Source: Synechococcus sp. MVIR-18-1 (GTDB lineage Bacteria; Cyanobacteriota; Cyanobacteriia; PCC-6307; Cyanobiaceae). Taken from it: a stretch of DNA of 64,000 nucleotides. Positions 1-64,000 of the stretch are shown here, in pieces. Location of the stretch: positions 1,488,001-1,552,000 of the forward strand of contig NZ_CP047942.1 in NCBI RefSeq assembly GCF_014279835.1, written 5' to 3'. The first letter of the stretch is position 1, and each line of letters begins with the position of its first letter. The notes beneath the pieces are model-generated. The model had not been told where the DNA came from and ran no database searches. It saw nothing but the letters and a program-made list of their open reading frames with translations. Both the position numbers and the translations under genes were made by a program.

Positions 1-601
1 TGAAACAGCTGCGATCGATCCCGCCAGTCGACATTCAGGCAAGGCCGACACCGAACAATGGCTGCAAGAGCAGGGGATTCCCTTCACCAGCTTCCGTCCC
101 ACCTACATCGTGGGACCTGGGAATTACAACCCCGTAGAGCGCTGGTTCTTTGACCGAATCGTGAATGATCGCCCGATTCCCCTTCCAGGATCAGGTGAGA
201 CCATCACCCAGATCGGCCACGCTGAAGACCTGGCTGAGGCCATGGCGCGCTCGCTTGAGGTGGATGCCGCTAGCAATCGGATCTACAACTGCAGCGCAAG
301 CCGAGGCATCACCTTCCGTGGCTTGATTGAGGCGGCAGCCGTGGCCTGTGGCCGAGACCCCAAGCAATTGGATTTACGACCGTTTGACCCCAGTGGACTA
401 GATCCCAAAGCCCGCAAGGCCTTTCCTTTAAGGCTCAGTCATTTTTTAACCGACACCACCCGCGTCAGGCGTGAACTGGCTTGGGAACCCCGGTTTGATG
501 CCTGTGCCTCCCTCCTTGACAGCTATCAGCGGGACTACAAAGGCAAGCCGACACCCGATCCTGACTTCAGCGCTGACCAGGCTCTGATCGGCGAGGTTTG
601 A
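1..601 (+). CDS. NAD-dependent epimerase/CSP41-like protein, 5'-truncated
   Basis: Open from base 2 to the stop at 599-601, so the gene begins before the window. About 199 C-terminal residues are visible. They fit the C-terminal half of an atypical short-chain dehydrogenase/epimerase: RPTYIVGPGNYNPVERWFFD is the typical substrate-binding segment after the catalytic Tyr/Lys (the catalytic part lies outside the window), followed by an IGHAEDLAEAM helix. The closest family I recognise is the CSP41/mRNA-binding epimerase group of cyanobacteria and plastids, whose members bind RNA rather than make sugars. That assignment is inference from family resemblance. The 3' end overlaps the convergent phosphatidyltransferase gene by 35 bases. 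Confidence 0.85.
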   Translation, partial: ETAAIDPASRHSGKADTEQWLQEQGIPFTSFRPTYIVGPGNYNPVERWFFDRIVNDRPIPLPGSGETITQIGHAEDLAEAMARSLEVDAASNRIYNCSASRGITFRGLIEAAAVACGRDPKQLDLRPFDPSGLDPKARKAFPLRLSHFLTDTTRVRRELAWEPRFDACASLLDSYQRDYKGKPTPDPDFSADQALIGEV

Positions 602-1115
602 GATAGCCCCAGGCTGACCACAACGCCAAAAACAACGAGGGCCAAAACAAACCCACACCAACCCCTCTCAAACCCTGAACCAGTGCTGCATCTCCCCACA
701 GAGGGGGCCAAAGCATGAGCGCAAGGCTGAGAAATTGGAGGATTGTTTTGGCTTTCCCTGCAGCGGATGCTGGTGCCCCATCACTGCTTCCACCACGCCA
801 GCCAGAGATCAGCAATTCACGGGCCAGCAACAGCCAGACAGCCCAAACAGGAAGGGTTCCCTCTGACGCCAACCAGATCAGAGGAGCACTGATCAACAAC
901 TTGTCAGCGAGAGGGTCCAGCCGAGCGCCCCACGTGCTGCCACCACCGGCACGTCTCGCCAACCAGCCATCCGCTGCATCGCTCCAGCCTCCAATCAGCA
1001 ATAACCACCAGGCCAACGCGTCGTAATGCGTCGCCAAGGCAAGCAGAAGCGGGAGCCCCATCAGGGCTCGAGCCAAGGTGAGTCGATCAGCCCAGAGGCG
1101 CCAGGGAGAGATCAA
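567..1115 (-). CDS. CDP-alcohol phosphatidyltransferase family protein
   Basis: 182-residue integral membrane enzyme. It carries the complete CDP-alcohol phosphatidyltransferase signature DxxDGxxAR(x8)GxxxDxxxD: Asp46, Asp49, Gly50, Arg54, Gly63, Asp67 and Asp71. Several hydrophobic helices surround it, as in PgsA/CLS-type enzymes of about this length. The reaction would be transfer of a phosphatidyl group from CDP-diacylglycerol to an alcohol in the cytoplasmic membrane. The alcohol (glycerol 3-phosphate or another) cannot be told from sequence alone, so no symbol is given. It is divergent from the CBS gene, with only about 30 bases between the chosen starts, and convergent and overlapping with the epimerase. 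Confidence 0.85.
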   Translation of the reverse strand: MISPWRLWADRLTLARALMGLPLLLALATHYDALAWWLLLIGGWSDAADGWLARRAGGGSTWGARLDPLADKLLISAPLIWLASEGTLPVWAVWLLLARELLISGWRGGSSDGAPASAAGKAKTILQFLSLALMLWPPLWGDAALVQGLRGVGVGLFWPSLFLALWSAWGYLKPRRSEPGQR

Positions 1116-1146
1116 GGCTCAGAATGCATTGAGATGCGTGGATTCC

Positions 1147-1617
1147 ATGGTGCTTCAGCAGACGGTCAAAGAGGTGATGTCATCGCCCGTATTGACTGTG
1201 ACACCAGAAACGGCATTAAAAGATGCCGTGAGTCTGCTGAGCGATCACCACATCAGTGGCCTGCCGGTGGTGGATCAGAACGGACTTCTGATCGGTGAGC
1301 TCACCGAGCAAGACCTCATGGTGCGTGAAAGCGGAGTTGATGCCGGCCCCTACGTGATGCTGTTGGACAGCGTGATTTATCTGAAGAATCCACTCAACTG
1401 GGACAAGCAGGTTCATCAAGTGCTGGGCACCACGGTGGCCGATCTGATGGGACGTGACCTTCACAGCTGCTCAGAGAGTCTCCCTCTCCCCAAAGCTGCA
1501 TCGTTGCTGCATGAACGCAGCACCCAGAGACTGATCGTGGTGGACGACAACAAACACCCCGTGGGAGTGTTAACGCGGGGTGACATCGTCCGAGCCTTGG
1601 CGTCAGGACAGTCTTAG
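1147..1617 (+). CDS. CBS-domain pair protein
   Basis: 156 residues made almost entirely of two CBS motifs: residues about 1-58 (VMSSPVLTVTPETALKDAV...SGLPVVDQNGLLIGELTEQDL) and about 95-154 (PLPKAASLLHERSTQRLIVVDDNKHPVGVLTRGDIV). Stand-alone CBS pairs usually sense adenosine nucleotides and regulate a partner; the partner is unknown here. The frame stays open back to a GTG at 1078, which would overlap the divergent gene. ATG 1147 starts just before the first CBS motif and is preferred. A tandem duplication spans the stop codon. Confidence 0.85.
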   Translation: MVLQQTVKEVMSSPVLTVTPETALKDAVSLLSDHHISGLPVVDQNGLLIGELTEQDLMVRESGVDAGPYVMLLDSVIYLKNPLNWDKQVHQVLGTTVADLMGRDLHSCSESLPLPKAASLLHERSTQRLIVVDDNKHPVGVLTRGDIVRALASGQS

Positions 1618-1637
1618 CGAGAACAGTCTTAGCGAGA
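1608..1637. repeat. Tandem duplication of 15 bp between convergent genes
   Basis: ACAGTCTTAGCGAGA occurs twice in immediate succession (1608-1622 and 1623-1637). The first copy contains the stop of the CBS gene; the second contains the stop of the convergent two-domain protein. Confidence 0.9.
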
Positions 1638-2813
1638 AGCGAGTGGCGTGATTCGAATCGCCACAGGCTTGATGAAACGGAACTCCACCAGATCCCCGAG
1701 AGCTAGCTCATCGAACACCATTCCAGGCATTCGCTTGCTGACGTCAAGATTGTGAACCTTCCCGAATGGTCCGCGGAGACTCAAGGTGCGATCGGTTCGC
1801 GAGATCCTCACCACCTCGGCGCTGCCCGTAGCCATCGCCACACGAGTGCCCTTCGGCACAGGGCCAAAATCTCCAGCAATCTCAACATCCTGGCGCTCAA
1901 AACTGAGGGCTTTGCTCGTGGCAGGGCGAAGGTCAACCACCAAACCATCCAAAATATCCATTGAAATCTCTGTGCCTGGACTCAACTTCAAGCTGTTGAG
2001 ATCCACGGCCGACGTCACAAGGATGTTATGTCCCTCTGGGCCTTCAATTTCCAGCACCTTCTGATCTGGAAGCAGGCGGGTCACGATGGCGTGGAGATGG
2101 GTGATCTCAAACGACTCCAGAAGTTCCGCCTTCAGGGTCATTCCAGACCGAAGCAGATCGCTCGCTAAGGGAGGCCTTAGGGCCGAAGGACGGCTCAGCG
2201 AACGAGACAGTTTGCGGACATCAACCGCGACGGGCTGGACCAAGCGGAAATCCACGAGGTCGCCAACGTTCAAATCCTTAAGAGGATCATTCTCTGGCGT
2301 CACTAACACGTCGAGATTATTGATGCCGCCAAAGGGACCCATCAGGCTCAGGCTTCCATCCTGACGATCGAGCTTGATCACCCTTCCCGTTCCTGAGGCA
2401 AGGGCGACGCGCATGCCTTTCTTCAACTTGCCCATATCACTGGGAAGGATGATGTCTTCACGACTAAAGCTCAGATCTTGATCGTCGCTTGGTTCAAGGT
2501 CGACCAACAATCCATCGAGAACGGAGAGGCTCACCTCATCTCCAGGTTCTAAGCCAAGCGGCTCTAGATCCAGGCCAACCGTATAAACCTCCGTATGCCC
2601 CTCTGGATCCACAATTTCGATCACCTTTTCTTTGGCTAGAGCTTCGCTAACGGTTCCTTTCAGCTCCGTCACCTCAAAACCAGCCAGTTGCTCTTTATCG
2701 AATCCAGCAAGAGCACGCTGAGGGCAGAGCACAGCTGAGGCCAGCAAGGTGCAGATCAGCAGCACTCGGCCATGGAGTTGTTGACGGGTCTTCTGGCGCG
2801 ACGTGCGGATCAT
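1629..2813 (-). CDS. Secreted protein of two tandem homologous domains
   Basis: 394 residues with an N-terminal signal peptide (basic start, hydrophobic core residues 17-30, ALA near 36), so probably periplasmic or surface-located. The mature part is an internal duplication: residues about 46-200 align with about 235-390. Shared motifs are VIEIVDPEGH / VLEIEGPEGH, VLDGLLVDLEP / ILDGLVVDLRP, LSLMGPFGGINNLDV / LSLRGPFGKVHNLDV and GDLVDFRLVQPVAVDVR / GDLVEFRFIKPVAIRI. The pattern suggests small beta-barrel modules. I do not recognise a named family. It is divergent from the L,D-transpeptidase, which raises but does not prove a cell-envelope role. Confidence 0.85.
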   Translation of the reverse strand: MIRTSRQKTRQQLHGRVLLICTLLASAVLCPQRALAGFDKEQLAGFEVTELKGTVSEALAKEKVIEIVDPEGHTEVYTVGLDLEPLGLEPGDEVSLSVLDGLLVDLEPSDDQDLSFSREDIILPSDMGKLKKGMRVALASGTGRVIKLDRQDGSLSLMGPFGGINNLDVLVTPENDPLKDLNVGDLVDFRLVQPVAVDVRKLSRSLSRPSALRPPLASDLLRSGMTLKAELLESFEITHLHAIVTRLLPDQKVLEIEGPEGHNILVTSAVDLNSLKLSPGTEISMDILDGLVVDLRPATSKALSFERQDVEIAGDFGPVPKGTRVAMATGSAEVVRISRTDRTLSLRGPFGKVHNLDVSKRMPGMVFDELALGDLVEFRFIKPVAIRITPLASR

Positions 2814-2891
2814 TGGTTGGTGATTAAACGTGCAGAGACGGTAGCTCCCTATTCTGATGAGTCAAAATACGCACAGTTTTGCGTGCGGCGC

Positions 2892-3365
2892 ATGTCAAGT
2901 TCATGGATGCGCCAGGTGGCGCTTTGCATTGGTGTCGCTGTTGTTGCTTCAGCAACTCAGCTGCCTGCCCGCGCTGAGAAGACGATCGAAATCAGCTTGA
3001 AGGATCGCTATTTGAAGCTGCTGGATTCCGGGGTTGTTGTCGCTCGCTTTCCCGTTGCGATAGGCGCTCCTGAATCACCAACGCCCGCGGGGAACTACGC
3101 AATCACCCGCATGGAAGATGCGCCGATCTATCACAAGAAAGGGAAGGTCATCGCGCCAGGTCCCAAGAATCCTGTTGGAGTGCGCTACATGGCTTACTTC
3201 CAGCTTGGGACTGGTGAATACGCCATTCACGGAACAGCCTGGCCCAACTGGGTCAATCTGAGAGCTGCTGTCAGCCTTGGCTGCATTCGCATGCTCAACA
3301 AAGATGTGATCAGCCTGTTCAATCAAGTCGACGTCGGGACGCCCGTCGTTGTGACATCCAAATAA
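2892..3365 (+). CDS. L,D-transpeptidase (YkuD domain)
   Basis: 157 residues from ATG 2892: a signal peptide (ending near PARAEK) and then a YkuD domain. The catalytic signature is present: His113 in AIHGTA and Cys131 in SLGCIRM, with the following Arg. Such enzymes form 3-3 peptidoglycan cross-links or attach proteins to the peptide stems, in the periplasm. No LysM or other binding module is fused, so this is a minimal version. The frame is open upstream to 2772, but that would overlap the divergent gene's start and lacks a signal peptide. Sixteen bases separate it from the small secreted protein downstream, so the two are probably co-transcribed. Confidence 0.88.
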   Translation: MSSSWMRQVALCIGVAVVASATQLPARAEKTIEISLKDRYLKLLDSGVVVARFPVAIGAPESPTPAGNYAITRMEDAPIYHKKGKVIAPGPKNPVGVRYMAYFQLGTGEYAIHGTAWPNWVNLRAAVSLGCIRMLNKDVISLFNQVDVGTPVVVTSK

Positions 3366-3380
3366 CCACTCCATTAAGCC

Positions 3381-3659
3381 ATGCGTTTAAATCCACTCCT
3401 TCTGGTTGCGATTTCAGCCTGCATCGCCGCCCCCCTTTCAGCTCAAGGCTCATCAAGCCAAGAGATGCCGGAGCAAAAGTTTTTAGATCAGGTTGAAGCC
3501 CCTGGCCATGTGCTGATTACAGCCCGTGGTGCTGATGCGGTGAACGCTGAAGCCCGCCGCAAAGGCCTGAAATTTCCTGCCGTGGGCTATTGGTCTCCAG
3601 ACAATGTGTGTTTCAGCAATCCTCCCAAAGGTGATTGCAATGGATTGTTCACCCGTTGA
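3381..3659 (+). CDS. Small secreted hypothetical protein
   Basis: 92 residues with a clear signal peptide (MRLNPLLLVAISACIAAPLSAQ). The mature part has two cysteines (VCFSNPPKGDCNG) that could form a disulfide in the periplasm. It follows the L,D-transpeptidase closely on the same strand. Family not recognised. Confidence 0.7.
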   Translation: MRLNPLLLVAISACIAAPLSAQGSSSQEMPEQKFLDQVEAPGHVLITARGADAVNAEARRKGLKFPAVGYWSPDNVCFSNPPKGDCNGLFTR

Positions 3660-3677
3660 AGCGCATCAAGAGAACGA

Positions 3678-5228
3678 TCAGGGCAAAGGTGGAGGAGGGA
3701 GCACCGGCGGAGGTGGTGCTCCATAGATGATGCTCTTCTCGTCTTCAGCTGACGACACCGATTCCTCTTCGTTCAGTCCAGGGGTTGGAGGGATGGGCTC
3801 AGGCCAGGCTTCAGGATCCTCCGGAAGGATCTGATCCTCCTGAAGCAAAACCGGTGGCGGTAGATCCGGAGGTAAATCGAAATCCCATGGCTGAGTCTCA
3901 GCATCTGAGTTGGACAGGTCGTCCTGTTCCCTCTCAACGTCGGACCGTTCTCGGAGCACGAGTGGGTCCGCGGTAATCGGAGGTTCCCGCAGCGGTTGCC
4001 TCGTCGGAACGATTTCGGTGACAGGTGTGGTCTGGTTGTAATCGAGGCGTGGTGAGGGCTTAGGTGCCCAGATCATGCGCGCAATCGGCTCAACACCCTG
4101 CTCCATCACACGGTTCAAACCAGCCAAAGCACGATCCATGAGTTGCCCCCCATAGAAAAACGCACAGTCAGACGCACCCTCGCAGCGCTGGCTGGTCTCG
4201 ATGCGTCTGGTCAAATCAGCGATCAACCCTCCTTCCAGTCGGACACGACGCTCACTCAATCGGAGTAAATAGGGAACGTGCACAAAGCTGGTGGCGCCAC
4301 CACTAATCCAGTTGGCATCTTCTTCTGTGAAACCTTTCACTCCAGGAATGATGAGACGACTCTTCGAGGCGTGATCTGGCATGTAGGCAGCAACAAGACC
4401 CCGCCGACGTGCCAGATCCTTTGTTTGCTCGAGAGTGAGGCCGTCTTTGCTCATCAACATTTCGATGCGCCCGTCAGCCTTCAAGCCGTAGACCATGCGA
4501 ATGCGTGGCAGGTAATAACGAATACGTTGGCCCATGCTGATGCTGTAAGCCCCCTTGTAGCTCTCAGGTGGCTCCTCCAGGTCGTTGTAGATGCTGTGCA
4601 GACCCCCAACAAACATGTCGTAGGCCTTGGCACGATCGGGGGTTAATTCTCCATATCCGAAATCAACGGTTCCATCCTTGAGGATGCCAATGAAGGCGCG
4701 TTGTCTAGAAGCCGTTCGATTGCGTCCGCGCCAAACTCTGCTGCCGAGTTTCAAATCACCGAGTGGAACAGTAATTTCCTGTCCAAACTCATCAATATGC
4801 CGCTCGTACATCGGTCCAGAGACGTAGGCGAGAGCGGCAGTGTCCTCAAAGGCATCCTGCTCACGATCCCAACCTTCAAGGAGGCCTAGCCGCACGTCGC
4901 GGGGGTCAAAATCGAGGGCATAGACCTCATCGTCGGGCTGGTAGGCAAAAGGCCCTGCCACAGAATTGGCCAGATCGATTGGCTTGGGCTCTGTCGAAAT
5001 CTCCCGTTTTTCGGAAGTTCTAGGCGCAAGCGCAATTAAACCCATGAAGACCGTTATCGGGATCACCACAATCAGCCAACGCTTGCGCCAGAGGCTGGAA
5101 CGCTGGGGGACGGGCTTGGGCTTACGTCTCTTCTTTTGAGCCGGGATGTCTGCAGCAGAAGCTGAAGTCCGATTTCGAATCACCGGACCAGCCTTTTTTT
5201 TCGAACGCGGGATTCGGGGTTCTGCCAA
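3678..5228 (-). CDS. Proline-rich membrane-anchored hypothetical protein
   Basis: 516 residues: a very basic N-terminus (residues 1-48, many Lys/Arg), one transmembrane helix (about 50-68, WLIVVIPITVFMGLIALAP), a large extracytoplasmic domain (about 95-390) and an acidic, proline-rich tail ending in PPPPVLPPPPLP. The topology suggests N-in anchoring with the globular domain in the periplasm. The middle contains FIGILKDGTVDFGYG and phrases reminiscent of the NAGPA/phosphodiester-glycosidase fold, but I cannot assign it firmly. Its 5' end overlaps the phosphoesterase gene by 49 bases in the same direction, so the two are likely one transcription unit. Confidence 0.75.
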   Translation of the reverse strand: MAEPRIPRSKKKAGPVIRNRTSASAADIPAQKKRRKPKPVPQRSSLWRKRWLIVVIPITVFMGLIALAPRTSEKREISTEPKPIDLANSVAGPFAYQPDDEVYALDFDPRDVRLGLLEGWDREQDAFEDTAALAYVSGPMYERHIDEFGQEITVPLGDLKLGSRVWRGRNRTASRQRAFIGILKDGTVDFGYGELTPDRAKAYDMFVGGLHSIYNDLEEPPESYKGAYSISMGQRIRYYLPRIRMVYGLKADGRIEMLMSKDGLTLEQTKDLARRRGLVAAYMPDHASKSRLIIPGVKGFTEEDANWISGGATSFVHVPYLLRLSERRVRLEGGLIADLTRRIETSQRCEGASDCAFFYGGQLMDRALAGLNRVMEQGVEPIARMIWAPKPSPRLDYNQTTPVTEIVPTRQPLREPPITADPLVLRERSDVEREQDDLSNSDAETQPWDFDLPPDLPPPVLLQEDQILPEDPEAWPEPIPPTPGLNEEESVSSAEDEKSIIYGAPPPPVLPPPPLP

Positions 5229-5953
5229 GGAACGATGGTGCCCTCAGCCACCAACCATTTGCGGTAAAGCTGACTGCATTCATGCCCTCCCGTCAACTCA
5301 CCAAAGGCTGGAATCAACAATCTTTCCTCCATAGCGTCGTAGGCAAAACAGGGAAGACGAAGGCGATCACTACCAGAGCTGAGGCTCGCAACCGGGTGAA
5401 TATGGCCGCAAACGTTAAGCAAATGGGCTTGTTGGCAGGAAAGATCGAATGAAGAATCCGCTGCATGCTCAGGTTCATGACTGAGCCAAAGTTGTCCGAG
5501 TCGATAACTCGGCTGCTGGGGCAGACCCAACGTGCGGCAGTGACGATCATGATTGCCACCCACCAGGGTGACGGGACAACCCGCGAGCTCAGGAAGTGCC
5601 TCCAGGGTCTCGCGAAGGGTCTCGGTCAAACCAAGGGGACCATGCACCAGATCACCAAGAATGATGAGAGTCTCGGGCTGAACGCGCGCGCAAAGCTCCA
5701 ACAATGGATTCAACGTGCCGCGATCCCCATCACTGGGCAGAGGGATTCCATGGGCTTGAAACACCTCGGCTTTGCCCAAATGCAGATCGGCAATCAGGAG
5801 TTCACGGCCTTTAGGACGCCAGAGAGCCTTCTCCGGGAGAAATTCGAGTCGCTCCTGCCCCCAAGTCCAGGTCAGGCCATAACCAGTGCCCTGAAGATCA
5901 GCGCTCGTTGAAGGGATCAACTCTGAACTCAAAAGGTGCTCCCCCAACAACAA
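5180..5953 (-). CDS. Calcineurin-like phosphoesterase (PdeM-like)
   Basis: 257 residues with the full metallophosphoesterase motif series in order: DLHLGK, GDLVHG, GGNHDRH and GHIHP. These supply the two-metal ligands. DLHLGKAEVFQAHGIPLP followed by the short spacing is typical of the PdeM / ligase-associated phosphoesterase group, which hydrolyses phosphodiesters in vitro. No DNA ligase or helicase partner is adjacent here, so the specific role is open. The start could be slightly further in than 5953. Confidence 0.82.
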   Translation of the reverse strand: MLLGEHLLSSELIPSTSADLQGTGYGLTWTWGQERLEFLPEKALWRPKGRELLIADLHLGKAEVFQAHGIPLPSDGDRGTLNPLLELCARVQPETLIILGDLVHGPLGLTETLRETLEALPELAGCPVTLVGGNHDRHCRTLGLPQQPSYRLGQLWLSHEPEHAADSSFDLSCQQAHLLNVCGHIHPVASLSSGSDRLRLPCFAYDAMEERLLIPAFGELTGGHECSQLYRKWLVAEGTIVPWQNPESRVRKKRLVR

Positions 5954-6079
5954 CCAGACGTCATCAGACCCCTAAAGGACAAAGCAACCGTTTGATTGCC
6001 GTTATCACACATACGTTGCTTCGAGAGTTCCTTCCAGACCGCCGCAGTGAGAGTCTTTGACGTAAGACGCATTGGAACG

Positions 6080-6160
6080 ATGACCCTGGCATTGCTACTT
6101 GCACTCCTTGGATCGCTGATGGCTATGGGTTTCATTATTCGCCGGCTAGAAAAGGGCTAA
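6080..6160 (+). CDS. 26-residue membrane peptide
   Basis: ATG 6080 to TAA 6160 encodes a single hydrophobic helix (MTLALLLALLGSLMAMGFII) ending in RRLEKG, the form of a one-pass small membrane protein. It precedes the channel gene by 16 bases on the same strand. No homologue recognised. Confidence 0.45.
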   Translation: MTLALLLALLGSLMAMGFIIRRLEKG

Positions 6161-6176
6161 ACAGGCGGGGATCGTC

Positions 6177-7253
6177 ATGATACGTACGCTTGTACTCACT
6201 GGAATCGTTCTGATTTCACTGCCGATTCAGACACTCGCAAAAGAAGTCGCAAACGAGTTGCAGATTGGGGTCAGTGGGTCACCACCATTTGTGATCGAAG
6301 AGGATGGTGTGCTGAGTGGGATCAGTGTCGAGATTTGGAAGGACGTCGCAGAGCGTCTCGAGCAGCCTTACAAATTTGTTGTTCAGCCGAACACCAATGC
6401 AAATGTAGAAGCTGTCGCTGATGGCAGCGTTGATCTAGCCATCGGTCCAATCAGCATTACGCCAACCCGCCTAGCCAATCCGAAAATAGATTTTACGCAA
6501 CCTTATTATCACGGATACGAAGGTTTACTGATCCCTCAGAAACCACCTGGACTGATAACGCGGCTTCGCCCATTCATTGGTTGGGCTGCTTTATCATCAG
6601 TGGGCATACTGATCACACTTCTGTTTATTTTTGGCAATCTCATTTGGTTGGCTGAGCGACGCAAAAACACCGAACAATTTCCTCGCCACTATTTTCATGG
6701 CGTAGGAAATGGAATGTGGTTTGGGCTCGTTACACTCACAACCGTTGGTTACGGTGATCGAGCACCACTATCACGAAGTGGCCGCATCATCGCTGGCATT
6801 TGGATGGTGATCTCACTCGTAGCAGTCTCGTCAATCACCGCAGGGCTTGCATCGGCTTTTACATTATCCCTCGCTGAAATAGCACCTTCAGCTATTCGCG
6901 AAAAAGCCGATTTAAGAGGTAAAGAAATAGCCGTTGTAGAAGGAACAACGAGCCTAAGATGGGGAAAACTATATGAAATCAACGCCTTCCTCACCAAAGA
7001 CTTAAACGGAGCAATCAAAATCCTTAATCAAGGAAAAGTAGAAGGCATTATTTTTGACGAAGCTCCGCTTCGACACTATCTCAAGCAAAACAAAAAGAGC
7101 AAGCTAAAACTTGCAAACTTTCCATTAGCGATACAAACCTATGGATTCGTACTACCGATGGGAAGTCCATTAAGAAACCAATTAAATATTGAGCTTCTAG
7201 ATATGGAACGGAACGGAGTCACAGAAAGAATTAAAACAAGATTATTGGATTAA
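6177..7253 (+). CDS. GluR0-type glutamate-gated potassium channel
   Basis: 358 residues. Signal peptide (1-21); ligand-binding lobe S1 (about 26-125) with ISITPTR, whose Arg98 matches the arginine that binds the amino-acid carboxylate in ionotropic glutamate receptors; helix M1 (136-158); a pore loop with the potassium selectivity filter TTVGYGD (188-194); helix M2 (203-232); lobe S2 (about 240-350) with FDEAP near 293-297. This order (S1-M1-P-M2-S2, no third helix) is that of the prokaryotic glutamate receptor GluR0 of Synechocystis. It would sit in the cytoplasmic membrane and open to potassium on binding an amino acid outside. The last third of the gene is clearly richer in A and T than the first. 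Confidence 0.92.
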   Translation: MIRTLVLTGIVLISLPIQTLAKEVANELQIGVSGSPPFVIEEDGVLSGISVEIWKDVAERLEQPYKFVVQPNTNANVEAVADGSVDLAIGPISITPTRLANPKIDFTQPYYHGYEGLLIPQKPPGLITRLRPFIGWAALSSVGILITLLFIFGNLIWLAERRKNTEQFPRHYFHGVGNGMWFGLVTLTTVGYGDRAPLSRSGRIIAGIWMVISLVAVSSITAGLASAFTLSLAEIAPSAIREKADLRGKEIAVVEGTTSLRWGKLYEINAFLTKDLNGAIKILNQGKVEGIIFDEAPLRHYLKQNKKSKLKLANFPLAIQTYGFVLPMGSPLRNQLNIELLDMERNGVTERIKTRLLD

Positions 7254-7261
7254 GAGGATAT

Positions 7262-7498
7262 TTATTGAATCACAGTGTGGCGTCGCAACCCATCTTCAAT
7301 TAGAAATGTTGCCAAGCTGCTACAACTCCTACCTTCCTGAAGTGCTTGCTGCTTAAGCCGACTCATAATGCCAGCGGGAAGTGTCACATTAAGACGCTCC
7401 GACGTGGCAGCCTCGGCCACTTGGCCAGCACTAATCGAAGCATCTACAGGAACGAGCTGGTCCTGCAACTCATGCAAAAGACTTTCAAGAAATGACAC
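7262..7498 (-). CDS. Ribbon-helix-helix (CopG/Arc-type) regulator candidate
   Basis: 78 residues. The C-terminal half, RLNVTLPAGIMSRLKQQALQ then EGRSCSSLATFLIEDGLRRH, has the beta-strand/two-helix pattern of ribbon-helix-helix DNA-binding proteins. The N-terminal 32 residues are extra. No toxin gene is adjacent, so it is more likely a regulator than an antitoxin. Two inverted repeats lie immediately upstream of the start, and the divergent gene is the PCC-glutaredoxin fusion. It converges on the channel gene, with 8 bases between stops. Confidence 0.65.
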   Translation of the reverse strand: MSFLESLLHELQDQLVPVDASISAGQVAEAATSERLNVTLPAGIMSRLKQQALQEGRSCSSLATFLIEDGLRRHTVIQ

Positions 7499-7503
7499 GG
7501 TTA

Positions 7504-7535
7504 AGTTACGGTACCGTTACTAAGACGTATCTTAG
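7504..7535. promoter_or_regulatory. Two adjacent inverted repeats, candidate operator
   Basis: AGTTACGGTACCGTTACT (7504-7521) is palindromic apart from one mismatched pair. It is followed at once by CTAAGA-CGTA-TCTTAG (7520-7535). The pair starts 6 bases upstream of the ribbon-helix-helix gene and about 60 bases upstream of the divergent fusion gene. This is a natural place for an autoregulatory operator; function is inferred. Confidence 0.5.
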
Positions 7536-7592
7536 CAGGGGATCCAGCTCCGGTTAGTCTCTTACCTAATAAAGGGAAGACCAATTCGACGA

Positions 7593-8189
7593 ATGGATAC
7601 GCTGACGCTTCATCTTGAGCCAGGACAAGACCTACTGCTATCGCTTTCAGAGGTAGCCCAAGAGAAGCAGATCAGCGGATTCCTATTAGGAGTCGTGGGA
7701 AATTTGTCAAAAGCATCATTTCAATGTCCAGGACGCGATCAACCAACAGTTTTAGAGGGTGAGCTAGAAATCATCACCTTAAATGGAACCTTTGATGCAG
7801 ACGGAGTTCATCTCCACTTAAGTCTTTCAGATGGCGCATGTCAGGTTTGGGGAGGCCATCTAGAAAAAGGCTCACTGATACTGAAAGGGGCGGATCTTCT
7901 TCTGGGAATTCTCAAACAAGGTCAAGCAGCGCGAAGCAGAACCAAAACACGCTTAGAGATTGCGGTCCTTCCTGGATGTCCATGGTGCGCTAGTGCACTC
8001 AGGCTCTTAGAGGCTTATAACATTCCTCACCTGGTCATCACTGTTGACAATGACGTCACCTTCCAACAGTGTCAGCAACGTAGTGGGATGAATACCTTTC
8101 CACAAGTCTTTATTGATGGAACAACTATTGGCGGCTTCGATAGCCTTGAAAAACTACAACGTTCCGGCGAATTGCTCACACTCAAATGA
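7593..8189 (+). CDS. PCC (DUF296) domain - glutaredoxin fusion protein
   Basis: 198 residues with two unrelated domains. Residues 1-112 match the PCC/DUF296 domain: GFLLGVVGNLSKASF, ITLNGTF, HLHLSLSD and VWGGHL, in the usual order. Residues 119-198 are a glutaredoxin-like thioredoxin fold: LPGCPWC with the dithiol active site Cys129-Pro-Trp-Cys132, the cis-proline segment TFPQVFIDG (Pro170) and the GGFDSLEKL helix start. PCC domains occur alone in bacteria or with AT-hooks in plants; fusion to a glutaredoxin is not one I know as common. The second half would reduce disulfides or bind a cofactor; the ligand of the PCC half is unknown. It is probably cytosolic, as no signal is present. Confidence 0.85.
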   Translation: MDTLTLHLEPGQDLLLSLSEVAQEKQISGFLLGVVGNLSKASFQCPGRDQPTVLEGELEIITLNGTFDADGVHLHLSLSDGACQVWGGHLEKGSLILKGADLLLGILKQGQAARSRTKTRLEIAVLPGCPWCASALRLLEAYNIPHLVITVDNDVTFQQCQQRSGMNTFPQVFIDGTTIGGFDSLEKLQRSGELLTLK

Positions 8190-8228
8190 GCACAACCATT
8201 CTCAAAAGCAATCTAACAAAAACGATTT

Positions 8229-8534
8229 TTACTTCTCTCTAAACTGCTGCTTCTCATGAAGTAGCTCAGTTTCTAGTTGATGAATCAACTTCGTAACAAG
8301 CGCCTGAAATTCAGGCTGACAACCACGGAAAGCTGCTTTATGACGAATCGGCTCGTTTCGCGTTCTTAGATCCGTCAGCATCAGCTGCAAGGCATCAATT
8401 TTTGCTGAAAAATTCATGGCTGAGTGGGTCTCATCAAATGAGGCTATGACACCGTTGGGTCCTTGAGAAGCATTTGTAACCGAAGCATTGAAACTAGCTC
8501 TAGCAAAAGCAAAAAGCATGCAACAAACGATCAA
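8229..8534 (-). CDS. Hypothetical protein
   Basis: 101 residues with a weakly hydrophobic start (MIVCCMLFAFARA) and a helical, charged C-terminus (LVTKLIHQLETELLHEKQQF). Family not recognised. Convergent to the fusion gene. Confidence 0.45.
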   Translation of the reverse strand: MIVCCMLFAFARASFNASVTNASQGPNGVIASFDETHSAMNFSAKIDALQLMLTDLRTRNEPIRHKAAFRGCQPEFQALVTKLIHQLETELLHEKQQFREK

Positions 8535-8719
8535 AGAACATTAAATCTCTAAAGCCAAGATCAATGAACGTAGTAAACGACCACAAGATCAGGAATAAAT
8601 GATCAAGACAATCAACAACCAACCGTTCTGTTAATCAGCAAATCAGGGATTCTAAATAGTATAATTACAAAGTTCAAGTCATACCCATCAGGGATAATAA
8701 TTTCAGGAGAAACCTGTCA

Positions 8720-8938
8720 ATGTCCATCAGAAGCTGCCCGCGCTGTGGATCAACCTCCATCAGAGCTGATCGCTCCCTTGGTGGACGCTTGGTCTGCATG
8801 AACTGCGGTGCAGCAGTTGGGCAGGGACAAACCACGCGAACCAATCAAAATTCAATGCGTCAAGTCAATCGGCAATGGATTTGGTGGGCTATTGGTCTTG
8901 GCACACTGCTCATTGTGATCGCCATTCAATCAAGCTGA
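8720..8938 (+). CDS. Zinc-ribbon protein with C-terminal membrane helix
   Basis: 72 residues: an N-terminal four-cysteine zinc ribbon (CPRCGS...CMNCGA) and one transmembrane helix (about 49-69, WIWWAIGLGTLLIVIAIQ). Tail-anchored zinc-ribbon proteins of this size are common in marine cyanobacteria. An AGGAGA ribosome-binding site lies 9 bases upstream. Function unknown. Confidence 0.7.
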   Translation: MSIRSCPRCGSTSIRADRSLGGRLVCMNCGAAVGQGQTTRTNQNSMRQVNRQWIWWAIGLGTLLIVIAIQSS

Positions 8939-9140
8939 CTTTATTTATTAGGAACGAATCAGAGATTAAAGTTGTACGTATCAAGCAAGACAAAATCCAG
9001 GCATCACAACACTCCTAAATTTACTACAAAAAGTGCAAAGAGATTGAAATTTCAAGCAAGATCATAAACATCAAGAGGGTAAGCTATCTGTTCAATGAAT
9101 AACTCAACCCTAAGACAATTGATAGAAGCACAAAGAATAG

Positions 9141-9653
9141 TCAAAGGGGAGTGAAATATCTCCATGGAATACCAAACGTCGCAAGTGCATGACCATTATC
9201 GCCCAAATCTGCAGGAAAGACGGCTGCAATCGCTAACTCATCATCCTCAAAGCATGTACGAGATTTAACAACAAAACTAGCTAGATCGTCAGCACCCCAC
9301 ATCAAGGTCCCCGCTTTTTTTTCTTCTTGATAGTCCGCAAAAACATCTGCGAACTCATTTCCATGCTGACCATTGAGCATCTCATCAATAGCAGCATCAG
9401 GCCCACGGTCTGGGTAAATATCAAACAATTGACGGATTAAGGGATGATCAATTTTAGTTGAAACGCGCAAAACATTTCCCAAACTACCAACTGACGATTG
9501 CATCAACACGGGTGGCTCAAGTCGAGCATCGATAACAGCAACTGGAAGGTTGAAATCCCATACCAGACGCTCTCTCACATCAGCAGCTATCACAGTCAGT
9601 GGTTGAGAAAACTGCTCCACCAATCGTTTAACGCGGTCTTCTGAAATAGTCAT
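9141..9653 (-). CDS. Hypothetical cytosolic protein
   Basis: 170 residues, no signal or membrane helix, acidic, mixed alpha/beta by eye (LTVIAADVRERLVWDFNLPVAVIDARL). I recognise no family or catalytic motif. It stands alone, with AT-rich non-coding DNA on both sides. Confidence 0.6.
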   Translation of the reverse strand: MTISEDRVKRLVEQFSQPLTVIAADVRERLVWDFNLPVAVIDARLEPPVLMQSSVGSLGNVLRVSTKIDHPLIRQLFDIYPDRGPDAAIDEMLNGQHGNEFADVFADYQEEKKAGTLMWGADDLASFVVKSRTCFEDDELAIAAVFPADLGDNGHALATFGIPWRYFTPL

Positions 9654-9930
9654 GCATACAAAATAACGCTTAAAAACGACTGCTGTTAAGGCCTATCAAA
9701 TTGAGAACAACAGAAGTGCTCACGCCAACGAGCCATCGAATTGCTCAACAGCAACCAAAAGCACAAATCCAGTCTCAATACACTCAGATCCAAAAATTGA
9801 GATGCAAAGATTAATTCTTCATCAATCAAACATCACAAAGTTGAGAGAATAAAGAGCAATTGTTTAAATGAAGATTCTAAATAAAATCCACTAGCAACAC
9901 AAGTATGCCCTGGCAGTTTGTTTTAAAAAA

Positions 9931-10071
9931 TCAAACGATTGAATCGGCATACATCCACATGGCTGTCATCACTCCTACAGCAATTGTGATCATCAGTACG
10001 CTCATGCTGATGGTATTAAAACGGATTCGCCTTTGAATTTCTGCCATAATTTTTATGCCTAGAGCTTCCAT
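9931..10071 (-). CDS. Small membrane protein candidate
   Basis: From ATG 10071, 46 residues: a basic N-terminus (KIMAEIQRRIRF) then one hydrophobic helix (SMSVLMITIAVGVMTAMWMY). The frame is open upstream to 10233, but the extension does not look protein-like. Unrecognised family. Confidence 0.4.
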   Translation of the reverse strand: MEALGIKIMAEIQRRIRFNTISMSVLMITIAVGVMTAMWMYADSIV

Positions 10072-10094
10072 GACAATACGACGAAAAAAAGATT

Positions 10095-10352
10095 GTGACG
10101 AATTCTTATTATTCCTTCGTGAAAGAGTTAACTCAGTGGATCTTATCCGAGCAAAAAACCAGTGAGGCCAACGGGTCTCAGCCATTACAAGCCAGGCCGG
10201 ATGAGAGGAAACTTGAGCAAAGGCTAGATCCATTGAGCAGTGCGCTCAAAATAGATGGATCAGTAAAGACAGGAACCATCAATGGATCAAACAGTCAATT
10301 CAGATTCAGAGCCATTGATCCAATGCCTCTGAATCCATGTTTTAACAGCTAA
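10095..10352 (+). CDS. Doubtful hypothetical ORF
   Basis: GTG start; 85 residues, polar (KELTQWILSEQKTSEANGSQ), with imperfect repeats of the kind GATCCATTGA/ATCAATGGATC in its 3' half. It is divergent from the small membrane protein. It may be non-coding; nothing else fills the stretch to 10459. Confidence 0.25.
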   Translation: MTNSYYSFVKELTQWILSEQKTSEANGSQPLQARPDERKLEQRLDPLSSALKIDGSVKTGTINGSNSQFRFRAIDPMPLNPCFNS

Positions 10353-10459
10353 GTTTGACCGGCCTTCAAATGATGAAACGAATTCTGACTCAAGGACAAG
10401 ACCAATTCCAAGAGTATGGAATCAATCATCTGTAGAATTTAAAAAGAGACAGCAATGGG

Positions 10460-10846
10460 ATGCAGATTCTCAACCATAAAAATCAGGCCCTCGTAATAGC
10501 ACTGCTGGCAGGATTAACGGTACTCAACCCTGTATCTGCAGACGATGAACAAAAGGGAGATCAAATTAACATAGGATTATCAGAAGAACTCAGCAAAATC
10601 TCAATCAAGAAAATTCGGAAACTGGGAGGTAAAGAGTTTTCCTATCAAAATGCAGACAACAATATCATCCTTGTAAAATGTAATTCAGACATGATCTTGG
10701 TAAAATACTGGTATGTCAATAAGCTGGATAGTTCCACCCGGCAAGAAGCTACAAGCAAGATGCACTGGCATAGGGCAGCGCCCAAATCTCAAACACAACG
10801 AGAGAGCGAATTATTATGCAGTTCCAACAACAATCAGAGGAAATGA
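10460..10846 (+). CDS. Secreted hypothetical protein
   Basis: 128 residues with a signal peptide (HKNQALVIALLAGLTVLNPVSA). The mature part is polar with two cysteines (VKCNSD, ELLCSS). Not recognised. AGAGACAG precedes the start as a weak ribosome-binding site. Confidence 0.5.
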   Translation: MQILNHKNQALVIALLAGLTVLNPVSADDEQKGDQINIGLSEELSKISIKKIRKLGGKEFSYQNADNNIILVKCNSDMILVKYWYVNKLDSSTRQEATSKMHWHRAAPKSQTQRESELLCSSNNNQRK

Positions 10847-11125
10847 ATCCCCCACGCGCTAACAAGTCAAGACAGATTTAAAATACCGAGCAAACAAAAA
10901 ATATTGATAAAATAGCTTACATTACAATGCAAAGTCCGCATTCTATTCAGATTTAAGCACTTTTCTTGAATTTGAATTACACACAGCCAATCAAGCATGT
11001 GGTCAACTCTTAGGCACCAAAGCTGTTATCACATTGTACAAGCCTCCAATCATAATAAAATGCAAAGAATATAGAATCAATCTCATCTAAAATCACAAGC
11101 CATGGATATTATTATTTCAAAGCTC

Positions 11126-11308
11126 CTATCTAAACACATTGCCACCACCCATGTGCCATGCAGCGCAATTAGCAGAAAACAACTGCCCTCCATCATCCAC
11201 ATCTGCAGCAATAGCGAATGAAGGCATCATGAGGCTAAGAAGGGCTACTAAAGCGATTGAACTGATGTGACACATGACAAGACGAAAAAACAGTTGGATT
11301 TTTCTCAA
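11126..11308 (-). pseudogene. Remnant of a cytochrome c6 gene
   Basis: 60 codons: a signal-peptide-like start and then [19 protein letters not shown]. This aligns with RGGQIFNTNCAACHAGGGN of the intact cytochrome c6 at 19180-19521. The haem motif CAACH has become CAAWH through one base (TGC to TGG), which removes a covalent haem attachment. The frame stops shortly after GGGN, so the helices and the axial methionine are absent. Read as a dead duplicate; a short expressed peptide cannot be excluded. Confidence 0.75.
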
Positions 11309-11411
11309 ATGACAGCTTTTTCAATGCAAGCCGAGTAGAGCTTCATTTTTGTTTTGTAAAGTCGAACCAAAAACCGAACAGACTGGTACAGAACGTTTGA
11401 TCCACTGAGCC

Positions 11412-11897
11412 ATGATTCGAAATGTGCTGTCTGCACTTTTCGCCTTTGTACTGGTGGCCTGCTTCCTCATGAGTCCTTCAACAGCTAACGCTTGTGTGGA
11501 AGGATTGGCCTGGGGTATGCCCCAATCAGAGATCAACGACCACCTCAATGGTGCGGTCAGGCAAGAAGACTTGAACCATCAACGCTTGATCGCTCGTAAC
11601 ATCCATCTCGATCAATTACCTGTTTCTCAGCTCACGTTGGACATGAACGAGCAGGGAGGGCTTGCATCACTGGCCTACGAATTCAGCATGGATGACATGA
11701 CCGAGGTTCTTGCTGGTTTGAGTGCTCGGCACGGCAAGCCAATCAGCACATCGATCAAAGAAGACCACTATGAGGATCAGCTCTGGGTTTGGAACACAGG
11801 TGAGGACCTGATTACAGCCGTAAAACGAACGAGCGGCAATGTACAGAAATTTTTGATTTCCTACCGACCAAGTCGACTCAACCCCAAAACGCTTTAA
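11412..11897 (+). CDS. Secreted hypothetical protein
   Basis: 161 residues with a signal peptide (VLSALFAFVLVACFLMSPSTANA). The mature protein has alternating hydrophobic strands (LTLDMNEQGGLASLAYEF) and a single Cys at its N-terminus (ACVEGLAWGMPQSEI). WGMPQSEIN resembles the WGMS-type opening of periplasmic proteins in which one turn begins each module. Not assigned. Confidence 0.65.
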   Translation: MIRNVLSALFAFVLVACFLMSPSTANACVEGLAWGMPQSEINDHLNGAVRQEDLNHQRLIARNIHLDQLPVSQLTLDMNEQGGLASLAYEFSMDDMTEVLAGLSARHGKPISTSIKEDHYEDQLWVWNTGEDLITAVKRTSGNVQKFLISYRPSRLNPKTL

Positions 11898-12065
11898 CCC
11901 CGGCTTGTTTTGAATCTTTATAGATCGAAGCTGGTTTCGTGTACATCGTTGGAAGCCTTTAAATCATCTAGCAAAGTGCAAAGCCTTGATCAAAAATTCC
12001 AATGAAGCGTTTCTTCCCCTGAAAATATTGCTATCACTAGAAAGAAGATACAATTACATCAGCTG

Positions 12066-12260
12066 ATGAGCGATTTTTTTTACTTTCTAGAAAGCTGGAG
12101 ATGGCCTTTAGCAATCGTTCTTTCCATCTTTTTTGTTAGTCGTGCCCTCATCGTGGTTGCAAGAATTGGAATCCGAGTTGAAATCTTCACGCGTCTACCC
12201 ATTCTTGTAGGAACTGGAAGCGAGCCGATCCAAGCGGAAGTAGGAAAAGTGCGGATCTAG
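12066..12260 (+). CDS. Small membrane protein
   Basis: 64 residues, one strong membrane helix (WPLAIVLSIFFVSRALIVVARIGI) and a polar C-terminus. No family recognised. Confidence 0.55.
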   Translation: MSDFFYFLESWRWPLAIVLSIFFVSRALIVVARIGIRVEIFTRLPILVGTGSEPIQAEVGKVRI

Positions 12261-12287
12261 GAGACACGCACTTAAGACTTTTTCATT

Positions 12288-12551
12288 TCAGCTCTGCTCG
12301 ATCTCTCTCTTGATCTCCTCTTCACTAAAGGAGTGTCGATGAGGATGGGTGATTTTCCATCCTTGAATCAAAAGAGCGCCCCCCCAACCGATAAGTGGAT
12401 AGATCGGCCAAAAAAAGCCAAACCCAGAAAAAGCCCACACCACAATTAAGAGACCATTCACCCAGAGGTAATTGATCACTTGATGGCGATAGGACCTCTT
12501 GCGGCTAAGACGGCTGATGGCATGACGCCGAGATTCTTCGTCGATTGTCAT
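12288..12551 (-). CDS. 2TM-domain protein
   Basis: 87 residues with two membrane helices (LWVNGLLIVVWAFSGFGFFW; FWPIYPLIGWGGALLIQGW) and a basic, His-containing connection (ITHPHRHSF). RKRSYRHQVINYLWVNGLL followed by FWPIYPLIGWG is the signature of the 2TM domain family (PF13239), otherwise often fused to histidine kinases. Stand-alone here; role unknown. Confidence 0.75.
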   Translation of the reverse strand: MTIDEESRRHAISRLSRKRSYRHQVINYLWVNGLLIVVWAFSGFGFFWPIYPLIGWGGALLIQGWKITHPHRHSFSEEEIKREIEQS

Positions 12552-12596
12552 CTGGCTATAGAGAATCCTTGGTGCTCTCTATAGCCAGTCATCCCC

Positions 12597-13640
12597 TTAA
12601 AAGCTAAAACTCACACCAGTTCCCACATGATGACTCCAGCCCTTACCCCAGCCTTCTCCACCTGCGGTGCTGTAGATAGGCTTCCAATGGGCAAATAACA
12701 CCACACTGTCTGCAAGTGGATATTCCATCCCAATCTCGCCGCCCCAATCTGTCCTCTGGGAAAGACCTGAGTAATCACCAGGTGAGTAAAAACGAGGCCC
12801 AGCAGTAAGGGTCACATTGAGCTGGTCAACAAAGAAGCCGAATCCAAGCCAGGTATCCGTATAATTTCCAATAAAAAGGCCGTCGGTCTCCCAACCGCTT
12901 CGATTTTCAACAGACACAAACACGCCATCTAGAACGGATTCAAGTCCATCTCCAAGGGCAAAGTTGAGATCGCCATCTCCAAAGGCATAAACGAGCTTGG
13001 CTCCCACCTCATTTTTCAGACCAACACTGTCTTCACCCTCATTACCGGTGACGTAATAAGGCCACCAAGACAATGACAATTCGAGGCGATCATTCGGTTG
13101 ATAACGGGCCTGCATAAAGCCCTTGATATCTGTACGACGGAACGGTGCTCCTGATCCATGGCCATGGCCTTCATGTCCAGCATGGGAATCGCCATGACCC
13201 TCCTCATGATCACCATGATCATCACCATGATCTTCAGCGTGATCCCCATGATCATCGCCGTGTTCATCGCCATGGCCGCCATGACCTCCCTCCTCAACAT
13301 GCACGCGACCATAAAAATGCTCTGCTTCTCCCCAAACCAGGGAGGGACCGATCTGTGCTTCGATCGCGAAACTTCCCTTATTGGGTAAGCCCCATTCCAG
13401 AACAGCACCGAACTGGCCATCAATGGCGTAGTGCTCTGGACGCCCCTCCAGATTGGTTTCGAAGCCGCCGTGGCCTTCAATCGTGACCACTGGCCGGGCC
13501 TTAAATTCACCCGGTTTGAGCTCCTCACCACCACCTCCGTGTGCTCCATGAGCTCGAACAGGATGAAAGGCAAGATCGCCTCCTAATAAAAGTCCTGCAA
13601 CAGCACCACCTTGAAGAACTCGACGCAAAATTAAATTCAT
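12597..13640 (-). CDS. His-rich putative outer-membrane zinc-locus protein
   Basis: 347 residues. Signal peptide (to about residue 30), mature N-terminus starting HGAHGGGG, then beta-strand-like segments. Between them lies a long metal-binding loop (about 114-162) of repeated HGD/HGDDHGDH units. The second half alternates aromatic and polar residues (LELSLSWWPYYVTG, LGFGFFVDQLNVTL, FAHWKPIY) and the chain ends VGTGVSFSF, with the C-terminal aromatic typical of outer-membrane beta-barrels. It lies 40 bases downstream of znuA on the same strand, so it is probably co-expressed with zinc uptake. Inferred role: binding or passing zinc at the outer membrane. Confidence 0.8.
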   Translation of the reverse strand: MNLILRRVLQGGAVAGLLLGGDLAFHPVRAHGAHGGGGEELKPGEFKARPVVTIEGHGGFETNLEGRPEHYAIDGQFGAVLEWGLPNKGSFAIEAQIGPSLVWGEAEHFYGRVHVEEGGHGGHGDEHGDDHGDHAEDHGDDHGDHEEGHGDSHAGHEGHGHGSGAPFRRTDIKGFMQARYQPNDRLELSLSWWPYYVTGNEGEDSVGLKNEVGAKLVYAFGDGDLNFALGDGLESVLDGVFVSVENRSGWETDGLFIGNYTDTWLGFGFFVDQLNVTLTAGPRFYSPGDYSGLSQRTDWGGEIGMEYPLADSVVLFAHWKPIYSTAGGEGWGKGWSHHVGTGVSFSF

Positions 13641-13680
13641 GACAATAAGAAATAGTTAGAAAAGAAGATAGAAATAGTTA

Positions 13681-14574
13681 TTAAATTGCAGCCCAACGCT
13701 GCTGAAGTTGAGACGCTCCCTTCTGATCACATTTGCCTCCTTGAGCATTTACAAAAATGCAAACATTGCTCGTTGCCGTTTGCACCAAGCTCTTCCCTGG
13801 TGCTTGCCCATCACCAAAAGGTACTTGCTTGGCAATCGGAAGCCCGCTACTCCGACTAATCCGTCGCATCGTTTTAGAAGGAGGAAGTGACTCGGGAAAG
13901 ATGGCCTTACTTCCAGAAGCTTTGATCGACTTGCTGATTGCAGACAAGCTCGAAGGACGCAATGTTCCCCCCGTGGTGTAATCATCCAGAACGGGAAGTT
14001 CACGAACGCCGTAACGCTTAGCCAAAAAATCGTAAGTGCGGTGACCGGTCACAAGCACACGCTGCTTTTCTGGAACGGTGGCAACTTGTTGACCGATCCA
14101 AACGCCAAGAGAAGCAAGAACGCGATCAGCCTTCGCGCGGCGCTGGTCAATTTGAGCATCACCGTTGGCATCAAACAAGGGTTTCAATCTCGATGCAACG
14201 GTGTTGGCCATTGCAATCACATTGGCTGGGTCATGCCAGATGTGGGGATCTTTTGCGGGGTTGTTGGGGACAGCAATATTTCCAACCTTTACAACGGTGC
14301 CTGGAATTCTGATCTTGTTTAACGCCGGCGTGAGGTTGTACCCGTTCAAGAGCACAATTTTTGCTTTCGCAAGATTTTGGCGATCAGCTGGGCGCAATGC
14401 CATGGAGTGCGGATCTGTGCCCGGCTTGATCAAACAGATCACTTTTGCTTGATTTCCCACCAAAGTGCGCGTGAGATCGCAAAGAATCCCGTCGGCAGCC
14501 ACCACGGTGGGAGTTGCCGTATTAGCTGCCGCCAGCAAAACACTTGCAAACGGTAAAGAAGCGATCAGGGGCAC
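13681..14574 (-). CDS. znuA: Zinc ABC transporter substrate-binding protein ZnuA
   Basis: 297 residues, cluster A-I metal-binding protein with a signal peptide. The visible metal ligands are His56 (DPHSM), His111 (DPHIWHDP) and His178 (VTGHRTYDF). Zinc-type proteins have His at this third position, where manganese-type MntC has Glu (compare 22468-23457). This and the Zur/Fur-like box 25 bases upstream favour zinc. There is no His-rich loop inside this protein; that function may be supplied by the neighbour downstream. Permease and ATPase genes lie immediately upstream on the same strand. Confidence 0.88.
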   Translation of the reverse strand: MPLIASLPFASVLLAAANTATPTVVAADGILCDLTRTLVGNQAKVICLIKPGTDPHSMALRPADRQNLAKAKIVLLNGYNLTPALNKIRIPGTVVKVGNIAVPNNPAKDPHIWHDPANVIAMANTVASRLKPLFDANGDAQIDQRRAKADRVLASLGVWIGQQVATVPEKQRVLVTGHRTYDFLAKRYGVRELPVLDDYTTGGTLRPSSLSAISKSIKASGSKAIFPESLPPSKTMRRISRSSGLPIAKQVPFGDGQAPGKSLVQTATSNVCIFVNAQGGKCDQKGASQLQQRWAAI

Positions 14575-14598
14575 TTGCGAGAGGAGAATTTCTAGAAA

Positions 14599-14613
14599 CG
14601 ATAATCATTCTCA
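14599..14613. promoter_or_regulatory. Zur/Fur-type box upstream of znuA
   Basis: CGATAATCATTCTCA is a 7-1-7 inverted repeat matching TGATAATCATTATCA at 13 of 15 positions, the consensus form of Fur-family boxes. It sits between the permease stop and the znuA start, 25 bases from the start codon, where a bound repressor would block znuA transcription. Zur is preferred over Fur because of the genes controlled. Confidence 0.75.
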
Positions 14614-14622
14614 TGAAAATGG

Positions 14623-15405
14623 CTAGGTACTTCTTCTTGCCAATGGGCAAAGCAACACAACGCAAGCCACACCAATCAAAGGACCTGGGGGGAGATTGAG
14701 AGGCAAGGCCAAAAGGAAGCCACCGCCACTCAGGGCCAAACCCACAACAGCTGCCTGAACCATTGCGGCACGAAGACTTTTTACCCGGCGTAGCCCTGGA
14801 AGAACCGGTGCGCATAGCAAGCCAATCACCAGAATCACTCCCACTGCTGCCATTGCACTGACAATCACCGCAGCAGTAACCGCAGACATGGCAAGCCGTA
14901 GACCTCGCACCGGCAGCCCCGCCGCCGCTGCACCCTCTGGATCAACACCCAAATAGACAAGCTGCCTATAGCGAGTGCCAAGAAGCAAGGCCACCGCAAG
15001 ACACGCCACCAAAACCCGGCATATATCAAGCCAACCCACCGTGAGCAAATCACCAAACAGCAAGGCCTCAAGATCCAGGCGCAAACCCAGCAAAGGGATC
15101 AGCAAAACGCCGAGCCCAAGAAAACCGGCAAGCACGGTATTGATCACAGCTTCCTCATTCAGCTTCGAGCTGCGCTGCAATCGTTCCGCCAGCAGGGAAC
15201 CAAGAATGCCGCTGATGATGCCCCCCACTGCTGGGTCAAAACCAAACGCAACGGATACCGCCAGTCCTGGAAGAACGGCATGGGAAATGAGGTTGGCCTG
15301 AAGCACCCGGCGCTGGGTCACTAACAGAGTTCCCATGACAGGACACAAAATCCCCACCAAAAGTGCCATCAACAGAGGCAACAACCAAAAAACGATCTCA
15401 TCCAC
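14623..15405 (-). CDS. znuB: Zinc ABC transporter permease ZnuB
   Basis: 260 residues, all-helical membrane protein of the ABC-3 family (about eight helices). LVTQRRVLQANLISHAVLPG matches the conserved segment in which the family contacts its ATPase, and the end LVIGLLCAPVLPGLRRV is likewise typical. It overlaps the ATPase gene by 8 bases, as in a tight operon. Confidence 0.88.
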   Translation of the reverse strand: MDEIVFWLLPLLMALLVGILCPVMGTLLVTQRRVLQANLISHAVLPGLAVSVAFGFDPAVGGIISGILGSLLAERLQRSSKLNEEAVINTVLAGFLGLGVLLIPLLGLRLDLEALLFGDLLTVGWLDICRVLVACLAVALLLGTRYRQLVYLGVDPEGAAAAGLPVRGLRLAMSAVTAAVIVSAMAAVGVILVIGLLCAPVLPGLRRVKSLRAAMVQAAVVGLALSGGGFLLALPLNLPPGPLIGVACVVLLCPLARRST

Positions 15406-16114
15406 AGTGATGATTCCCCGGATTGACTAAACCTTTAAGAGAGCTCCTCACCTCCGCAGGTGGGCCATCAGCAAGAACACGCCGATCAACCACGATCACG
15501 CGGTCATAGGAATCGAGCGCCTCACCCCAGTCATGACTACTCACCAGCAAGGTATGACCAGCATCAGCCAATTGGCGCATCAGGAATAACAACTGATCAC
15601 GAGAGGGCGGATCAATCGCAGCACAGGGTTCATCGAGAAGAAGCATGCGAGAGGGTTGTACCAAAGCGCGGGCCAGCAAAGCGCGTTGCTGCTGCCCACC
15701 TGAGAGTGCATCAAGGCGTCTGTTTCCAAGGTCTGCCAGCCCAACCCGTTGCATCGCAGCCTCCCGATCGCAGCACCCAAAGGCTTGACCGTTCATGGCT
15801 CCAAGATCCACGAGATCACGAACACTGATTGGGAACGACCAATCAATCCGACTGCGCTGAGGCATCAACACCACCCGTTCGCGGCAAGTTTCGATCGGAT
15901 CCCCATCGCAATAAACCGAGCCACTTGTCGGACGTAATTGCCCCTTAAGCACATGCAACAGAGTGGATTTACCGGCTCCATTTGCACCAACTAGAGCTGT
16001 CAATGTCCCTGATTGCAGCGACAGCGAGACGTTTTCCAAGACAACGTTATCGCCATATTGAACATTCACATCCCTTGCTCTGAGAACTGGCTCTTCCAAA
16101 AATTGAAACGTCAA
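15398..16114 (-). CDS. znuC: Zinc ABC transporter ATPase ZnuC
   Basis: 238 residues with all ABC motifs: Walker A GANGAGKST, Q-loop LMPQ, signature LSGGQQQR, Walker B MLLLDEPCAAID and the switch His in SSHDWGE. The ATPase drives import by the adjacent permease. It starts 11 bases after the preceding gene on the same strand. Confidence 0.9.
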   Translation of the reverse strand: MTFQFLEEPVLRARDVNVQYGDNVVLENVSLSLQSGTLTALVGANGAGKSTLLHVLKGQLRPTSGSVYCDGDPIETCRERVVLMPQRSRIDWSFPISVRDLVDLGAMNGQAFGCCDREAAMQRVGLADLGNRRLDALSGGQQQRALLARALVQPSRMLLLDEPCAAIDPPSRDQLLFLMRQLADAGHTLLVSSHDWGEALDSYDRVIVVDRRVLADGPPAEVRSSLKGLVNPGNHHCG

Positions 16115-16125
16115 GTTGGCTCAAC

Positions 16126-17514
16126 CTATCGACGGACCTTGGAGAATTCATCCAATTCGCCACCTGCCGGTAACCATCGCGCCAACACAACCTGAGGCTT
16201 AAGAAGCTCAAACTCAAGGCTGCTGCCATCAATTAGGGCAGCTCGGCGTTGCACACCATCCCCATCTGTCATCACCGTAAGAAGACGATTCGTGGCGGGA
16301 TCAACATCAAGAATCGCGCCTGAAGCCAGATACCATCCAGGCAAAGACCTTCGCTTGAGCACTGTTCCAGAGCTGTTCAGAAGCAGTAATTCATCTCGAA
16401 GAGTCGGCGATGCATCACGCAGAACAATCCAAATCTTTTCTCCCCGGTTATCGCAAGCCGTTGCCATCACCCCCGCCTCCCCCAACCAAACCTGTCGTGG
16501 GGGCTGTCCTGGAATAACGAGCTCTATCGACCGTCGATAATCAGGCCAGTTCCTTAACAACACCGCGCGACCGGAGCCAGTGCAAAACGACTTGAGCTCC
16601 CTGCTTCCAGGCAGGCTCTGCGAAGCATTCCTATTTCGATCAGGGTTCATTGGTAAAAGATCAAGCCCGTCGTAAGAGGGAACAACCATTCCGCTTCCAT
16701 CAGGAAGAAGACGAATTGCGCCTGCAACCTCGAGGTTGAGATCCCGTCGCTTGGAGCTAACCGAACGAATCCAGGTTCGATCGCTACCAGCTTCAATACC
16801 ACCAACTTGCACGAGTAATTCCCCGCGCTGATTGCTACTTAAGTGGGCAAACAAAAGTGACCCAGATGCCAATGATTGGATGGCACCTGGCAACGGTTCA
16901 GCTAATTGTTGCGCTTGATCGCTAATCGCCCTTGGGGTGAGCTGGCGAAGCAACACCTCCAGCTTGGAAGGATCGTTATCGGTCACGAAGGCAACGCCCT
17001 CTCCATTGCCAAGCGGCTCAAGCTGAAGAATGCGCTGCTCAATAGACGACAACGGCAACCAACTGCCATCCTTACGACGCAGTTTCAACTGCTCTCCCTC
17101 CTCCTCGACCACCACTGCAACGAGAGTGGAACGAGGGTCCCACCAAAGCGAGTGGTTAGGCAGAGCAAGCCCCCGTTGATCATCCCCAGCAAGAACAAGC
17201 CTCTGAGGCGAACGAATGAGGGCGCCAGGATCGAGAAGCAAGCGGAACTGATCCTGTTGACCAAACCACTGATGGGGCTGATCGGGGAACAGACCACTAT
17301 TTTCAGCCACCGACTTGCGGTTCATCGTTCGGCTGAAACGAACGTCAAGTGCTGCAGCACCTGAACGCATGGATTGAATCGCAACGGATCGCAAACGCGG
17401 CGGACGACGCAACAAAATCTGCTGCTGAACCAAAGCGACCAGGCCCAAGCCCATCAATGCGACGCTTAAAAGTCGAATCTTTGCGCTCGATGAGCCCAAA
17501 CCCTTAGAGCTCAT
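16126..17514 (-). CDS. Membrane-anchored beta-propeller-like hypothetical protein
   Basis: 462 residues with one N-terminal membrane helix (about 13-30) and a long periplasmic region of short repeated beta-strand segments (LVLAGDDQRGLALP, AIRLLPDGSGMVVPSYDG, AILDVDPATNRLLTVMTDGDG). It looks like a propeller, though blade number cannot be counted reliably by eye. It is embedded between the TIGR03943 gene (4-base overlap) and znuC (11 bases), so it is part of the zinc gene row. Family and function unknown. Confidence 0.72.
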   Translation of the reverse strand: MSSKGLGSSSAKIRLLSVALMGLGLVALVQQQILLRRPPRLRSVAIQSMRSGAAALDVRFSRTMNRKSVAENSGLFPDQPHQWFGQQDQFRLLLDPGALIRSPQRLVLAGDDQRGLALPNHSLWWDPRSTLVAVVVEEEGEQLKLRRKDGSWLPLSSIEQRILQLEPLGNGEGVAFVTDNDPSKLEVLLRQLTPRAISDQAQQLAEPLPGAIQSLASGSLLFAHLSSNQRGELLVQVGGIEAGSDRTWIRSVSSKRRDLNLEVAGAIRLLPDGSGMVVPSYDGLDLLPMNPDRNRNASQSLPGSRELKSFCTGSGRAVLLRNWPDYRRSIELVIPGQPPRQVWLGEAGVMATACDNRGEKIWIVLRDASPTLRDELLLLNSSGTVLKRRSLPGWYLASGAILDVDPATNRLLTVMTDGDGVQRRAALIDGSSLEFELLKPQVVLARWLPAGGELDEFSKVRR

Positions 17515-18200
17515 GGTTCCAAAGGCCGTTCAGGCCTAGGGATGGATTGAATTGTGATGGGCTTCACCATGTTGATAAGCAGTCCATCCATGGTCTTTGT
17601 TGTCATCGTTCCCTCGATAGCCAGCCATTCATCCGGCTTCGGATCCGCGTTTGCAGGCCATTCAATGGGGAGGCCAGCAGGGGTGGCATCAGCCAGACAG
17701 CACCGAACCGTGAGACGGGCGAGCTGGGGCTGCATCCCAGGGCGTTGAAGCACAAAACCACTAATTCTCACAGGATCACCCGCATGCAAATTGGGATCGG
17801 GCTGACTGCGCAGCAGCCGAACCCATTCCGTCAACGTGCGTTGTTCCGGCGGAAGGAAAAAACTCAATCGCGGCGCCTCAGGCAAGGTTTCGCTGCGATT
17901 CGCAGCCAAATCACTGAAAGAAGGTGCGGGGGGAAACAGCAAAACCAACAAGGCCACCGCAACCGAAACCAACCAACTCAAAGGAGTTAGAGGAGTTTTC
18001 AAGCGTGGAGCAGAGCGAAGCTGTATGGCTCCGAGCACCATCAGAACAACTCCTGCAATCGCAACCACCGGATGGAAAACCGCATTCAGCAGTAGATCCA
18101 AACGAGCCGACACACTGCTCCAAACCAACAACCATCCCCAAAGCAGCAAAACAAGGGGAGGGACGTATCGCGCTTGTCGAATCCGGTTCAGACGTGGCAT
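17511..18200 (-). CDS. TIGR03943/DUF1980 (YcgQ-like) protein
   Basis: 229 residues from ATG 18200. Two or three N-terminal membrane helices are followed by a soluble domain containing DPVRISGFVLQRPG, LTVRCCLADATPAGLPIEW and EWLAIEGTM, the signature segments of the TIGR03943/YcgQ family. The Cys-Cys pair is a possible metal or redox site. These proteins are nearly always paired with a COG0701 permease, as here, where the permease stop overlaps this start. Position in the zinc locus suggests metal handling; that is inference. Confidence 0.82.
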   Translation of the reverse strand: MPRLNRIRQARYVPPLVLLLWGWLLVWSSVSARLDLLLNAVFHPVVAIAGVVLMVLGAIQLRSAPRLKTPLTPLSWLVSVAVALLVLLFPPAPSFSDLAANRSETLPEAPRLSFFLPPEQRTLTEWVRLLRSQPDPNLHAGDPVRISGFVLQRPGMQPQLARLTVRCCLADATPAGLPIEWPANADPKPDEWLAIEGTMTTKTMDGLLINMVKPITIQSIPRPERPLEP

Positions 18201-18204
18201 TGCG

Positions 18205-19167
18205 TTACAGCAGCACAAGATTGACCCATTGCCCGATCAAGAGAACGAGCAACGATGCTGCAACTGCGGTGATGGCAATGGCTCGCGTTGAAAGAAGCAC
18301 AGTGAACAAGCCAGCAAGCTTGAGATCCACCACTGGACCAAGCAGCAGAAAGGCCAACAAGGCACCAGGCGTGACCTGGGCGGCAAAGCCAAGCGCAAGA
18401 AATGCATCAACGCTGGAACAAACCGAAACCACGAGTGCCAAGAGCATCAGAGCTAGCACCGAAACGGTGGGGCCTGAGCCCAAAGCCAGCAGCCAACTGC
18501 GCGGCAACCAGGTTTGCACCGCAGCGGCAAGGGCACAGCCAAACACGAGCAGGGTGAGCAGGCTCAAGAATTCACGCGTGCTGTGTTGGAGCAGCTCCGC
18601 AGGCCGAAGCGGCACCTCCTCGAACCGACGTTCAGAAGCATTGAAGCTCACACCAACCAGTCCACTGCCACGTTCAAGCAGTCCCACCCGAGAAAGGGGT
18701 TGACTCAGTCTTCTTTCCTCGAGCAAGGCAGACGCCAACAACCTCGACTCAGGCAGCAGCCCCAGCAGAGCGCTGAGCGCGATCGCAATCAGAAAAGCAC
18801 CGATTGGTCGCCCCCAAAGCAACCAGGTCTGATCAGGGAAGGCAGCCCAAGTGCTCGCCAACACAATCGGATTGAGAACCGGCGCTGCGAACAAAAAACC
18901 AAAACCAGTCCCCAACGGCGCTCCGCTTGCAAGCAAACGTCTCGCGACAGGAACGTTCCCACATTCACAAGCCGGCAAAGCGAAACCAAGCAAGGCTCCA
19001 ACCACTGGCGCCAAGAGTGGATGGCGAGGCAGGCGCTTAATCCAAGTGGACTGGGGGACAAGCCATCTCGCCAGGCCAGCAATCGAAACGCCCAAAAGCA
19101 AAAAAGGAAGCGCTTCGATTAAGAGGCCTTGAAAGATGGCCCAGCCTGTAGCGAAGCGTGTCATCAA
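18205..19167 (-). CDS. COG0701/ArsP_1-type permease (YcgR-like)
   Basis: 320 residues, eight or more membrane helices. ALPACECGNVPVARRLL and VCSSVDAFLALGF are the two hallmark cysteine-containing segments of the PF03773 permease family. The family includes organoarsenical exporters, but members paired with TIGR03943 proteins have other, unproven substrates. It begins 12 bases after the cytochrome c6 stop and leads the row running to znuB. Start MMTRFATGW or the second Met. Confidence 0.85.
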   Translation of the reverse strand: MMTRFATGWAIFQGLLIEALPFLLLGVSIAGLARWLVPQSTWIKRLPRHPLLAPVVGALLGFALPACECGNVPVARRLLASGAPLGTGFGFLFAAPVLNPIVLASTWAAFPDQTWLLWGRPIGAFLIAIALSALLGLLPESRLLASALLEERRLSQPLSRVGLLERGSGLVGVSFNASERRFEEVPLRPAELLQHSTREFLSLLTLLVFGCALAAAVQTWLPRSWLLALGSGPTVSVLALMLLALVVSVCSSVDAFLALGFAAQVTPGALLAFLLLGPVVDLKLAGLFTVLLSTRAIAITAVAASLLVLLIGQWVNLVLL

Positions 19168-19179
19168 GCGGTGAAGCTG

Positions 19180-19521
19180 TTAACTCCAGCCATGGCTGGC
19201 TTGATCTTCAACGTAGGCAGCAACATCAGCAATTTCATTCTCACTAAGCACATCCAGGAATGCAGGCATCGCGTTACGCCCATAGGTGACCTGAGCCACG
19301 ATTCCGGTCTCATGACCAGTCAAGTAGTTAGGAAGGAACGCCTCAAGGTCGGCCTGCCGCAACGTGCGCTCACTCTTCACAATGTTTCCACCGCCGGCAT
19401 GGCATGCGGCGCAATTGGTATTAAAAATCTGACCGCCCCTAACGGTGTCAGAGGCCATCGCACGCATGGGCATGCTCAAGACCAGCACCAAAGCAAAAAC
19501 AGCGGATAGCAAAAAACGCAT
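19180..19521 (-). CDS. petJ: Cytochrome c6
   Basis: 113 residues from ATG 19521: signal peptide (to MRAMA) then a class I c-type cytochrome. The haem motif is C37AACH41; the axial methionine is Met85 in NAMPAF; the C-terminal helix is ENEIADVAAYVEDQASHGW. Cytochrome c6 carries electrons from cytochrome b6f to photosystem I or to the terminal oxidase in the thylakoid lumen. It lies directly upstream of the permease gene and could be co-transcribed with it. A degraded paralogue is at 11126-11308. Confidence 0.92.
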   Translation of the reverse strand: MRFLLSAVFALVLVLSMPMRAMASDTVRGGQIFNTNCAACHAGGGNIVKSERTLRQADLEAFLPNYLTGHETGIVAQVTYGRNAMPAFLDVLSENEIADVAAYVEDQASHGWS

Positions 19522-19613
19522 GGTGCCCCAAATCAATTGTCACCATTCTCAGGAGATCTGAAGCACCGGTGGTGACGTTGCTGCAGATCGTTATGGAATG
19601 AATCTGAGAGTCG

Positions 19614-20243
19614 TCAAGCCACCAGGGCAGCCCAGGCGAATGCTCCACCGATACCAATCCAAATCCCTGCTGCCACACGCTTGCCCTCAGCTCCAAGAGC
19701 ATCCAGCAATCGCTTCGAGGCAAGGCTGACAGCAAGAAGTAAGGCACCTTGGGCAATCAAAAGACCCAAGAAGTAAGTGAATAGAGGCGTGGATTCAGCT
19801 CCAACGATCGCGCCACCGAGCAGATATCCGTGCAATCCAATAACCGGCAGCAAGATTCCTGCAGGAATGATGTTGAGAGCGATCAAACCCTCAACCGCCA
19901 AAGTCAGTGAAACAAGCACCTCAGCAGCAGGCGCAAGACTGGAGGGCAGAGGAAAGATTTGCGTTAATACCGCCCCTCCAAGGGCGAAAGCCAAAAGGGG
20001 AAGAACCCAAGCCACTGGGCGCCTAAGTCCGATCAATCCAATCGCCAGAAGAAAGAGGAGATGGTCAGGTCCGAGCAGGGGGTGGCCAATCCCACTGATC
20101 AATCCTTGAAGCGCATTCATGTCACCCCCTTCAGCCATCGCAAAGGGATGGTGGGCAACAGCGGGCCCTGCAAACGTGAGTAACAATCCGGTTACAGCAA
20201 CAACTCCGAGACCGAAAAGGGCTCTGGTGCTTCTTTTGAACAT
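19614..20243 (-). CDS. HupE/UreJ family transporter, probably cobalt
   Basis: 209 residues. Signal-like N-terminus ending AVAHHPFAM, then six hydrophobic helices with the HupE/UreJ signature GIGHPLLGPDHLLFLLAIG and GLHGYLLGGAIVGAE. The mature protein begins with paired His, as in nickel/cobalt transporters of this family. The preceding cobalamin riboswitch argues that the substrate is cobalt rather than nickel. ATG 20243 is preferred to the adjacent TTG 20246. Confidence 0.88.
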   Translation of the reverse strand: MFKRSTRALFGLGVVAVTGLLLTFAGPAVAHHPFAMAEGGDMNALQGLISGIGHPLLGPDHLLFLLAIGLIGLRRPVAWVLPLLAFALGGAVLTQIFPLPSSLAPAAEVLVSLTLAVEGLIALNIIPAGILLPVIGLHGYLLGGAIVGAESTPLFTYFLGLLIAQGALLLAVSLASKRLLDALGAEGKRVAAGIWIGIGGAFAWAALVA

Positions 20244-20269
20244 CAATGGTCGATCCTCGTCGGTTAAAA

Positions 20270-20392
20270 AATCGGCGGGCGTTCTGACTTCTGCTGATGA
20301 ATTTCAGCAGTTCACAGCTGCGGGACAGCGACGGATTTTCACCGCTCTTTCCCCGTTACCTCTAGTGACTGAATCCCACTAGAACCGAAATA
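20270..20392 (-). ncRNA. Cobalamin riboswitch
   Basis: Read on the minus strand, the leader contains the conserved core in order: AACGGGGAAAGAGCGGTGAA, AATCCGTCGCTGTCCCGCAG, CTGTGAA, a hairpin CTGCTGAAATTCATCAGCAG, and GAAGTCAGAACGCCCGCC. These are the B12-box elements of the cobalamin riboswitch. It ends about 30 bases before the HupE start, so B12 would repress translation or transcription of the transporter. The 5' limit is approximate. Confidence 0.92.
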
Positions 20393-20413
20393 ATGTTCTA
20401 CCTCAGTTCAAGG

Positions 20414-20698
20414 TCAGTGCCCTGCACTTGAGCCATGGTTATGAGCGTTGCAAGGCATCCATTTCGCCCCCATCTGGTGGGCCCCCTTGCAGTTGAACAA
20501 AGCTGCGGCCTCCTCGGCTTCTGCCTTGGTGTCATACATCGCTTTGATGGGCTCCGTTCCAGCTTTTGATGCGGAAGGCTCCATCTCCATCGACAGCAAC
20601 GTGTCGCTGTGGTCAGAACCTATCTCGTGATGAGCGATTGCTGGAGTCGTCAAAGCCAGCAAGCCCAAAAGCAGTCCAGCGGAGGGAGAGAGACGCAT
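20414..20698 (-). CDS. DUF3721 secreted His/Cys protein
   Basis: 94 residues from ATG 20698: signal peptide ending TPAIA, a His-containing mature start (HHEIGSDHSD) and the DUF3721 core EAAALFNCKGAHQMGAKWMP followed by Cys-Asn-Ala-His and a His-rich tail. Two Cys and several His could bind a metal in the periplasm. It lies directly upstream of the B12-regulated transporter on the same strand. Its role is not established. Confidence 0.8.
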   Translation of the reverse strand: MRLSPSAGLLLGLLALTTPAIAHHEIGSDHSDTLLSMEMEPSASKAGTEPIKAMYDTKAEAEEAAALFNCKGAHQMGAKWMPCNAHNHGSSAGH

Positions 20699-20837
20699 CT
20701 CAGATTTGATTGCAACCAGTTGAGTTTGATGCATCAGGCCGCGCTAGACAGCTGCGCTACACATCAAGCCTCAAATGGTGCTGAAGTGCGATACAAAACG
20801 ATCCAACCAGTGCAGATCCAAGTCTTAAATCAGGATC

Positions 20838-21704
20838 TCACCGATTGGGCAAGGTTGAAATGGGCAGCGACGATGCGAATCGATGGCGCAAGATCCCGTG
20901 CTTAGGAGCAAAGAGGAAAGCAATCACAAACAAACCTGTCTGGACAAGAACGATGCAACCAGCTGTTGAACTATCAGTCCAATAACTTGTATACACCCCA
21001 AGAAGGCTGGAAAGAATGCTGCTGCCAATCGCCAACCAACTCATTCGATCAAAGCGATCGGTTAATAGGTAAGCGGTAGCCCCAGGCGTGACCAGCATGG
21101 CCACCACCAAAATGATGCCTACCGTTTGCAATCCAGCAACCGCAGCAAGAGAAAGTACGGAGAGAAGGAGGTAGTGGAGAACACCCGTGTTGATTCCAAT
21201 CGAGCGTGCATGCGTGGGGTCAAAACAAAACAACAACAGATCACGACGAAACAACAAAAGAACAGCCGTGACCAGAACTGATATCAGAACCGTTTGTTGA
21301 ATATCAGCAATAGAGATCCCAAGTACATTGCCAAAAAGAATATGGGTGAGATCAATATTGCTACGCGTCTTCGAAACCAACACCAGTCCTAGAGCGAAGA
21401 AACCCGTAAACACAAGGCCAATCACCGTATCTTCTTTGATTCGGGATTTCTGCTTCACAAAACCAATCGTGGCGACTGATCCCACACCAAACACAAAGGC
21501 CCCAACTGAAAAAGGCAACCCAATGGCATAGGCAAGGATGACTCCTGGCAACACAGAATGAGATACCGCATCACCCATCAGCGCCCATCCCTTGAGGGTC
21601 ATGTAGCAAGAGAGGAGACCGCAGACGCCACCAACGGTGGCGCTGATTAGCAGTGCCCGCACCATGAAGGCATGCTGAAGAGGCTCGAGCAAAAATGTGG
21701 TCAA
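20838..21704 (-). CDS. mntB: Manganese ABC transporter permease MntB
   Basis: 288 residues, ABC-3 family membrane protein with about eight helices. LSCYMTLKGWALMGDAVSHS and VLPGVILAYAIGLPF are the conserved segments. It overlaps the ATPase gene by 4 bases. Metal assignment follows from the binding protein of the same operon. Confidence 0.88.
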   Translation of the reverse strand: MTTFLLEPLQHAFMVRALLISATVGGVCGLLSCYMTLKGWALMGDAVSHSVLPGVILAYAIGLPFSVGAFVFGVGSVATIGFVKQKSRIKEDTVIGLVFTGFFALGLVLVSKTRSNIDLTHILFGNVLGISIADIQQTVLISVLVTAVLLLFRRDLLLFCFDPTHARSIGINTGVLHYLLLSVLSLAAVAGLQTVGIILVVAMLVTPGATAYLLTDRFDRMSWLAIGSSILSSLLGVYTSYWTDSSTAGCIVLVQTGLFVIAFLFAPKHGILRHRFASSLPISTLPNR

Positions 21705-22471
21705 GCGTCCTCCGAGGAACTATTTCCGGTTAATAAGTCCGGAGGGAGGCCCCCAAAGGCCAAAGAAAGATTTTCCGGAGTGAACACCTCCGATGTTTCA
21801 CCGTAAGCCAAAACCGTTTTATTGATCAGAACCGTGAGATCGCAGAAGTCTCTGACATGACTGAGATCATGCGTTGAAATCAAAATGGTGCGTCCTTCCG
21901 TACGCAACTGAAAAAACAGTTCTGCCATCAACTTTTCCGTACGAACATCCACACCATTGAAGGGTTCGTCCAACAACAAAACCGATGCGCGCTGTGCAAT
22001 AGCTCTTGCCAAAAATGTCCGTTTGCGTTGACCTCCAGAGAGAGCAGCGATCGGACGATCCCTGAGATCAAGAAGCTCAACGCGCTCAAGAGCATCCCGA
22101 ACCGCAACCCTGTCTGACTGCCGTGGAATCCGGAGCACATTCATGGCTCCATAGCGGCCCATCATCACCACATCCCAAACAGAGACGGGGAAATCGCAAT
22201 CGATCCCTTCACTCTGAGGCACATAGGCAACGGCTTGATCGCGCTGAGCCCGGGCAACGCTGCGACCGTTAATTCTGATGTGTCCACGCGAAGGGCGAAT
22301 GAAACCAGTCAGAGCCTTGAAAAGGGTCGACTTACCGGACCCATTCATCCCTACCAATCCACAGATGCACCCCGAAGGAAGATGAAGAGAAGCGTCGTAG
22401 AGGGCAACTGTGCCGTTGTAGTCAACACAGATCTGATCGGCCTCGATCCGCATCAATTCACTTTGGGTCAT
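21701..22471 (-). CDS. mntA: Manganese ABC transporter ATPase MntA
   Basis: 256 residues: Walker A GMNGSGKST, Q-loop YVPQ, signature LSGGQRKR, Walker B VLLLDEPFNGVD and the switch His in STHDLSH. It overlaps both neighbours by 4 bases (ATGA-type coupling), so the three genes form one operon. Confidence 0.9.
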   Translation of the reverse strand: MTQSELMRIEADQICVDYNGTVALYDASLHLPSGCICGLVGMNGSGKSTLFKALTGFIRPSRGHIRINGRSVARAQRDQAVAYVPQSEGIDCDFPVSVWDVVMMGRYGAMNVLRIPRQSDRVAVRDALERVELLDLRDRPIAALSGGQRKRTFLARAIAQRASVLLLDEPFNGVDVRTEKLMAELFFQLRTEGRTILISTHDLSHVRDFCDLTVLINKTVLAYGETSEVFTPENLSLAFGGLPPDLLTGNSSSEDA

Positions 22472-23457
22472 AAGGACGTTTCGGCGGATGCAGCCAACCC
22501 CTGCCTAATAAGTTTCACATTGTGGCGTTGAAGGTCGAGCAGAGTTGGTGCAGGACCGTTGCGTTTTGATAAAGAGTCCACATAGAAGCTGCCACCGAAA
22601 CGAGCTCCCGAGGCACGAGCCACCTCCCGTTGAGCTTTATCACTCACTGTTGTTTCACAAAACACCGCGGGGACCTGATCTTTCTTCACACGCTCGATTA
22701 ATCGAGCCATACGTCTTGGAGTGATCTGGCTCTCAGCATTAACCGGCCACAAATAGGCCTCATCAAATCCATAGTCTTGAGCTAAATAAGAAAAGGCCCC
22801 TTCACAGCTCACGAGAACGCGCTGCTGCTGGGGAATGACAGCGAGGAGGTTACGTAATTCAGCATCCAGGTTTTCCAACTGGAGCTTGTAGCTATCACCA
22901 TTGTTGCGATACAACTGGGCTCCCTCTGGATCGAGTTGAGAAAACGCATCCACAAGTCGATCCACATATCCCTGAGCTCTCAGGGGTGACATCCAGGCAT
23001 GGGGATTGGGCTTACCGGCATAGGCATCACCCTCAATGAGCAATGGCTGCATTCCCTCGGTGAGAGTGACAGTGGGCACATCACCAGCGGATTGAACAAA
23101 GCGGCGAGCCCATAGCTCCAAACCCAACCCATTTTCAACAATTAAGTCTGCACCTGAGGCTTGCTCTAAATCCCGCGGTGAAGGCTCATATCCATGAATT
23201 TCTGCACCCGGCTTGGTAATCGATCTAACTTGCAAACGATCACCAGCCACCTGACGTGCCATATCAGCGAGGATCGTGAATGTTGTCAGAACAACTGGAC
23301 GATTATCAGCACTATTTCCTGATTTATTAGACAACGTACCCTGACTTGAGCAGGCAACAGCCATAGGCAAAGCGAGAATAATCGTAGCCACCTGACGCAA
23401 AATACGTCTCCCCAATATTCCCGCCAAAAAGTTGTTAATGATGCTCATATTAGCCAT
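22468..23457 (-). CDS. mntC: Manganese-binding lipoprotein MntC
   Basis: 329 residues, cluster A-I substrate-binding protein with a lipobox (AVAC36). The four ligands known for Synechocystis MntC are all present at nearly identical positions: His89, His153, Glu219 and Asp294. The two cysteines of its structural disulfide are present too (Cys218 in SCEGAFSYL, Cys267 in FCETTVSD). Glu in place of the third His is what marks the manganese type. First gene of the mntCAB operon. Starts at 23457 and 23448 are both possible. Confidence 0.92.
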   Translation of the reverse strand: MANMSIINNFLAGILGRRILRQVATIILALPMAVACSSQGTLSNKSGNSADNRPVVLTTFTILADMARQVAGDRLQVRSITKPGAEIHGYEPSPRDLEQASGADLIVENGLGLELWARRFVQSAGDVPTVTLTEGMQPLLIEGDAYAGKPNPHAWMSPLRAQGYVDRLVDAFSQLDPEGAQLYRNNGDSYKLQLENLDAELRNLLAVIPQQQRVLVSCEGAFSYLAQDYGFDEAYLWPVNAESQITPRRMARLIERVKKDQVPAVFCETTVSDKAQREVARASGARFGGSFYVDSLSKRNGPAPTLLDLQRHNVKLIRQGLAASAETSL

Positions 23458-23481
23458 ATCTGTGATTGGATGAGCTTGTAT

Positions 23482-23640
23482 TCACGAGGATGGTTTTGCT
23501 GCAGTGGCTCCGCGCCGGCGCCTGCAGCGCTCAGAGCAGTAACGCACTTCATCCCAAACATCTTTCCATTTACGACGCCATTGGAATGGGCGCCCACAGA
23601 CGGCACAGATTTTTGTTGGGCGATCCAGTGATGGCGCCAT
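23482..23640 (-). CDS. DUF2256 zinc-finger protein
   Basis: 52 residues from ATG 23640. It has the DUF2256 signature [20 protein letters not shown] followed by [15 protein letters not shown], with four cysteines for one zinc. Function unknown; widespread in cyanobacteria. It lies just upstream of mntC on the same strand. Confidence 0.85.
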
Positions 23641-23827
23641 CAGACAAAACATCCCAGGGAACAGCTGATCAGGCATTAAAAACCTGCAGATTGCCACCAT
23701 AAGGCCGATGACGCTTGATTGAGACTTGTCAAGCGATCAATGAAATCAGCAGTCCACATCTATTGCGTCTTAACTAAACAACAACACCCAACATTTTCTA
23801 TTGCGAAAAGTGTCTTCAAAATCATCT

Positions 23828-23947
23828 ATGAGAAACATTCATAGCTGCTGCATCACAACCCCAAGCGGCATCCAATTAATAGGACTAAAAGTTATTACCA
23901 ACGAATGTCCAGGAGTCATCAAAATCTCAGCCGAAATCAAGGGCTGA
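23828..23947 (+). CDS. Doubtful 39-residue ORF
   Basis: MRNIHSCCITTPSGIQLIGL and onward to AEIKG; no ribosome-binding site or family is evident. Listed because nothing else lies in 23701-23976. Confidence 0.2.
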   Translation: MRNIHSCCITTPSGIQLIGLKVITNECPGVIKISAEIKG

Positions 23948-23976
23948 GCCGAAGGCCCATTCATCATGAGCAAAAA

Positions 23977-24159
23977 TCAGTCGCTTTCAGATTGATCGGT
24001 CCAACGTCGCTCAACTTGAACAAACAGGAACCAGGCCAACGACGCTCCTGCTCCCGCCGCCCATTCTGAGCGCAGCAACGAAACCAACGCCAAAGTGCTT
24101 GCCCCGATTCGCAAACCCCTTAGGCCAAAACGGCTGTATTGACGCAGGCGATGATCCAT
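23977..24159 (-). CDS. Small membrane protein
   Basis: 60 residues from ATG 24159: a basic N-terminus (MDHRLRQYSRFGLRGLRIG), a hydrophobic stretch with two segments (ASTLALVSLL; AGAGASLAWFLFVQV) and a charged tail. Upstream Met codons exist (24210, 24300), but the extension overlaps the divergent gene's leader. Unknown family. Confidence 0.55.
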   Translation of the reverse strand: MDHRLRQYSRFGLRGLRIGASTLALVSLLRSEWAAGAGASLAWFLFVQVERRWTDQSESD

Positions 24160-24311
24160 AAGCGAAAGATACAAGCAACGGAGTTCAAGCTTCAGCTGAA
24201 CCGGGACCATCAAGCTGCTGCTATCACTGAGCCGGGGAGAACCGAACGAAAAATTTGCACGCAGTCGCCGATTAAGACGCGTAGCTTTACAGAACTTCAT
24301 GTCTACGCGTC

Positions 24312-24470
24312 ATGGTTGAGCTTTACTTGGATGCCACCTTGCACAACCAAATCAGTGTTGAGCACTATCGCGAAGTTTTGCTGAACCACGGATTGGATGA
24401 ACAGGATCAAAAACTGAGGAGCAATCTTTTGAAACGCGTTGAAGCCGGAACGATCCAGCTGTCATCCTGA
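24312..24470 (+). CDS. Small hypothetical protein
   Basis: 52 residues, MVELYLDATLHNQISVEHYR then ending VEAGTIQLSS; soluble and helical. The composition looks coding (third-position bias, no low complexity). Not recognised. Confidence 0.55.
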   Translation: MVELYLDATLHNQISVEHYREVLLNHGLDEQDQKLRSNLLKRVEAGTIQLSS

Positions 24471-24492
24471 CGGACCTGGTCAGCACCTTCCC

Positions 24493-24591
24493 ATGTTTCA
24501 AACAAATGATCCTCGCTTCTGGAAAGCGGTTGCTGGAATCATTTCATTGGTATTGAGCTGCTCACTCGCTTGGCTAATTCTTAAGCTTTGA
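24493..24591 (+). CDS. 32-residue membrane peptide
   Basis: One helix (AVAGIISLVLSCSLAWLILK) after a polar start MFQTNDPRFWK. It follows the preceding small gene by 22 bases. Confidence 0.45.
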   Translation: MFQTNDPRFWKAVAGIISLVLSCSLAWLILKL

Positions 24592-24665
24592 ATCCCTCTA
24601 TCCATTGCAGCTAGAAGATTCAGTATCAACAGAGTGCACCAACCACGTTTCTAAAAATTTATTAT

Positions 24666-25019
24666 TCAAAAAAGTAGGTACATAATACTCATTATTATCA
24701 ATCCCATTGTTAAAGCGGATAAAACTGAAAGGAGAATAAGACCACCTCCAGCAATCAAGGCCACTCGTTTAGCTGTTTCTGGGAATAACAAGTAAAAACT
24801 AAGTCCTGCCGCAAGTCCCCATAAAGGAGGAATCAGCACACAAACACCTGTCAAAATGATCAAACGCACACGTCTCTGACGTTGCTGTTCGATCACCCTC
24901 AACGCTTTGGTCTCCTCCTCTTCCAAAGCCAAACGCTCTTCATCGCTCAGCCAACGTCCAAATTGTTGTGCTTGCTTGAACTCACGTTCAAGTTTGTCCG
25001 TACTGGAAGAAGGATCCAT
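24666..25019 (-). CDS. Two-helix membrane protein with coiled-coil N-terminus
   Basis: 117 residues: charged helical N-terminus (REFKQAQQFGRWLSDEERLA, then EEEETKALRVIEQQRQRRV) and two or three membrane helices. Function unknown. It lies 21 bases downstream of the small gene at 25041-25211, same strand. Confidence 0.65.
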   Translation of the reverse strand: MDPSSSTDKLEREFKQAQQFGRWLSDEERLALEEEETKALRVIEQQRQRRVRLIILTGVCVLIPPLWGLAAGLSFYLLFPETAKRVALIAGGGLILLSVLSALTMGLIIMSIMYLLF

Positions 25020-25040
25020 ATCCCCACGGTATCTCCGTTC

Positions 25041-25211
25041 TCAACGGGGACTTCGCTCCCATGCCCGTTCCAGTGACTCTCTCATCGCTTTGCTAGAGGG
25101 CTCAGCCAGCCCATTGTTTCGACGAAAGGCTGCTGTGATCCGCCAGAAACGTGTTGCGCAAGCAATCGCGACGACGAACCAAGCCAACAAGATCCAGGCA
25201 GAACCGTGCAC
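25041..25211 (-). CDS. Small membrane protein with GTG start
   Basis: 56 residues from GTG 25211: HGSAWILLAWFVVAIACATR is a membrane helix, then RFWRITAAFRRNNG and a charged tail ending ESLERAWERSPR. This frame is more protein-like than the two others that are open here. The frame continues upstream without an ATG, so the start is uncertain. Confidence 0.5.
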   Translation of the reverse strand: MHGSAWILLAWFVVAIACATRFWRITAAFRRNNGLAEPSSKAMRESLERAWERSPR

Positions 25212-25315
25212 GACAAAGTTGTGAATACCTCCATGATGGTGGCTGCGGAGAATTCGTCGATGAACGGCAAGCTTGTAGTTGGAGCTATTGGACTCTTGGT
25301 GGGCGCAGTCGCGAT

Positions 25316-25711
25316 CTATGAATTCCTGTTGTTGAGAGGGTTAGCACCCTCCAGTTGAGCCTCACAGGCATAGGTTTCAATCGACGCTTTCCTTTGGCGG
25401 AATTCAGGATGATCCGCATCCTCCACCCGCCACCACCAACGTCCATCGGTGTAGCTGGGTGGTCCAGCATTGTTGGTGCGGGGCAGTTGCAGATTGAGGT
25501 CCCGCCAATGCAAAAGGATTCCATCGCCAGGAACCGTTCCATCAGCACTGTTCGGGATCGGTTCCAAAACAGCGCCGATCGCCTCCTGACCCAAATTGGT
25601 TCGCTCCGCAGTGAGCAGATCTCCTTCACACCAATAGCTAGTGGCTAGCGCAGGAGAGCATGGCGCAAGCCACAACAACGCCACCAAGCAAAACGAGAGC
25701 AGAGAGCGCAA
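25316..25711 (-). CDS. Secreted hypothetical protein
   Basis: 131 residues with a signal peptide (FCLVALLWLAPCSPALA). The mature part has two Cys (YWCEGDL near the start, YACEAQL near the end) that may form a disulfide, and a WWWRVED motif. Not recognised. Confidence 0.65.
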   Translation of the reverse strand: MRSLLSFCLVALLWLAPCSPALATSYWCEGDLLTAERTNLGQEAIGAVLEPIPNSADGTVPGDGILLHWRDLNLQLPRTNNAGPPSYTDGRWWWRVEDADHPEFRQRKASIETYACEAQLEGANPLNNRNS

Positions 25712-25780
25712 GGCAGGAGAAGCCGTTCACCCCACCCAAGCACCTCACACGACAGAGTGTTGTCAAGAAGGAGCGTTTTG

Positions 25781-26077
25781 ATGACACCGACAAAAGATCA
25801 GGTGCTCGCTGCATCAGCTGGCTGGGTAGCGGTTGTGCTGAACGTGGTGCCCGGTCTTGGAGCTGGTTATTTGTATCAGCGACGTTGGAAGGCTTACTGG
25901 ATCACCTCCCTACTCGCCACGACCTGGTTTGTGGTGGGAGCCGTTTTAGCTCAAAACTCCGCAGCTGAAGCTGAACCACAAAACCAACTCGTTGGGCTCA
26001 TTGGCTTGATTGCTCTGGCCGCTGTGACCAGCGCGGAAGCAGGCTTGGCCGTAAAGGCAGTGCGTCAAAGCAGCTAA
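25781..26077 (+). CDS. Small membrane protein
   Basis: 98 residues from ATG 25781, with three hydrophobic segments. NVVPGLGAGYLYQRRWKAYW resembles the start of TM2-like and other small membrane domains in which a Gly-rich turn precedes a helix. The stop overlaps the next start (TAATGG), so the two are translationally coupled. Confidence 0.7.
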   Translation: MTPTKDQVLAASAGWVAVVLNVVPGLGAGYLYQRRWKAYWITSLLATTWFVVGAVLAQNSAAEAEPQNQLVGLIGLIALAAVTSAEAGLAVKAVRQSS

Positions 26078-26817
26078 TGGAGACCAGGCCGAATGCGGTT
26101 CTCCGCTTCTGGTTTCAAGATTGTCGCCCGCACCAATGGTTTCGCAGAAATGCGGACTTTGACACCGTGGTGTTGGACCGCTTCGGCAAGCTCACATGTT
26201 CAGCATTGAACGGTGAACTGAGTCACTGGGAGAAGCACCCAACCAGCGCATTAGCGCTGGTTTTGATGATGGATCAATTCACCCGGCAGATCTGGAGACA
26301 TGAACCCAAAGCGTTTGCAGGCGATCCTTACGCCCTGAGACTGACCCGCCAAGCGATTGCAGAGGGATGGCTCGATGAAGAACCAGAACGGGTGCGTCGG
26401 CAGTTCTGGTTGATGCCAATGCTTCACAGCGAGGAGCTGGGGGTGATCCTGGATGCGATCTCGTTCATGGAGCGCTGGAGCGACCCCGCCACGGTTGCAG
26501 TCGCTGATCGCAACAAGACCTTGATCCAGCGATATGGACGTTATCCCCAACGCAATGCCGCACTGGGGAGAGACTCCACAAAGGAAGAGTTGAAGTTTTT
26601 AAAGGATTGGCACTCCCGTGGCAAACACAAACGATCCCAATCTCATGCTTGTGATCAATGCTCCAGTCACGGGCCCATTCACTACAGAATAAAAATTACA
26701 GGCCAACCCAACTGGCAATTTGCATGCCCCAGCTGCTGGAACAAGCTGCAACACCAGCCTGGTTATCAATACGGGGGAACGAGAAAAGAAAATCGTCGTG
26801 AACGAAAACGTCGATAA
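26077..26817 (+). CDS. DUF924 protein with C-terminal zinc ribbon
   Basis: 246 residues. Residues 1-175 are a DUF924 domain (VLRFWFQDCRPHQWFRRNAD; LALVLMMDQFTRQIWR; MPMLHSEELGV; RYGRYPQRNAALGRDSTKEE), an all-helical family of unknown function related to TPR-like folds. Residues about 190-246 add a separate four-Cys module (CDQC...CPSC) followed by a basic tail (TRKENRRERKRR) that could bind nucleic acid. The standard DUF924 protein ends near residue 180. Confidence 0.85.
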   Translation: METRPNAVLRFWFQDCRPHQWFRRNADFDTVVLDRFGKLTCSALNGELSHWEKHPTSALALVLMMDQFTRQIWRHEPKAFAGDPYALRLTRQAIAEGWLDEEPERVRRQFWLMPMLHSEELGVILDAISFMERWSDPATVAVADRNKTLIQRYGRYPQRNAALGRDSTKEELKFLKDWHSRGKHKRSQSHACDQCSSHGPIHYRIKITGQPNWQFACPSCWNKLQHQPGYQYGGTRKENRRERKRR

Positions 26818-26968
26818 GCAACGAATCACGCATCGCTCAAAACAACAAACAGTGGGACGAGCACTGGGGACGAAAGAAGACGCTGAAGACATGAAGAGCG
26901 AGGCATCGTCAAATCGCATCTGCATGAACAAAACGTGGATCGGGCACGTGGGATAAGAGGGAAGCGTG

Positions 26969-27142
26969 ATGGAATTGAAAATCATGAGCCCCATGTTTCA
27001 GTGTTTGATCTGCAGGCAAACGATCGAACGTTCCACCCGTACCTACTGGAAACACAAGGGTCATCTGCTTTGCTCGACCTGCAAAGACAACATCGAGGCA
27101 GGCGTTGGTCAAAGTAGTCAGCAGACGCCGCCTAGCTCTTGA
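26969..27142 (+). CDS. Small zinc-ribbon protein
   Basis: 57 residues from ATG 26969: FQCLICRQTIERSTRTYW and HLLCSTCKDNIEAG give two Cys-x2-Cys knuckles for one zinc, followed by a Ser/Gln/Pro-rich tail. The stop overlaps the TTG start of the glycosyltransferase (TTGA), implying coupling. Confidence 0.6.
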   Translation: MELKIMSPMFQCLICRQTIERSTRTYWKHKGHLLCSTCKDNIEAGVGQSSQQTPPSS

Positions 27143-28362
27143 ACCTGCTCCAGATTGTGGCTTTGGTTGCAGGAGTCACAGCTCTAGCGGCCGCGATTGG
27201 ATTGAGCATCCTTCTTTTAGGCCTACAACGCGTGTTTGCCTCTGCTCCAACGCTCTGGGACAGCAACGATCGGGACATCACGGACACCAGTCTCAGCGTT
27301 GTAATCCCAGCCTTCGATGAAGAACAAAACATTGAGGGTTGCCTGACTCACGTCCTGATGTCTGAACGGCCTTGCTCTCGATGGGAGGTCATCGTTGTCG
27401 ATGATCAGTCCAGCGACAACACCGTCAAGATTGCAGAACAGGCGATTGTTACCGTCGCTGGAGCTGACCAACCTGGTGCAACGGTTCTCCAAGCTGGCCA
27501 TCGACCAAAAGGAGAGCGCTGGGTTGGAAAAAACTGGGGTTGCTGTCAAGCGATGGAGCAGGTCAACAGCGAGTGGGTGCTGTTCATCGACGCAGATGTG
27601 ACCCTGGCACCCGATGCCATCCGTCGCGCACTCCATCAGAGCATCAATGAGAACGCCGATTTATTCAGCCTGGCTCCACGCCTGACCTGTGGCTGTCTCG
27701 CCGAATGGATGGTCCAACCGATCATGGCGAGCTTGTTAGGGCTTGGGTTTCCGATTCTTGAAGCCAACGACCCTGCCTCAACGGTGGCCTTTGCCGCAGG
27801 ACCCTTCATGTTGTTCCGCAGGGACAGCTACAACGCGATTGGCGGCCACAGGGCCCTTGCCGGAGAGGTTGTAGAAGATCTCGCGTTAGCGCGTCGGATT
27901 AAAGAGGGGGGATTTCGCTTGCGATACGTGCTTGGAATCGATGCAGTCGACCTGCAGATGTACGCCAATCTCCAGGCTCTTTGGGAAGGCTGGAGCAAAA
28001 ACTGGTATCTCGGTCTTGATCGCAGCATCAGCAAATCCCTTGGAGCTGGCGGAGTGGTGCTGTTGATGTTCACGCTGCCATGGCTGCTTTTGCCAGCCAG
28101 CCTGACGATGGCATGTCTGAGCAGCCAGGATCAGATCCTTTGGCTTAGTGATGCTGGTCTCGGATTGATCGCAATCCTGATGCAGCTGAGCGTTCGCCTC
28201 TGGACCCGTGCTCGTTTTTCGGTGCCTTTACGCCATTGGTGGCTCATGGGGTTAGGCGGCATGATCATCGGTCTGATCGCACCCACATCCGTTTGGAAGA
28301 GCCTTACGGGAAGGGGCTGGACCTGGAAAGGCCGCTCCCTTGCTGATGCACAAGCGCGCTAG
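27139..28362 (+). CDS. Membrane glycosyltransferase, family 2
   Basis: 407 residues. One N-terminal membrane helix, a GT-A catalytic domain (about 52-290) and four C-terminal helices. GT2 features: LSVVIPAFDEEQNIEGCL, VIVVDDQSSDNT, the metal-binding Asp-x-Asp in LFIDADVTL, and EVVEDLALARRI for the base. This arrangement resembles the CruC/CrtQ carotenoid glycosyltransferases and hopanoid-type GT2s, so a lipid or carotenoid acceptor in the membrane is likely; the exact acceptor is not determined. TTG start overlapping the previous stop. Confidence 0.85.
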   Translation: MNLLQIVALVAGVTALAAAIGLSILLLGLQRVFASAPTLWDSNDRDITDTSLSVVIPAFDEEQNIEGCLTHVLMSERPCSRWEVIVVDDQSSDNTVKIAEQAIVTVAGADQPGATVLQAGHRPKGERWVGKNWGCCQAMEQVNSEWVLFIDADVTLAPDAIRRALHQSINENADLFSLAPRLTCGCLAEWMVQPIMASLLGLGFPILEANDPASTVAFAAGPFMLFRRDSYNAIGGHRALAGEVVEDLALARRIKEGGFRLRYVLGIDAVDLQMYANLQALWEGWSKNWYLGLDRSISKSLGAGGVVLLMFTLPWLLLPASLTMACLSSQDQILWLSDAGLGLIAILMQLSVRLWTRARFSVPLRHWWLMGLGGMIIGLIAPTSVWKSLTGRGWTWKGRSLADAQAR

Positions 28363-28410
28363 CAGTTAGAGCCATCATCCAGACAAAATGAGTGCATCCG
28401 TAGAAACCCC

Positions 28411-28938
28411 ATGTACCGACTTGGTGCGCTCCTAGCTTTGTGCCTGGCATTGCTGCTGCCTTCAGCCGTACAAGCGAGCACGATTGAAGTCACGATGAAC
28501 AGCATCAACGCCGAGGGAATCGGTGAATCCATTGGCACGATCAGTGCCCGAGACACAGACCAAGGGTTGGTGATTATTCCTGAACTCAGCGGCCTGAGCG
28601 AGGGCGAGCATGGGTTCCACTTGCATGCTGGAGCTCAGTGTGATCCACAAACCAACGCTGAAGGGGCCTCCATTGCCGGTCTGGCAGCACTCGGACATTG
28701 GGATCCTGACCAAACAGACACCCATCTCGGACCTTTCGGCAATGGCCATCGCGGTGACCTCAGCCGATTAGTGGTGGACCGAGATGGAAATACCACCACA
28801 AGCGTTGTGGCACCCAGGCTCAAGGCCTCTGACCTGCGTGGCCGTGCCCTTGTGGTGCATGCAGGGGGTGACACTTACACCGACACGCCTCCCCTAGGCG
28901 GAGGCGGTGCTCGTATTGCCTGCGGTGTCGGGTCTTGA
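28411..28938 (+). CDS. sodC: Cu/Zn superoxide dismutase
   Basis: 175 residues with a signal peptide (ending AVQAS), so periplasmic or luminal. Metal-binding segments are HGFHLHAGAQCDP (copper His and the disulfide Cys), GHWDPDQTDTHLG and GHRGDL (zinc His/Asp), and LVVHAGGDTYTDTPP with GGGGARIACGV (last copper His and the second Cys). It dismutates superoxide; Cu/Zn enzymes are patchily distributed in marine Synechococcus. Its TGA overlaps the TTG start of the hydrolase gene. Confidence 0.93.
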   Translation: MYRLGALLALCLALLLPSAVQASTIEVTMNSINAEGIGESIGTISARDTDQGLVIIPELSGLSEGEHGFHLHAGAQCDPQTNAEGASIAGLAALGHWDPDQTDTHLGPFGNGHRGDLSRLVVDRDGNTTTSVVAPRLKASDLRGRALVVHAGGDTYTDTPPLGGGGARIACGVGS

Positions 28939-29801
28939 AGGCAGAACGCTTGCTCCTCATCCATCCCATTGGCGTTGGCTTATCCAGTCGGTTTTGGGAT
29001 CGTTTTATCACCTGTTGGCGAGCCTCAGACAACACGACAGCCCTGCTCGCTCCAGACCTACTCGGATGCGGTGGGAGCGAGCATCCAAATCAACAGCTTG
29101 CCCCTGAGGATTGGGCAGCACACCTCATCGATCTACTGAAAGAACACAACAACGCCCCAGCGGTTCTGGTCTCGCAAGGCGCCTCTCTTCCAATCGCTTT
29201 AGCTGTGCTCGAGACCGCACCGGAACTCGTCTCAGGCTTGGTCGCCATCAGCCCACCAAGTTGGCGCATTCTTGAGGAACCTTTTCCAAAAATGCAATCT
29301 CAACTGCTTTGGAGATTGCTGTTTCAAGGACCCATCGGTTCTTTGTTTTACCGCTATGCACGCCGCCGTGCATTTTTAAAATCATTTTCAATCAATAATT
29401 TATTTGCTAACCACAAAGATGTTGACTCCGAATGGCTCGACACGTTGGGACAAGAAGCAGCCAATATGACAACACGCTGGGCAACATTTTCTTTTTTAGC
29501 TGGTTTTTGGAGACGCAACTGGACCAAGCAATGGCAAGACATCAAACAACCGATTTGGCTGTTGTTTGGGCTCAAGGCAACCGGTATCGGCCGTTCCAAG
29601 AATTGGGATGATGCTCAAGAACGTATCCACGCCTATGCGCAGCAGCTGCCGAATGCTGTAAGCGCAAGTATTGATGGGCGCAACGTTCTTCCCTATGAAT
29701 CAACCGATGCGTGCGTGACCCAACTCCAAAGCTGGTTGCTACATCAAGAAACTGCGTCAAGCCGTTTCAAACCACAGTTCGATCCAGCTTCTCGTCTCTA
29801 A
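28935..29801 (+). CDS. Alpha/beta-hydrolase fold protein, catalytic His apparently lost
   Basis: 288 residues from TTG 28935. Oxyanion-side segment LLIHPIGVGLSSRFWD, LLAPDLLGCGGSEHP, then the nucleophile elbow LVSQGASLP (Ser in x-x-Ser-x-Gly, first Gly replaced). In this family the last strand is followed by GH and then Pro and Glu; here the segment reads DGRNVLPYEST, so Asn or Arg replaces His. It may be inactive as a hydrolase or use another residue. Possible role: chlorophyll- or lipid-related esterase, only by family resemblance. Confidence 0.8.
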   Translation: MKAERLLLIHPIGVGLSSRFWDRFITCWRASDNTTALLAPDLLGCGGSEHPNQQLAPEDWAAHLIDLLKEHNNAPAVLVSQGASLPIALAVLETAPELVSGLVAISPPSWRILEEPFPKMQSQLLWRLLFQGPIGSLFYRYARRRAFLKSFSINNLFANHKDVDSEWLDTLGQEAANMTTRWATFSFLAGFWRRNWTKQWQDIKQPIWLLFGLKATGIGRSKNWDDAQERIHAYAQQLPNAVSASIDGRNVLPYESTDACVTQLQSWLLHQETASSRFKPQFDPASRL

Positions 29802-29842
29802 TCATTCGTCTGAAACCCGTTCTTCGACTGAACCACTCCACG

Positions 29843-29862
29843 TCCAGGTCCAGGTCCAGGTC
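29843..29862. repeat. Hexanucleotide microrepeat
   Basis: GTCCAG repeated three times plus two bases, in the intergenic gap after the hydrolase gene. Confidence 0.8.
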
Positions 29863-29868
29863 GAAGGC

Positions 29869-30102
29869 TCAAGCATTTGGCTTAGCCAACGGGTGACGTG
29901 CATGGGCTGAAACATCACGCATGGCCCCAGTTGGATTCAATGAGCGGGCCAGCGCCAACAATCCAGCAGCAAGAACCGTTTCACCTTCAAGCTGCATCAT
30001 TCGGTGGAGACTGATGACCTCGCTGTAGTCAGCAGCAGCCGTTCCATTGATCAAACCGCGAGCGGTGCATCGGGCCACAGCCAATTGAAGAGAGATCGTC
30101 AT
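29869..30102 (-). CDS. Small hypothetical protein
   Basis: 77 residues from ATG 30102, helical: MTISLQLAVARCTARGLING, then a segment resembling a small bundle (EVISLHRMMQLEGETVLAAG), and a C-terminus HARHPLAKPNA. Not recognised. Confidence 0.55.
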   Translation of the reverse strand: MTISLQLAVARCTARGLINGTAAADYSEVISLHRMMQLEGETVLAAGLLALARSLNPTGAMRDVSAHARHPLAKPNA

Positions 30103-30220
30103 GTCCCAAAGCTGACTCAAAGCAAGGGCAAAACCAAGGAAACTTCCAGTTTCCAGCTGATTCAGAAACGCGAAGCAGCAAGAAACCCGTTAACGTTTCG
30201 TAACAATAGGGTTTTATGTC

Positions 30221-30460
30221 ATGCTTTCTGCGCTTTTCCCCTTGGTCTATGGATCCGTTTTTGTCTTTCTGTTAGTTCAGGCTTTCCGAATGATGCGCTT
30301 GAGCTCTGGGCCAGCCAAATCAACGCGTCGCACAGACCGCACAGGCTTGCTGACCACCCATCCTGAACTTCTTGACGCCAATGGCTCCATCACAGGTGAA
30401 GACCTTCTGGTTGTCCGTTTCCCAAGCCAGGATCAACCGGAAGTTTCGATCACAGATTGA
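30221..30460 (+). CDS. DUF2973 protein
   Basis: 79 residues: one N-terminal membrane helix (LFPLVYGSVFVFLLVQAF) and the DUF2973 signature DRTGLLTTHPELLDANGSIT followed by GEDLLVVRF. A cyanobacterial-specific family of unknown function. Confidence 0.85.
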   Translation: MLSALFPLVYGSVFVFLLVQAFRMMRLSSGPAKSTRRTDRTGLLTTHPELLDANGSITGEDLLVVRFPSQDQPEVSITD

Positions 30461-30505
30461 AGAGCGCCGGGTTGCATTCAGAATGAAGAACCACCTGTAG
30501 AGCCC

Positions 30506-30637
30506 ATGACCCTCAATCAATTTTTAATCTTCTTGGTTGTGGGGATTGCGCTTGCAGTCGTAACAAGCGCAACTTGGATTTGGTGGATACTCGCAATCTG
30601 CACAACTCTAGTTGTAATCAAACTGTTAAAAAAATAA
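30506..30637 (+). CDS. 43-residue membrane protein
   Basis: Almost entirely hydrophobic (QFLIFLVVGIALAVVTSATW, then WWILAICTTLVVIKLL) with two short helices and a Lys-Lys end. It lies between DUF2973 and the methyltransferase-like gene, same strand. Confidence 0.6.
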   Translation: MTLNQFLIFLVVGIALAVVTSATWIWWILAICTTLVVIKLLKK

Positions 30638-30650
30638 TACCTAGCCTATA

Positions 30651-31280
30651 ATGCAAACCCAACTTACAGCGATTAACTGGGCAAAAGTAATCACGATTGC
30701 AGTCATCATTGGTTTATCTTTATTTTTTGGCATCAATGGGCAGAGGCAAATCCTCTACGCATGCATGCACATCAGCTATTGCTTATGGTGGCTCTTAGAA
30801 CAAAAGATATATCCAGAACGCCGCAAGCAAATTTTCACAGAAAAGGTTGATGCAGCCGGTTTCATAGGTGCAATCATTATCGTGGGCATCTTTTATTCAT
30901 TACCAGCATTTTTGGCTTTTACAAATCCAACAAAGTTATCAATCGCAGCCACAGCAACAGCTCTTCCACTTTTTTACTTTGGTAGCTTAATCAATACTGC
31001 CGCCGACATACAAAAAACAACAGAAAAAACAAGCGGTGTGGGCTTAGTGCGCTCCGGGATCTGGAGTGGGGTAAGGCATGTCAATTACACAGGTGATCTA
31101 ATGCGCTACCTAAGCTTTAGCGTGGTAGCAGGTTCATTGTGGGCCTTTTTAGTGCCACTTTCCATCTTCTTTTTATACATTCAACGCATTCGAGACAAAG
31201 AATCTTCAATGAAATTTAAATATCAAGACTTTTCAGATTACAAATCAAAAAGTTTTTATCTAATTCCCGGAATCTGGTGA
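30651..31280 (+). CDS. Membrane methyltransferase/reductase-like protein (ICMT/DUF1295-type)
   Basis: 209 residues, five or six membrane helices. The C-terminal part GVRHVNYTGDLMRYLSF, then IQRIRDKESSMKFKYQDFSD, follows the pattern RHPxYxGE...E...Y of isoprenylcysteine/phospholipid methyltransferases and DUF1295 steroid-reductase-like proteins. This region binds the cofactor (S-adenosylmethionine or NADPH). Substrate unknown. Codon use is AT-richer than in YccF directly downstream. Confidence 0.7.
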   Translation: MQTQLTAINWAKVITIAVIIGLSLFFGINGQRQILYACMHISYCLWWLLEQKIYPERRKQIFTEKVDAAGFIGAIIIVGIFYSLPAFLAFTNPTKLSIAATATALPLFYFGSLINTAADIQKTTEKTSGVGLVRSGIWSGVRHVNYTGDLMRYLSFSVVAGSLWAFLVPLSIFFLYIQRIRDKESSMKFKYQDFSDYKSKSFYLIPGIW

Positions 31281-31290
31281 GAATGAGAGA

Positions 31291-31704
31291 ATGCTCAAAT
31301 CTATTCTCAATATTCTTTGGGTCGTCCTTGGAGGCCTGCCGATGGCCTTGGGCTGGTGGCTGGTGGGACTGATCTCAGCCGTCAGCATCGTGGGATTGCC
31401 ATGGAGCCGATCATGTTTTGTGATTGGTACATTTGCTCTGTGGCCCTTTGGTTTTGAGGCCATAAACCGACGCGACCTCAGCAGACGTGTTGATCTAGGC
31501 ACCGGCCCGTTAGGACTGATCGGAAACATAATTTGGTTTTTAGTGGCTGGATGGTGGCTTGCAATTGGCCATCTCACCTCGGCACTCGCCTGTTTCGTGA
31601 CCGTTATTGGGATTCCTTTCGGAATTCAGCACATCAAACTCGCTCTCATTGCCATCGCTCCGATTGGAATGACGATCGTTCCAGCGCATCGCACTGACGA
31701 ATAG
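31291..31704 (+). CDS. yccF: YccF-domain membrane protein
   Basis: 137 residues with the duplicated YccF (DUF307) signature: NILWVVLGGLPMALGWWLVG and GLPWSRSCFVIGTFALWPFG, then NIIWFLVAGWWLAIGHLTSA and GIPFGIQHIKLALIAIAPIG. It is an inner-membrane protein of unknown function. Confidence 0.88.
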   Translation: MLKSILNILWVVLGGLPMALGWWLVGLISAVSIVGLPWSRSCFVIGTFALWPFGFEAINRRDLSRRVDLGTGPLGLIGNIIWFLVAGWWLAIGHLTSALACFVTVIGIPFGIQHIKLALIAIAPIGMTIVPAHRTDE

Positions 31705-31733
31705 CAAGCAGCTAACCAAGAGGAACTGAAACA

Positions 31734-31847
31734 ATGGATCCAGAAGTACGCCAATTGGTGATCGGTCAACTCCTCGTGATCGTGATCCCGGTTGGGACCC
31801 TGTTTGCAATCTGGATCAGCATGCTGCGATGGACAGCAAAACGATAA
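31734..31847 (+). CDS. 37-residue membrane protein
   Basis: One helix (LVIGQLLVIVIPVGTLFAIW) with a basic end RWTAKR; an AGAGGAACTGAA ribosome-binding region precedes it. Probably co-transcribed with yccF, 29 bases upstream. Confidence 0.55.
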   Translation: MDPEVRQLVIGQLLVIVIPVGTLFAIWISMLRWTAKR

Positions 31848-31940
31848 GGGAAGAGATAAGACAGCTTGCAACTGATGTGGTCCATCAAGACATCCGTTGC
31901 CAAACTGCAAACAACGAGCATGCCAATAATCAGAATCGCA

Positions 31941-32168
31941 ATGAACATTCCTAGTGAATTTCAAGCCTTCTCCAACGTCCACGCCATCAGGGATGGCAGC
32001 GCTTTCATTAATGTGCTCGGCTGGATGTGGAGCGAGGATAAAGGCATTCAATATCTGGCCTGGGACGGGAGCATCTATTCAGCGAGTTCCATTGACGGAA
32101 TCAGCCCACAGGCTTCACACCAGATGTATCGAACAGCTAACTCCCTGGAAAAACTTGCGGACCAGTAG
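31941..32168 (+). CDS. Small hypothetical protein
   Basis: 75 residues from ATG 31941 (frame open to 31866): MNIPSEFQAFSNVHAIRDGS, then VLGWMWSEDKGIQYLAWDGS. A soluble protein not recognised further. Confidence 0.5.
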   Translation: MNIPSEFQAFSNVHAIRDGSAFINVLGWMWSEDKGIQYLAWDGSIYSASSIDGISPQASHQMYRTANSLEKLADQ

Positions 32169-32356
32169 GCAGAAGCGCATCAACAAGAAGAAATGCCTGT
32201 CAGCTAGATCCCAAAAGGGTTGCAAGGCAAAGGGAAGGGAGCTGTAGGGACTCCGTTGAAAAGCGACAGCTATGCAGCAGTTGATTGGGCACAGAAACCA
32301 GGTTTGCAAATTGAAGGCAAGACGTGCCAGAACAAAGGAACGAAAGCCTTTGGCAG

Positions 32357-32587
32357 ATGACCAGCACAGCTCAACGCACGATTCAAGCCACAACAGGCGA
32401 AGACATGCTGATTGATGCCTTACGAGGAATCAAAACGAAGCAAGAGCTCATGCTCTTGCAAAGTCGGCTGACCTCGAACCCAGCCAACCCCCCTTTGTTC
32501 AATTGGGTTTGCAACTTATTGATCGAACGCAGGATTTCACGAGGTCTAGCCGCGAGGGTTCTATCCCAATTGCACGAGGATGGGTAG
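32357..32587 (+). CDS. Small helical hypothetical protein
   Basis: 76 residues from ATG 32357: LIDALRGIKTKQELMLLQSR then LFNWVCNLLIERRISRGLAA and RVLSQLHEDG. Alpha-helical; could be a small adaptor. Not recognised. Confidence 0.45.
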   Translation: MTSTAQRTIQATTGEDMLIDALRGIKTKQELMLLQSRLTSNPANPPLFNWVCNLLIERRISRGLAARVLSQLHEDG

Positions 32588-33090
32588 GAAAGCTGAGACC
32601 AAAAGCAGGTGGATCCAAAGACTTCTATGTTCCTCCTGCTCGCTGTGAGCACACAACCCTCAAGCCAAATGTCATTGGAGTGCCTAACACAAGCTGGATA
32701 CACAAGAGTCGAGCATCAAATTCACAAAAGAAAATCAAATGAATGCATAGAATTAACTTGAACGGGGAAGCCCATTCAACAATGCTTGAACTCAACCCAG
32801 GCGATCATTTCAGCAGCAGACAAGGTTGAGAAAAATTCGGCTCATCCCTGGGATGCTGAAGACATAGAAGAAAGATTATTACTAGAAAAAAACGAAGGCT
32901 CAGGTAGCCTCATATTTTATTGAAAGAGTATTGAAAAATTCAACAATGGCTTACTCAAGCAGCCAGACAATCAAAAACCACAACGTATAGAGACCCATCA
33001 AACGAACTAGGTCAAACATTTAAAGGTCTGATGCTTGGTTACGACTAAGGAAGTTGATGATGCCAATCCCTGTCGTGCCAAACAATCAAA
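32588..33090. other. No gene recognised (503 bases)
   Basis: AT-rich, several short open frames with no ribosome-binding site or protein-like composition. No structured element seen. Confidence 0.6.
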
Positions 33091-33285
33091 TCAGGCGTTA
33101 TCCCATTTAATTTTGCCATCAAGGAGTTCCATGAGTTCCTCAAGCTTTTGGTTGGTCACGCGAACATCTGCTGCATCAGGCATGGTGCCCTCCTCAATGA
33201 GCACGTTGTAGTGCTCACGACACATATTGCGCAGTTCCTGTAGGCGCTTCTTCGTAATGGTGCGCTTCTCTTCTGCTGTTGCCAT
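33091..33285 (-). CDS. Small helical hypothetical protein
   Basis: 64 residues, strongly charged and helical: KRTITKKRLQELRNMCREHY, then VTNQKLEELMELLDGKIKWD. Well-formed coding composition and a typical short cyanobacterial protein; family not recognised. Confidence 0.65.
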   Translation of the reverse strand: MATAEEKRTITKKRLQELRNMCREHYNVLIEEGTMPDAADVRVTNQKLEELMELLDGKIKWDNA

Positions 33286-33685
33286 GATTGGATCCTTGAC
33301 CTAAGCCCAGTCTGCCTTACCGACTGCAGCAGTTGACCAGTCTGAGCCAGTTAGGTCATCAACCTAAAACGGAGACGCATCTCGGCAAAGAGCGTACAGG
33401 TTCCTCAAGAAACCCACGAAAGATCAATGGAAAGACTGAAGAAACAAAACTGAAAGGAATACATCAGAAGAGACTAACCGCTCAGAGAAAACATCAGTCA
33501 TTCCACAAAGCCAATAAAGAGTTACTTAAAATGAACGCTTAACAAGCAAATGTATACAACAACAAGGGCGACTAAGCGTATTAATCTTAAAAATCAAGCA
33601 ATTTCGCAAACAATTTCAATGAAACATAGAAAGAACATGCGCAGGGCTTCATCAATCCGCGAATAAAACAACTGAGTATCGTCTG
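33286..33685. other. No convincing gene (400 bases)
   Basis: Mixed composition. A Lys/Arg/Thr/Gln-rich open frame at 33333-33542 looks like an AT-rich by-product. Nothing else seen. Confidence 0.55.
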
Positions 33686-33784
33686 TCATTGGCCATGACG
33701 AGTTGCCCACTTGGCGTGGCGACTGCGACTCTCAATGTCCCAACGACGCCATTCCGTGGACGAGGCAGGCGTAGCAGATGACAT
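33686..33784 (-). CDS. 32-residue basic peptide
   Basis: MSSATPASSTEWRRWDIESR then SRHAKWATRHGQ. Trp/Arg-rich pattern with good coding composition; marine Synechococcus genomes have many such short proteins. Unrecognised. Confidence 0.35.
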   Translation of the reverse strand: MSSATPASSTEWRRWDIESRSRHAKWATRHGQ

Positions 33785-34090
33785 CAAGGCTGGATCTGTC
33801 CAATAGTCAGGTGAATCGAGAGTGGATTGATGAATGGGGCAGCAGGGTCCATGGTTCACGGCGGAAAACTACATATTTTCTTCATCATGCTCCCCCGAGC
33901 TGCCGATGCGCAATGCCCAGGCGATACAGCTCACGCTGCACTCAACAACCCCCACCACCAGAAACCGACGAGCAAGGAGAGAACGCATCAGCTAACAACG
34001 AATTACAGAATTTCTGAAGGGCAAAACAAAGGATGAGCCTGTTCTGATTTCAAGATTCAACGTAAGCTCAAATACCTAATCAAATGGTCG

Positions 34091-34252
34091 ATGCCAGCCC
34101 CTCTTCAAAAATACGAATTGTCATCAATGAAGTGGGCTTCGAATGGAGAACTCTCCACCCATGACATCCATAAGCTGCTCAACAAAATGAGTCAGGCACA
34201 AGCCTTTGATCGCCAAACCAGGTGCCTGGAGCCAATAGAAAGTCCAAAATAA
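34091..34252 (+). CDS. Small hypothetical protein
   Basis: 53 residues: MPAPLQKYELSSMKWASNGE, then LSTHDIHKLLNKMSQAQAFD. Helical, soluble. Not recognised. Confidence 0.45.
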   Translation: MPAPLQKYELSSMKWASNGELSTHDIHKLLNKMSQAQAFDRQTRCLEPIESPK

Positions 34253-34442
34253 TTAGATCACCAGTGTTCAGAAAGCCGTTCAAACTCTTGGCATAAGTGC
34301 ATGGAGATCAAATCGAAATCAAATAAAAAATAAAGAAACGCGTTGGAACAATTAAAAATGCCTTTGTGATCCCAAGGTTAATCAGTAGATTCCACACTTT
34401 TGTCCCATTAGAGGCCAGCATATCCATAACGCTTAGATCTTG

Positions 34443-34640
34443 ATGTACACGATTGAACACCTGTCCGATGAAAACTGGACACCTGAAGTAACCAGAAAGA
34501 CAGAGTTCAAAGCATTTGTAGATGCTCGGACAAAATGTATGGCTACGGGAAAGATTTACAGAGTTGTAGACGACAAGCAGAATGTAAGATACACAATCAC
34601 ACTCGATACGTGCAAAAAACAACTTTTTTCAAGTCATTAA
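34443..34640 (+). CDS. Small hypothetical protein
   Basis: 65 residues from ATG 34443: MYTIEHLSDENWTPEVTRKT, EFKAFVDARTKCMATGKIYR and VVDDKQNVRYTI. Strand-helix-strand pattern of a small alpha/beta protein. It is preferred over the opposite-strand frame 34308-34622, which is hydrophobic and irregular. Confidence 0.6.
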   Translation: MYTIEHLSDENWTPEVTRKTEFKAFVDARTKCMATGKIYRVVDDKQNVRYTITLDTCKKQLFSSH

Positions 34641-34704
34641 CAGGCATCTCTCTAAAAATCATTGCTGTAAGGCCGGCATAGCCTCTTGAAGCTCAGTAGA
34701 AGGC

Positions 34705-35023
34705 TCAGAATTGCTCACTCCACTGGTCAACTGGATCGCCAAAACGGACAATCCAAGAAAAGCCACAATAATAAGTATACGTAAAATCTTTGTTGGAGTC
34801 ATAAAGAGCAAAAAATTGAATCAACGATAGAACAATATTAAAACGATAAGACAGCACGTAACCAATCCAATAAGCCAAATTGGGCAAGCACAAAAAAACC
34901 GCTCGAAACAAGAGCGGTCATCCGCCAAGTAATCCCCATCACCCGGCCTTTTGCATCACATTGAGATGTGATGAGCAGATCATAGTGACGACTCTTACCA
35001 ACAGAGCGTGAGTATCGATTCAC
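34705..35023 (-). CDS. Membrane protein, possibly frameshifted at a T7 run
   Basis: Two overlapping frames on the minus strand. 34838-35023 encodes RYSRSVGKSRHYDLLITSQC then MTALVSSGFFVLAQFGLLDW. 34705-34911 encodes AYWIGYVLSYRFNIVLSLIQ, then FFALYDSNKDFTYTYYCGFS. They exchange frame at a seven-base homopolymer (34892-34898). Removing one base there would give a single protein of about 105 residues with two membrane segments and a polar C-terminus. It could be a true frameshift, a sequencing slip or two separate small genes. Confidence 0.4.
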
Positions 35024-35289
35024 TCAAGATTGTGACTACGTTGTGTGAAGCCATTGAAGGGAACAATAATCAAGGAGCATGGCGTTCGCACCAACGAATA
35101 ACCAGTTGGTGGCGAATGCAGCACGAAATAAACTCACTAGCGAAATCCAAGACAACGCAACAACAAATCATTCTCATCACATACTTAGTCTCAACACATC
35201 AAAAACAAATCAGCTCGCCCAAGAGCACATAATGTAAACATAGCTCATAAAGTTAATCGGCTGGAAGTTTACGTAAACAGGACAAACAA

Positions 35290-35505
35290 TCAAATAGATA
35301 CAATTGAGTATTCGATTCTCTCATCTGAGCAGCACAAATCGCCATAATAGCGCTCTAGCTCATCATAAGCGCTATTGTAACAATTGAACTGTAGCTTAGT
35401 GATCGCATCTTCCTGAAGATCATCACGAACAATGCGGTACAAAGGAACACTTACGCTCAAATTTTTGAAACCAGATTCTAAAGCTTCAAATGATTCGTTT
35501 TCCAT
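35290..35505 (-). CDS. Small acidic hypothetical protein
   Basis: 71 residues from ATG 35505: MENESFEALESGFKNLSVSV then DAITKLQFNCYNSAYDELER. Soluble, acidic, Tyr-rich. Not recognised. Confidence 0.5.
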   Translation of the reverse strand: MENESFEALESGFKNLSVSVPLYRIVRDDLQEDAITKLQFNCYNSAYDELERYYGDLCCSDERIEYSIVSI

Positions 35506-35742
35506 ATAAGCACACAATGAAAAAATGATTATAGGTCAGCAATAGAGAATGGACAGGATTGCAAACAACATAGTCAAACTAAAAGCACTTAGTACGGTCG
35601 TCAAAAAACTACGAATCCACTACGACTAATGGAATAGAACCATGAGCAGAGCGAAGCATTATTCTTAGTACATATTAAAACCAGTAAGACGTAAATTTAC
35701 AGGCCACCATTTCTTGCTAAAAACAAATGTAGCTCAAATCCA

Positions 35743-36027
35743 TCAAGATATGATGATGCCCTTTCCGGAATAGAAAGCAACCCGATAACGGATGGCTTCT
35801 GCGTCAGGCTTTGGTGTCTCATAGCTCCAAGCCACATTGGTAATAATCTGATCATCAGCAATCAAGTCCCAGTAGCGCGCCTTACCCTTCCAACCACACA
35901 CCGTTGTGTGTCTAGAATCGCGGAAATATTGGTCGTACATTGCTTCACGAGGGAAATAGGGATTTCCATCCACATAGACAATATCGTTGCTTTCAGCAAG
36001 AATGTTATCGTTAAAAACTGCTTTCAT
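35743..36027 (-). CDS. DUF427 protein
   Basis: 94 residues from ATG 36027 with the DUF427 signature: MKAVFNDNILAESNDIVYVD, GNPYFPREAMYDQYF, TVCGWKGKARYWDL, WSYETPKPDAEAI and RVAFYSGKGI. Small soluble family of unknown function (nucleotidyltransferase-like in some annotations). It is the only island gene here with a broad family. Confidence 0.88.
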   Translation of the reverse strand: MKAVFNDNILAESNDIVYVDGNPYFPREAMYDQYFRDSRHTTVCGWKGKARYWDLIADDQIITNVAWSYETPKPDAEAIRYRVAFYSGKGIIIS

Positions 36028-36274
36028 GGAGAATAGTCTTTTCACCATATTAAGTAGCAATGCGCTGAAGTGTGAACATTGCCGTCATGCATCAAATGGA
36101 TCGAAGAGAAAGTAGGTAAAGACTAACCAATAAAATGAAGTGGAGACAGCAAATGCTATTGAAAGTGAATCAGTCTCTGTTAATTTCAAATCTGATCAAA
36201 AATGTTTTATTCATAAAAGGCATCTCAAGGACAAAGCAAAAGCCACAAAAGGATGGACTAAAGCGAAATAAAAA

Positions 36275-36376
36275 CTAGATAGTCAAACCTATCAGTTCTC
36301 GCCACAAAAACTTTATTATGGGGAATAGAAAAATCATCGATTCAACCCAAACAATAAGAGTAAAGCTGGTAGGCAT
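36275..36376 (-). CDS. Possible small membrane peptide
   Basis: 33 residues, one helix (LIVWVESMIFLFPIIKFLW). The frame is open upstream to 36472 with a Cys-x2-Cys start; weak support. Confidence 0.3.
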   Translation of the reverse strand: MPTSFTLIVWVESMIFLFPIIKFLWRELIGLTI

Positions 36377-36515
36377 GTCATCAAGATCAAAAGATGAAGC
36401 ATTGCTCCAAGTCTTTATTCTCTGCAAGAATCTATTTCGATCTGAAAAGGAATAGGTGCAAAACGGGCACAATGCCCCGATGCTGACCTAGACCATGGAT
36501 AACTGAGTCAATCCA

Positions 36516-36680
36516 GTGGCCTTTCTCAGCAGAATCTGCGCAACATCCAAGGGTTCAACAATCGATGCCGTTGGAAATGGGAAATATCGAGTTTGTGACA
36601 AGCAATTCACATGCTCAGAGGTTGATGGGTTATGGAAAGCTTATGAAATTCTAAGAACTCAGGAGCAACGTGTGAGCTGA
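36516..36680 (+). CDS. Small hypothetical protein with GTG start
   Basis: 54 residues: AFLSRICATSKGSTIDAVGN then GKYRVCDKQFTCSEVDGLWK. Two or three Cys; protein-like composition. It overlaps the 3' end of the convergent small membrane gene by 22 bases. Confidence 0.4.
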   Translation: MAFLSRICATSKGSTIDAVGNGKYRVCDKQFTCSEVDGLWKAYEILRTQEQRVS

Positions 36681-36856
36681 TAGATGTGTGGCCATCTATG
36701 CATTTGAATAGACGGCCACATAAACCAAGCGATTAAGGGAGCAACAATCACAAGAGCAACAAAAAAACAATGACTTTCCACCCAGCTCTTAGGGTCATGG
36801 AAACAGTCTAAAAAGCTTTTTTGGTTAAGAGCGGAGTCTGAAGAGAGCGCTTCCAA
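36659..36856 (-). CDS. Small membrane protein
   Basis: 65 residues: a soluble start (NQKSFLDCFHDPKSWVESH), one helix (CFFVALVIVAPLIAWFMW) and a short tail. Unrecognised. Confidence 0.45.
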   Translation of the reverse strand: MEALSSDSALNQKSFLDCFHDPKSWVESHCFFVALVIVAPLIAWFMWPSIQMHRWPHIYQLTRCS

Positions 36857-36950
36857 ACTCCAGACTTTGTAACTTCACGAAAGAACCATTCAGTTCATTG
36901 TTGATTTCAAATAGCAATAAAAGTGCAATGAAAAGAGTAATCATCATGGA

Positions 36951-37331
36951 TTAGTAACATGCATCACCTTGCTTGAGCTTATAAGCAGCTTCAGGATATG
37001 CATTCTTCCAAATAACACAATTCTTCTCTTCTTGAGACAAACTCGTAAATCCATTAGAGGGAGAGGTAGAAGCGGTTTGTTGCTCTTTTTTTCGTAATTG
37101 TTGAACGCTCTCTACTTGAGGATTGGAAACATTTGGAATTTCACTATCATGAGCAATCTCACTTAAATAAGGTCTAGAGTTATTGTCGCTGATTTCCTTA
37201 GGTGAATCCAGCTGAATTTTACTATTCAATGTGTTTCCCATCAAAAGTGAGCCAATGAAGAACCCAATCAAAGAGAAACCAATTCCAACTAATAATTCTA
37301 GTTTCTTCAATGGACGTAATTTTTTCATCAA
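36951..37331 (-). CDS. Membrane-anchored hypothetical protein
   Basis: 126 residues: basic start (MMKKLRPLKK), one helix (LVGIGFSLIGFFIGSLLM), a polar Ser/Asn-rich linker and a C-terminal segment EEKNCVIWKNAYPEAAYKLK with two Cys (CVIW, DACY). Unrecognised. Confidence 0.5.
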   Translation of the reverse strand: MMKKLRPLKKLELLVGIGFSLIGFFIGSLLMGNTLNSKIQLDSPKEISDNNSRPYLSEIAHDSEIPNVSNPQVESVQQLRKKEQQTASTSPSNGFTSLSQEEKNCVIWKNAYPEAAYKLKQGDACY

Positions 37332-37757
37332 ATTTCACCAATTACGTTATCAATATAGTAAAGATGGAATTAATTTTCAACCAAAGCAGAAGTCAAAAAT
37401 TAATGCCGTCTCTCAAAAATAAGCAAAATCACCTAAAGATGGATGAAATCGCTTCGTGTGAAGAGACAAAATTCCATTAGCAATAAAATGCAAAATAGAT
37501 GTACATAATGCCAAAAGCGATTAAAGATTCAGGGCTTCATTCGCAAAAGATAAAATAGTCGACAGACCTGATCAATAATGAGTGAAAAATGGGCAACTTA
37601 TAAGAGAAAATATAGTTCAAAGGCTGAGCTAATAGTGAGTCAGAAATTGGTATGAGGCTTTGGAAAATGAGCGACTCAGCCTTGCGCTCCTTAAATCAGA
37701 GCTATCACTAAACTTGATCTAAAGTAGCGGCATTCGAGTCGCCACACTCAACACTGA
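37332..37757. other. No gene recognised (426 bases)
   Basis: AT-rich, only short frames. No hairpin or repeat worth naming. Confidence 0.6.
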
Positions 37758-37997
37758 TCAGCTGTGACGACCGAGTGGTTCAATCCAGTCCACAAGAACC
37801 TCCCGATGATGCAGCCAGCGCTTCGAGACACGGCAACCGAGATTGACTTGACCTTCATCCATAAGACGACCCAAGCGAATGGCAGCTGCTTCTTCAGGCC
37901 GCGTAAATGTCTGCAGGTGATCAGTTAGCCAAGTGACCTCATCTTCCGTAATCACACCAGTGGAGAGGGTTTCGAGCACGAGTTCGCCAACAGTCAT
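37758..37997 (-). CDS. Conserved-looking small helical protein
   Basis: 79 residues from ATG 37997: MTVGELVLETLSTGVITEDE, then FTRPEEAAAIRLGRLMDEGQ and VSKRWLHHREVLVDWIEPLG. Well-structured helical protein. Choosing this start leaves an 18-base palindrome directly upstream; a start at 38036 would place the palindrome inside the gene. Confidence 0.65.
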   Translation of the reverse strand: MTVGELVLETLSTGVITEDEVTWLTDHLQTFTRPEEAAAIRLGRLMDEGQVNLGCRVSKRWLHHREVLVDWIEPLGRHS

Positions 37998-38003
37998 GAG
38001 CTT

Positions 38004-38021
38004 TGTAACGATTTCGTTACA
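38004..38021. promoter_or_regulatory. Palindrome TGTAACGA-TT-TCGTTACA
   Basis: Perfect 8+2+8 inverted repeat ending 7 bases upstream of the start at 37997. It could be a dimeric repressor site. The GTA/TAC spacing is 10, not the 8 of NtcA boxes. Confidence 0.5.
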
Positions 38022-38101
38022 TCCTGGCGCCTCCATTGGCCAACCGTGGCCCGCAGTCTCCGTAAAGAGTTTTTAAAGTAGTGAGATCAGCAGGCATTTT
38101 T

Positions 38102-38260
38102 ATGCAAGCAACTCTCGCTCAGCAGTTCGAAACCGAGTCAATTAAGCGTCAAATTGACGCCACTACTGACGTTGTGGCGCTTCAAGAGCTTGCGAGGCAT
38201 CTGGCAGATCTCTATCTCAAGCAACGTGTTGCCACTGCTTGGGTGATTGCAAATAAATGA
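38102..38260 (+). CDS. Small helical protein
   Basis: 52 residues: MQATLAQQFETESIKRQIDA then VVALQELARHLADLYLKQRV and ATAWVIANK. One amphipathic helix pair, size and pattern common among conserved picocyanobacterial small proteins. Divergent from the gene at 37758-37997. Confidence 0.65.
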   Translation: MQATLAQQFETESIKRQIDATTDVVALQELARHLADLYLKQRVATAWVIANK

Positions 38261-38830
38261 TCCTTCATTTGCCTTGCCTGAAAGAAAGGATCTAATTCAT
38301 TCCACAATTAATTCAATTTTGAGCTGATTTTTAAAGCTACATATCGAAACGAGCCTATTTTTATCATATTTAACATTCAAACGTCTCGTTAAATATTTAG
38401 AGTAAAATTCTCAAAAGCCATAAATATTATTCCGCAATCACGCAGAATATAAATACTTTGAAAGTCTAGACTCAAATATTCAGCTCGAAACCAATACTTA
38501 ATCCTCATATGCAACTTTGGATATATTCTATGTTGATTATCTACTTTGTGTTCAGCCTTATTTTTTAAAACATGCTGATCTATCTGACCCATTGTGATGC
38601 CAGATCACGTATAAACCCGTCGTTTGAACGAGCGGCCTCCGATAAAAAGGAGCAAAGATGGTGAGGTCCTAAGTCCTCGAGTGGCTTCCACTGGTGGAAA
38701 ACCACCACTGGCTCCATGAAACTCCCTTTGATCAACAGAATGTGACCACTGCTTCTCTACTCAAACTGAGGAGATCATCTGTTGCCAATTTCAAAGTTGA
38801 AATACGGTACCCAGCACACTTGCTGGATGC
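38261..38830. other. No convincing gene (570 bases)
   Basis: Strongly AT-rich first half (two short frames at 38389-38592 and 38694-38888 look accidental). A small hairpin TGGTGG-AAAA-CCACCA lies near 38694. Space for a small RNA, none identified. Confidence 0.5.
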
Positions 38831-39052
38831 TCAAACTTCTCTGCAGTTCGACGCTCGAGTTGAGCAATCATCACGAGATGAGCCGTAGTGCGAATCGCTG
38901 AAAGCAGCGCTAAGCCAATACAAAGCGGACAGTGCGTCAAAGTCATGAACCCAATCTTGGAGCCAGTTCATGCCTCTGGCCCCATTCGTTGCCATTTCTT
39001 GACTTAATGGGCGATTCGGCTGGCCATGATCAGAAGCGACAACCCACTTCAT
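38831..39052 (-). CDS. Possible small hypothetical protein
   Basis: 73 residues: MKWVVASDHGQPNRPLSQEM, then NWLQDWVHDFDALSALYWLS. Overlaps the preceding gene's stop by 23 bases on the same strand. Moderate composition. Confidence 0.35.
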   Translation of the reverse strand: MKWVVASDHGQPNRPLSQEMATNGARGMNWLQDWVHDFDALSALYWLSAAFSDSHYGSSRDDCSTRASNCREV

Positions 39053-39218
39053 GGATTAAGTCGATGCTGTTGGGCCATCGCCGAATGTGCTCGTAAAACT
39101 CCATAGCAAGGATGCGGGCCTCCCAAGCGTCAGAGGCATAGAAACAAGCCTCCTGCTTGCTGCCATCAGACATCTTGTAGCGAATCGTGAAATGTTTGTA
39201 GTGACTGAAATAAGCCAT
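39030..39218 (-). CDS. Small hypothetical protein
   Basis: 62 residues: MAYFSHYKHFTIRYKMSDGS, KQEACFYASDAWEARILAME and EFYEHIRRWPNSIDLIHEVG. Beta-beta-alpha pattern resembling the protein at 34443-34640 and at 44349-44513 in style (strand, strand, then a helix starting near Ala-x-Trp/Glu). Real-looking; unknown function. Confidence 0.65.
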   Translation of the reverse strand: MAYFSHYKHFTIRYKMSDGSKQEACFYASDAWEARILAMEFYEHIRRWPNSIDLIHEVGCRF

Positions 39219-39221
39219 CGG

Positions 39222-39428
39222 TTAAGCCACCAATTCGTGATCAGTTTGGATCGCAGTCGATCCAGAGCGGTTCATGATGCAAACCATCTCATCCAAAGGG
39301 TTGAGGACTCTCGCAGATTGTCCTTCCTGCTGGCTGAGGGCATGAGCAGCCCAAAAGGCCTCAATTTCAGTTGTTCTGGCTCCATGATCCGTCCAGCCGG
39401 AAGAGCTCAGTTCTTGAATTCTGTACAT
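39222..39428 (-). CDS. Small hypothetical protein
   Basis: 68 residues from ATG 39428: MYRIQELSSSGWTDHGARTT, EIEAFWAAHALSQQEGQSAR and VLNPLDEMVCIMNRSGSTAI. Upstream in-frame codons (to 39674) are Cys-rich and irregular and are not taken as coding. It ends 4 bases before the next small gene starts, same strand. Confidence 0.6.
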   Translation of the reverse strand: MYRIQELSSSGWTDHGARTTEIEAFWAAHALSQQEGQSARVLNPLDEMVCIMNRSGSTAIQTDHELVA

Positions 39429-39769
39429 CAATGACGTTTCGTATGTACTCAACTTATGCACCCAACCTGCAAAACATGGTGCAAACCACGCATATACATC
39501 AGAAGTCTTCGGGATCAGGCATGATTCATGTGGTGATAAAGACAAATAACCGCGATTTTTCAAGCTTTCAGCACATTCAAGGGAATAACAGACGACGAAC
39601 AGAAATCCTCCACCATGGATACAACAGACCAATGAAAAGGCCGTAACCCCCCGGCCACGGCCCACGAGACGCATTCATTGGACTTGATCTAAGCCCTTCC
39701 CATCGGGCTCTTTCGTTATGGCGCATGCCATCTCTCAGAAACATCAGTGTTTGTACTCAGCAGCTTCAC
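39429..39769. other. No gene recognised (341 bases)
   Basis: Open frames on both strands, but composition is irregular. GGCCGTAACCCCCCGGCCACGGCC near 39637 is G/C-rich with partial self-complementarity. Confidence 0.5.
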
Positions 39770-39988
39770 TCAATAACGGTGTGGGTATTCACCAGGATGA
39801 TCGATACGAACAACCCGCATCCCTGTCAGTGACTTGCCAGATAGCAACAGGAGCTCACTTCCTGAAACGGCGTAACCAAGCTCCTGAGCGATCATCGCAA
39901 CCTCAGCTGCTGTCATTGCTGACTGGACGCGGCTTTGCAACCGAGCATCGCGTTGCAAGTGTTCCAAAAATGAATGGAGAGCGCTCAA
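39770..39988 (-). CDS. Nif11-domain protein
   Basis: 72 residues: MSALHSFLEHLQRDARLQSR, VQSAMTAAEVAMIAQELGYA and VSGSELLLLSGK. This is the Nif11 domain that serves as leader peptide of some lanthipeptide precursors in marine Synechococcus and Prochlorococcus. Here the domain ends in a short basic tail (TGMRVVRIDHPGEYPHRY) with no Gly-Gly cleavage site and no cysteine, so it is probably not a precursor. No LanM gene is nearby. Confidence 0.7.
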   Translation of the reverse strand: MSALHSFLEHLQRDARLQSRVQSAMTAAEVAMIAQELGYAVSGSELLLLSGKSLTGMRVVRIDHPGEYPHRY

Positions 39989-40101
39989 AACAGATAGCCC
40001 ATGCCCCTTTTCTCCGTTAGTGAATCACGAAAGGAAACCACAATGAGACCCCATGCAAGCGAAACCCAAGAACAGAAATGAGCTGCTGAATCGATCGTGA
40101 C

Positions 40102-41598
40102 ATGACGTCCAAGCCTCGATGGAGTACGAATCAAGCCATGACACAACACCAATCTCCAGCAATCGCTGGCCGAGAAACCGATCTGCATTCCCTTTTGCAA
40201 AATCGCGAGCCTGTCTGGATCCAGCACACAAATCTGCGGATTGAGGGGATCCGCTCAGCGTTCGCCTGTGCGCTGCACATGCATCAGCCAACAATCCCGG
40301 CAGGAAGAAGCGGAGAACTGGTTTCCCATCTGCAATACATGGTTGAGAACCAGGGAGAGGGAGACAACCACAACGCGGAACCCTTCGCCCAGTGCTACCG
40401 ACGCATGGCTGATCTCATACCGCAGCTGATCAGCGAAGGATGCAATCCCCGGATCATGCTCGATTATTCCGGCAACCTCCTCTGGGGAGTTCACCAGATG
40501 GGGCGTAAAGACATCACAGACGCGCTGCGCTATCTCGCCTGTGATCCAGACATGCAACGCCATGTGGAATGGCTAGGTACGTTCTGGAGCCATGCGGTGG
40601 CTCCATCCACACCAATTCCCGATCTCAAGCTTCAGATCAGTGCTTGGCAGCACCAGTTCGTTGATCTTTTCGGCGAGGACGCGCTCAAACGGGTGAAAGG
40701 GTTTTCACCCCCCGAAATGCATCTTCCAAACCACCCAGATACTCTTCATGCCTTCATCCAGGCTCTTCTTGATTGCGGTTACAGCTGGTTGATGGTTCAA
40801 GAACACAGCGTAGAAAACCCGGATGGCTCACCTCTTAGCCATGCACAGAGGTACCTCCCCAATCAACTGGTCGCAAGGAGCTCAACAGGAGACACCGCAA
40901 GGATCACTGTATTAATCAAGACACAAGGTTCTGACACCAAACTTGTGGGCCAAATGCAGCCCTATTACGAGGCGCTCACCCTTGAACAACAACCGCTTGG
41001 AAGCAGGCACATTCCATCAGTGGTGACGCAAATCGCTGATGGCGAAAACGGGGGGGTGATGATGAATGAATTCCCGGAAGCGTTTCTTCAAGCACACCGC
41101 AAAGCGCGCCAGCAAAACCCAGTGGGAGAGGGGCACACCCAAACGGTGGCAATCAACGGAAGCGAATGGCTTGAGCTTCTCGAACAGGCAGGAGTAACGG
41201 CGACCGATTTCCCCGAAGTGCAGGCGGTGCAGCAGCACCGGCTATGGCAACAGGTAGGAAGCGATTCGAATCGTGAGACTGTCAACGCCGCAATCGAAGA
41301 ACTCAAAGCCAATAACAATGGCTTCTCAATGGAGGGGGCCTCTTGGACCAACAACCTCAGTTGGGTTGAGGGGTACGACAACGTTTTGGAGCCGATGAAC
41401 CAACTCAGCGCAGCCTTTCATCAACGTTTCGACCAGCAGACAGAAGAAAATCCATCGTTCACGAAGGATGAGAGATATCAAAAAGCACTTCTGCACCTGC
41501 TTTTACTGGAAACAAGCTGTTTTCGCTATTGGGGCCAAGGCACGTGGACTGAGTACGCCCGCAACATTCACAGCCGAGGGAAGGCTTTGCTGAACTAA
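40102..41598 (+). CDS. Glycoside hydrolase family 57 protein
   Basis: 498 residues (486 if the second ATG at 40138 is the start). ACALHMHQP is the family-57 opening motif (HxHQP); further family-like segments are EPFAQCYRRMADLIPQLISE, MLDYSGNLLWG, LACDPDMQRHVEWLGTFWSHAVAP, SWLMVQEHSVENPDG and ETSCFRYWGQGTWTEYA. GH57 enzymes act on alpha-glucans (amylase, branching enzyme, 4-alpha-glucanotransferase), so glycogen metabolism is likely. No signal peptide, so cytosolic. It ends at a strong terminator. Confidence 0.87.
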   Translation: MTSKPRWSTNQAMTQHQSPAIAGRETDLHSLLQNREPVWIQHTNLRIEGIRSAFACALHMHQPTIPAGRSGELVSHLQYMVENQGEGDNHNAEPFAQCYRRMADLIPQLISEGCNPRIMLDYSGNLLWGVHQMGRKDITDALRYLACDPDMQRHVEWLGTFWSHAVAPSTPIPDLKLQISAWQHQFVDLFGEDALKRVKGFSPPEMHLPNHPDTLHAFIQALLDCGYSWLMVQEHSVENPDGSPLSHAQRYLPNQLVARSSTGDTARITVLIKTQGSDTKLVGQMQPYYEALTLEQQPLGSRHIPSVVTQIADGENGGVMMNEFPEAFLQAHRKARQQNPVGEGHTQTVAINGSEWLELLEQAGVTATDFPEVQAVQQHRLWQQVGSDSNRETVNAAIEELKANNNGFSMEGASWTNNLSWVEGYDNVLEPMNQLSAAFHQRFDQQTEENPSFTKDERYQKALLHLLLLETSCFRYWGQGTWTEYARNIHSRGKALLN

Positions 41599-41623
41599 CG
41601 CACGTAACGAGCTAATCGCTAAT

Positions 41624-41660
41624 AGAAAGCCCTGCAACACAGATGTTGCAGGGCTTTCTT
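41624..41660 (+). terminator. Rho-independent terminator after the GH57 gene
   Basis: Perfect 16-base stem AGAAAGCCCTGCAACA / TGTTGCAGGGCTTTCT with the loop CAGA, ending in CTTTCTT. The A- and T-rich stem ends make it usable in both directions. Confidence 0.9.
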
Positions 41661-41751
41661 GCCCCTTGGAACAGCACATTCATAGGAAATACAAGATCCA
41701 AGGCCAAAAAATGCTCGATCGGCTGATGCTGATCAAGCATTCCTTTTCTGC

Positions 41752-42054
41752 TTAACCGGCAGCACGCGAGCGACGACGCACCACGCGACGACCATCCGGT
41801 GTTTGCTCCACCTCCGGCTCGCTGTCAGCACTGGTTGTGACATCTTTGCCCTCAGGTTCGTTTTCGGGCGGTTCTTGCTCCGCAATAAGCCCTACAACAA
41901 CTGCAGCCTGAATTTGATCAGACAGATCGCCAATCACCATCAGTGCCTTGAGGGTGAGCTCCAAACGAGATTCACGAGGCAAGCCGGGGCGGAGCTTCTT
42001 GACAGACCCCCACAGTTCCTGTCCGACCTCTTTGAGTAGCTCCTTGTCCGCCAT
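41752..42054 (-). CDS. Conserved small protein with basic tail
   Basis: 100 residues: a helical N-terminus (MADKELLKEVGQELWGSVKK; ESRLELTLKALMVIGDLSDQ), an acidic linker and a basic end GRRVVRRRSRAAG. It resembles the TIGR03894 family of marine cyanobacteria (assignment from memory). Function unknown. Confidence 0.65.
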   Translation of the reverse strand: MADKELLKEVGQELWGSVKKLRPGLPRESRLELTLKALMVIGDLSDQIQAAVVVGLIAEQEPPENEPEGKDVTTSADSEPEVEQTPDGRRVVRRRSRAAG

Positions 42055-42094
42055 CTAAATTACTGTCAATCACATCAACTTACCGAACGAACGG

Positions 42095-42481
42095 TTGGAG
42101 GGGTTGCTGAAAACGCTGGTTTACGACGGTGGCTGTCCTTTCTGCGAAGCATTTGCCCTGCGCAGCGAACTAAAAGGTGGCATTCCAGATCTAATGATCC
42201 GAGACGGAAGGCTCGACGATGATCTTCGCAACGACTTGCGTCGACGGGGATTCAATTTGAGTCAAGGAGCTGTGTTGATCGACGGAGATCAGATCTGGCA
42301 TGGAAGCGAAGCTATCTCTGTTCTCTGCAGTCAACTCAAACCAAGCGATCATTTGTTGGCTTTACTGAACGGACTCTTTGGTAATAGCAAACGAGCCAGT
42401 TTTCTATACCCGGGGTTGCTCGCAGCCCGTCAATTAGCGCTCACACTAAAAGGACTACCTGTAGACCCAGATCGTGCTTGA
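42095..42481 (+). CDS. DCC/DUF393 thiol-disulfide oxidoreductase
   Basis: 128 residues from TTG 42095: TLVYDGGCPFCEAFALRSEL has the defining D-x-x-C-x-x-C of the DCC family. GAVLIDGDQIWHGSEAISVL and LLNGLFGNSKRASFLYPGLL complete the thioredoxin-like fold. Probably a cytosolic or membrane-associated dithiol enzyme. Its 3' end overlaps the convergent small gene. Confidence 0.85.
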   Translation: MEGLLKTLVYDGGCPFCEAFALRSELKGGIPDLMIRDGRLDDDLRNDLRRRGFNLSQGAVLIDGDQIWHGSEAISVLCSQLKPSDHLLALLNGLFGNSKRASFLYPGLLAARQLALTLKGLPVDPDRA

Positions 42482-42603
42482 GCAGCTTGACAGCGCTGCT
42501 CCTCAAGATCCATTTGATATGAGAACTCGCGAATCTCTGCCTGCATCTCCAAGAGCATGACCACGAGTGATTGAGCAAGTTCCCTGCTGAAACTATTCTG
42601 CAT
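42430..42603 (-). CDS. Small helical protein, convergent overlap
   Basis: 57 residues from ATG 42603: MQNSFSRELAQSLVVMLLEM, QAEIREFSYQMDLEEQRCQA, then a Ser/Gly tail. Good amphipathic helix. Overlaps the DCC gene by 52 bases in opposite orientation. Confidence 0.5.
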   Translation of the reverse strand: MQNSFSRELAQSLVVMLLEMQAEIREFSYQMDLEEQRCQAAQARSGSTGSPFSVSAN

Positions 42604-42852
42604 GGCTGAAGCTCGATACAGGTCAAGACTCTTCTAAGTGACTTGAACGACCGTTCGTGGACAAGGTGAGCTTGCTGTTACACAGCTCAATGCTTTTTAA
42701 TTCAATGGCGATGTAGCTCCAGTAAAAAAGGGCGCGGACATCGCACGAAAAGATGAAATAAAAACACCCGCTAACCTCAACAACTGCTCAAGCCGACTCT
42801 CTCTTCACACCGAATTCGATTAGCACAATTCAAAAACTGGCAAGTTCAACCA

Positions 42853-43020
42853 TTGTCTTTTGAAGACAATCTCAAGCCAGGCTCAAATATTGTCTTGATT
42901 CCTACAACAACAGCCCATGCTGCGAAGGAGTTTGCTTCGGAAGCTGAAACCGTTCTGGCGAGCGTTGTGGCACAACCCGATAGCGAACACGCACTTGAGT
43001 TTTGGATGCACAATACGTGA
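42853..43020 (+). CDS. Small protein without an ATG start
   Basis: Frame open from 42775 to TGA 43020; the protein-like part is SFEDNLKPGSNIVLIPTTTA, HAAKEFASEAETVLASVVAQ and PDSEHALEFWMHNT. The only reasonable start is TTG 42853. It may be the 3' part of a decayed gene. I recognise no family. Confidence 0.4.
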   Translation: MSFEDNLKPGSNIVLIPTTTAHAAKEFASEAETVLASVVAQPDSEHALEFWMHNT

Positions 43021-43350
43021 GCACACCCAGGAGCAACACCACGAAAACACCCCTCACCACACGACGATTCACCCACTCACCTCATAATTCAGGGTTAAAA
43101 ATCGAACAAAACCACCAATGGTGACTTGGAGCAGGTTATTCAAACAAACCTGGTACTCGAAATTTTAAAGGTTTTTCAGCAAGAAAAAAGCGAACATGTT
43201 GCTCGAGGCCGTTCTTCATCGAAAACAAAGGTCATCGCTGTGTGCACATTACAGATTTTAAGAAAACATACAATAAATACAATTTCTGCATCCTGCGATA
43301 AGTTATACCCTCAACCCAAGACCTAAAGCCCAAGACTTCAACAATTTGAA
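43021..43350. other. No convincing gene (330 bases)
   Basis: A TTG-initiated frame at 43126-43326 (VIQTNLVLEILKVFQQEKSE) is weakly protein-like. Otherwise AT-rich spacer. Confidence 0.5.
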
Positions 43351-43397
43351 TTAATAAAATGAATATCACAAAAGATTTGCAACATTCATTTTATTAA
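43351..43397. terminator. AT-rich inverted repeat before the prohibitin gene's 3' end
   Basis: Arms TTAATAAAATGAAT and ATTCATTTTATTAA are perfectly complementary over 14 bases, with a 19-base loop. It lies 29 bases beyond the stop of the SPFH gene (minus strand). The long AT stem is unusual for a terminator; a regulatory or mobile-element trace is possible. Confidence 0.45.
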
Positions 43398-43425
43398 TGT
43401 TTTAACCCATAGACCAGCTAAGTGA

Positions 43426-44235
43426 CTATTTGCGTGATCCAACGATTACGGAAGGCATTCCACCATTGGTGCCAGGCAAACCAGGAACAACTTGAGTCAT
43501 ACCGTCCCACTTATCAAGGAATAATTTGTACAACACACGATCATCAAGACTTTTATTCAAAGTGTCGTAGCGCAAAGCCTCTTGCTCAGCAATAAGCACC
43601 TCGGTTTGAGCCCTGAGAAGTTGTTGCTCAGCAATCTGTTTCTGCTCAATCGCTGCACGATATTCTTCGGCAATTTCTAGTCCAGTGAGATCAAGGCCTA
43701 ACACCTTGACGTAGTCAAATTGATCAAGCTCATCAGCAACCGTTTCTGCTACAAGAGTCGAAATATCATTCCACTCAGATGCGATTGTGACCAATTCATA
43801 TTGAGAAAACACAGATTTAAGTGCTTTCAGCAAGGAAGGCTGAATAATTCGAGGATAAATATCACGATCACTGCTCGCAATCGTGCTGTAAGCACGACCA
43901 GCTTGATCAGCACGCAACGCGTATTTGATTGTGGCCGTGGCCTCAATCACCTGCAAATCCTTTGTGAGAGTTGCAAAATTTTCAGGGCGAACCTGGGTGC
44001 GAACACTGAAAGGCCAAACCTGCTGCACCAGGGGAAGCTTGGTGTTCAAACCAGGCTGGCGTGACGAGCCACTGACCTTACCAAGTGTTGTCACAACAGC
44101 AACTTCACCAGCTGGCACCACAAATAAAGCCTGAGAAAGCAACAACAAAGCAGCTAAGACGAGACCAAGGATCGCGACCAGTCCTCCTTCAGGCCCGCCT
44201 GGGGTCACCGAACGCATCTGAGATGGGGTCTGCAT
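43426..44235 (-). CDS. Prohibitin-like SPFH/Band 7 protein
   Basis: 269 residues: one membrane helix (about 19-40), then an SPFH domain (VVPAGEVAVVTTLGKVSG; GLNTKLPLVQQVWPFSVRTQ; ATATIKYALRA) and a long helical C-terminus (EYRAAIEQKQIAEQQLLRAQ). Members form large rings on membranes and act in membrane organisation and protein quality control; cyanobacterial prohibitins sit on thylakoid or plasma membranes. The end GGMPSVIVGSRK is typical. Confidence 0.88.
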   Translation of the reverse strand: MQTPSQMRSVTPGGPEGGLVAILGLVLAALLLLSQALFVVPAGEVAVVTTLGKVSGSSRQPGLNTKLPLVQQVWPFSVRTQVRPENFATLTKDLQVIEATATIKYALRADQAGRAYSTIASSDRDIYPRIIQPSLLKALKSVFSQYELVTIASEWNDISTLVAETVADELDQFDYVKVLGLDLTGLEIAEEYRAAIEQKQIAEQQLLRAQTEVLIAEQEALRYDTLNKSLDDRVLYKLFLDKWDGMTQVVPGLPGTNGGMPSVIVGSRK

Positions 44236-44348
44236 AGGAAATGTTGTCCGCTAGAACTTTTCTGACCCTTCTCTAGCGAAAATGTGCGGACATGAGGCGG
44301 TGATCGTGCTCAAAATGCCACAGTGACATTGGAATCGACTGGAGAACG

Positions 44349-44513
44349 ATGTCCCAGCGATTCACCGTTTTTTTCAAACTCACGGGTGAGAGTGTCGGCT
44401 CCATCACAGTGTTTGCCTCAGACCATGCAGCAGCTTGGGCTGCAGCTCTTGATGAATTCGGATCTCGAACCATCTCCGTCGTTCGAACCGCTGACGACGA
44501 CAGCGCCCTATGA
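44349..44513 (+). CDS. Small hypothetical protein
   Basis: 54 residues: MSQRFTVFFKLTGESVGSIT, VFASDHAAAWAAALDEFGSR and TISVVRTADDDSAL. Strand-strand-helix-strand pattern; conserved-looking. Overlaps the 3' end of the convergent gene by a few bases. Confidence 0.6.
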   Translation: MSQRFTVFFKLTGESVGSITVFASDHAAAWAAALDEFGSRTISVVRTADDDSAL

Positions 44514-44807
44514 GCGCCGATTAAGCGACGCTTTCCATTGGTCCCATAATTTTTGCTGCCAGGGAGTGACATCCGTTGGAATCCGTTCGGCAGATGTTTT
44601 CTGCACTTGATCCAGTTGCTCGAGTTCACTGCGCAATTGACGCAGGATCGGGATCAGGGCTAGTGCGGCAAGCAACCCAGCGATCAACATGATCGGCAAC
44701 AAGATGGGTAGCAACGCCACCATCACCACCAATCCCAAGCCAATCACAAGACCTGAAATAAGTTGTTGCTGCCAACGAGGTCGCGTGCGACCTGGAAGCT
44801 GTTTCAT
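44508..44807 (-). CDS. Small membrane protein
   Basis: 99 residues from ATG 44807: basic start, two merged helices (LISGLVIGLGLVVMVALLPI; LLPIMLIAGLLAALALIPIL) and a coiled C-terminal region (RQLRSELEQLDQVQKTSAER). Unknown function. Confidence 0.65.
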   Translation of the reverse strand: MKQLPGRTRPRWQQQLISGLVIGLGLVVMVALLPILLPIMLIAGLLAALALIPILRQLRSELEQLDQVQKTSAERIPTDVTPWQQKLWDQWKASLNRRS

Positions 44808-44851
44808 GACATCGCTGTCAGCCTGAGCGCACTCTTCCATATCAAGGCTGG

Positions 44852-45670
44852 ATGACCAAGCCTCAACGCACCGTATTGATCACAGGGGCATCCAGCGGGA
44901 TTGGTAAAGCAACTGCTCAACTCCTCCTCCTTCATGGGTGGAAGGTCATCGCGGCAGCACGGAGAACTGATGAGATGACTGATCTTTGCGCTTCAGGTGC
45001 CGAAATCTTTCCCCTCGACATCACGGACATCCAATCAAGGCAATCCCTTGTCACGCATGTTCATGAACAATTTGGAGTTCTTGATGCCCTTGTAAACAAT
45101 GCAGGGTTTGGAGAGGTAGGACCGATCGAAACCATGCCAATACAATCAGCTCAGAGTCTTTTTGAGGTAAACGTCTTCGGGCTCATCGGTCTCACCCAAA
45201 TGGTTTTGCCGGAAATGAGGAAGCATGGCAAAGGGCGAATCATCAATGTGTCATCGATTGCCGGACGATTTGTGACCCCTGGGTCCGGTTGGTATGCAGC
45301 AAGCAAGTATGCGCTTGAGGCCCTTAGCGACGCCTTGCGTCTTGAGCTTCATCAATTCGGAATCCAAGTCGTCATTGTCGAACCAGGCTTAATTGCCACC
45401 GGCTTCGAAAATATCGCTAAGGCATCCATGCTTGAAGCCCAAAGCGATCCGGCTTGGACAGCAATGATGAGAAAAGTGGAGCAAAACTGGATGGAAGGGT
45501 TTAGGCGTGCATCTCCAGCGGATGTCGTTGCTAAAACCATCAGAAAGGCCCTTGAGGCTCGCGCACCGAATGCGCGTTATCGATGCGGCCACCGTTCGGA
45601 ATCTGTCGTTATTCAAAAATTGCTCCCCACCAATGTGTGGGACAGCATCATTCGCAGCCAAATGATTTAG
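44852..45670 (+). CDS. Short-chain dehydrogenase/reductase
   Basis: 272 residues, classical SDR: cofactor motif TGASSGIG, DITD, NNAGFG, catalytic Ser in INVSSIAG and YAASK (Tyr/Lys), followed by VEPGLIATGF. AARRTDE after the second strand (Arg at the ribose phosphate) suggests NADPH. Substrate unknown. The start lies 45 bases from the divergent small membrane gene. Confidence 0.9.
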   Translation: MTKPQRTVLITGASSGIGKATAQLLLLHGWKVIAAARRTDEMTDLCASGAEIFPLDITDIQSRQSLVTHVHEQFGVLDALVNNAGFGEVGPIETMPIQSAQSLFEVNVFGLIGLTQMVLPEMRKHGKGRIINVSSIAGRFVTPGSGWYAASKYALEALSDALRLELHQFGIQVVIVEPGLIATGFENIAKASMLEAQSDPAWTAMMRKVEQNWMEGFRRASPADVVAKTIRKALEARAPNARYRCGHRSESVVIQKLLPTNVWDSIIRSQMI

Positions 45671-45751
45671 CTCGTACCAAATCAACGTCTCAAGCGCGAC
45701 CCCAACGATACAGAGTGTTACACTATCTTCATCTTCAGGCGCGGTACTTCC

Positions 45752-46708
45752 ATGTTTACGATCGATAAGGCCGCGCAGATATTCCCAGATACACGTACAG
45801 CAGATGCAGTCCCGGCCATCACTGCCCGCTACAAGTTGCTAAGTGCAGAGGATCAACTCGCCCTTATCTGGTTCGCCTATCTAGAGATGGGACGCACGAT
45901 CACTGTTGCTGCTCCGGGTGCCGCACGAATGGCAATCGCACAGCCAACACTCGATGAAATTACTGGGATGGGTTTCAGCGAGCAAAGCCGCGTGATGTGC
46001 GACTTAGCTGGAAAAGTGGATGCTCCTATTTCTACGCGTTATGCCTTCTGGTCGATCAACGTAAAGCTCGGTTTCTGGTACGAACTTGGTGAACTGATGA
46101 ATCAAGGGAAAGTCGCACCGATTCCCGAAGGTTATAAATTGTCTTCCAACGCCAACGCTGTTCTTGAGTCCGTCAAGAAAGTTGAGCAAGGCCAACAAAT
46201 CAGTATTCTGCGAAACTTTGTTGTTGACATGGGTTTTGACCCTGACAACGACGATTCAGCGATTGTTTCCGAACCGATCGTTGAGCCCACACCTGCAGAA
46301 GCTCGCGTAAAAGTTTTCATTCCTGGAGTCTTGAATCAAACGATTCTGGATTACATGGAACTACTCAATTCCAACGATTTTGACGGTCTGATTAAATTAT
46401 TCTTATCTGATGGTGCTCTCCAACCACCATTTCAAAGGCCGATCGTTGGAACAGATGCCATTCTCAAGTTCTTCAAGCGGGACTGTCAGAACCTAAAACT
46501 GCTGCCTCAAGGTGGTTACGGAGAACCCACGGATGGTGGTTTTAATCAAATTAAAGTCACGGGACAGGTTCAAACTCCTTGGTTTGGAGGAGAAGTTGGC
46601 ATGAATGTTGCCTGGCGTTTCCTGCTAGACGAAAACGATAAGATCTATTTTGTTGCCATCGATCTCTTGGCATCACCAGCCGAACTCCTGAAACTTGGTG
46701 GTAGCTGA
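45752..46708 (+). CDS. ocp: Orange carotenoid protein
   Basis: 318 residues, full-length OCP: helical N-terminal domain (about 15-165), linker and NTF2-like C-terminal domain (about 190-318). All key residues are present: Tyr43 and Trp109 in the N-domain tunnel, Tyr201 and Trp288 that hydrogen-bond the ketocarotenoid, and Arg154 of the domain salt bridge. Strong blue light converts it to the red form that quenches phycobilisome excitation. It is followed with overlap by crtW and then frp, which fits the OCP1 type that FRP can reset. Confidence 0.96.
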   Translation: MFTIDKAAQIFPDTRTADAVPAITARYKLLSAEDQLALIWFAYLEMGRTITVAAPGAARMAIAQPTLDEITGMGFSEQSRVMCDLAGKVDAPISTRYAFWSINVKLGFWYELGELMNQGKVAPIPEGYKLSSNANAVLESVKKVEQGQQISILRNFVVDMGFDPDNDDSAIVSEPIVEPTPAEARVKVFIPGVLNQTILDYMELLNSNDFDGLIKLFLSDGALQPPFQRPIVGTDAILKFFKRDCQNLKLLPQGGYGEPTDGGFNQIKVTGQVQTPWFGGEVGMNVAWRFLLDENDKIYFVAIDLLASPAELLKLGGS

Positions 46709-47444
46709 ATCTGATCAGCAGCGTGATCTCGGATTAGTGTTCGCAGCAGTAATCACAGCGATTTGGCTCATTTCACTCGTGGGATGTCTTTCGTTAAATC
46801 TTGATTTACTGCCGATCTCAACATTAATCCCTCTTGTTTTATTGAGAACATTTGTACAGACGGGATTATTCATCATCGGCCATGACGCCATGCATGGAAC
46901 CCTCTCACCAAACCGTTCTAAATTAAACAACTTCATTGGTACTGCTTCCCTCATTCTTTATGCGGGTCTCAGTTATCAACGATGCAAGAGCAATCACGAT
47001 CTTCACCATTTAAAGGCTGAAACCGAACGAGACCCTGATTATCTCAATCACCCAGACCATTCAGCCTTGCGCTGGTTCTGGGACTTTCTCAGGCGGTACA
47101 TGAGTGTTAGACCGCTCACGATTTTGATTTCGTGTTGGTTGGTCCTTATCACTCTCATTCCGTCAACAGGCCAACAAGCCATTTTATCGGTCACGCTTTT
47201 CTGTACTCTTCCTCTGATTTTGAGCGCTCTGCAGCTCTTTTTCGTAGGCACTTGGTTTCCCCACCACCTCAACAAGAACAATCCTCATCGTCAAACACCT
47301 AGAAGTCTGACGGTTCATCCATTGCTCTCGTTCGCAGCTTGCTATCACTTTGGATATCATCGCGAACATCACCTATCACCGTCCACACCCTGGTTTGATC
47401 TTCCGCGTCTGCGTCAACGATCCCCATTGAGTCAGACGGCCTGA
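46695..47444 (+). CDS. crtW: Beta-carotene ketolase CrtW
   Basis: 249 residues, membrane di-iron fatty-acid-desaturase-like enzyme with the three His boxes HDAMHG, HDLHH and HREHH, plus a His in FFVGTWFPHHL. It adds 4-keto groups to beta-carotene, giving echinenone/canthaxanthin, the pigments bound by OCP. It overlaps the ocp gene by 14 bases (TTG 46695 or GTG 46698 start), so the two are coupled. Confidence 0.93.
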   Translation: MVVAESDQQRDLGLVFAAVITAIWLISLVGCLSLNLDLLPISTLIPLVLLRTFVQTGLFIIGHDAMHGTLSPNRSKLNNFIGTASLILYAGLSYQRCKSNHDLHHLKAETERDPDYLNHPDHSALRWFWDFLRRYMSVRPLTILISCWLVLITLIPSTGQQAILSVTLFCTLPLILSALQLFFVGTWFPHHLNKNNPHRQTPRSLTVHPLLSFAACYHFGYHREHHLSPSTPWFDLPRLRQRSPLSQTA

Positions 47445-47479
47445 ACCACCGGCTAACACCATCCCTTTTGATTCTCGTC

Positions 47480-47800
47480 ATGACGCAAGTTGACTGGCCT
47501 TCCACCGAAACAGAGATTGCTCGTAAAGCCTTCCTCAAAGGCAACGAGCGCGCTGTGACCGTTTTGATTAGTGCCATCCAAAACAAGAGTCAGTCTCTGA
47601 ACTCACTCGAATCTGTTTGCTCACTTCACGACTATCTCAGTACGGAGAGATTCGAGTTAGAAGGAAGAATGGATTTCAACTACGACACCATTCTCTTCTC
47701 TCTCGCTGAAATGATGAAAAGAGATCTGATCGAAGCCAATGATCTTCAGGGATTAGACCCCAAAAAAGTTTCAAAGATCAAAGCTATGTCTCTCTTTTAA
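47480..47800 (+). CDS. frp: Fluorescence recovery protein
   Basis: 106 residues from ATG 47480. Recognisable from SLHDYLSTERFELEGRMDF and SKIKAMSLF at the C-terminus. FRP binds the red form of OCP and speeds its return to orange. His50, Asp51 and Arg57 match the functional His53, Asp54 and Arg60 of Synechocystis FRP, but the position of its Trp50 is Cys47 here. Third gene of the ocp-crtW-frp row, 35 bases after crtW. Confidence 0.92.
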   Translation: MTQVDWPSTETEIARKAFLKGNERAVTVLISAIQNKSQSLNSLESVCSLHDYLSTERFELEGRMDFNYDTILFSLAEMMKRDLIEANDLQGLDPKKVSKIKAMSLF

Positions 47801-47909
47801 ATGTGCAGTCAATTGAAGCGATTTAATTGATAAAAACTATTATTAAAATACTGTTCTCTTCCAACATTTACTGAAGTTCAGCATTGCGAAACTGGCACTT
47901 ATTAAAATA

Positions 47910-48089
47910 CTATATGGTACTAATTTGCAAATTTGGTTCTTCACCAGTTTCAGGTGAAGGACCTTTTTCAAGTTTGCGTTGAGTTTTTGCAGCTTTCTTC
48001 AAGATTTTCTGAGCTTCGTCTCTCGTGAGACACACTTCAGCCTTTGAGAGAAGTTTATGTAACTTGCGATGCTGTTTAGCCGGATTCAT
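47910..48089 (-). CDS. Small basic helical protein
   Basis: 59 residues from ATG 48089: MNPAKQHRKLHKLLSKAEVC, LTRDEAQKILKKAAKTQRKL, then EKGPSPETGEEPNLQ. Lys-rich helix pair with coding-like composition. Convergent to frp. Unrecognised. Confidence 0.6.
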   Translation of the reverse strand: MNPAKQHRKLHKLLSKAEVCLTRDEAQKILKKAAKTQRKLEKGPSPETGEEPNLQISTI

Positions 48090-48248
48090 TTTTCACCTAC
48101 TGACTTATATTCTATCCTTTCTAAGGGTCTTGGGGCAACTGCGTGGTTCATACCGCCACTTTTCAACAAAATCAGTAACCATCTGAACGCATCAGCCCCA
48201 TTGCGACAGCCATTCACAGCATGCTGAGAGCGCACTGGAACAGTCGCC

Positions 48249-49094
48249 GTGGTGCCTTGGTGGGATATACCGATCTTGATCAGCCTCGGACTCCTGGCAG
48301 GAGGCTTGGCTGGATTGTTAGGAATCGGCGGCGGTTTGATCTTTGCTCCTGTTCTGCTCTGGCTCAACCTGCCGCCTCATCAGGCACTCGCTACTAGCAG
48401 CTTTGCGATTGTGCCAACCGCTTTAGCTGGGACAATCGTGCACCTGCAAAGTGGAAGCCTGCCAACAAGGTCGGCTTTAGCCATTGGCCTAGCAGGCTTC
48501 GGATCAGCGTTGATCTTTGGAGGACTCGGTGGCCTTGCTGCTGGATGGATGCTGTTAGCCATGCAGACAGCGGTGTATGTGTTGTTGGCTTTTTCCATCA
48601 AAGAGGCGCCAAAAGCTGAGACAAATGAAGATGCAGAAACAGACGAAGCCGAAGAAAAAATCGAAGACGCAGAGATAGAGCAAGAGCTCGAGAAACCACT
48701 CTGCTTGGAACCAGAAGAAACGCCCGCGCCCCTGCTAGCTGGAGTGGGCTGCATCGCGGGCTGGACAGCAGGAATGCTTGGCCTCGGGGGGGGACTCGTT
48801 CTCGTACCACTCATGAGTGGGCCTTTTGCAGTCCCTATCCATCGGGCCATTCGCCTGAGCACAGTGGCCGTGCTCTGCTCAGCCAGTGCAGCGTCACTCC
48901 AATTTCTGCACGAAGGACGGGGGATTCCCTGGATGGGACTCACTCTGGGCAGCGTTGCGGCAATAGCTGCTCAATGGACTGCGAGACGCCTCGATCTTTT
49001 TGATTCATTAGTTTTGGTGCGTTGCTTACGAGGACTAGCCATTGTCTTGGCCATCGACAGCAGCCGCCGCGCGATTCAACTTGTACTGAATTGA
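48249..49094 (+). CDS. TauE/SafE family permease (sulfite/anion exporter-like)
   Basis: 281 residues, about eight membrane helices in two homologous halves, each with the family motif: GGLAGLLGIGGGLIFAPVLL and GWTAGMLGLGGGLVLVPLMS. Residues about 120-157 form a highly acidic cytoplasmic loop (many Glu and Asp, ending ELEKPLCLEPEE) longer than usual in the family. Substrates in the family are sulfonates, sulfite or other organic anions; not determined here. Confidence 0.88.
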   Translation: MVPWWDIPILISLGLLAGGLAGLLGIGGGLIFAPVLLWLNLPPHQALATSSFAIVPTALAGTIVHLQSGSLPTRSALAIGLAGFGSALIFGGLGGLAAGWMLLAMQTAVYVLLAFSIKEAPKAETNEDAETDEAEEKIEDAEIEQELEKPLCLEPEETPAPLLAGVGCIAGWTAGMLGLGGGLVLVPLMSGPFAVPIHRAIRLSTVAVLCSASAASLQFLHEGRGIPWMGLTLGSVAAIAAQWTARRLDLFDSLVLVRCLRGLAIVLAIDSSRRAIQLVLN

Positions 49095-49281
49095 TCTCAT
49101 CGATCATATTGAGAACAATAGGAGTGGTTAAAACACATTTTCAATGCAAGGAAGACAAGCTCAAAGGATTGATTCATATATTGGAAAATATCATTATTCA
49201 TTGGCACTTAATAGAACTTTCAGCCAACTCTAAGATCAAGAAAACATGATTCGGTACGATTATTAGAATGCAATCATACCG

Positions 49282-49455
49282 ATGACGAGTGCAATTAAGG
49301 GCTTTCACTATGGCCAATCCAAACACAATGAGCTGCAGCAGCTCATAACCAAGACAATTGTCATAGGTGTGGTTGCACCAGTGCTAGCAGCCGTTGCTCT
49401 TAGCCAAAAACTGTCCGCATCTTCTACTGATACAACAAAATTTCAACTCTGGTAA
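49282..49455 (+). CDS. Small membrane protein
   Basis: 57 residues: polar start, one helix (TKTIVIGVVAPVLAAVALS), then a Ser/Thr tail. Unrecognised. Confidence 0.45.
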   Translation: MTSAIKGFHYGQSKHNELQQLITKTIVIGVVAPVLAAVALSQKLSASSTDTTKFQLW

Positions 49456-49537
49456 GCAAAATATACTGGAGGCCAAGGGGGGAGATTGCAAATTGCTCGC
49501 AAAGAAGAGAGAATGAATCTGCAGCCAGAAACCTCAG

Positions 49538-49705
49538 ATGAGCAACGATTCTGCAAAAGGCAAAGACTATTGGATCGACGAAATTGCCTTCCTGGAAGCA
49601 CGACTAAATGGAAGTCAGGGGGATATCGATGCGGAGGATCGATCGGCTTGCGAGGTTGCTCTAAAGACAGCAAAAGCAAACCTTTCCTCCTGTAGCAGTG
49701 GCTAG
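49538..49705 (+). CDS. Small acidic protein
   Basis: 55 residues from ATG 49538: MSNDSAKGKDYWIDEIAFLE, ARLNGSQGDIDAEDRSACEV, ALKTAKANLSSCSSG. Helical, acidic; better coding composition than the overlapping Arg/Cys-rich frame at 49486-49695. Confidence 0.45.
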   Translation: MSNDSAKGKDYWIDEIAFLEARLNGSQGDIDAEDRSACEVALKTAKANLSSCSSG

Positions 49706-50168
49706 AGAACCAGTAATGCCTTCAAATCATCCAATCGTGAGTGCCGTAGTCGCTTATTGTTAAGCCTATTAGAGACTAGGCTTACTATTGCAATATAAAG
49801 CAAACATTCTAGCAACTAGCAGATAATCTTTAAGAACTCTCATTTTTCATTGAGCAGATCCTGGTGGCCCTGAAGATTCAAATGTGAAACAAACGAGCCA
49901 TTGCACTCTCCAATATCAGCAAAGATCAAGGCTGACATAACCAACCAAAAATCCATCATCTCGTGATTGTTAGCTCATGAATAGGCCACTAATCACCCCC
50001 AAATAGGGACTAACAAAATCGCCTTACATAGAGCATGCTCCATCCACAGCTCAGTACAAGGGCCCTCTCGAAGCAAAAAAATGACTTTCTCAATGGATGG
50101 ATGGACGTTCACAATCGTCTTATTAGGTAGCAGGGTCATCCTTGAAGGATGCTGCGGCACAAGGTCCA
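49706..50168. other. No convincing gene (463 bases)
   Basis: A minus-strand frame at 49993-50271 (MDLVPQHPSRMTLLPNKTIV from 50169) is possible but weak. The rest is AT-rich spacer. Confidence 0.45.
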
Positions 50169-50241
50169 TTAGTTCAGAACTCCACCCACTATCTTTACCT
50201 AAGCAAACTGCACATGAACTTCTATCCGAGACTTGCGCATC

Positions 50242-50496
50242 ATGACCACTCCAACATTCAGCACCACTCAAAGCATTTCCGAACTACGTGATCAGCAATC
50301 GATCTATTTAAAAGCATTACAAATTCTCATTCAGGATGGATCCTCAATGGAGAAGGCTCAAAAGACTGTTTGCTGGAATCGACTGAGCAGACTCCACGAA
50401 GCAATGCCAAACCAATACTTAAATCCAGAACACCTCTTCTTGCAAATGCTTGCCGATACAGCAGCAATTAACCCAAGTAAAAGAAAAAGTCGTTAA
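50242..50496 (+). CDS. Small helical protein, paralogue A
   Basis: 84 residues from ATG 50242: SISELRDQQSIYLKALQILI, QDGSSMEKAQKTVCWNRLSR, LHEAMPNQYLNPEHLFLQML. It is homologous to the convergent neighbour at 50531-50749: shared pattern I-x-EL...Y-x-KA...LL/I..G.S...K(K/T)-x-CW-x-RL-x-x-LH...P-x-x-Y-x-x-P-x-HL. Unknown function, probably soluble and helical. Confidence 0.65.
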   Translation: MTTPTFSTTQSISELRDQQSIYLKALQILIQDGSSMEKAQKTVCWNRLSRLHEAMPNQYLNPEHLFLQMLADTAAINPSKRKSR

Positions 50497-50530
50497 TCAG
50501 AAAGTCATTAGATCTCCCTGAGACGAGTTT

Positions 50531-50749
50531 TTAATCTCCCAAATCCCTCTGGATAAGACGTAACAAATGCGAAGGAGCCTTATAACGACGAGGGAGAGAC
50601 AGGTGTAGTGTCTCCAGCCTTTCCCAACACAAAGTTTTCTTCATTTGCAGGGGTGAGCGGCCTTCTGAAAGCAAAAGACGCATCGCCTTGCAATAAAGGG
50701 GATACTTTGCTTCTAATTCTCCAATCGTGATTGCTGGGCTCGTGCTCAT
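50531..50749 (-). CDS. Small helical protein, paralogue B
   Basis: 72 residues: TIGELEAKYPLYCKAMRLLL, SEGRSPLQMKKTLCWERLET, LHLSLPRRYKAPSHLLRLIQ. Paralogue of 50242-50496 in convergent orientation, only 34 bases apart; the pair forms an inverted duplication at protein level. Confidence 0.65.
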   Translation of the reverse strand: MSTSPAITIGELEAKYPLYCKAMRLLLSEGRSPLQMKKTLCWERLETLHLSLPRRYKAPSHLLRLIQRDLGD

Positions 50750-50804
50750 TAGCTAAGCCTTATTGTGAATCAACTTCACATTGCCTTAGCAAAGGACATC
50801 TCTT

Positions 50805-50856
50805 CGACCCCCATTTGGGGTCAATTCAAAGGTCCCCATCTGGGGGTATCTGCCCA
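50805..50856. repeat. Imperfect direct repeat upstream of the CP12-like gene
   Basis: CCCCCATTTGGGGTCAATTC (50809-50828) and CCCCATCTGGGGGTATCTGC (50833-50852) are near copies, each an inverted repeat of the type CCCCAT-T-TGGGG. They lie 48 bases before the start codon and may be operators. Confidence 0.55.
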
Positions 50857-50899
50857 AAGCCGGAAAGCTTTGAATATTGAATGATCATTTGATTTCTAT

Positions 50900-51118
50900 A
50901 TGGAAAGCATTGAAAACCATATCTCCAAAGACCGAGCAGATCTTGAAAAAGCAAAGAGAGATGGTGATGCTGGCAAACAAGCTCATCTAAAAGAAGAACT
51001 TGAAAGGCTCGAGACCTATAAGCGAAACCACCCTGATGAGCATAAAGACCCCTCTCCTTTGGAGTTGCATTGCGAAATTAATCCCGATGCCCCTGAATGC
51101 CTCGTTTATGACGACTAA
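50900..51118 (+). CDS. CP12-like protein with only the C-terminal Cys pair
   Basis: 72 residues. The C-terminus LELHCEINPDAPECLVYDD is the CP12 motif (Cys58, Cys67, end YDD) that inserts into the active site of GAPDH. The N-terminal Cys pair that captures phosphoribulokinase in canonical CP12 is missing; residues 1-45 are a charged helix (DRADLEKAKRDGDAGKQAHL). It should still bind GAPDH in a redox-dependent way, but PRK binding is doubtful. Preceded by an intergenic region with CCCCCATTTGGGG-like repeats. Confidence 0.82.
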   Translation: MESIENHISKDRADLEKAKRDGDAGKQAHLKEELERLETYKRNHPDEHKDPSPLELHCEINPDAPECLVYDD

Positions 51119-51197
51119 GCCCCCATCGAACCGATGACGTCGTAAATTTTTTGCGAGGATCGCTGAGAACGTTCCTGCGCTTAAAGATGTCCGGACC

Positions 51198-51884
51198 ATG
51201 GATCTGACCCCCTATATCCAGAACCAAGAGCAGCGCGAAAATGAAGATCGCCTTCTTACGGTCACGGTGACAGGGAAGGTCGCCCTTGCGATGAAGGGGC
51301 GCTTTTTTCTCCGTTGTTTTTGTGATTCATTTCAAGACACAGGATGCATTGGCTGTGCAGTAACTGATGAAGACAGTTGTATTAAATACCTAGAAAAAGA
51401 ACCCTTTGAGCTTCTGATTTGCACCGATCGGCTGGAAAAGGGAAATGGTTTCGAATTAACTCGCAAAGCACGCGAGCAGCAACCTTCGCTCAAGGTCGTC
51501 GTCCTGGCTCTCGGAGATGCCATCCCTGTTGAATACGCCAACGCCTCCTGGCTTGAAGCGGTTGTCGCGGAAGCCGACATCATTGAAGATCGCAAGCCCC
51601 TTGAGGCAGCTGTGCTCGCGGTCTTAGGGCACCACTCCTACCGGAGTGCCTCTCTTCGCTCAGGTCATTTGCCCTATTTGAGCTGTCCCAGACTCACGCC
51701 GAGAGAATATGAAGTTCTCGATCTTCTTGCACAGGGAATGACAGATCGGGAGATTGCAGAGGCCTTAACCGTGAGTGAACAAACCTCACGGACTTACACC
51801 AAGCGACTGCTAAAAATTCTTGGGGTCAACAATCGGGTGCAAGCTGTCCTTAAAGGCATGCGCTGCGGCATGGTGCAGATCTGA
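51198..51884 (+). CDS. LuxR/NarL-type response regulator with atypical receiver
   Basis: 228 residues: receiver-like N-terminal domain (about 25-150) with the Asp in LLICTDRL and a LuxR-type HTH (about 165-225) with CPRLTPREYEVLDLLAQGMT, DREIAEALTVSEQTSRTYTK and RLLKILGVNNRVQAVLKGM. Several receiver residues (acidic pair at the first strand, conserved Lys) are poor, so phosphorylation is uncertain. It lies 79 bases after the CP12-like gene, same strand. Target unknown. Confidence 0.85.
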   Translation: MDLTPYIQNQEQRENEDRLLTVTVTGKVALAMKGRFFLRCFCDSFQDTGCIGCAVTDEDSCIKYLEKEPFELLICTDRLEKGNGFELTRKAREQQPSLKVVVLALGDAIPVEYANASWLEAVVAEADIIEDRKPLEAAVLAVLGHHSYRSASLRSGHLPYLSCPRLTPREYEVLDLLAQGMTDREIAEALTVSEQTSRTYTKRLLKILGVNNRVQAVLKGMRCGMVQI

Positions 51885-51898
51885 ACCCCGTCCAAGCC

Positions 51899-52402
51899 AT
51901 GATTCAGCGCTCACTTATTTCACTTCTGATCGCAATGTGTTTGCTGATCAGTACCCCCGTTCTGGCAGCTGAACTGCGGTTGAGTGACGTGGCCTTAGCT
52001 CCTTGCGATGCCAGTGACCCAGGGGCACAACCAGGACAGGCGCAAGGGAATACGCGCAACAACATCACAAGTCCTGAGGGAGCCAGCTGCTACGTGCTCA
52101 GCGGCACAGTCGATAATCCAAGCAAACGCGCTGTTGTCGATACAGATGTTTATGCACGCATTCTTGATCGCAGCGGTGAGCCAGTGCTTCAAAACCGCAC
52201 ACGTGTTGGATCGATTGGAGATGTAGACCCAGGAGCCCATCCATTCGCCCTCCGACTCGCTGTGCCCAGAGGCACTCCAGGCCCTTTTGAGGTCAAGAAC
52301 CCACGAGCTCGTGGGTTCAATGCTCCTGTTCGTACTCGTGCAAACGACGACGATGAATTACTACCACTCGAACAGAATGTGGTGACGTCAGTGGAGGATT
52401 GA
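51899..52402 (+). CDS. Secreted hypothetical protein
   Basis: 167 residues with a signal peptide (ISLLIAMCLLISTPVLAAE). Mature part: two Cys (APCDAS, ASCYVL) and an immunoglobulin-like beta pattern (YVLSGTVDNPSKRAVVDTDV then YARILDRSGEPVL; GAHPFALRLAVPRGTPGPFE), similar in style to FxLYD-type periplasmic domains. It lies 14 bases after the regulator. Confidence 0.7.
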   Translation: MIQRSLISLLIAMCLLISTPVLAAELRLSDVALAPCDASDPGAQPGQAQGNTRNNITSPEGASCYVLSGTVDNPSKRAVVDTDVYARILDRSGEPVLQNRTRVGSIGDVDPGAHPFALRLAVPRGTPGPFEVKNPRARGFNAPVRTRANDDDELLPLEQNVVTSVED

Positions 52403-52404
52403 AA

Positions 52405-52581
52405 ATGATCTCACCGATTCGGTCTGGGATCACATTGCTGGGCTTGATTGCTTTGATGGCGCTCATCAGCTTGAACCCAAGAACAGCGAATCGAGACGCC
52501 CCTCTTCGTTCACTCAAAGACAATCGGATCATGCCCCGCAACAGCATGCGACGCCTCAGGGAGCAACGAATTCGAGATTGA
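52405..52581 (+). CDS. Small membrane protein
   Basis: 58 residues from ATG 52405: one helix (GITLLGLIALMALISLN) then a basic tail (RIMPRNSMRRLREQRIRD). The neighbouring TTG 52399 would overlap the previous stop. Co-transcribed with the secreted protein. Confidence 0.55.
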   Translation: MISPIRSGITLLGLIALMALISLNPRTANRDAPLRSLKDNRIMPRNSMRRLREQRIRD

Positions 52582-52598
52582 TCAGCAAGGAGCGGGGA

Positions 52599-53258
52599 TC
52601 ACTGGATGTCAAACAGCGAACCCTGGACAGCAGATGGAGATGGTTGGTTCCCGCTCGATTGAATCGGTTCAACAATCCAACCTTGAGGATCCCAACCCAT
52701 CAGGAGTGGTTCTAAAGCGCGGAGGTCATGGCCATCAGCAACGGCCAGCCATGCCTCTTCCAGACCATCAGGAATCAAAACAGGCATTCGATCGTGCAGC
52801 GGCTGAATCAGAGAATTCGGTGCCGTGGTGAGAATCGTGCAGGTGTCAAGTTCACTTCCATCCGAACCAAGCCAGCGCTCCCACAACCCAGCCATCCAAA
52901 AGGAACCTTGATCTCGACGGCGAACCAAATAGTTTTTTTCGAAAAATCCAGTGGCTGGAATCAAACATCGCCGGTGGCGCCAGGCTGCTCGAAAGCTCGC
53001 TTTCTCGGCAACGGTTTCAGAGCGAGCATTGATGGGGCGAGGTCCTGCGGAGGGGTCTTTCGCCCAGGAAGGAATCAAGCCCCAAAGCATGAGCGCGGCT
53101 TCGGTCTTGCACTCCTCACGACGCAATCCCAACACGGGTTCAGAAGGGCGGATCAGTTGCCGTGGTGCATAGCGCGAGAGATGCACATCATCCATTCGCT
53201 CCCGAATCGCCGCCGGGAGCTGAAGAGCATCCGCAGTGAGTGAAAAACGTCCACACAT
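52599..53258 (-). CDS. SRAP-domain protein (HMCES/YedK family)
   Basis: 219 residues from ATG 53258, so that Cys follows the initiator Met (MCGRF), as the family requires for catalysis. Further conserved segments: NARSETV, the Glu in ATGFFEK (usually GFYEW) and the His in HDRMPVLI. The enzyme cross-links to abasic sites in single-stranded DNA and protects them. Start at 53270 is possible only if the extra residues are removed. Confidence 0.9.
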   Translation of the reverse strand: MCGRFSLTADALQLPAAIRERMDDVHLSRYAPRQLIRPSEPVLGLRREECKTEAALMLWGLIPSWAKDPSAGPRPINARSETVAEKASFRAAWRHRRCLIPATGFFEKNYLVRRRDQGSFWMAGLWERWLGSDGSELDTCTILTTAPNSLIQPLHDRMPVLIPDGLEEAWLAVADGHDLRALEPLLMGWDPQGWIVEPIQSSGNQPSPSAVQGSLFDIQ

Positions 53259-53352
53259 GCCATCCATCATCGATGGCGGATGCTCGCGATGGAAGATCTC
53301 ACAGATGAGAGATCAAACTCGTCAGAATCGGCGAAACCTAAAATGCGAAAAA

Positions 53353-53580
53353 ATGCTTCCTGTTAATCCGTTCTGCCTGATCAATGCCGGCAAGGTGGCT
53401 GGCCTCAAAGCCACCATCATGATCTTGATGGTGATGTTGATGAAGTCCAAGCTTCTACGCATCAAGATGTCGCTGCTTGGTTCCTTGATTGGTTTCACCC
53501 TGTTGGTTGGATTCCTACTTACCACTGGCGCCCTGACGCTCGTTGCAGGTGGAGCCGTCGTCTATGCGGCTAAGAAGTAA
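53353..53580 (+). CDS. Small membrane protein
   Basis: 75 residues from ATG 53353: two hydrophobic segments (KATIMILMVMLMKSKLLRIK; GFTLLVGFLLTTGALTLVAG), ending VVYAAKK. Unknown function. Confidence 0.55.
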   Translation: MLPVNPFCLINAGKVAGLKATIMILMVMLMKSKLLRIKMSLLGSLIGFTLLVGFLLTTGALTLVAGGAVVYAAKK

Positions 53581-53591
53581 AGCCAAGCCAC

Positions 53592-54470
53592 TCAACCCAA
53601 TTCCAGACAGGCCAAAGCAAAAACATCAGTTAAATCAACTTCTGGTAAACCACCTCGATACATCCGCATTGTTTCCGATTCAGCCCTAAATCCGAGCGTA
53701 AGCATGAGCTCTTTCGCTGCAGAATTAAATCCAGGGGTATCAATCAATAATGCCCCTGGGTGGCGTTGTTGAAGCTTCCGGATAAGATACGCGGCTAAGC
53801 CAGGAGAATCAGCGAGGAGTGGACCGATCCGCCAACCTTCTCCATCTTGCAAAAGGCAAGGGCGAATACGGCCAAATCCGTGGCAGTTGCCGTTCTCATC
53901 AAGAAGGGCAAGAACCTGACCCGATTGGTGTCCAAGCCAATCGGCAAGAAAGTGGGGTCTGGGGCTTGGCTCCCGCTGAGCGTCATACAGCTGAACAGCT
54001 TCTGAAGGCACATCGCTTCCCTCCACCACCTGCAAACCGGGTGGAAGACCGCCCCATAAGTCATCTAATTCACCCTTGTTGAAGCAGCTCCATCGGGTGG
54101 TCATTGAAGACGATTCAAATCCCCAGCCCGCATAGTCCAAAATTCGAGCCGGGGCTGCCTCTAATCCGATACAGGTGAGGTCAGCAAGGTGGTCGAGAGC
54201 ATGCTTCCAAAGCTGTTTTCCATAGCCATGACCTCTCTGATGTGGAACAACGAGATAGAGGCCAATAAATCCATAATCAAGGTTGTAACGAACGCCCGCA
54301 ATGCAACCAATCGGCTCGCGATCAAGCCAGGCAATCCACAACCCCTGACGATCGGTATGCCGATAAATCTCAATGTCCCCAAGACCTGGAGCAAATCCCT
54401 CGCGTCGGGACCAATCGGTCACGATTGGAATCTGGTCTGACTCCAATTCATAGATTTGAAGAGAGCCCAT
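53592..54470 (-). CDS. GNAT acetyltransferase, two-domain
   Basis: 292 residues from ATG 54470 (302 from 54500). The N-terminal GNAT fold has the acetyl-CoA motif LVVPHQRGHGYGKQLWKHAL. The second half (GFGRIRPCLLQDGEGWRIGP then LLADSPGLAAYLIRKLQQRH) has the pattern of the YitH/HolE-type C-terminal GNAT domain. Substrate amine unknown. Confidence 0.87.
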   Translation of the reverse strand: MGSLQIYELESDQIPIVTDWSRREGFAPGLGDIEIYRHTDRQGLWIAWLDREPIGCIAGVRYNLDYGFIGLYLVVPHQRGHGYGKQLWKHALDHLADLTCIGLEAAPARILDYAGWGFESSSMTTRWSCFNKGELDDLWGGLPPGLQVVEGSDVPSEAVQLYDAQREPSPRPHFLADWLGHQSGQVLALLDENGNCHGFGRIRPCLLQDGEGWRIGPLLADSPGLAAYLIRKLQQRHPGALLIDTPGFNSAAKELMLTLGFRAESETMRMYRGGLPEVDLTDVFALACLELG

Positions 54471-54526
54471 CCAACCAATAGACACGTGACGCGTCCTCAA
54501 TCATGGGGAAGAACCTGCCTGAGGAC

Positions 54527-54709
54527 TCAGAATTCATTCTTGAATATTCGTTCCAAATCCTTTCGAAACTGTTTGGAGCTCAAGGGTTGAGCTTTTTGAC
54601 GCGCTGCATTTCTAAACCACAAGGAGCGAATCCACCAGACCTGAAGAACCCCAAAGAAAACCCCCACAATCAAAAGGCTGACTGAGGGGGAATTAAGAGG
54701 AATGGTCAT
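54527..54709 (-). CDS. Small membrane protein
   Basis: 60 residues from ATG 54709: one helix (SVSLLIVGVFFGVLQVWWI) then a basic, soluble C-terminus (RNAARQKAQPLSSKQFRKDL). Divergent from the next small gene. Confidence 0.6.
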   Translation of the reverse strand: MTIPLNSPSVSLLIVGVFFGVLQVWWIRSLWFRNAARQKAQPLSSKQFRKDLERIFKNEF

Positions 54710-54763
54710 TGGTGTCACTGATCAAGCAGGATGGAGGCTGATCGGGACAGAACCTTGCGAGAG

Positions 54764-54898
54764 ATGAGTGTTGGCGAACTGCTACTTCGCAACGTAGGCA
54801 AATTTGCTGCAGTGTCAGGGGTGATTGGCGTGGTGATTTGGCTGAGCTGGGTCATGCTCGACGTCAAACATCTCCAGTCCGGCTTCACCCTTCCATGA
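54764..54898 (+). CDS. 44-residue membrane protein
   Basis: One helix (VSGVIGVVIWLSWVMLD) after an amphipathic start MSVGELLLRNVGKFAA. Unknown. Confidence 0.55.
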   Translation: MSVGELLLRNVGKFAAVSGVIGVVIWLSWVMLDVKHLQSGFTLP

Positions 54899-54911
54899 GA
54901 CTGACTAAAAG

Positions 54912-55415
54912 CTAAGCAGCTCCACCTTCTGATACAACTGTGTCGATGGAGCCAGACTGCTCACGCTCTAGCTCAGGACTAAAGCGGCGCACAATCAATT
55001 CGTCAATTGCGAACAGTCCTGGGCCTACAGCCAAAATCGCCACGGCGGCCCCGAAGTACAGACCCAGTAGCTCCAGCAAATAGATGTTGAATCCTGCTGT
55101 GATGATGGCGTGATAGATGGCAACTGAGATCGTTCCCATGATCGCCAGTGCACCGAAGCGTGTCAGGAAACCCGTAATCAACAGCCAACTACCGATAACT
55201 TCAGAAAAAGCGGCTACATATGAGAGAAGGATTGGGAAGGGGAGGTGAAGTGGGCGGACGAATGCGTCAGCAAAATTCTCGATATTGGCCAACTTCTCGT
55301 AACCATGGTGAATGAGAAGGGTGCCTGTGACGACACGCAGAATCAGAATTCCGAAATCCGAGAGAAAAGGTTTCGTCGCAATGGATCTCAGCATTTGGTT
55401 TACGTTTCTCAACAC
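54912..55415 (-). CDS. DoxX family membrane protein
   Basis: 167 residues, four membrane helices. Family motifs: ILILRVVTGTLLIHHGYEKL, FPILLSYVAAFSEVIGSWLL and FLTRFGALAIMG, then LLELLGLYFGAAVAILAVGP. Quinone-binding or redox roles are proposed for the family. Convergent to the 44-residue gene. Confidence 0.88.
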   Translation of the reverse strand: MLRNVNQMLRSIATKPFLSDFGILILRVVTGTLLIHHGYEKLANIENFADAFVRPLHLPFPILLSYVAAFSEVIGSWLLITGFLTRFGALAIMGTISVAIYHAIITAGFNIYLLELLGLYFGAAVAILAVGPGLFAIDELIVRRFSPELEREQSGSIDTVVSEGGAA

Positions 55416-55531
55416 ACCCTAATCAAAACACGCTCCTTTGTGAAGAAGTGCGTAGCTAGGGGCGAGGCAATTAGGAATAATTACTCACTCGCGCACGGCT
55501 AGCGGATGCGCCATGATGACATTTGTAACGA

Positions 55532-55654
55532 ATGCTTAACATGTCAAGCGAAGCGTTGATCACAGTCTTCCTCGGTTTTGGAGCTGCCGTGACCAGCCTC
55601 ACGTTTTGGAAGCTGAGCCAAAGCCGTTCACCCCAAAATTCTTCTACGCGTTGA
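55532..55654 (+). CDS. 40-residue membrane protein
   Basis: One helix (ALITVFLGFGAAVTSLTFW) and a Ser/Gln-rich tail. Start 55532 or 55541. Confidence 0.45.
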   Translation: MLNMSSEALITVFLGFGAAVTSLTFWKLSQSRSPQNSSTR

Positions 55655-55698
55655 ACCTGCCAGAGCGAGGTCAAATTTGTGCAGCCCCCTAATGGTGA

Positions 55699-56118
55699 TC
55701 AATCCACAAATTTCTTATAGAGCCATCTGACGAAACCGCCAAGGACTGGGACTGGACCAAAAGTGGGACCAATAAAATCAAAATAATCCCTGTGGCTGAT
55801 GACCTTTCCCTCAGCGTTGATCTTTAGCCGAGAAACACCAGGGTATATAAATTCTATTCCCTTAATTTTTAAGCCCATTTCCCATTCAATAAAAGCAATA
55901 TTTTCATTGACGGATATTGCGCCAGGTACAAGATAAATGTCGTCGCACCGCTTCATCAAACCATCTTGAGCAGCGATGTAGGCATCAATGCCTTGACGCT
56001 CCTGAGTTGGATCCTGAAAGAGAACCTGATCGTCATACAACTCTCTCCATTGAGACTCCGTGGGTGCCGACTGTCCATAGGGTTTAGTAAAAAGTGCTTT
56101 TAAACGAACAGAGTCCAT
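55699..56118 (-). CDS. NTF2/SnoaL-like fold protein
   Basis: 139 residues with the cone-fold pattern: RELYDDQVLFQDPTQERQGI, ENIAFIEWEMGLKIKG, and GVSRLKINAEGKVISHRDYF. Such proteins bind small hydrophobic ligands or act as epoxide hydrolases/isomerases; ligand unknown. It is divergent from the HLIP gene, 29 bases between starts, so the two may share a regulatory region. Confidence 0.8.
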   Translation of the reverse strand: MDSVRLKALFTKPYGQSAPTESQWRELYDDQVLFQDPTQERQGIDAYIAAQDGLMKRCDDIYLVPGAISVNENIAFIEWEMGLKIKGIEFIYPGVSRLKINAEGKVISHRDYFDFIGPTFGPVPVLGGFVRWLYKKFVD

Positions 56119-56147
56119 GGGTTCGGGCCTAAGGGTGTCCCAAGCTT

Positions 56148-56420
56148 ATGAAAAGAAGCTGGATCTCTGCATACAGTCATCGGAGATTTGATGGAGACGA
56201 TTTGTCACCCCAAAATTTTCAGTACGAACCTTTAGAAGCTTTCGGTGAAGGCCTAACGACGAAACGCCCCTGGAATCAAGGATCCTTGGGCTTTGTTGAA
56301 CGACTCAACGGAAGAGTGGCGATGTTGGGTTTTATGGCTGCCATCATCGGAGAACTGATTAGTGGTCATGGACCTGCAGGCCAAGTTGCAGATGTGATCC
56401 GCTGGTATTTATCTCTATAA
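56148..56420 (+). CDS. hli: High light-inducible protein (HLIP/Scp)
   Basis: 90 residues. The chlorophyll-binding helix is GFVERLNGRVAMLGFMAAII with the E-x-x-N-G-R-x-A-M motif (Glu51, Asn54, Arg56), followed by GELISGHGP. The N-terminal extension of 45 residues is polar. HLIPs bind chlorophyll and carotenoid under light stress in the thylakoid membrane. Confidence 0.93.
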   Translation: MKRSWISAYSHRRFDGDDLSPQNFQYEPLEAFGEGLTTKRPWNQGSLGFVERLNGRVAMLGFMAAIIGELISGHGPAGQVADVIRWYLSL

Positions 56421-56836
56421 ATCTCATCACAAAAACATCTTTTACATTTCACTTAAGCTTTATCAGCAACAATAGATTGCAAAAATTCTGCTCACAAAAA
56501 TTATTCGCATGCAGAAACCAAAACCAGCCAACAAAAAATCTATTTCAACAGAAAGCTTGATGGTCACCCTCACACTTTAGCTTAAAACGATAGTAATTGA
56601 CCGCCCTAAAGACAGGGATAAATTATTACTTCACTTACTTGTATCAACCTAATCACAGAGATAATATTTACCTTTGCCTAAAGCCTTAAAGCAATCATTA
56701 GGTGACAGAGAGATTGTCATGCTTATCACCCTAGACGCATGCGAAAGGAGGAAAAATACAATCTTGATTGATTGCCAGAATAGGCAACAATTAAAGACGT
56801 AGGAACATTGGCCACAAGTAGGTCATATGTCTACTT
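56421..56836. other. No gene recognised (416 bases)
   Basis: AT-rich; a 27-codon frame near 56719 (MLITLDACERRKN) has AGGAGG inside rather than before it. No terminator hairpin after the HLIP gene is obvious. Confidence 0.55.
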
Positions 56837-57481
56837 TTAGCCATTCCACAAGGCGCTAAAAAGCAACAAAAACAAAAGAAGAAGGCCAAGTACAGAAGAA
56901 GAATAGATCAAATTCAAGCGTTTACTATTAGTCTGCAACCAACCGCTATAACGCTGGCTCAACCATGGCACAAGCCACCAACCCGTTACTGCAACAGTAA
57001 TGGCATTACTGATTAACATATTTAGCGGCAAGGGCAGAACATCCAAGGTATTCTGACCAATCACAATCAGAATCATCACTGAAGGATAAAGCGCCAACCA
57101 AACTAATAAATTAATTTTCCAAATAGGTGTTTGCATACCTTTTCGACAGTTGAGCCACTGATCAAAAGAATGAGGCTCTAACAACGAATAATACTTATAA
57201 CCAAGTGAAGCCTCTGCCTCATTTAAGATCTGACGACGCTCAGTACTATCCAACCAAGCCAAGCAAAGCTGAAGACTGACAAACGTTACTCTTGCAGTAC
57301 AAAGGTATCCACTACTTGATGGAAGTGGGGAGAAGCCAAGATCCTGCCCAAGATAACCCTCAAACTTCATGGCAACATGATTAATTTTCTCCTGAAGCGC
57401 CTTATAGCCATCGAGCTGAAGCATGGAAATTTCGCTCTTAAACGTATACGTAAACTCCTCTCCAGTAAGCATCGAAACCAT
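56837..57481 (-). CDS. COG3224-type ABM-like membrane protein
   Basis: 214 residues. N-terminal antibiotic-biosynthesis-monooxygenase-like domain (about 10-95: KINHVAMKFEGYLGQDLGFS; VTFVSLQLCLAWLDSTERRQ), then a linker and three membrane helices (KINLLVWLALYPSVMILIVI; MLISNAITVAVTGWWLVPWL; VLGLLLLFLLLFSALW). This organisation is that of the COG3224 family of unknown function. Confidence 0.78.
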   Translation of the reverse strand: MVSMLTGEEFTYTFKSEISMLQLDGYKALQEKINHVAMKFEGYLGQDLGFSPLPSSSGYLCTARVTFVSLQLCLAWLDSTERRQILNEAEASLGYKYYSLLEPHSFDQWLNCRKGMQTPIWKINLLVWLALYPSVMILIVIGQNTLDVLPLPLNMLISNAITVAVTGWWLVPWLSQRYSGWLQTNSKRLNLIYSSSVLGLLLLFLLLFSALWNG

Positions 57482-57868
57482 TGCTTAATCTCCCTTGAAA
57501 TTGCCTTAACAGCATCATTGTGCAGAAGTCCAAGCTTCAGGCATACTGCAATTATCTCCACATCCTAAAACACGAAACATTAATTCCATATCATTATCAA
57601 TTCCGGTTGGCAGTTGACCAGCATGCGCGTCAAAAGAGACGAAATCGGCCTCCTTCCATTGCAAAAATTACCAATCCGACTATCCAGGTCAATCGCTCAT
57701 GCACCACCAAGCATTGCTGCATAAAAAACACGAACGGCTAATTAGGATCCATGACTTTTCCTACTCTCAATAATCAACTGCCAAAAAAAATTAAACAAAC
57801 CATAGAAACAGACTGAAGTACCTGCATTCGTAAAGCATCCAGAGTCTGTATTTAAGTCAACCTCGATG
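57482..57868. other. No gene recognised (387 bases)
   Basis: Open frames on the plus strand (57377-57741) are Lys/His/Ile-rich without structure. Nothing else seen. Confidence 0.55.
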
Positions 57869-58213
57869 TCACGGCGCAACGATGTCTGACATCTCAGGCT
57901 GGAGCAACACGTCGCGGGCGTTGTTCAAACGCGTCATCGTTTCGGGATCGCCACCCTTATCTGGGTGATGCTGCACAGCGAGAGCTTTGTGCACCCTCTT
58001 CACCAGCTGTTCTGTTAACCGACCCGAGAGAGCCAAGCCCAGGGTCTGCCTCGCGCAAATCGCTTCATAATCAGGATCCCTACCTAAGGGCTGCCGCTCG
58101 CGGCCATGGTTGGAGTGACCATGTTTGCGCTTGCTCTTTCTGTTGCGCTTGCTCCTGCCAGCGTTACCGGTTCCGAAACCAGAGCCCGCTTGAGCCTCTT
58201 GAGCGCTCGACAT
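57869..58213 (-). CDS. J-domain (DnaJ-like) protein
   Basis: 114 residues from ATG 58213. A basic, low-complexity N-terminus (GRSKRNRKSKRKHGHSNHGR) precedes a C-terminal J domain with VQHHPDKGGDPETMTRLNNA and its HPD motif. It should stimulate an Hsp70; the basic part may target nucleic acid or membrane. Confidence 0.85.
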   Translation of the reverse strand: MSSAQEAQAGSGFGTGNAGRSKRNRKSKRKHGHSNHGRERQPLGRDPDYEAICARQTLGLALSGRLTEQLVKRVHKALAVQHHPDKGGDPETMTRLNNARDVLLQPEMSDIVAP

Positions 58214-58273
58214 AGTGATCTCACATATGAAACCAGCCTGCCGGATCGCGATCACCGGAACAAACGCAAACCC

Positions 58274-59524
58274 TCACAGGGACAAAAATGGCCTTGGGTC
58301 TTGATCAAAACGATGCTCAAAGGGCGGTGGGGCTGATTGAGCCTCACCATCAAGAGCTGCTGTTGCTTCAAGGGCCGCTCTCAATAACCGAGCACTCTGC
58401 AGAGGCATATCTCTCGGCACCGAAATTCGATCTCTCAAGTAACGCAGACCGCTTGCAGTGTCAGCATTTGGCTGACAAAGATCACCTGACACTAAAGAGG
58501 TCAGTGCAGCCCGCAGAGGCTGATCAAAAGCAGCACCAAGAGGGTTGCGATCCATCAGCGCAGAACGATGGCGCAACACTCTCTCTAGTGCCCTGTAAGA
58601 AGACATCACACCGTCGTCATCGATCAGCGCTGACCAGCTTGTTTCGAGTTCAGCGAGACCAGCACCTTGATCCACCGCACGCGCCATCGCTTGCTGTTCA
58701 GGACGTCCATTACTCCAACAACCACCCATTTGTGGGGGCAAGTCGTGGGCATGCGTATGGACATCACTCTGGGTACCGCGATAGGTCGAAAGCTGCTCCA
58801 AAGCCTTGAACCATCGATCGATGCCTGGATGCTCTTGCCGAAGTGCAAAGCCCTTGAAGTAAGCCAAGGAGGCATTCATCCGCTCCACGTAAGGAACGAA
58901 CACCAGATCTGCCGTTCCGGGGTGAGCTCCACCCGGACAATCAGGATCAAGCCAATGGCCACCTCCCGCCATGAGAGCCGCCTCCATTTGACGAGCCACA
59001 GTCTGAAACTGATCACGCGCTTGAACCTCCTGCCGATTGTTCAGCCTGGGGGTGCAAAGCCACATGCACCAAGCACGAAACAAAAGACGCTCGAGATCGC
59101 GCAACCGGCGCACCCGTTGGTCATGCATCCCTGCGCCTAAAGCGCCAAAGGCATGCTCCAACGCTTCCAGGATGCGATCACTTTCTGTGAGGAGCCGTCC
59201 ATCTAACTCAAGGGCCGGAAGCATTCCTGACGGCACCTTGGCGGTAAACCAGGGCTCCTTCGGCCCGTAGCAGCGCATGGTGACTTTTCGAATCCGATAG
59301 GGGACTCGACGAAACTCCAGCCATAGCCATACCTTCTGGCAATAGGGGCACCAAGCATGATGATCACGAAACAACGTGACTCGCACCTGAGACTCAGGCT
59401 GTCCAAACAAGCGCAATGTGGCTTGGGCATTCGCTGGGCCTTCACAACGCTCCGCAGGAGCAGGAGCCAAAGCTTTTAGCTGCTCCCAACTCAGGGCAAC
59501 AGAATCAGCGAGCAAATCGGCCAT
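58274..59524 (-). CDS. Glutathione S-transferase family protein
   Basis: 416 residues from ATG 59524. N-terminal thioredoxin fold (about 40-125) with HHAWCPYCQKVWLWLEFRRV (Cys-Pro-Tyr-Cys), SGMLPALELDG and LTESDRILEALE; then an all-helical GST C-domain to about 260. The last 150 residues (SSYRALERVLRHRSALMDRN and beyond) are outside a normal GST and not recognised. It may be a glutathionyl-hydroquinone-reductase-like or plant-type GST relative. Confidence 0.85.
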   Translation of the reverse strand: MADLLADSVALSWEQLKALAPAPAERCEGPANAQATLRLFGQPESQVRVTLFRDHHAWCPYCQKVWLWLEFRRVPYRIRKVTMRCYGPKEPWFTAKVPSGMLPALELDGRLLTESDRILEALEHAFGALGAGMHDQRVRRLRDLERLLFRAWCMWLCTPRLNNRQEVQARDQFQTVARQMEAALMAGGGHWLDPDCPGGAHPGTADLVFVPYVERMNASLAYFKGFALRQEHPGIDRWFKALEQLSTYRGTQSDVHTHAHDLPPQMGGCWSNGRPEQQAMARAVDQGAGLAELETSWSALIDDDGVMSSYRALERVLRHRSALMDRNPLGAAFDQPLRAALTSLVSGDLCQPNADTASGLRYLRDRISVPRDMPLQSARLLRAALEATAALDGEAQSAPPPFEHRFDQDPRPFLSL

Positions 59525-59549
59525 AGCCCACATTCAGATCTATGCATGA

Positions 59550-59786
59550 TCAAGGATCACCCAGCCTGTGGTGGCTCAGGAGGGCATAGTCCTTAGCCTC
59601 GGCCGTGGTGTGCAGCATGGGCTCGCCGCCATTCAACAACCAGAATTCAAGGCGAGCCTCATCGGGCGCCTCAAACAAGTACACCTCAGATGGCATCAAA
59701 ACTTTTTCACAAAAGAATTGACTTTCGCCAATACATTTGAGGATTAACATTTTTGATGAATCATTCCGATAGCAACATTCACCCAT
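59550..59786 (-). CDS. DUF1830 protein
   Basis: 78 residues with the DUF1830 signature: CCYRNDSSKMLILKCIGESQ, FCEKVLMPSEVYLFEAPDEA, RLEFWLLNGGEP. A cyanobacterial family of unknown function; small beta-rich protein. It follows 16 bases beyond the GST start, same strand. Confidence 0.85.
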   Translation of the reverse strand: MGECCYRNDSSKMLILKCIGESQFFCEKVLMPSEVYLFEAPDEARLEFWLLNGGEPMLHTTAEAKDYALLSHHRLGDP

Positions 59787-59915
59787 CCAAGAATTCCATT
59801 CACGATCGTTAAAACATCCCTTGAAAACCTCTTAAGAGTTGTCTAACTCAACACCAAAACAGAAGCATCTTTAGATTTTTTCAATGCGACGACTCCTTGC
59901 TCCCTCCCCGCTCTC

Positions 59916-60389
59916 ATGAACTTCGCCATTCTGAATGTCAGGGAAAAGGCCGTCCGCCTGACAGGCACTGGTCTCAAGAGCAGCGATCTGTTGGGATGCT
60001 GGCACTTACAAACGGTTTGGTCGAAGGGAGACCAGAACGCCAATCCATTCAGCAGCTGGATGCTGAGAAGCCTGGATGCCCGCCTGGAGATCGAAGCAGA
60101 TTTCGAGGGGCAAAGCAGTGAAATACGTCTTTCTAACGCCGTCAACTTTGGACCTCTTGAACTCAAATTCCAAGGCCCAGGTTTCTTGAAAGGAAAGCGC
60201 CCACTACTAATCTTTCACTTCGACTCGCTGGCGCTGCGCATTGGTGGCATTGTCTTGCTCAAAAAAGTATTGCCCACGCCAGATCAAAAACGTATGCCTT
60301 TTTTTGCTCTTATCGAACGCAACCCTGATGGCTGGATGGCGGCCCGTGGACGGGGAGGCGGACTCGCACTCTGGGTACTCAAGGATTAA
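59916..60389 (+). CDS. PAP/fibrillin-like hypothetical protein
   Basis: 157 residues, beta-rich: SDLLGCWHLQTVWSKGDQNA, SWMLRSLDARLEIEADFEGQ, NAVNFGPLELKFQGPGFLKG, RPLLIFHFDSLALRIGGIVL, and FALIERNPDGWMAARGRGGG. The pattern (GxW-x-L-x-x-W near the start, lipocalin-like strands) is that of plastid-lipid-associated/fibrillin proteins, but it is a distant match. Confidence 0.65.
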   Translation: MNFAILNVREKAVRLTGTGLKSSDLLGCWHLQTVWSKGDQNANPFSSWMLRSLDARLEIEADFEGQSSEIRLSNAVNFGPLELKFQGPGFLKGKRPLLIFHFDSLALRIGGIVLLKKVLPTPDQKRMPFFALIERNPDGWMAARGRGGGLALWVLKD

Positions 60390-60963
60390 TCCTTTGTTCT
60401 TGCCATTGCCTGGAAGAGGTCCACAACCGTCGCAAATGCGGGTGTGGCTTGAGATCGAGCTGCTCAACGAGGTGCAACGAAATCCGAAGCAGGCGCAAAT
60501 GCTCTGGCGTAGCTGAATCATCTGACACCTCCTGCGGCCATGGGCCTTGAGGATCAAACGGATCACCGGGAGGAGGCCAAGCCCAGACAGATCGGCCAGA
60601 AGCTGGGAGCCGCTTCCAGTGCTGATCCAAATCCACAGAATCCCCTGTGGGAGAGATCATCGTTGCCGTTCCACGAAGGCGAAACTGCTCACGGGCCTTA
60701 CGAAACAACCAGCACAACTCCACCTCAGGCGTTCTTTCAATCTCTAAGCACTTCTCACTTCGGGCGTCCGTGAGCAGATCTAGCGTCGCCGCAGCACTCC
60801 AATCGCGGAACACGAGCGTGCGCACCCTCGGGTAACCATCCACGGAAAGAGTTGCAAGCTGCAACCAGCGACCACCCGGTAAGCGACCTTCTCTCTTACG
60901 CGCCGCAGTTAAGAGCGGTCTCCAAGGAGGGAGCGGCTGCTCTGCATCCATTTCAGTGCTCAC
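60379..60963 (-). CDS. Pyridoxamine 5'-phosphate oxidase-like flavoprotein
   Basis: 194 residues: the FMN-binding split-barrel pattern RWLQLATLSVDGYPRVRTLV, FRDWSAAATLDLLTDARSEK and PEVELCWLFRKAREQFRLRG, ending LDLKPHPHLRRLWTSSRQWQ. It matches the Alr4036-type PNPOx-related family of cyanobacteria rather than true PdxH. The 3' end overlaps the convergent fibrillin-like gene by 11 bases. Confidence 0.85.
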   Translation of the reverse strand: MSTEMDAEQPLPPWRPLLTAARKREGRLPGGRWLQLATLSVDGYPRVRTLVFRDWSAAATLDLLTDARSEKCLEIERTPEVELCWLFRKAREQFRLRGTATMISPTGDSVDLDQHWKRLPASGRSVWAWPPPGDPFDPQGPWPQEVSDDSATPEHLRLLRISLHLVEQLDLKPHPHLRRLWTSSRQWQEQRINP

Positions 60964-60965
60964 CT

Positions 60966-61661
60966 TCAGTCCTCACGATCCAGCCAAGGATCAAGGAAAG
61001 TAAGCGGCTTATTCATTGTTTCCGAGAAGCCCAAGATGCCCTTGTCGCGGTGGACGTAGAGAACGGAATCATCCTCATCCAAAAGAAATGTGCCGCCTCG
61101 CTGCGTGATGTAGGCGTTGTTGGGGACATAAGTCCCCCACTTCGAGAGCACTTCATTCATGTTGCGAAGACGAACCGTGGCCAGCTCAAATGGCCGTTGG
61201 AATCCGCTGCCCCCAGCCAGGCGAAACAGGGAAGAGTCATCAAAACGGGCTGGTGCACTGCGGTCCCCCGTATATCCCCTCAGCACTTCAGCAAGAGTGC
61301 CTGGCGAGCCAATCCCTGCACACATCAGCAAAAGGGATGGCCAAGGACCGCCAGCAGCCTGAAGACCGGGTGAGAGACCAACACTGCGATGCAGCTCTGC
61401 ATCAGGAACCACCCGAAGCTGAGATCTTGGGAATCCGGTAAAAACGCAAAAACGATCAGCACCGGCTTGATCCCCGATCGCGATGCCCAAAGTCTGGATT
61501 CCTACCTGCTCCAAATGAGAGAGCGTAGGCACGAGGGCTTGGGCATATTCCATTGAGTCGAAATCACCCAGCTGAGTGAACAGCAACACCAAACGCTTGG
61601 AACCTGATTCCATGCCAGGGGTTTGTTGGAGATAAGCGAGTAAGGCTTCTGGTGCTTTCAT
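60966..61661 (-). CDS. AhpC/TSA-like protein lacking the peroxidatic Cys
   Basis: 231 residues, thioredoxin-fold: KRLVLLFTQLGDFDSMEYAQ, IQTLGIAIGDQAGADRFCVF, SQLRVVPDAELHRSVG and NAYITQRGGTFLLDEDDSVL. The segment where peroxiredoxins carry the P-x-x-x-T/S-x-x-C motif here reads FTQLGDFDSMEYA with no Cys, so it should not be a classical peroxidase. It is upstream of the PNPOx-like gene, 2 bases apart, same strand. Confidence 0.75.
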   Translation of the reverse strand: MKAPEALLAYLQQTPGMESGSKRLVLLFTQLGDFDSMEYAQALVPTLSHLEQVGIQTLGIAIGDQAGADRFCVFTGFPRSQLRVVPDAELHRSVGLSPGLQAAGGPWPSLLLMCAGIGSPGTLAEVLRGYTGDRSAPARFDDSSLFRLAGGSGFQRPFELATVRLRNMNEVLSKWGTYVPNNAYITQRGGTFLLDEDDSVLYVHRDKGILGFSETMNKPLTFLDPWLDRED

Positions 61662-61933
61662 GTTGGATCGAGCCCTATCAGCGCAATTCGATGCTGAAGA
61701 TCCAAACCTTAATCAAAATCTGTCCAATGACCTGACCTACAAATTCATGCACCAGCTCAGTGCTGGGAGGGGTAGGGCGAACCCCCATCGATCCATGATT
61801 GAGCCACTAAGAGCAATCCAACAAGATTAGGCAAACACCAAAGATTGCTTCCAGGTTTGGCCACATTCGAGCTGAGTCTTCTTTGCGCTATCACGTCGCC
61901 TTTGCTCAATCGGTATGGGTCTCCACAACGTGA

Positions 61934-62095
61934 TTAAGGCTCATCACTGCGACCTCCAAAATCGGAGATCATCGACCGGATCGCTTCTTCAATATTTAAT
62001 TCTTCAAGCCGCCACTGCTTGGAGGGAGCATTTGGCATGTCAATGCGTTTGTAAATGTGACCATCAGTCACAAGGTACTGGCTGGGATCAACCAT
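61934..62095 (-). CDS. Small hypothetical protein
   Basis: 53 residues from ATG 62095: MVDPSQYLVTDGHIYKRIDM, PNAPSKQWRLEELNIEEAIR. Soluble, strand-then-helix pattern. Unrecognised. Confidence 0.55.
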   Translation of the reverse strand: MVDPSQYLVTDGHIYKRIDMPNAPSKQWRLEELNIEEAIRSMISDFGGRSDEP

Positions 62096-62313
62096 CTTTT
62101 TAGAGGTGACGATCAACGAGAGGTCTCCATCAACAAATCAAATCTGATCGGACCAGGTAGGAAGTCACAAGGGTTTGTCTTGGGGAGCACATCAACAGTG
62201 GATGGCCTCTCCCTACCGCTACCACGATCCCAAGCCATCGCGATCAGAAATCCAGGCCTGAGATTCGAGAGCCATAGAGCGATGATGATCCATCTATGAA
62301 TGCAGCATTCAGC

Positions 62314-62664
62314 ATGAAAACCCAACATCTTTGCCTTCCGATGCTGCTGCTTGCGCTGGGAGTATCCAGCTCAGTTCATGCCAGTTGCGACACCCTTTCA
62401 ACCAAGCTGAGCAGGATCAATGCTGAAGAGAAAGAGTCCTTGAAAAAAGCACGAAAAAAGCACGTCAAAAAGAAATGCGGATCTCAAAGTCAATCTTGGA
62501 TTGGAGGAGCAGCAGGTTCCAGACGATTTGAATATCTAAATTGCAAACTCAGCGCACGGAATAGTGAAGAGTTCAAAAACAAGTGGTCTAACGAATCTGC
62601 GACTTGGCAGGCCAAGCGAGAGAAATTAGAGACTGAACTCCTCTCCTCTGGTTGTGCTGAATGA
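62314..62664 (+). CDS. Secreted, Lys-rich helical protein
   Basis: 116 residues from ATG 62314 with a signal peptide (LCLPMLLLALGVSSSVHA). The mature part has four Cys and a charged central helix (RINAEEKESLKKARKKHVKK). It recalls DUF1090-type small periplasmic proteins (start SCDTLSTKLSRI), a guess only. Confidence 0.6.
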   Translation: MKTQHLCLPMLLLALGVSSSVHASCDTLSTKLSRINAEEKESLKKARKKHVKKKCGSQSQSWIGGAAGSRRFEYLNCKLSARNSEEFKNKWSNESATWQAKREKLETELLSSGCAE

Positions 62665-62702
62665 TGGATTCTGCAAGACCAACCAGACAACCAAGCGCAG
62701 AC

Positions 62703-63719
62703 TCAGCCATCCATTAGGCCGTCTGTCTGATCAAGCACGAAGCGGTAACGCACATCACCACGATGCAAGCGTTCAATCGCTTGATTGACCTGATCGAACG
62801 GAAGATGCTCCACCTGAGGTTTGATGGCATGCCTCACGCAGAACTCCATCATTTTTCGAAGACTCCCAGGCGACGACGTGGGACTACCCGTGATCGACCG
62901 ACGAAAGGAAATCAAATCGAAAGCACCAACTTGTATGGGCTGCAAGACGGCTCCCAGCTGATGCAAGCGACCCCGTGGGGCCAGAGATCCCATCACGGCA
63001 GACCAGTCGAGCGGTTGATTCGCGGTGTTAATCACGAGATCGAAGCGTCCAGCCAATGCGGGGAGCTCTTCTAAGAGCATCACATTGTGAGCCCCAAACC
63101 CCCTGGCCTCATGAGCCTTGGTGAGGTCGGTGGTGAGAGCGGTGACCTCACACCCCCAGGCCTTAGCGAACTGCAGCGCCATATGACCGAGTCCACCAAT
63201 CCCCACAACCGCCACATGGGCCATAGGCGACACCTGCTCATCCAGAAGCGGAGCAAAAACTGTGATGCCACCGCAGAACAACGGTCCTGCCACGGCAGGA
63301 TCCATCCCTTTTGGCAGAACAATTGTCCAGTCCTGGTGGGCTTTGACATGGCTGGCAAGCCCGCCCTGGCGGCCCACAATCGTCGCCTCCAGGGACGGAC
63401 AAAGATTGCTGGTTCCAGCCAAACATTGATCGCAGCGAAAACAACTGCCACTGATCCAGCCCAAGCCACGAATCTGCCCGATCACGCTTGAGTCCACGCC
63501 AGCGCCAACAGACACCACCCTGCCCACAACTTCATGGCCAGGGACTAGCGGGTACTGGCTGATGCCCCAGCTGTTGTCGATCATCGACAGGTCGCTATGG
63601 CAAAGACCGCAGTGAAGGACCTCTAAAACAAGTTCGTCAGCACCCGGCTCAAGCAGGACTCTCTTGACCTTTTGCAGAGGCGCCGATGCACTCTCAGCTT
63701 CCCAGACATCTATATCCAC
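62703..63719 (-). CDS. Zinc-dependent alcohol dehydrogenase (YahK/Ahr-like)
   Basis: 338 residues, medium-chain dehydrogenase. Catalytic zinc ligands Cys in CGLCHSDLS and His/Glu in PGHEVVG; structural zinc cysteines in SCFRCDQCLAGTSNLC; cofactor motif GIGGLGHMALQFAKAWG, followed by TTDLTKAHEARGFGA. This pattern (Thr after the second strand) is of NADPH-dependent aldehyde reductases such as YahK/Ahr, which reduce medium- to long-chain aldehydes to alcohols. Confidence 0.92.
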   Translation of the reverse strand: MDIDVWEAESASAPLQKVKRVLLEPGADELVLEVLHCGLCHSDLSMIDNSWGISQYPLVPGHEVVGRVVSVGAGVDSSVIGQIRGLGWISGSCFRCDQCLAGTSNLCPSLEATIVGRQGGLASHVKAHQDWTIVLPKGMDPAVAGPLFCGGITVFAPLLDEQVSPMAHVAVVGIGGLGHMALQFAKAWGCEVTALTTDLTKAHEARGFGAHNVMLLEELPALAGRFDLVINTANQPLDWSAVMGSLAPRGRLHQLGAVLQPIQVGAFDLISFRRSITGSPTSSPGSLRKMMEFCVRHAIKPQVEHLPFDQVNQAIERLHRGDVRYRFVLDQTDGLMDG

Positions 63720-63897
63720 GATGAATCCAGCCAGCCTGATTCAGCCTTAGCCAGAAAAACAAAAAGTGCGTTGACGCACGCGCAGAACTCAACTAGAACA
63801 TCTGTACCAGCGACAGATTCTTGGCTCCGTGTTCGCCCTACGCCCCTTTCCAGGCTGAAGCGTGGATGCATGACTCTGTCATCAGCCCTCGAAAGAC

Positions 63898-64000
63898 ATG
63901 CCACACCAGGACTGGATCCAGGATCCAAACTCCACGGACACGAAACGTTTCCACCCCGATGAAAAAAGTTGGAGCCGTGATCCACACGTCTTCGTGGATT
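63898..64000 (+). CDS. Unidentified gene, 3'-truncated by the window end
   Basis: From ATG 63898: MPHQDWIQDPNSTDTKRFHP then DEKSWSRDPHVFVD, still open at 64000. The composition is clearly protein-like and better than the two other frames on this strand. Family not recognised from 34 residues. Confidence 0.5.
   Translation, partial: MPHQDWIQDPNSTDTKRFHPDEKSWSRDPHVFVD

Follow-up and report, generated by a model that had tools for sequence, protein, structure and literature searches.

A conserved PCC-glutaredoxin fusion of picocyanobacteria with fusion-specific cysteines and a possible redox-responsive PCC domain

Results

The fusion gene and its predicted structure

The window, that is, the whole stretch of 64,000 nucleotides analysed, comes from the closed 2.45 Mb genome of Synechococcus sp. 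MVIR-18-1. It contains a gene in which a PCC (DUF296) domain is followed in the same frame by a glutaredoxin domain. The features of the locus, in positions of the window, are listed below.

7262–7498, minus strand: divergent ribbon-helix-helix (RHH) gene, a neighbour outside the system (RHH_5, E 2.6e-17)
7499–7592, no strand: intergenic region with two non-conserved palindromes (repeat search, relatives compared)
7593–8189, plus strand: PCC-glutaredoxin fusion gene, 198 aa (ORF from ATG at 7593 to stop at 8189; Pfam PF03479 and PF00462)
7602–7916, plus strand: PCC/DUF296 domain core, residues 4–108, without the C-terminal strand of the standalone type (Pfam, Foldseek, tail motif)
7725–7727, plus strand: Cys45 codon (94/94 fusions, 0/28 standalone PCC proteins)
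7809–7859, plus strand: His73-x-His75...Gly-Gly-His89 triad, candidate metal site (94/94 fusions, 28/28 standalone PCC proteins)
7839–7841, plus strand: Cys83 codon (92/94 fusions, 0/28 standalone PCC proteins)
7917–7943, plus strand: flexible linker, residues 109–117 (pLDDT below 50; length variable in orthologues)
7947–8183, plus strand: glutaredoxin domain, residues 119–197, with CPWC, cis-Pro170 and GGFD (Pfam, Foldseek Grx3)
7977–7988, plus strand: CPWC active site, Cys129 invariant and Cys132 replaced by Ser in 59/94 (alignment of 94 fusions)

The Pfam family PCC (PF03479) matched residues 4–100 with an E value of 3.2e-19 (69.8 bits against a cut-off of 25), and Glutaredoxin (PF00462) matched residues 123–177 with an E value of 5.6e-13 (49.3 bits against a cut-off of 22.9). 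The AlphaFold model, a single-chain prediction made from an alignment of 48 homologues, has a mean pLDDT of 91, with both domains confident and the linker 109–117 below 50; its pTM is 0.55, and the placement of the domains relative to each other is not predicted. In Foldseek comparisons, the PCC half fits 2nmu, 2hx0 and 2p6y with an rmsd of 1.1–1.2 Å over about 107 columns, while the other half matches Synechocystis GrxA, E. coli Grx3 and further glutaredoxins. This second half possesses the thioredoxin fold, the N-terminal catalytic cysteine, the cis-proline and the GSH-site GGxD, with CPWC at Cys129–Cys132 and the cis-proline at Pro170. The earlier note had described both domains as complete in one 198-residue frame. 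One frame does hold both domains, but the word complete needs qualifying for the PCC domain, because it lacks the C-terminal strand found in standalone PCC proteins.

Authenticity and distribution of the fusion

The earlier note had also raised the possibility of a frameshift joining two genes. Comparison of orthologues revealed none: the fused frame is without internal stops in all 30 aligned relatives and in all 94 distinct fusions extracted, which span down to about 30% pairwise identity, and 48 of 48 aligned members matched both families. Since the fused frame is present in many independent genomes, an assembly or frameshift artefact is ruled out. Far from existing only as separate genes, the orthologues carry the fused frame throughout Synechococcus, Prochlorococcus and Cyanobium, and the fusion is thus genuine and conserved across these genera.

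A match at E<=1e-12 was found in 164 of the 201 genomes of the family, or in 116 of the 131 genomes of good quality; the other 15 good-quality genomes have no match at this threshold, so that the gene is not universal. The best 80 loci in GTDB contigs are titled Synechococcus, Prochlorococcus, Cyanobium, Aphanothece or uncultured cyanobacteria, except for two MAGs, and the named relatives are marine Synechococcus. The two exceptions (L128 and L171) are contigs labelled Phycisphaerae and Bifidobacterium breve that carry a picocyanobacterial fusion, probably as a result of misbinning or mislabelling. Outside the family, the matches listed from a class-wide cyanobacterial sample are PCC-only or glutaredoxin-only. 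An origin from phages or plasmids was rejected, as neither gave a full-length match and viral contigs gave none.

Another PCC fusion was observed in a different cyanobacterial family (f4), where the domain is fused in frame to a GlmU-like nucleotidyltransferase/hexapeptide protein, at its C-terminus. Such open frames, of 617–737 aa, are found in L038 (G039:C1:2725500-2728500), G248, G261, G284, G294 and G323, with the domains confirmed by Pfam in L038 only.

Neighbourhood and the DNA-binding reading

The fusion gene is indeed divergent from an RHH gene across two palindromes, as the earlier note had reported. One is CTAAGA-N4-TCTTAG at 7520–7535, and the other is an imperfect palindrome around GGTACC at 7494–7531. 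The closest relatives have retained neither of them, even at about 90% protein identity. The RHH gene and the channel gene upstream stay beside the fusion in loci of the marine Synechococcus type, but both are absent beside it in the Cyanobium type and in most Prochlorococcus loci. As the RHH gene adjoins the fusion only in some clades and the palindromes lack conservation, neither belongs to the fusion system, and a regulatory unit made up of the two was rejected. An in-frame KGRPxRR stretch upstream, which resembles an AT-hook core, was likewise rejected as coding sequence, since the window has no ATG, GTG or TTG start ahead of it and L009 does not conserve it; we interpret it as non-coding DNA that contains the ribosome site.

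These observations bear on the proposal that the protein binds DNA and regulates transcription in response to redox state, possibly in concert with the divergent RHH gene. DNA-binding regulation was suggested for DUF296-GRX proteins in a passage of Alves et al. (2009, PMC2679010) that starts from the DUF296 annotation, because DUF296 seemed to hold a zinc-finger-like motif. PCC proteins are also annotated as putative DNA-binding proteins, and PCC domains occur in plant AHL proteins. In the latter, however, DNA contact is made by an AT-hook (R-G-R-P core) beside the PCC domain, whereas the 198-aa fusion protein has no GRP core at all. As the fusion is also found without the RHH neighbour and without the palindromes, we regard this reading as improbable.

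Several other neighbours were noted. The channel gene (6177–7253, plus strand) encodes a GluR0-like protein, a prokaryotic channel of the glutamate-receptor type, with an extracellular solute-binding family 3 domain and a ligand-gated/K+ ion channel with a TVGYGD filter. A further gene, at 8720–8938 (plus strand), encodes a zinc-ribbon protein of 72 aa, which matches TFIIB/Lar-like zinc ribbons weakly, has a hydrophobic segment at its C-terminal end and shows partial conservation among relatives. In 41 of the best 80 loci (e.g. L202:2389-2973, plus strand), of the Cyanobium and Prochlorococcus types, the fusion is flanked in either orientation by a protein of about 185 aa that has no Pfam match; no homologue of it was detectable in the window's genome. 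Moreover, the redox repair gene for peptide methionine sulfoxide reductase A adjoins the fusion in Cyanobium-type loci (e.g. L202:3661-4284, minus strand), but in just 9 of the best 80 loci, and it was rejected as a functional neighbour.

The glutaredoxin domain

Of the 94 fusions, 34 have CPWC as their active site, one has CPFC and 59 have CPxS (CTWS in one of these), and the switches between Cys and Ser at the second position need about seven steps on the tree. Cys129, Pro170 and Gly180 are found in all 94. The intact dithiol site and cis-proline noted earlier are therefore present in the window's protein, yet the dithiol site is not essential in the family. It is known that (de)glutathionylation needs the N-terminal cysteine only (PMC10295655). 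The frequent serine at position 132 and its repeated changes mean that the second cysteine is dispensable and that monothiol chemistry using GSH suffices. The best reading of these sequences is thus a putative glutathione-dependent, mainly monothiol glutaredoxin.

The fused glutaredoxin domains group apart both from single GrxC proteins and from the glutaredoxin domains of peroxiredoxin-glutaredoxin hybrids in a tree built on a short alignment, with few starred forks and with unreliable rows L215 and L220. This separate group is consistent with one old fusion, and a derivation from the hybrid is unsupported. A separate single-domain paralogue is encoded at 2226116–2226352 of the window's genome.

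The PCC domain

The extracted frames comprised the 94 fusions and 30 PCC-only proteins. From the latter we dropped L035, a fusion-type PCC whose frame breaks off after residue 105, and L121, a decayed copy of the fusion, which left 28 cyanobacterial standalone proteins for comparison. D13, G36, E59, G65, H73, H75, G88 and H89 are common to both sets. Cys45 and Cys83 are confined to the fusions, as are Pro46, Val85, Glu91 and Leu103, which are likewise typical of them. Cys83 is missing in L093 and L096, both functional-looking fusions, and the cysteine counted as position 45 in L096 adjoins a 3-residue insertion. Conversely, the C-terminal strand F-x-R-x-x-D-x-x-TG-x-EL is present in 28 of 28 standalone proteins and in none of the 94 fusions, which carry in its place the linker, 10–68 aa long among orthologues, and the glutaredoxin. 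Judged by this tail motif, the fused PCC represents a variant of the domain that is truncated at its C-terminus.

The His triad has the same residues aligned to it in 2h6l, a structure with the title 'Metal-containing Protein AF0104', and the site probably binds a metal. In the AlphaFold model, Cys83 lies in the hairpin joining strands 71–79 and 85–90. Cys45 and Cys83 could be metal ligands or structural residues instead of redox targets. In the first case, one or both cysteines and the His triad would ligate a metal or Fe-S cluster in a PCC sensor or carrier, and the glutaredoxin would deliver the cluster or keep the ligand thiols reduced. The position of Cys83 between H73/H75 and H89 in sequence and the same His positions in 2h6l agree with this, as does the possible association of monothiol glutaredoxins with Fe-S clusters (reviewed in PMC10295655). 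However, no fusion has the CGFS motif of the classical Fe-S type, two members are without Cys83, and we consider metal or cluster ligation by the new cysteines unlikely.

In the second case, the PCC would be a mere oligomerising or targeting scaffold with structural cysteines, which clusters several glutaredoxins that act in trans on other proteins. The PCC half is close to solved PCC proteins, the linker is long and variable, and several lineages retain the dithiol CPWC, which is suited to protein disulfides. A scaffold would nevertheless have no need for an invariant His triad or for two new, near-invariant cysteines. We hold it to be rather unlikely, but place it first among the open alternatives, followed by metal or Fe-S ligation and then by DNA-binding regulation.

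Discussion

Proposed function

Our preferred reading, which we put forward tentatively at a little short of an even chance, is that a tethered, mainly monothiol glutaredoxin acts in cis on the thiols of a redox-responsive PCC domain. The protein would be a redox protein of two domains, located in the cytosol and specific to Cyanobiaceae. Its PCC has kept the core, but a flexible linker and a putative glutathione-dependent glutaredoxin have taken the place of the last strand. Known PCC homologues are trimeric, and a trimer with bound metal may be presumed here too. The glutaredoxin would run mainly by the monothiol route, with Cys129 and GSH, and its main substrate would most likely be Cys45 and Cys83 of its own PCC or of a neighbouring protomer. 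Oxidation or glutathionylation of these cysteines would be undone by the tethered glutaredoxin, as in the peroxiredoxin-glutaredoxin hybrid. Whatever the PCC senses or catalyses, its binding of metal or ligand would thus become redox-responsive.

Action in cis is the most economical explanation because near-invariant PCC thiols appear with an attached glutaredoxin and are absent without one. The linker, disordered and of variable length, would suit a domain that swings onto its partners. The combined sensor/redox protein of the earlier note is still plausible, and the fusion-specific cysteines lend it circumstantial support. The fusions all seem to have a common origin, and therefore the association of cysteines and fusion probably represents one evolutionary event rather than many. 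A bolder version, possible but held with less confidence than action in cis itself, is a self-contained redox switch: when it was fused to a glutaredoxin, the PCC would have acquired the two cysteines and shed its last strand, and the glutathione pool would directly gate the binding of metal or ligand.

If this is true, the protein would be a PCC under the control of a tethered glutaredoxin, in picocyanobacteria, the dominant group of the ocean's phytoplankton. The hosts of the fusion account for much of the photosynthesis in the ocean. A PCC permanently tied to a redox enzyme, with diagnostic cysteines, also offers, in C45, C83, H73/H75/H89 and C129, a concrete handle on the role of the domain.

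Comparison with known systems

The earlier note had taken a combined sensor/redox protein to be new. The two-domain architecture is not, since it was catalogued as DUF296-GRX, a bacteria-specific glutaredoxin architecture, in a passage of Alves et al. (2009, PMC2679010); our literature search found no paper on the function of the fusion in picocyanobacteria. The catalogued proteins have the same domain order, a CPYC-class (dithiol) active site, to which the CPWC of the window's protein belongs, and a bacterial distribution. The relevant passages of Alves et al. concern the architecture only and do not describe the fusion-specific PCC cysteines, the lost C-terminal strand or the frequent Ser at the second active-site position (CPxS), which our analysis adds to it.

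Three further systems are comparable. First, the hybrid peroxiredoxin-glutaredoxin (HI0572, 1nm3; TIGR02190) also has a C-terminal glutaredoxin tethered to another domain, and Foldseek matched our model to 1nm3, but its N-terminal partner is a peroxiredoxin rather than a PCC. Second, cyanobacterial GrxA/GrxC (Synechocystis ssr2061, 3qmx) share the glutaredoxin fold and the GSH-site TxPQ and GGxD, but are single-domain proteins. Third, standalone PCC/DUF296 proteins (COG1661-type; 2hx0, 2nmu, 2p6y) share the core fold and the HxH...GGH triad at about 30–40% identity; their cyanobacterial members keep the C-terminal strand and have no equivalents of Cys45 and Cys83, whereas the fusions show the reverse.
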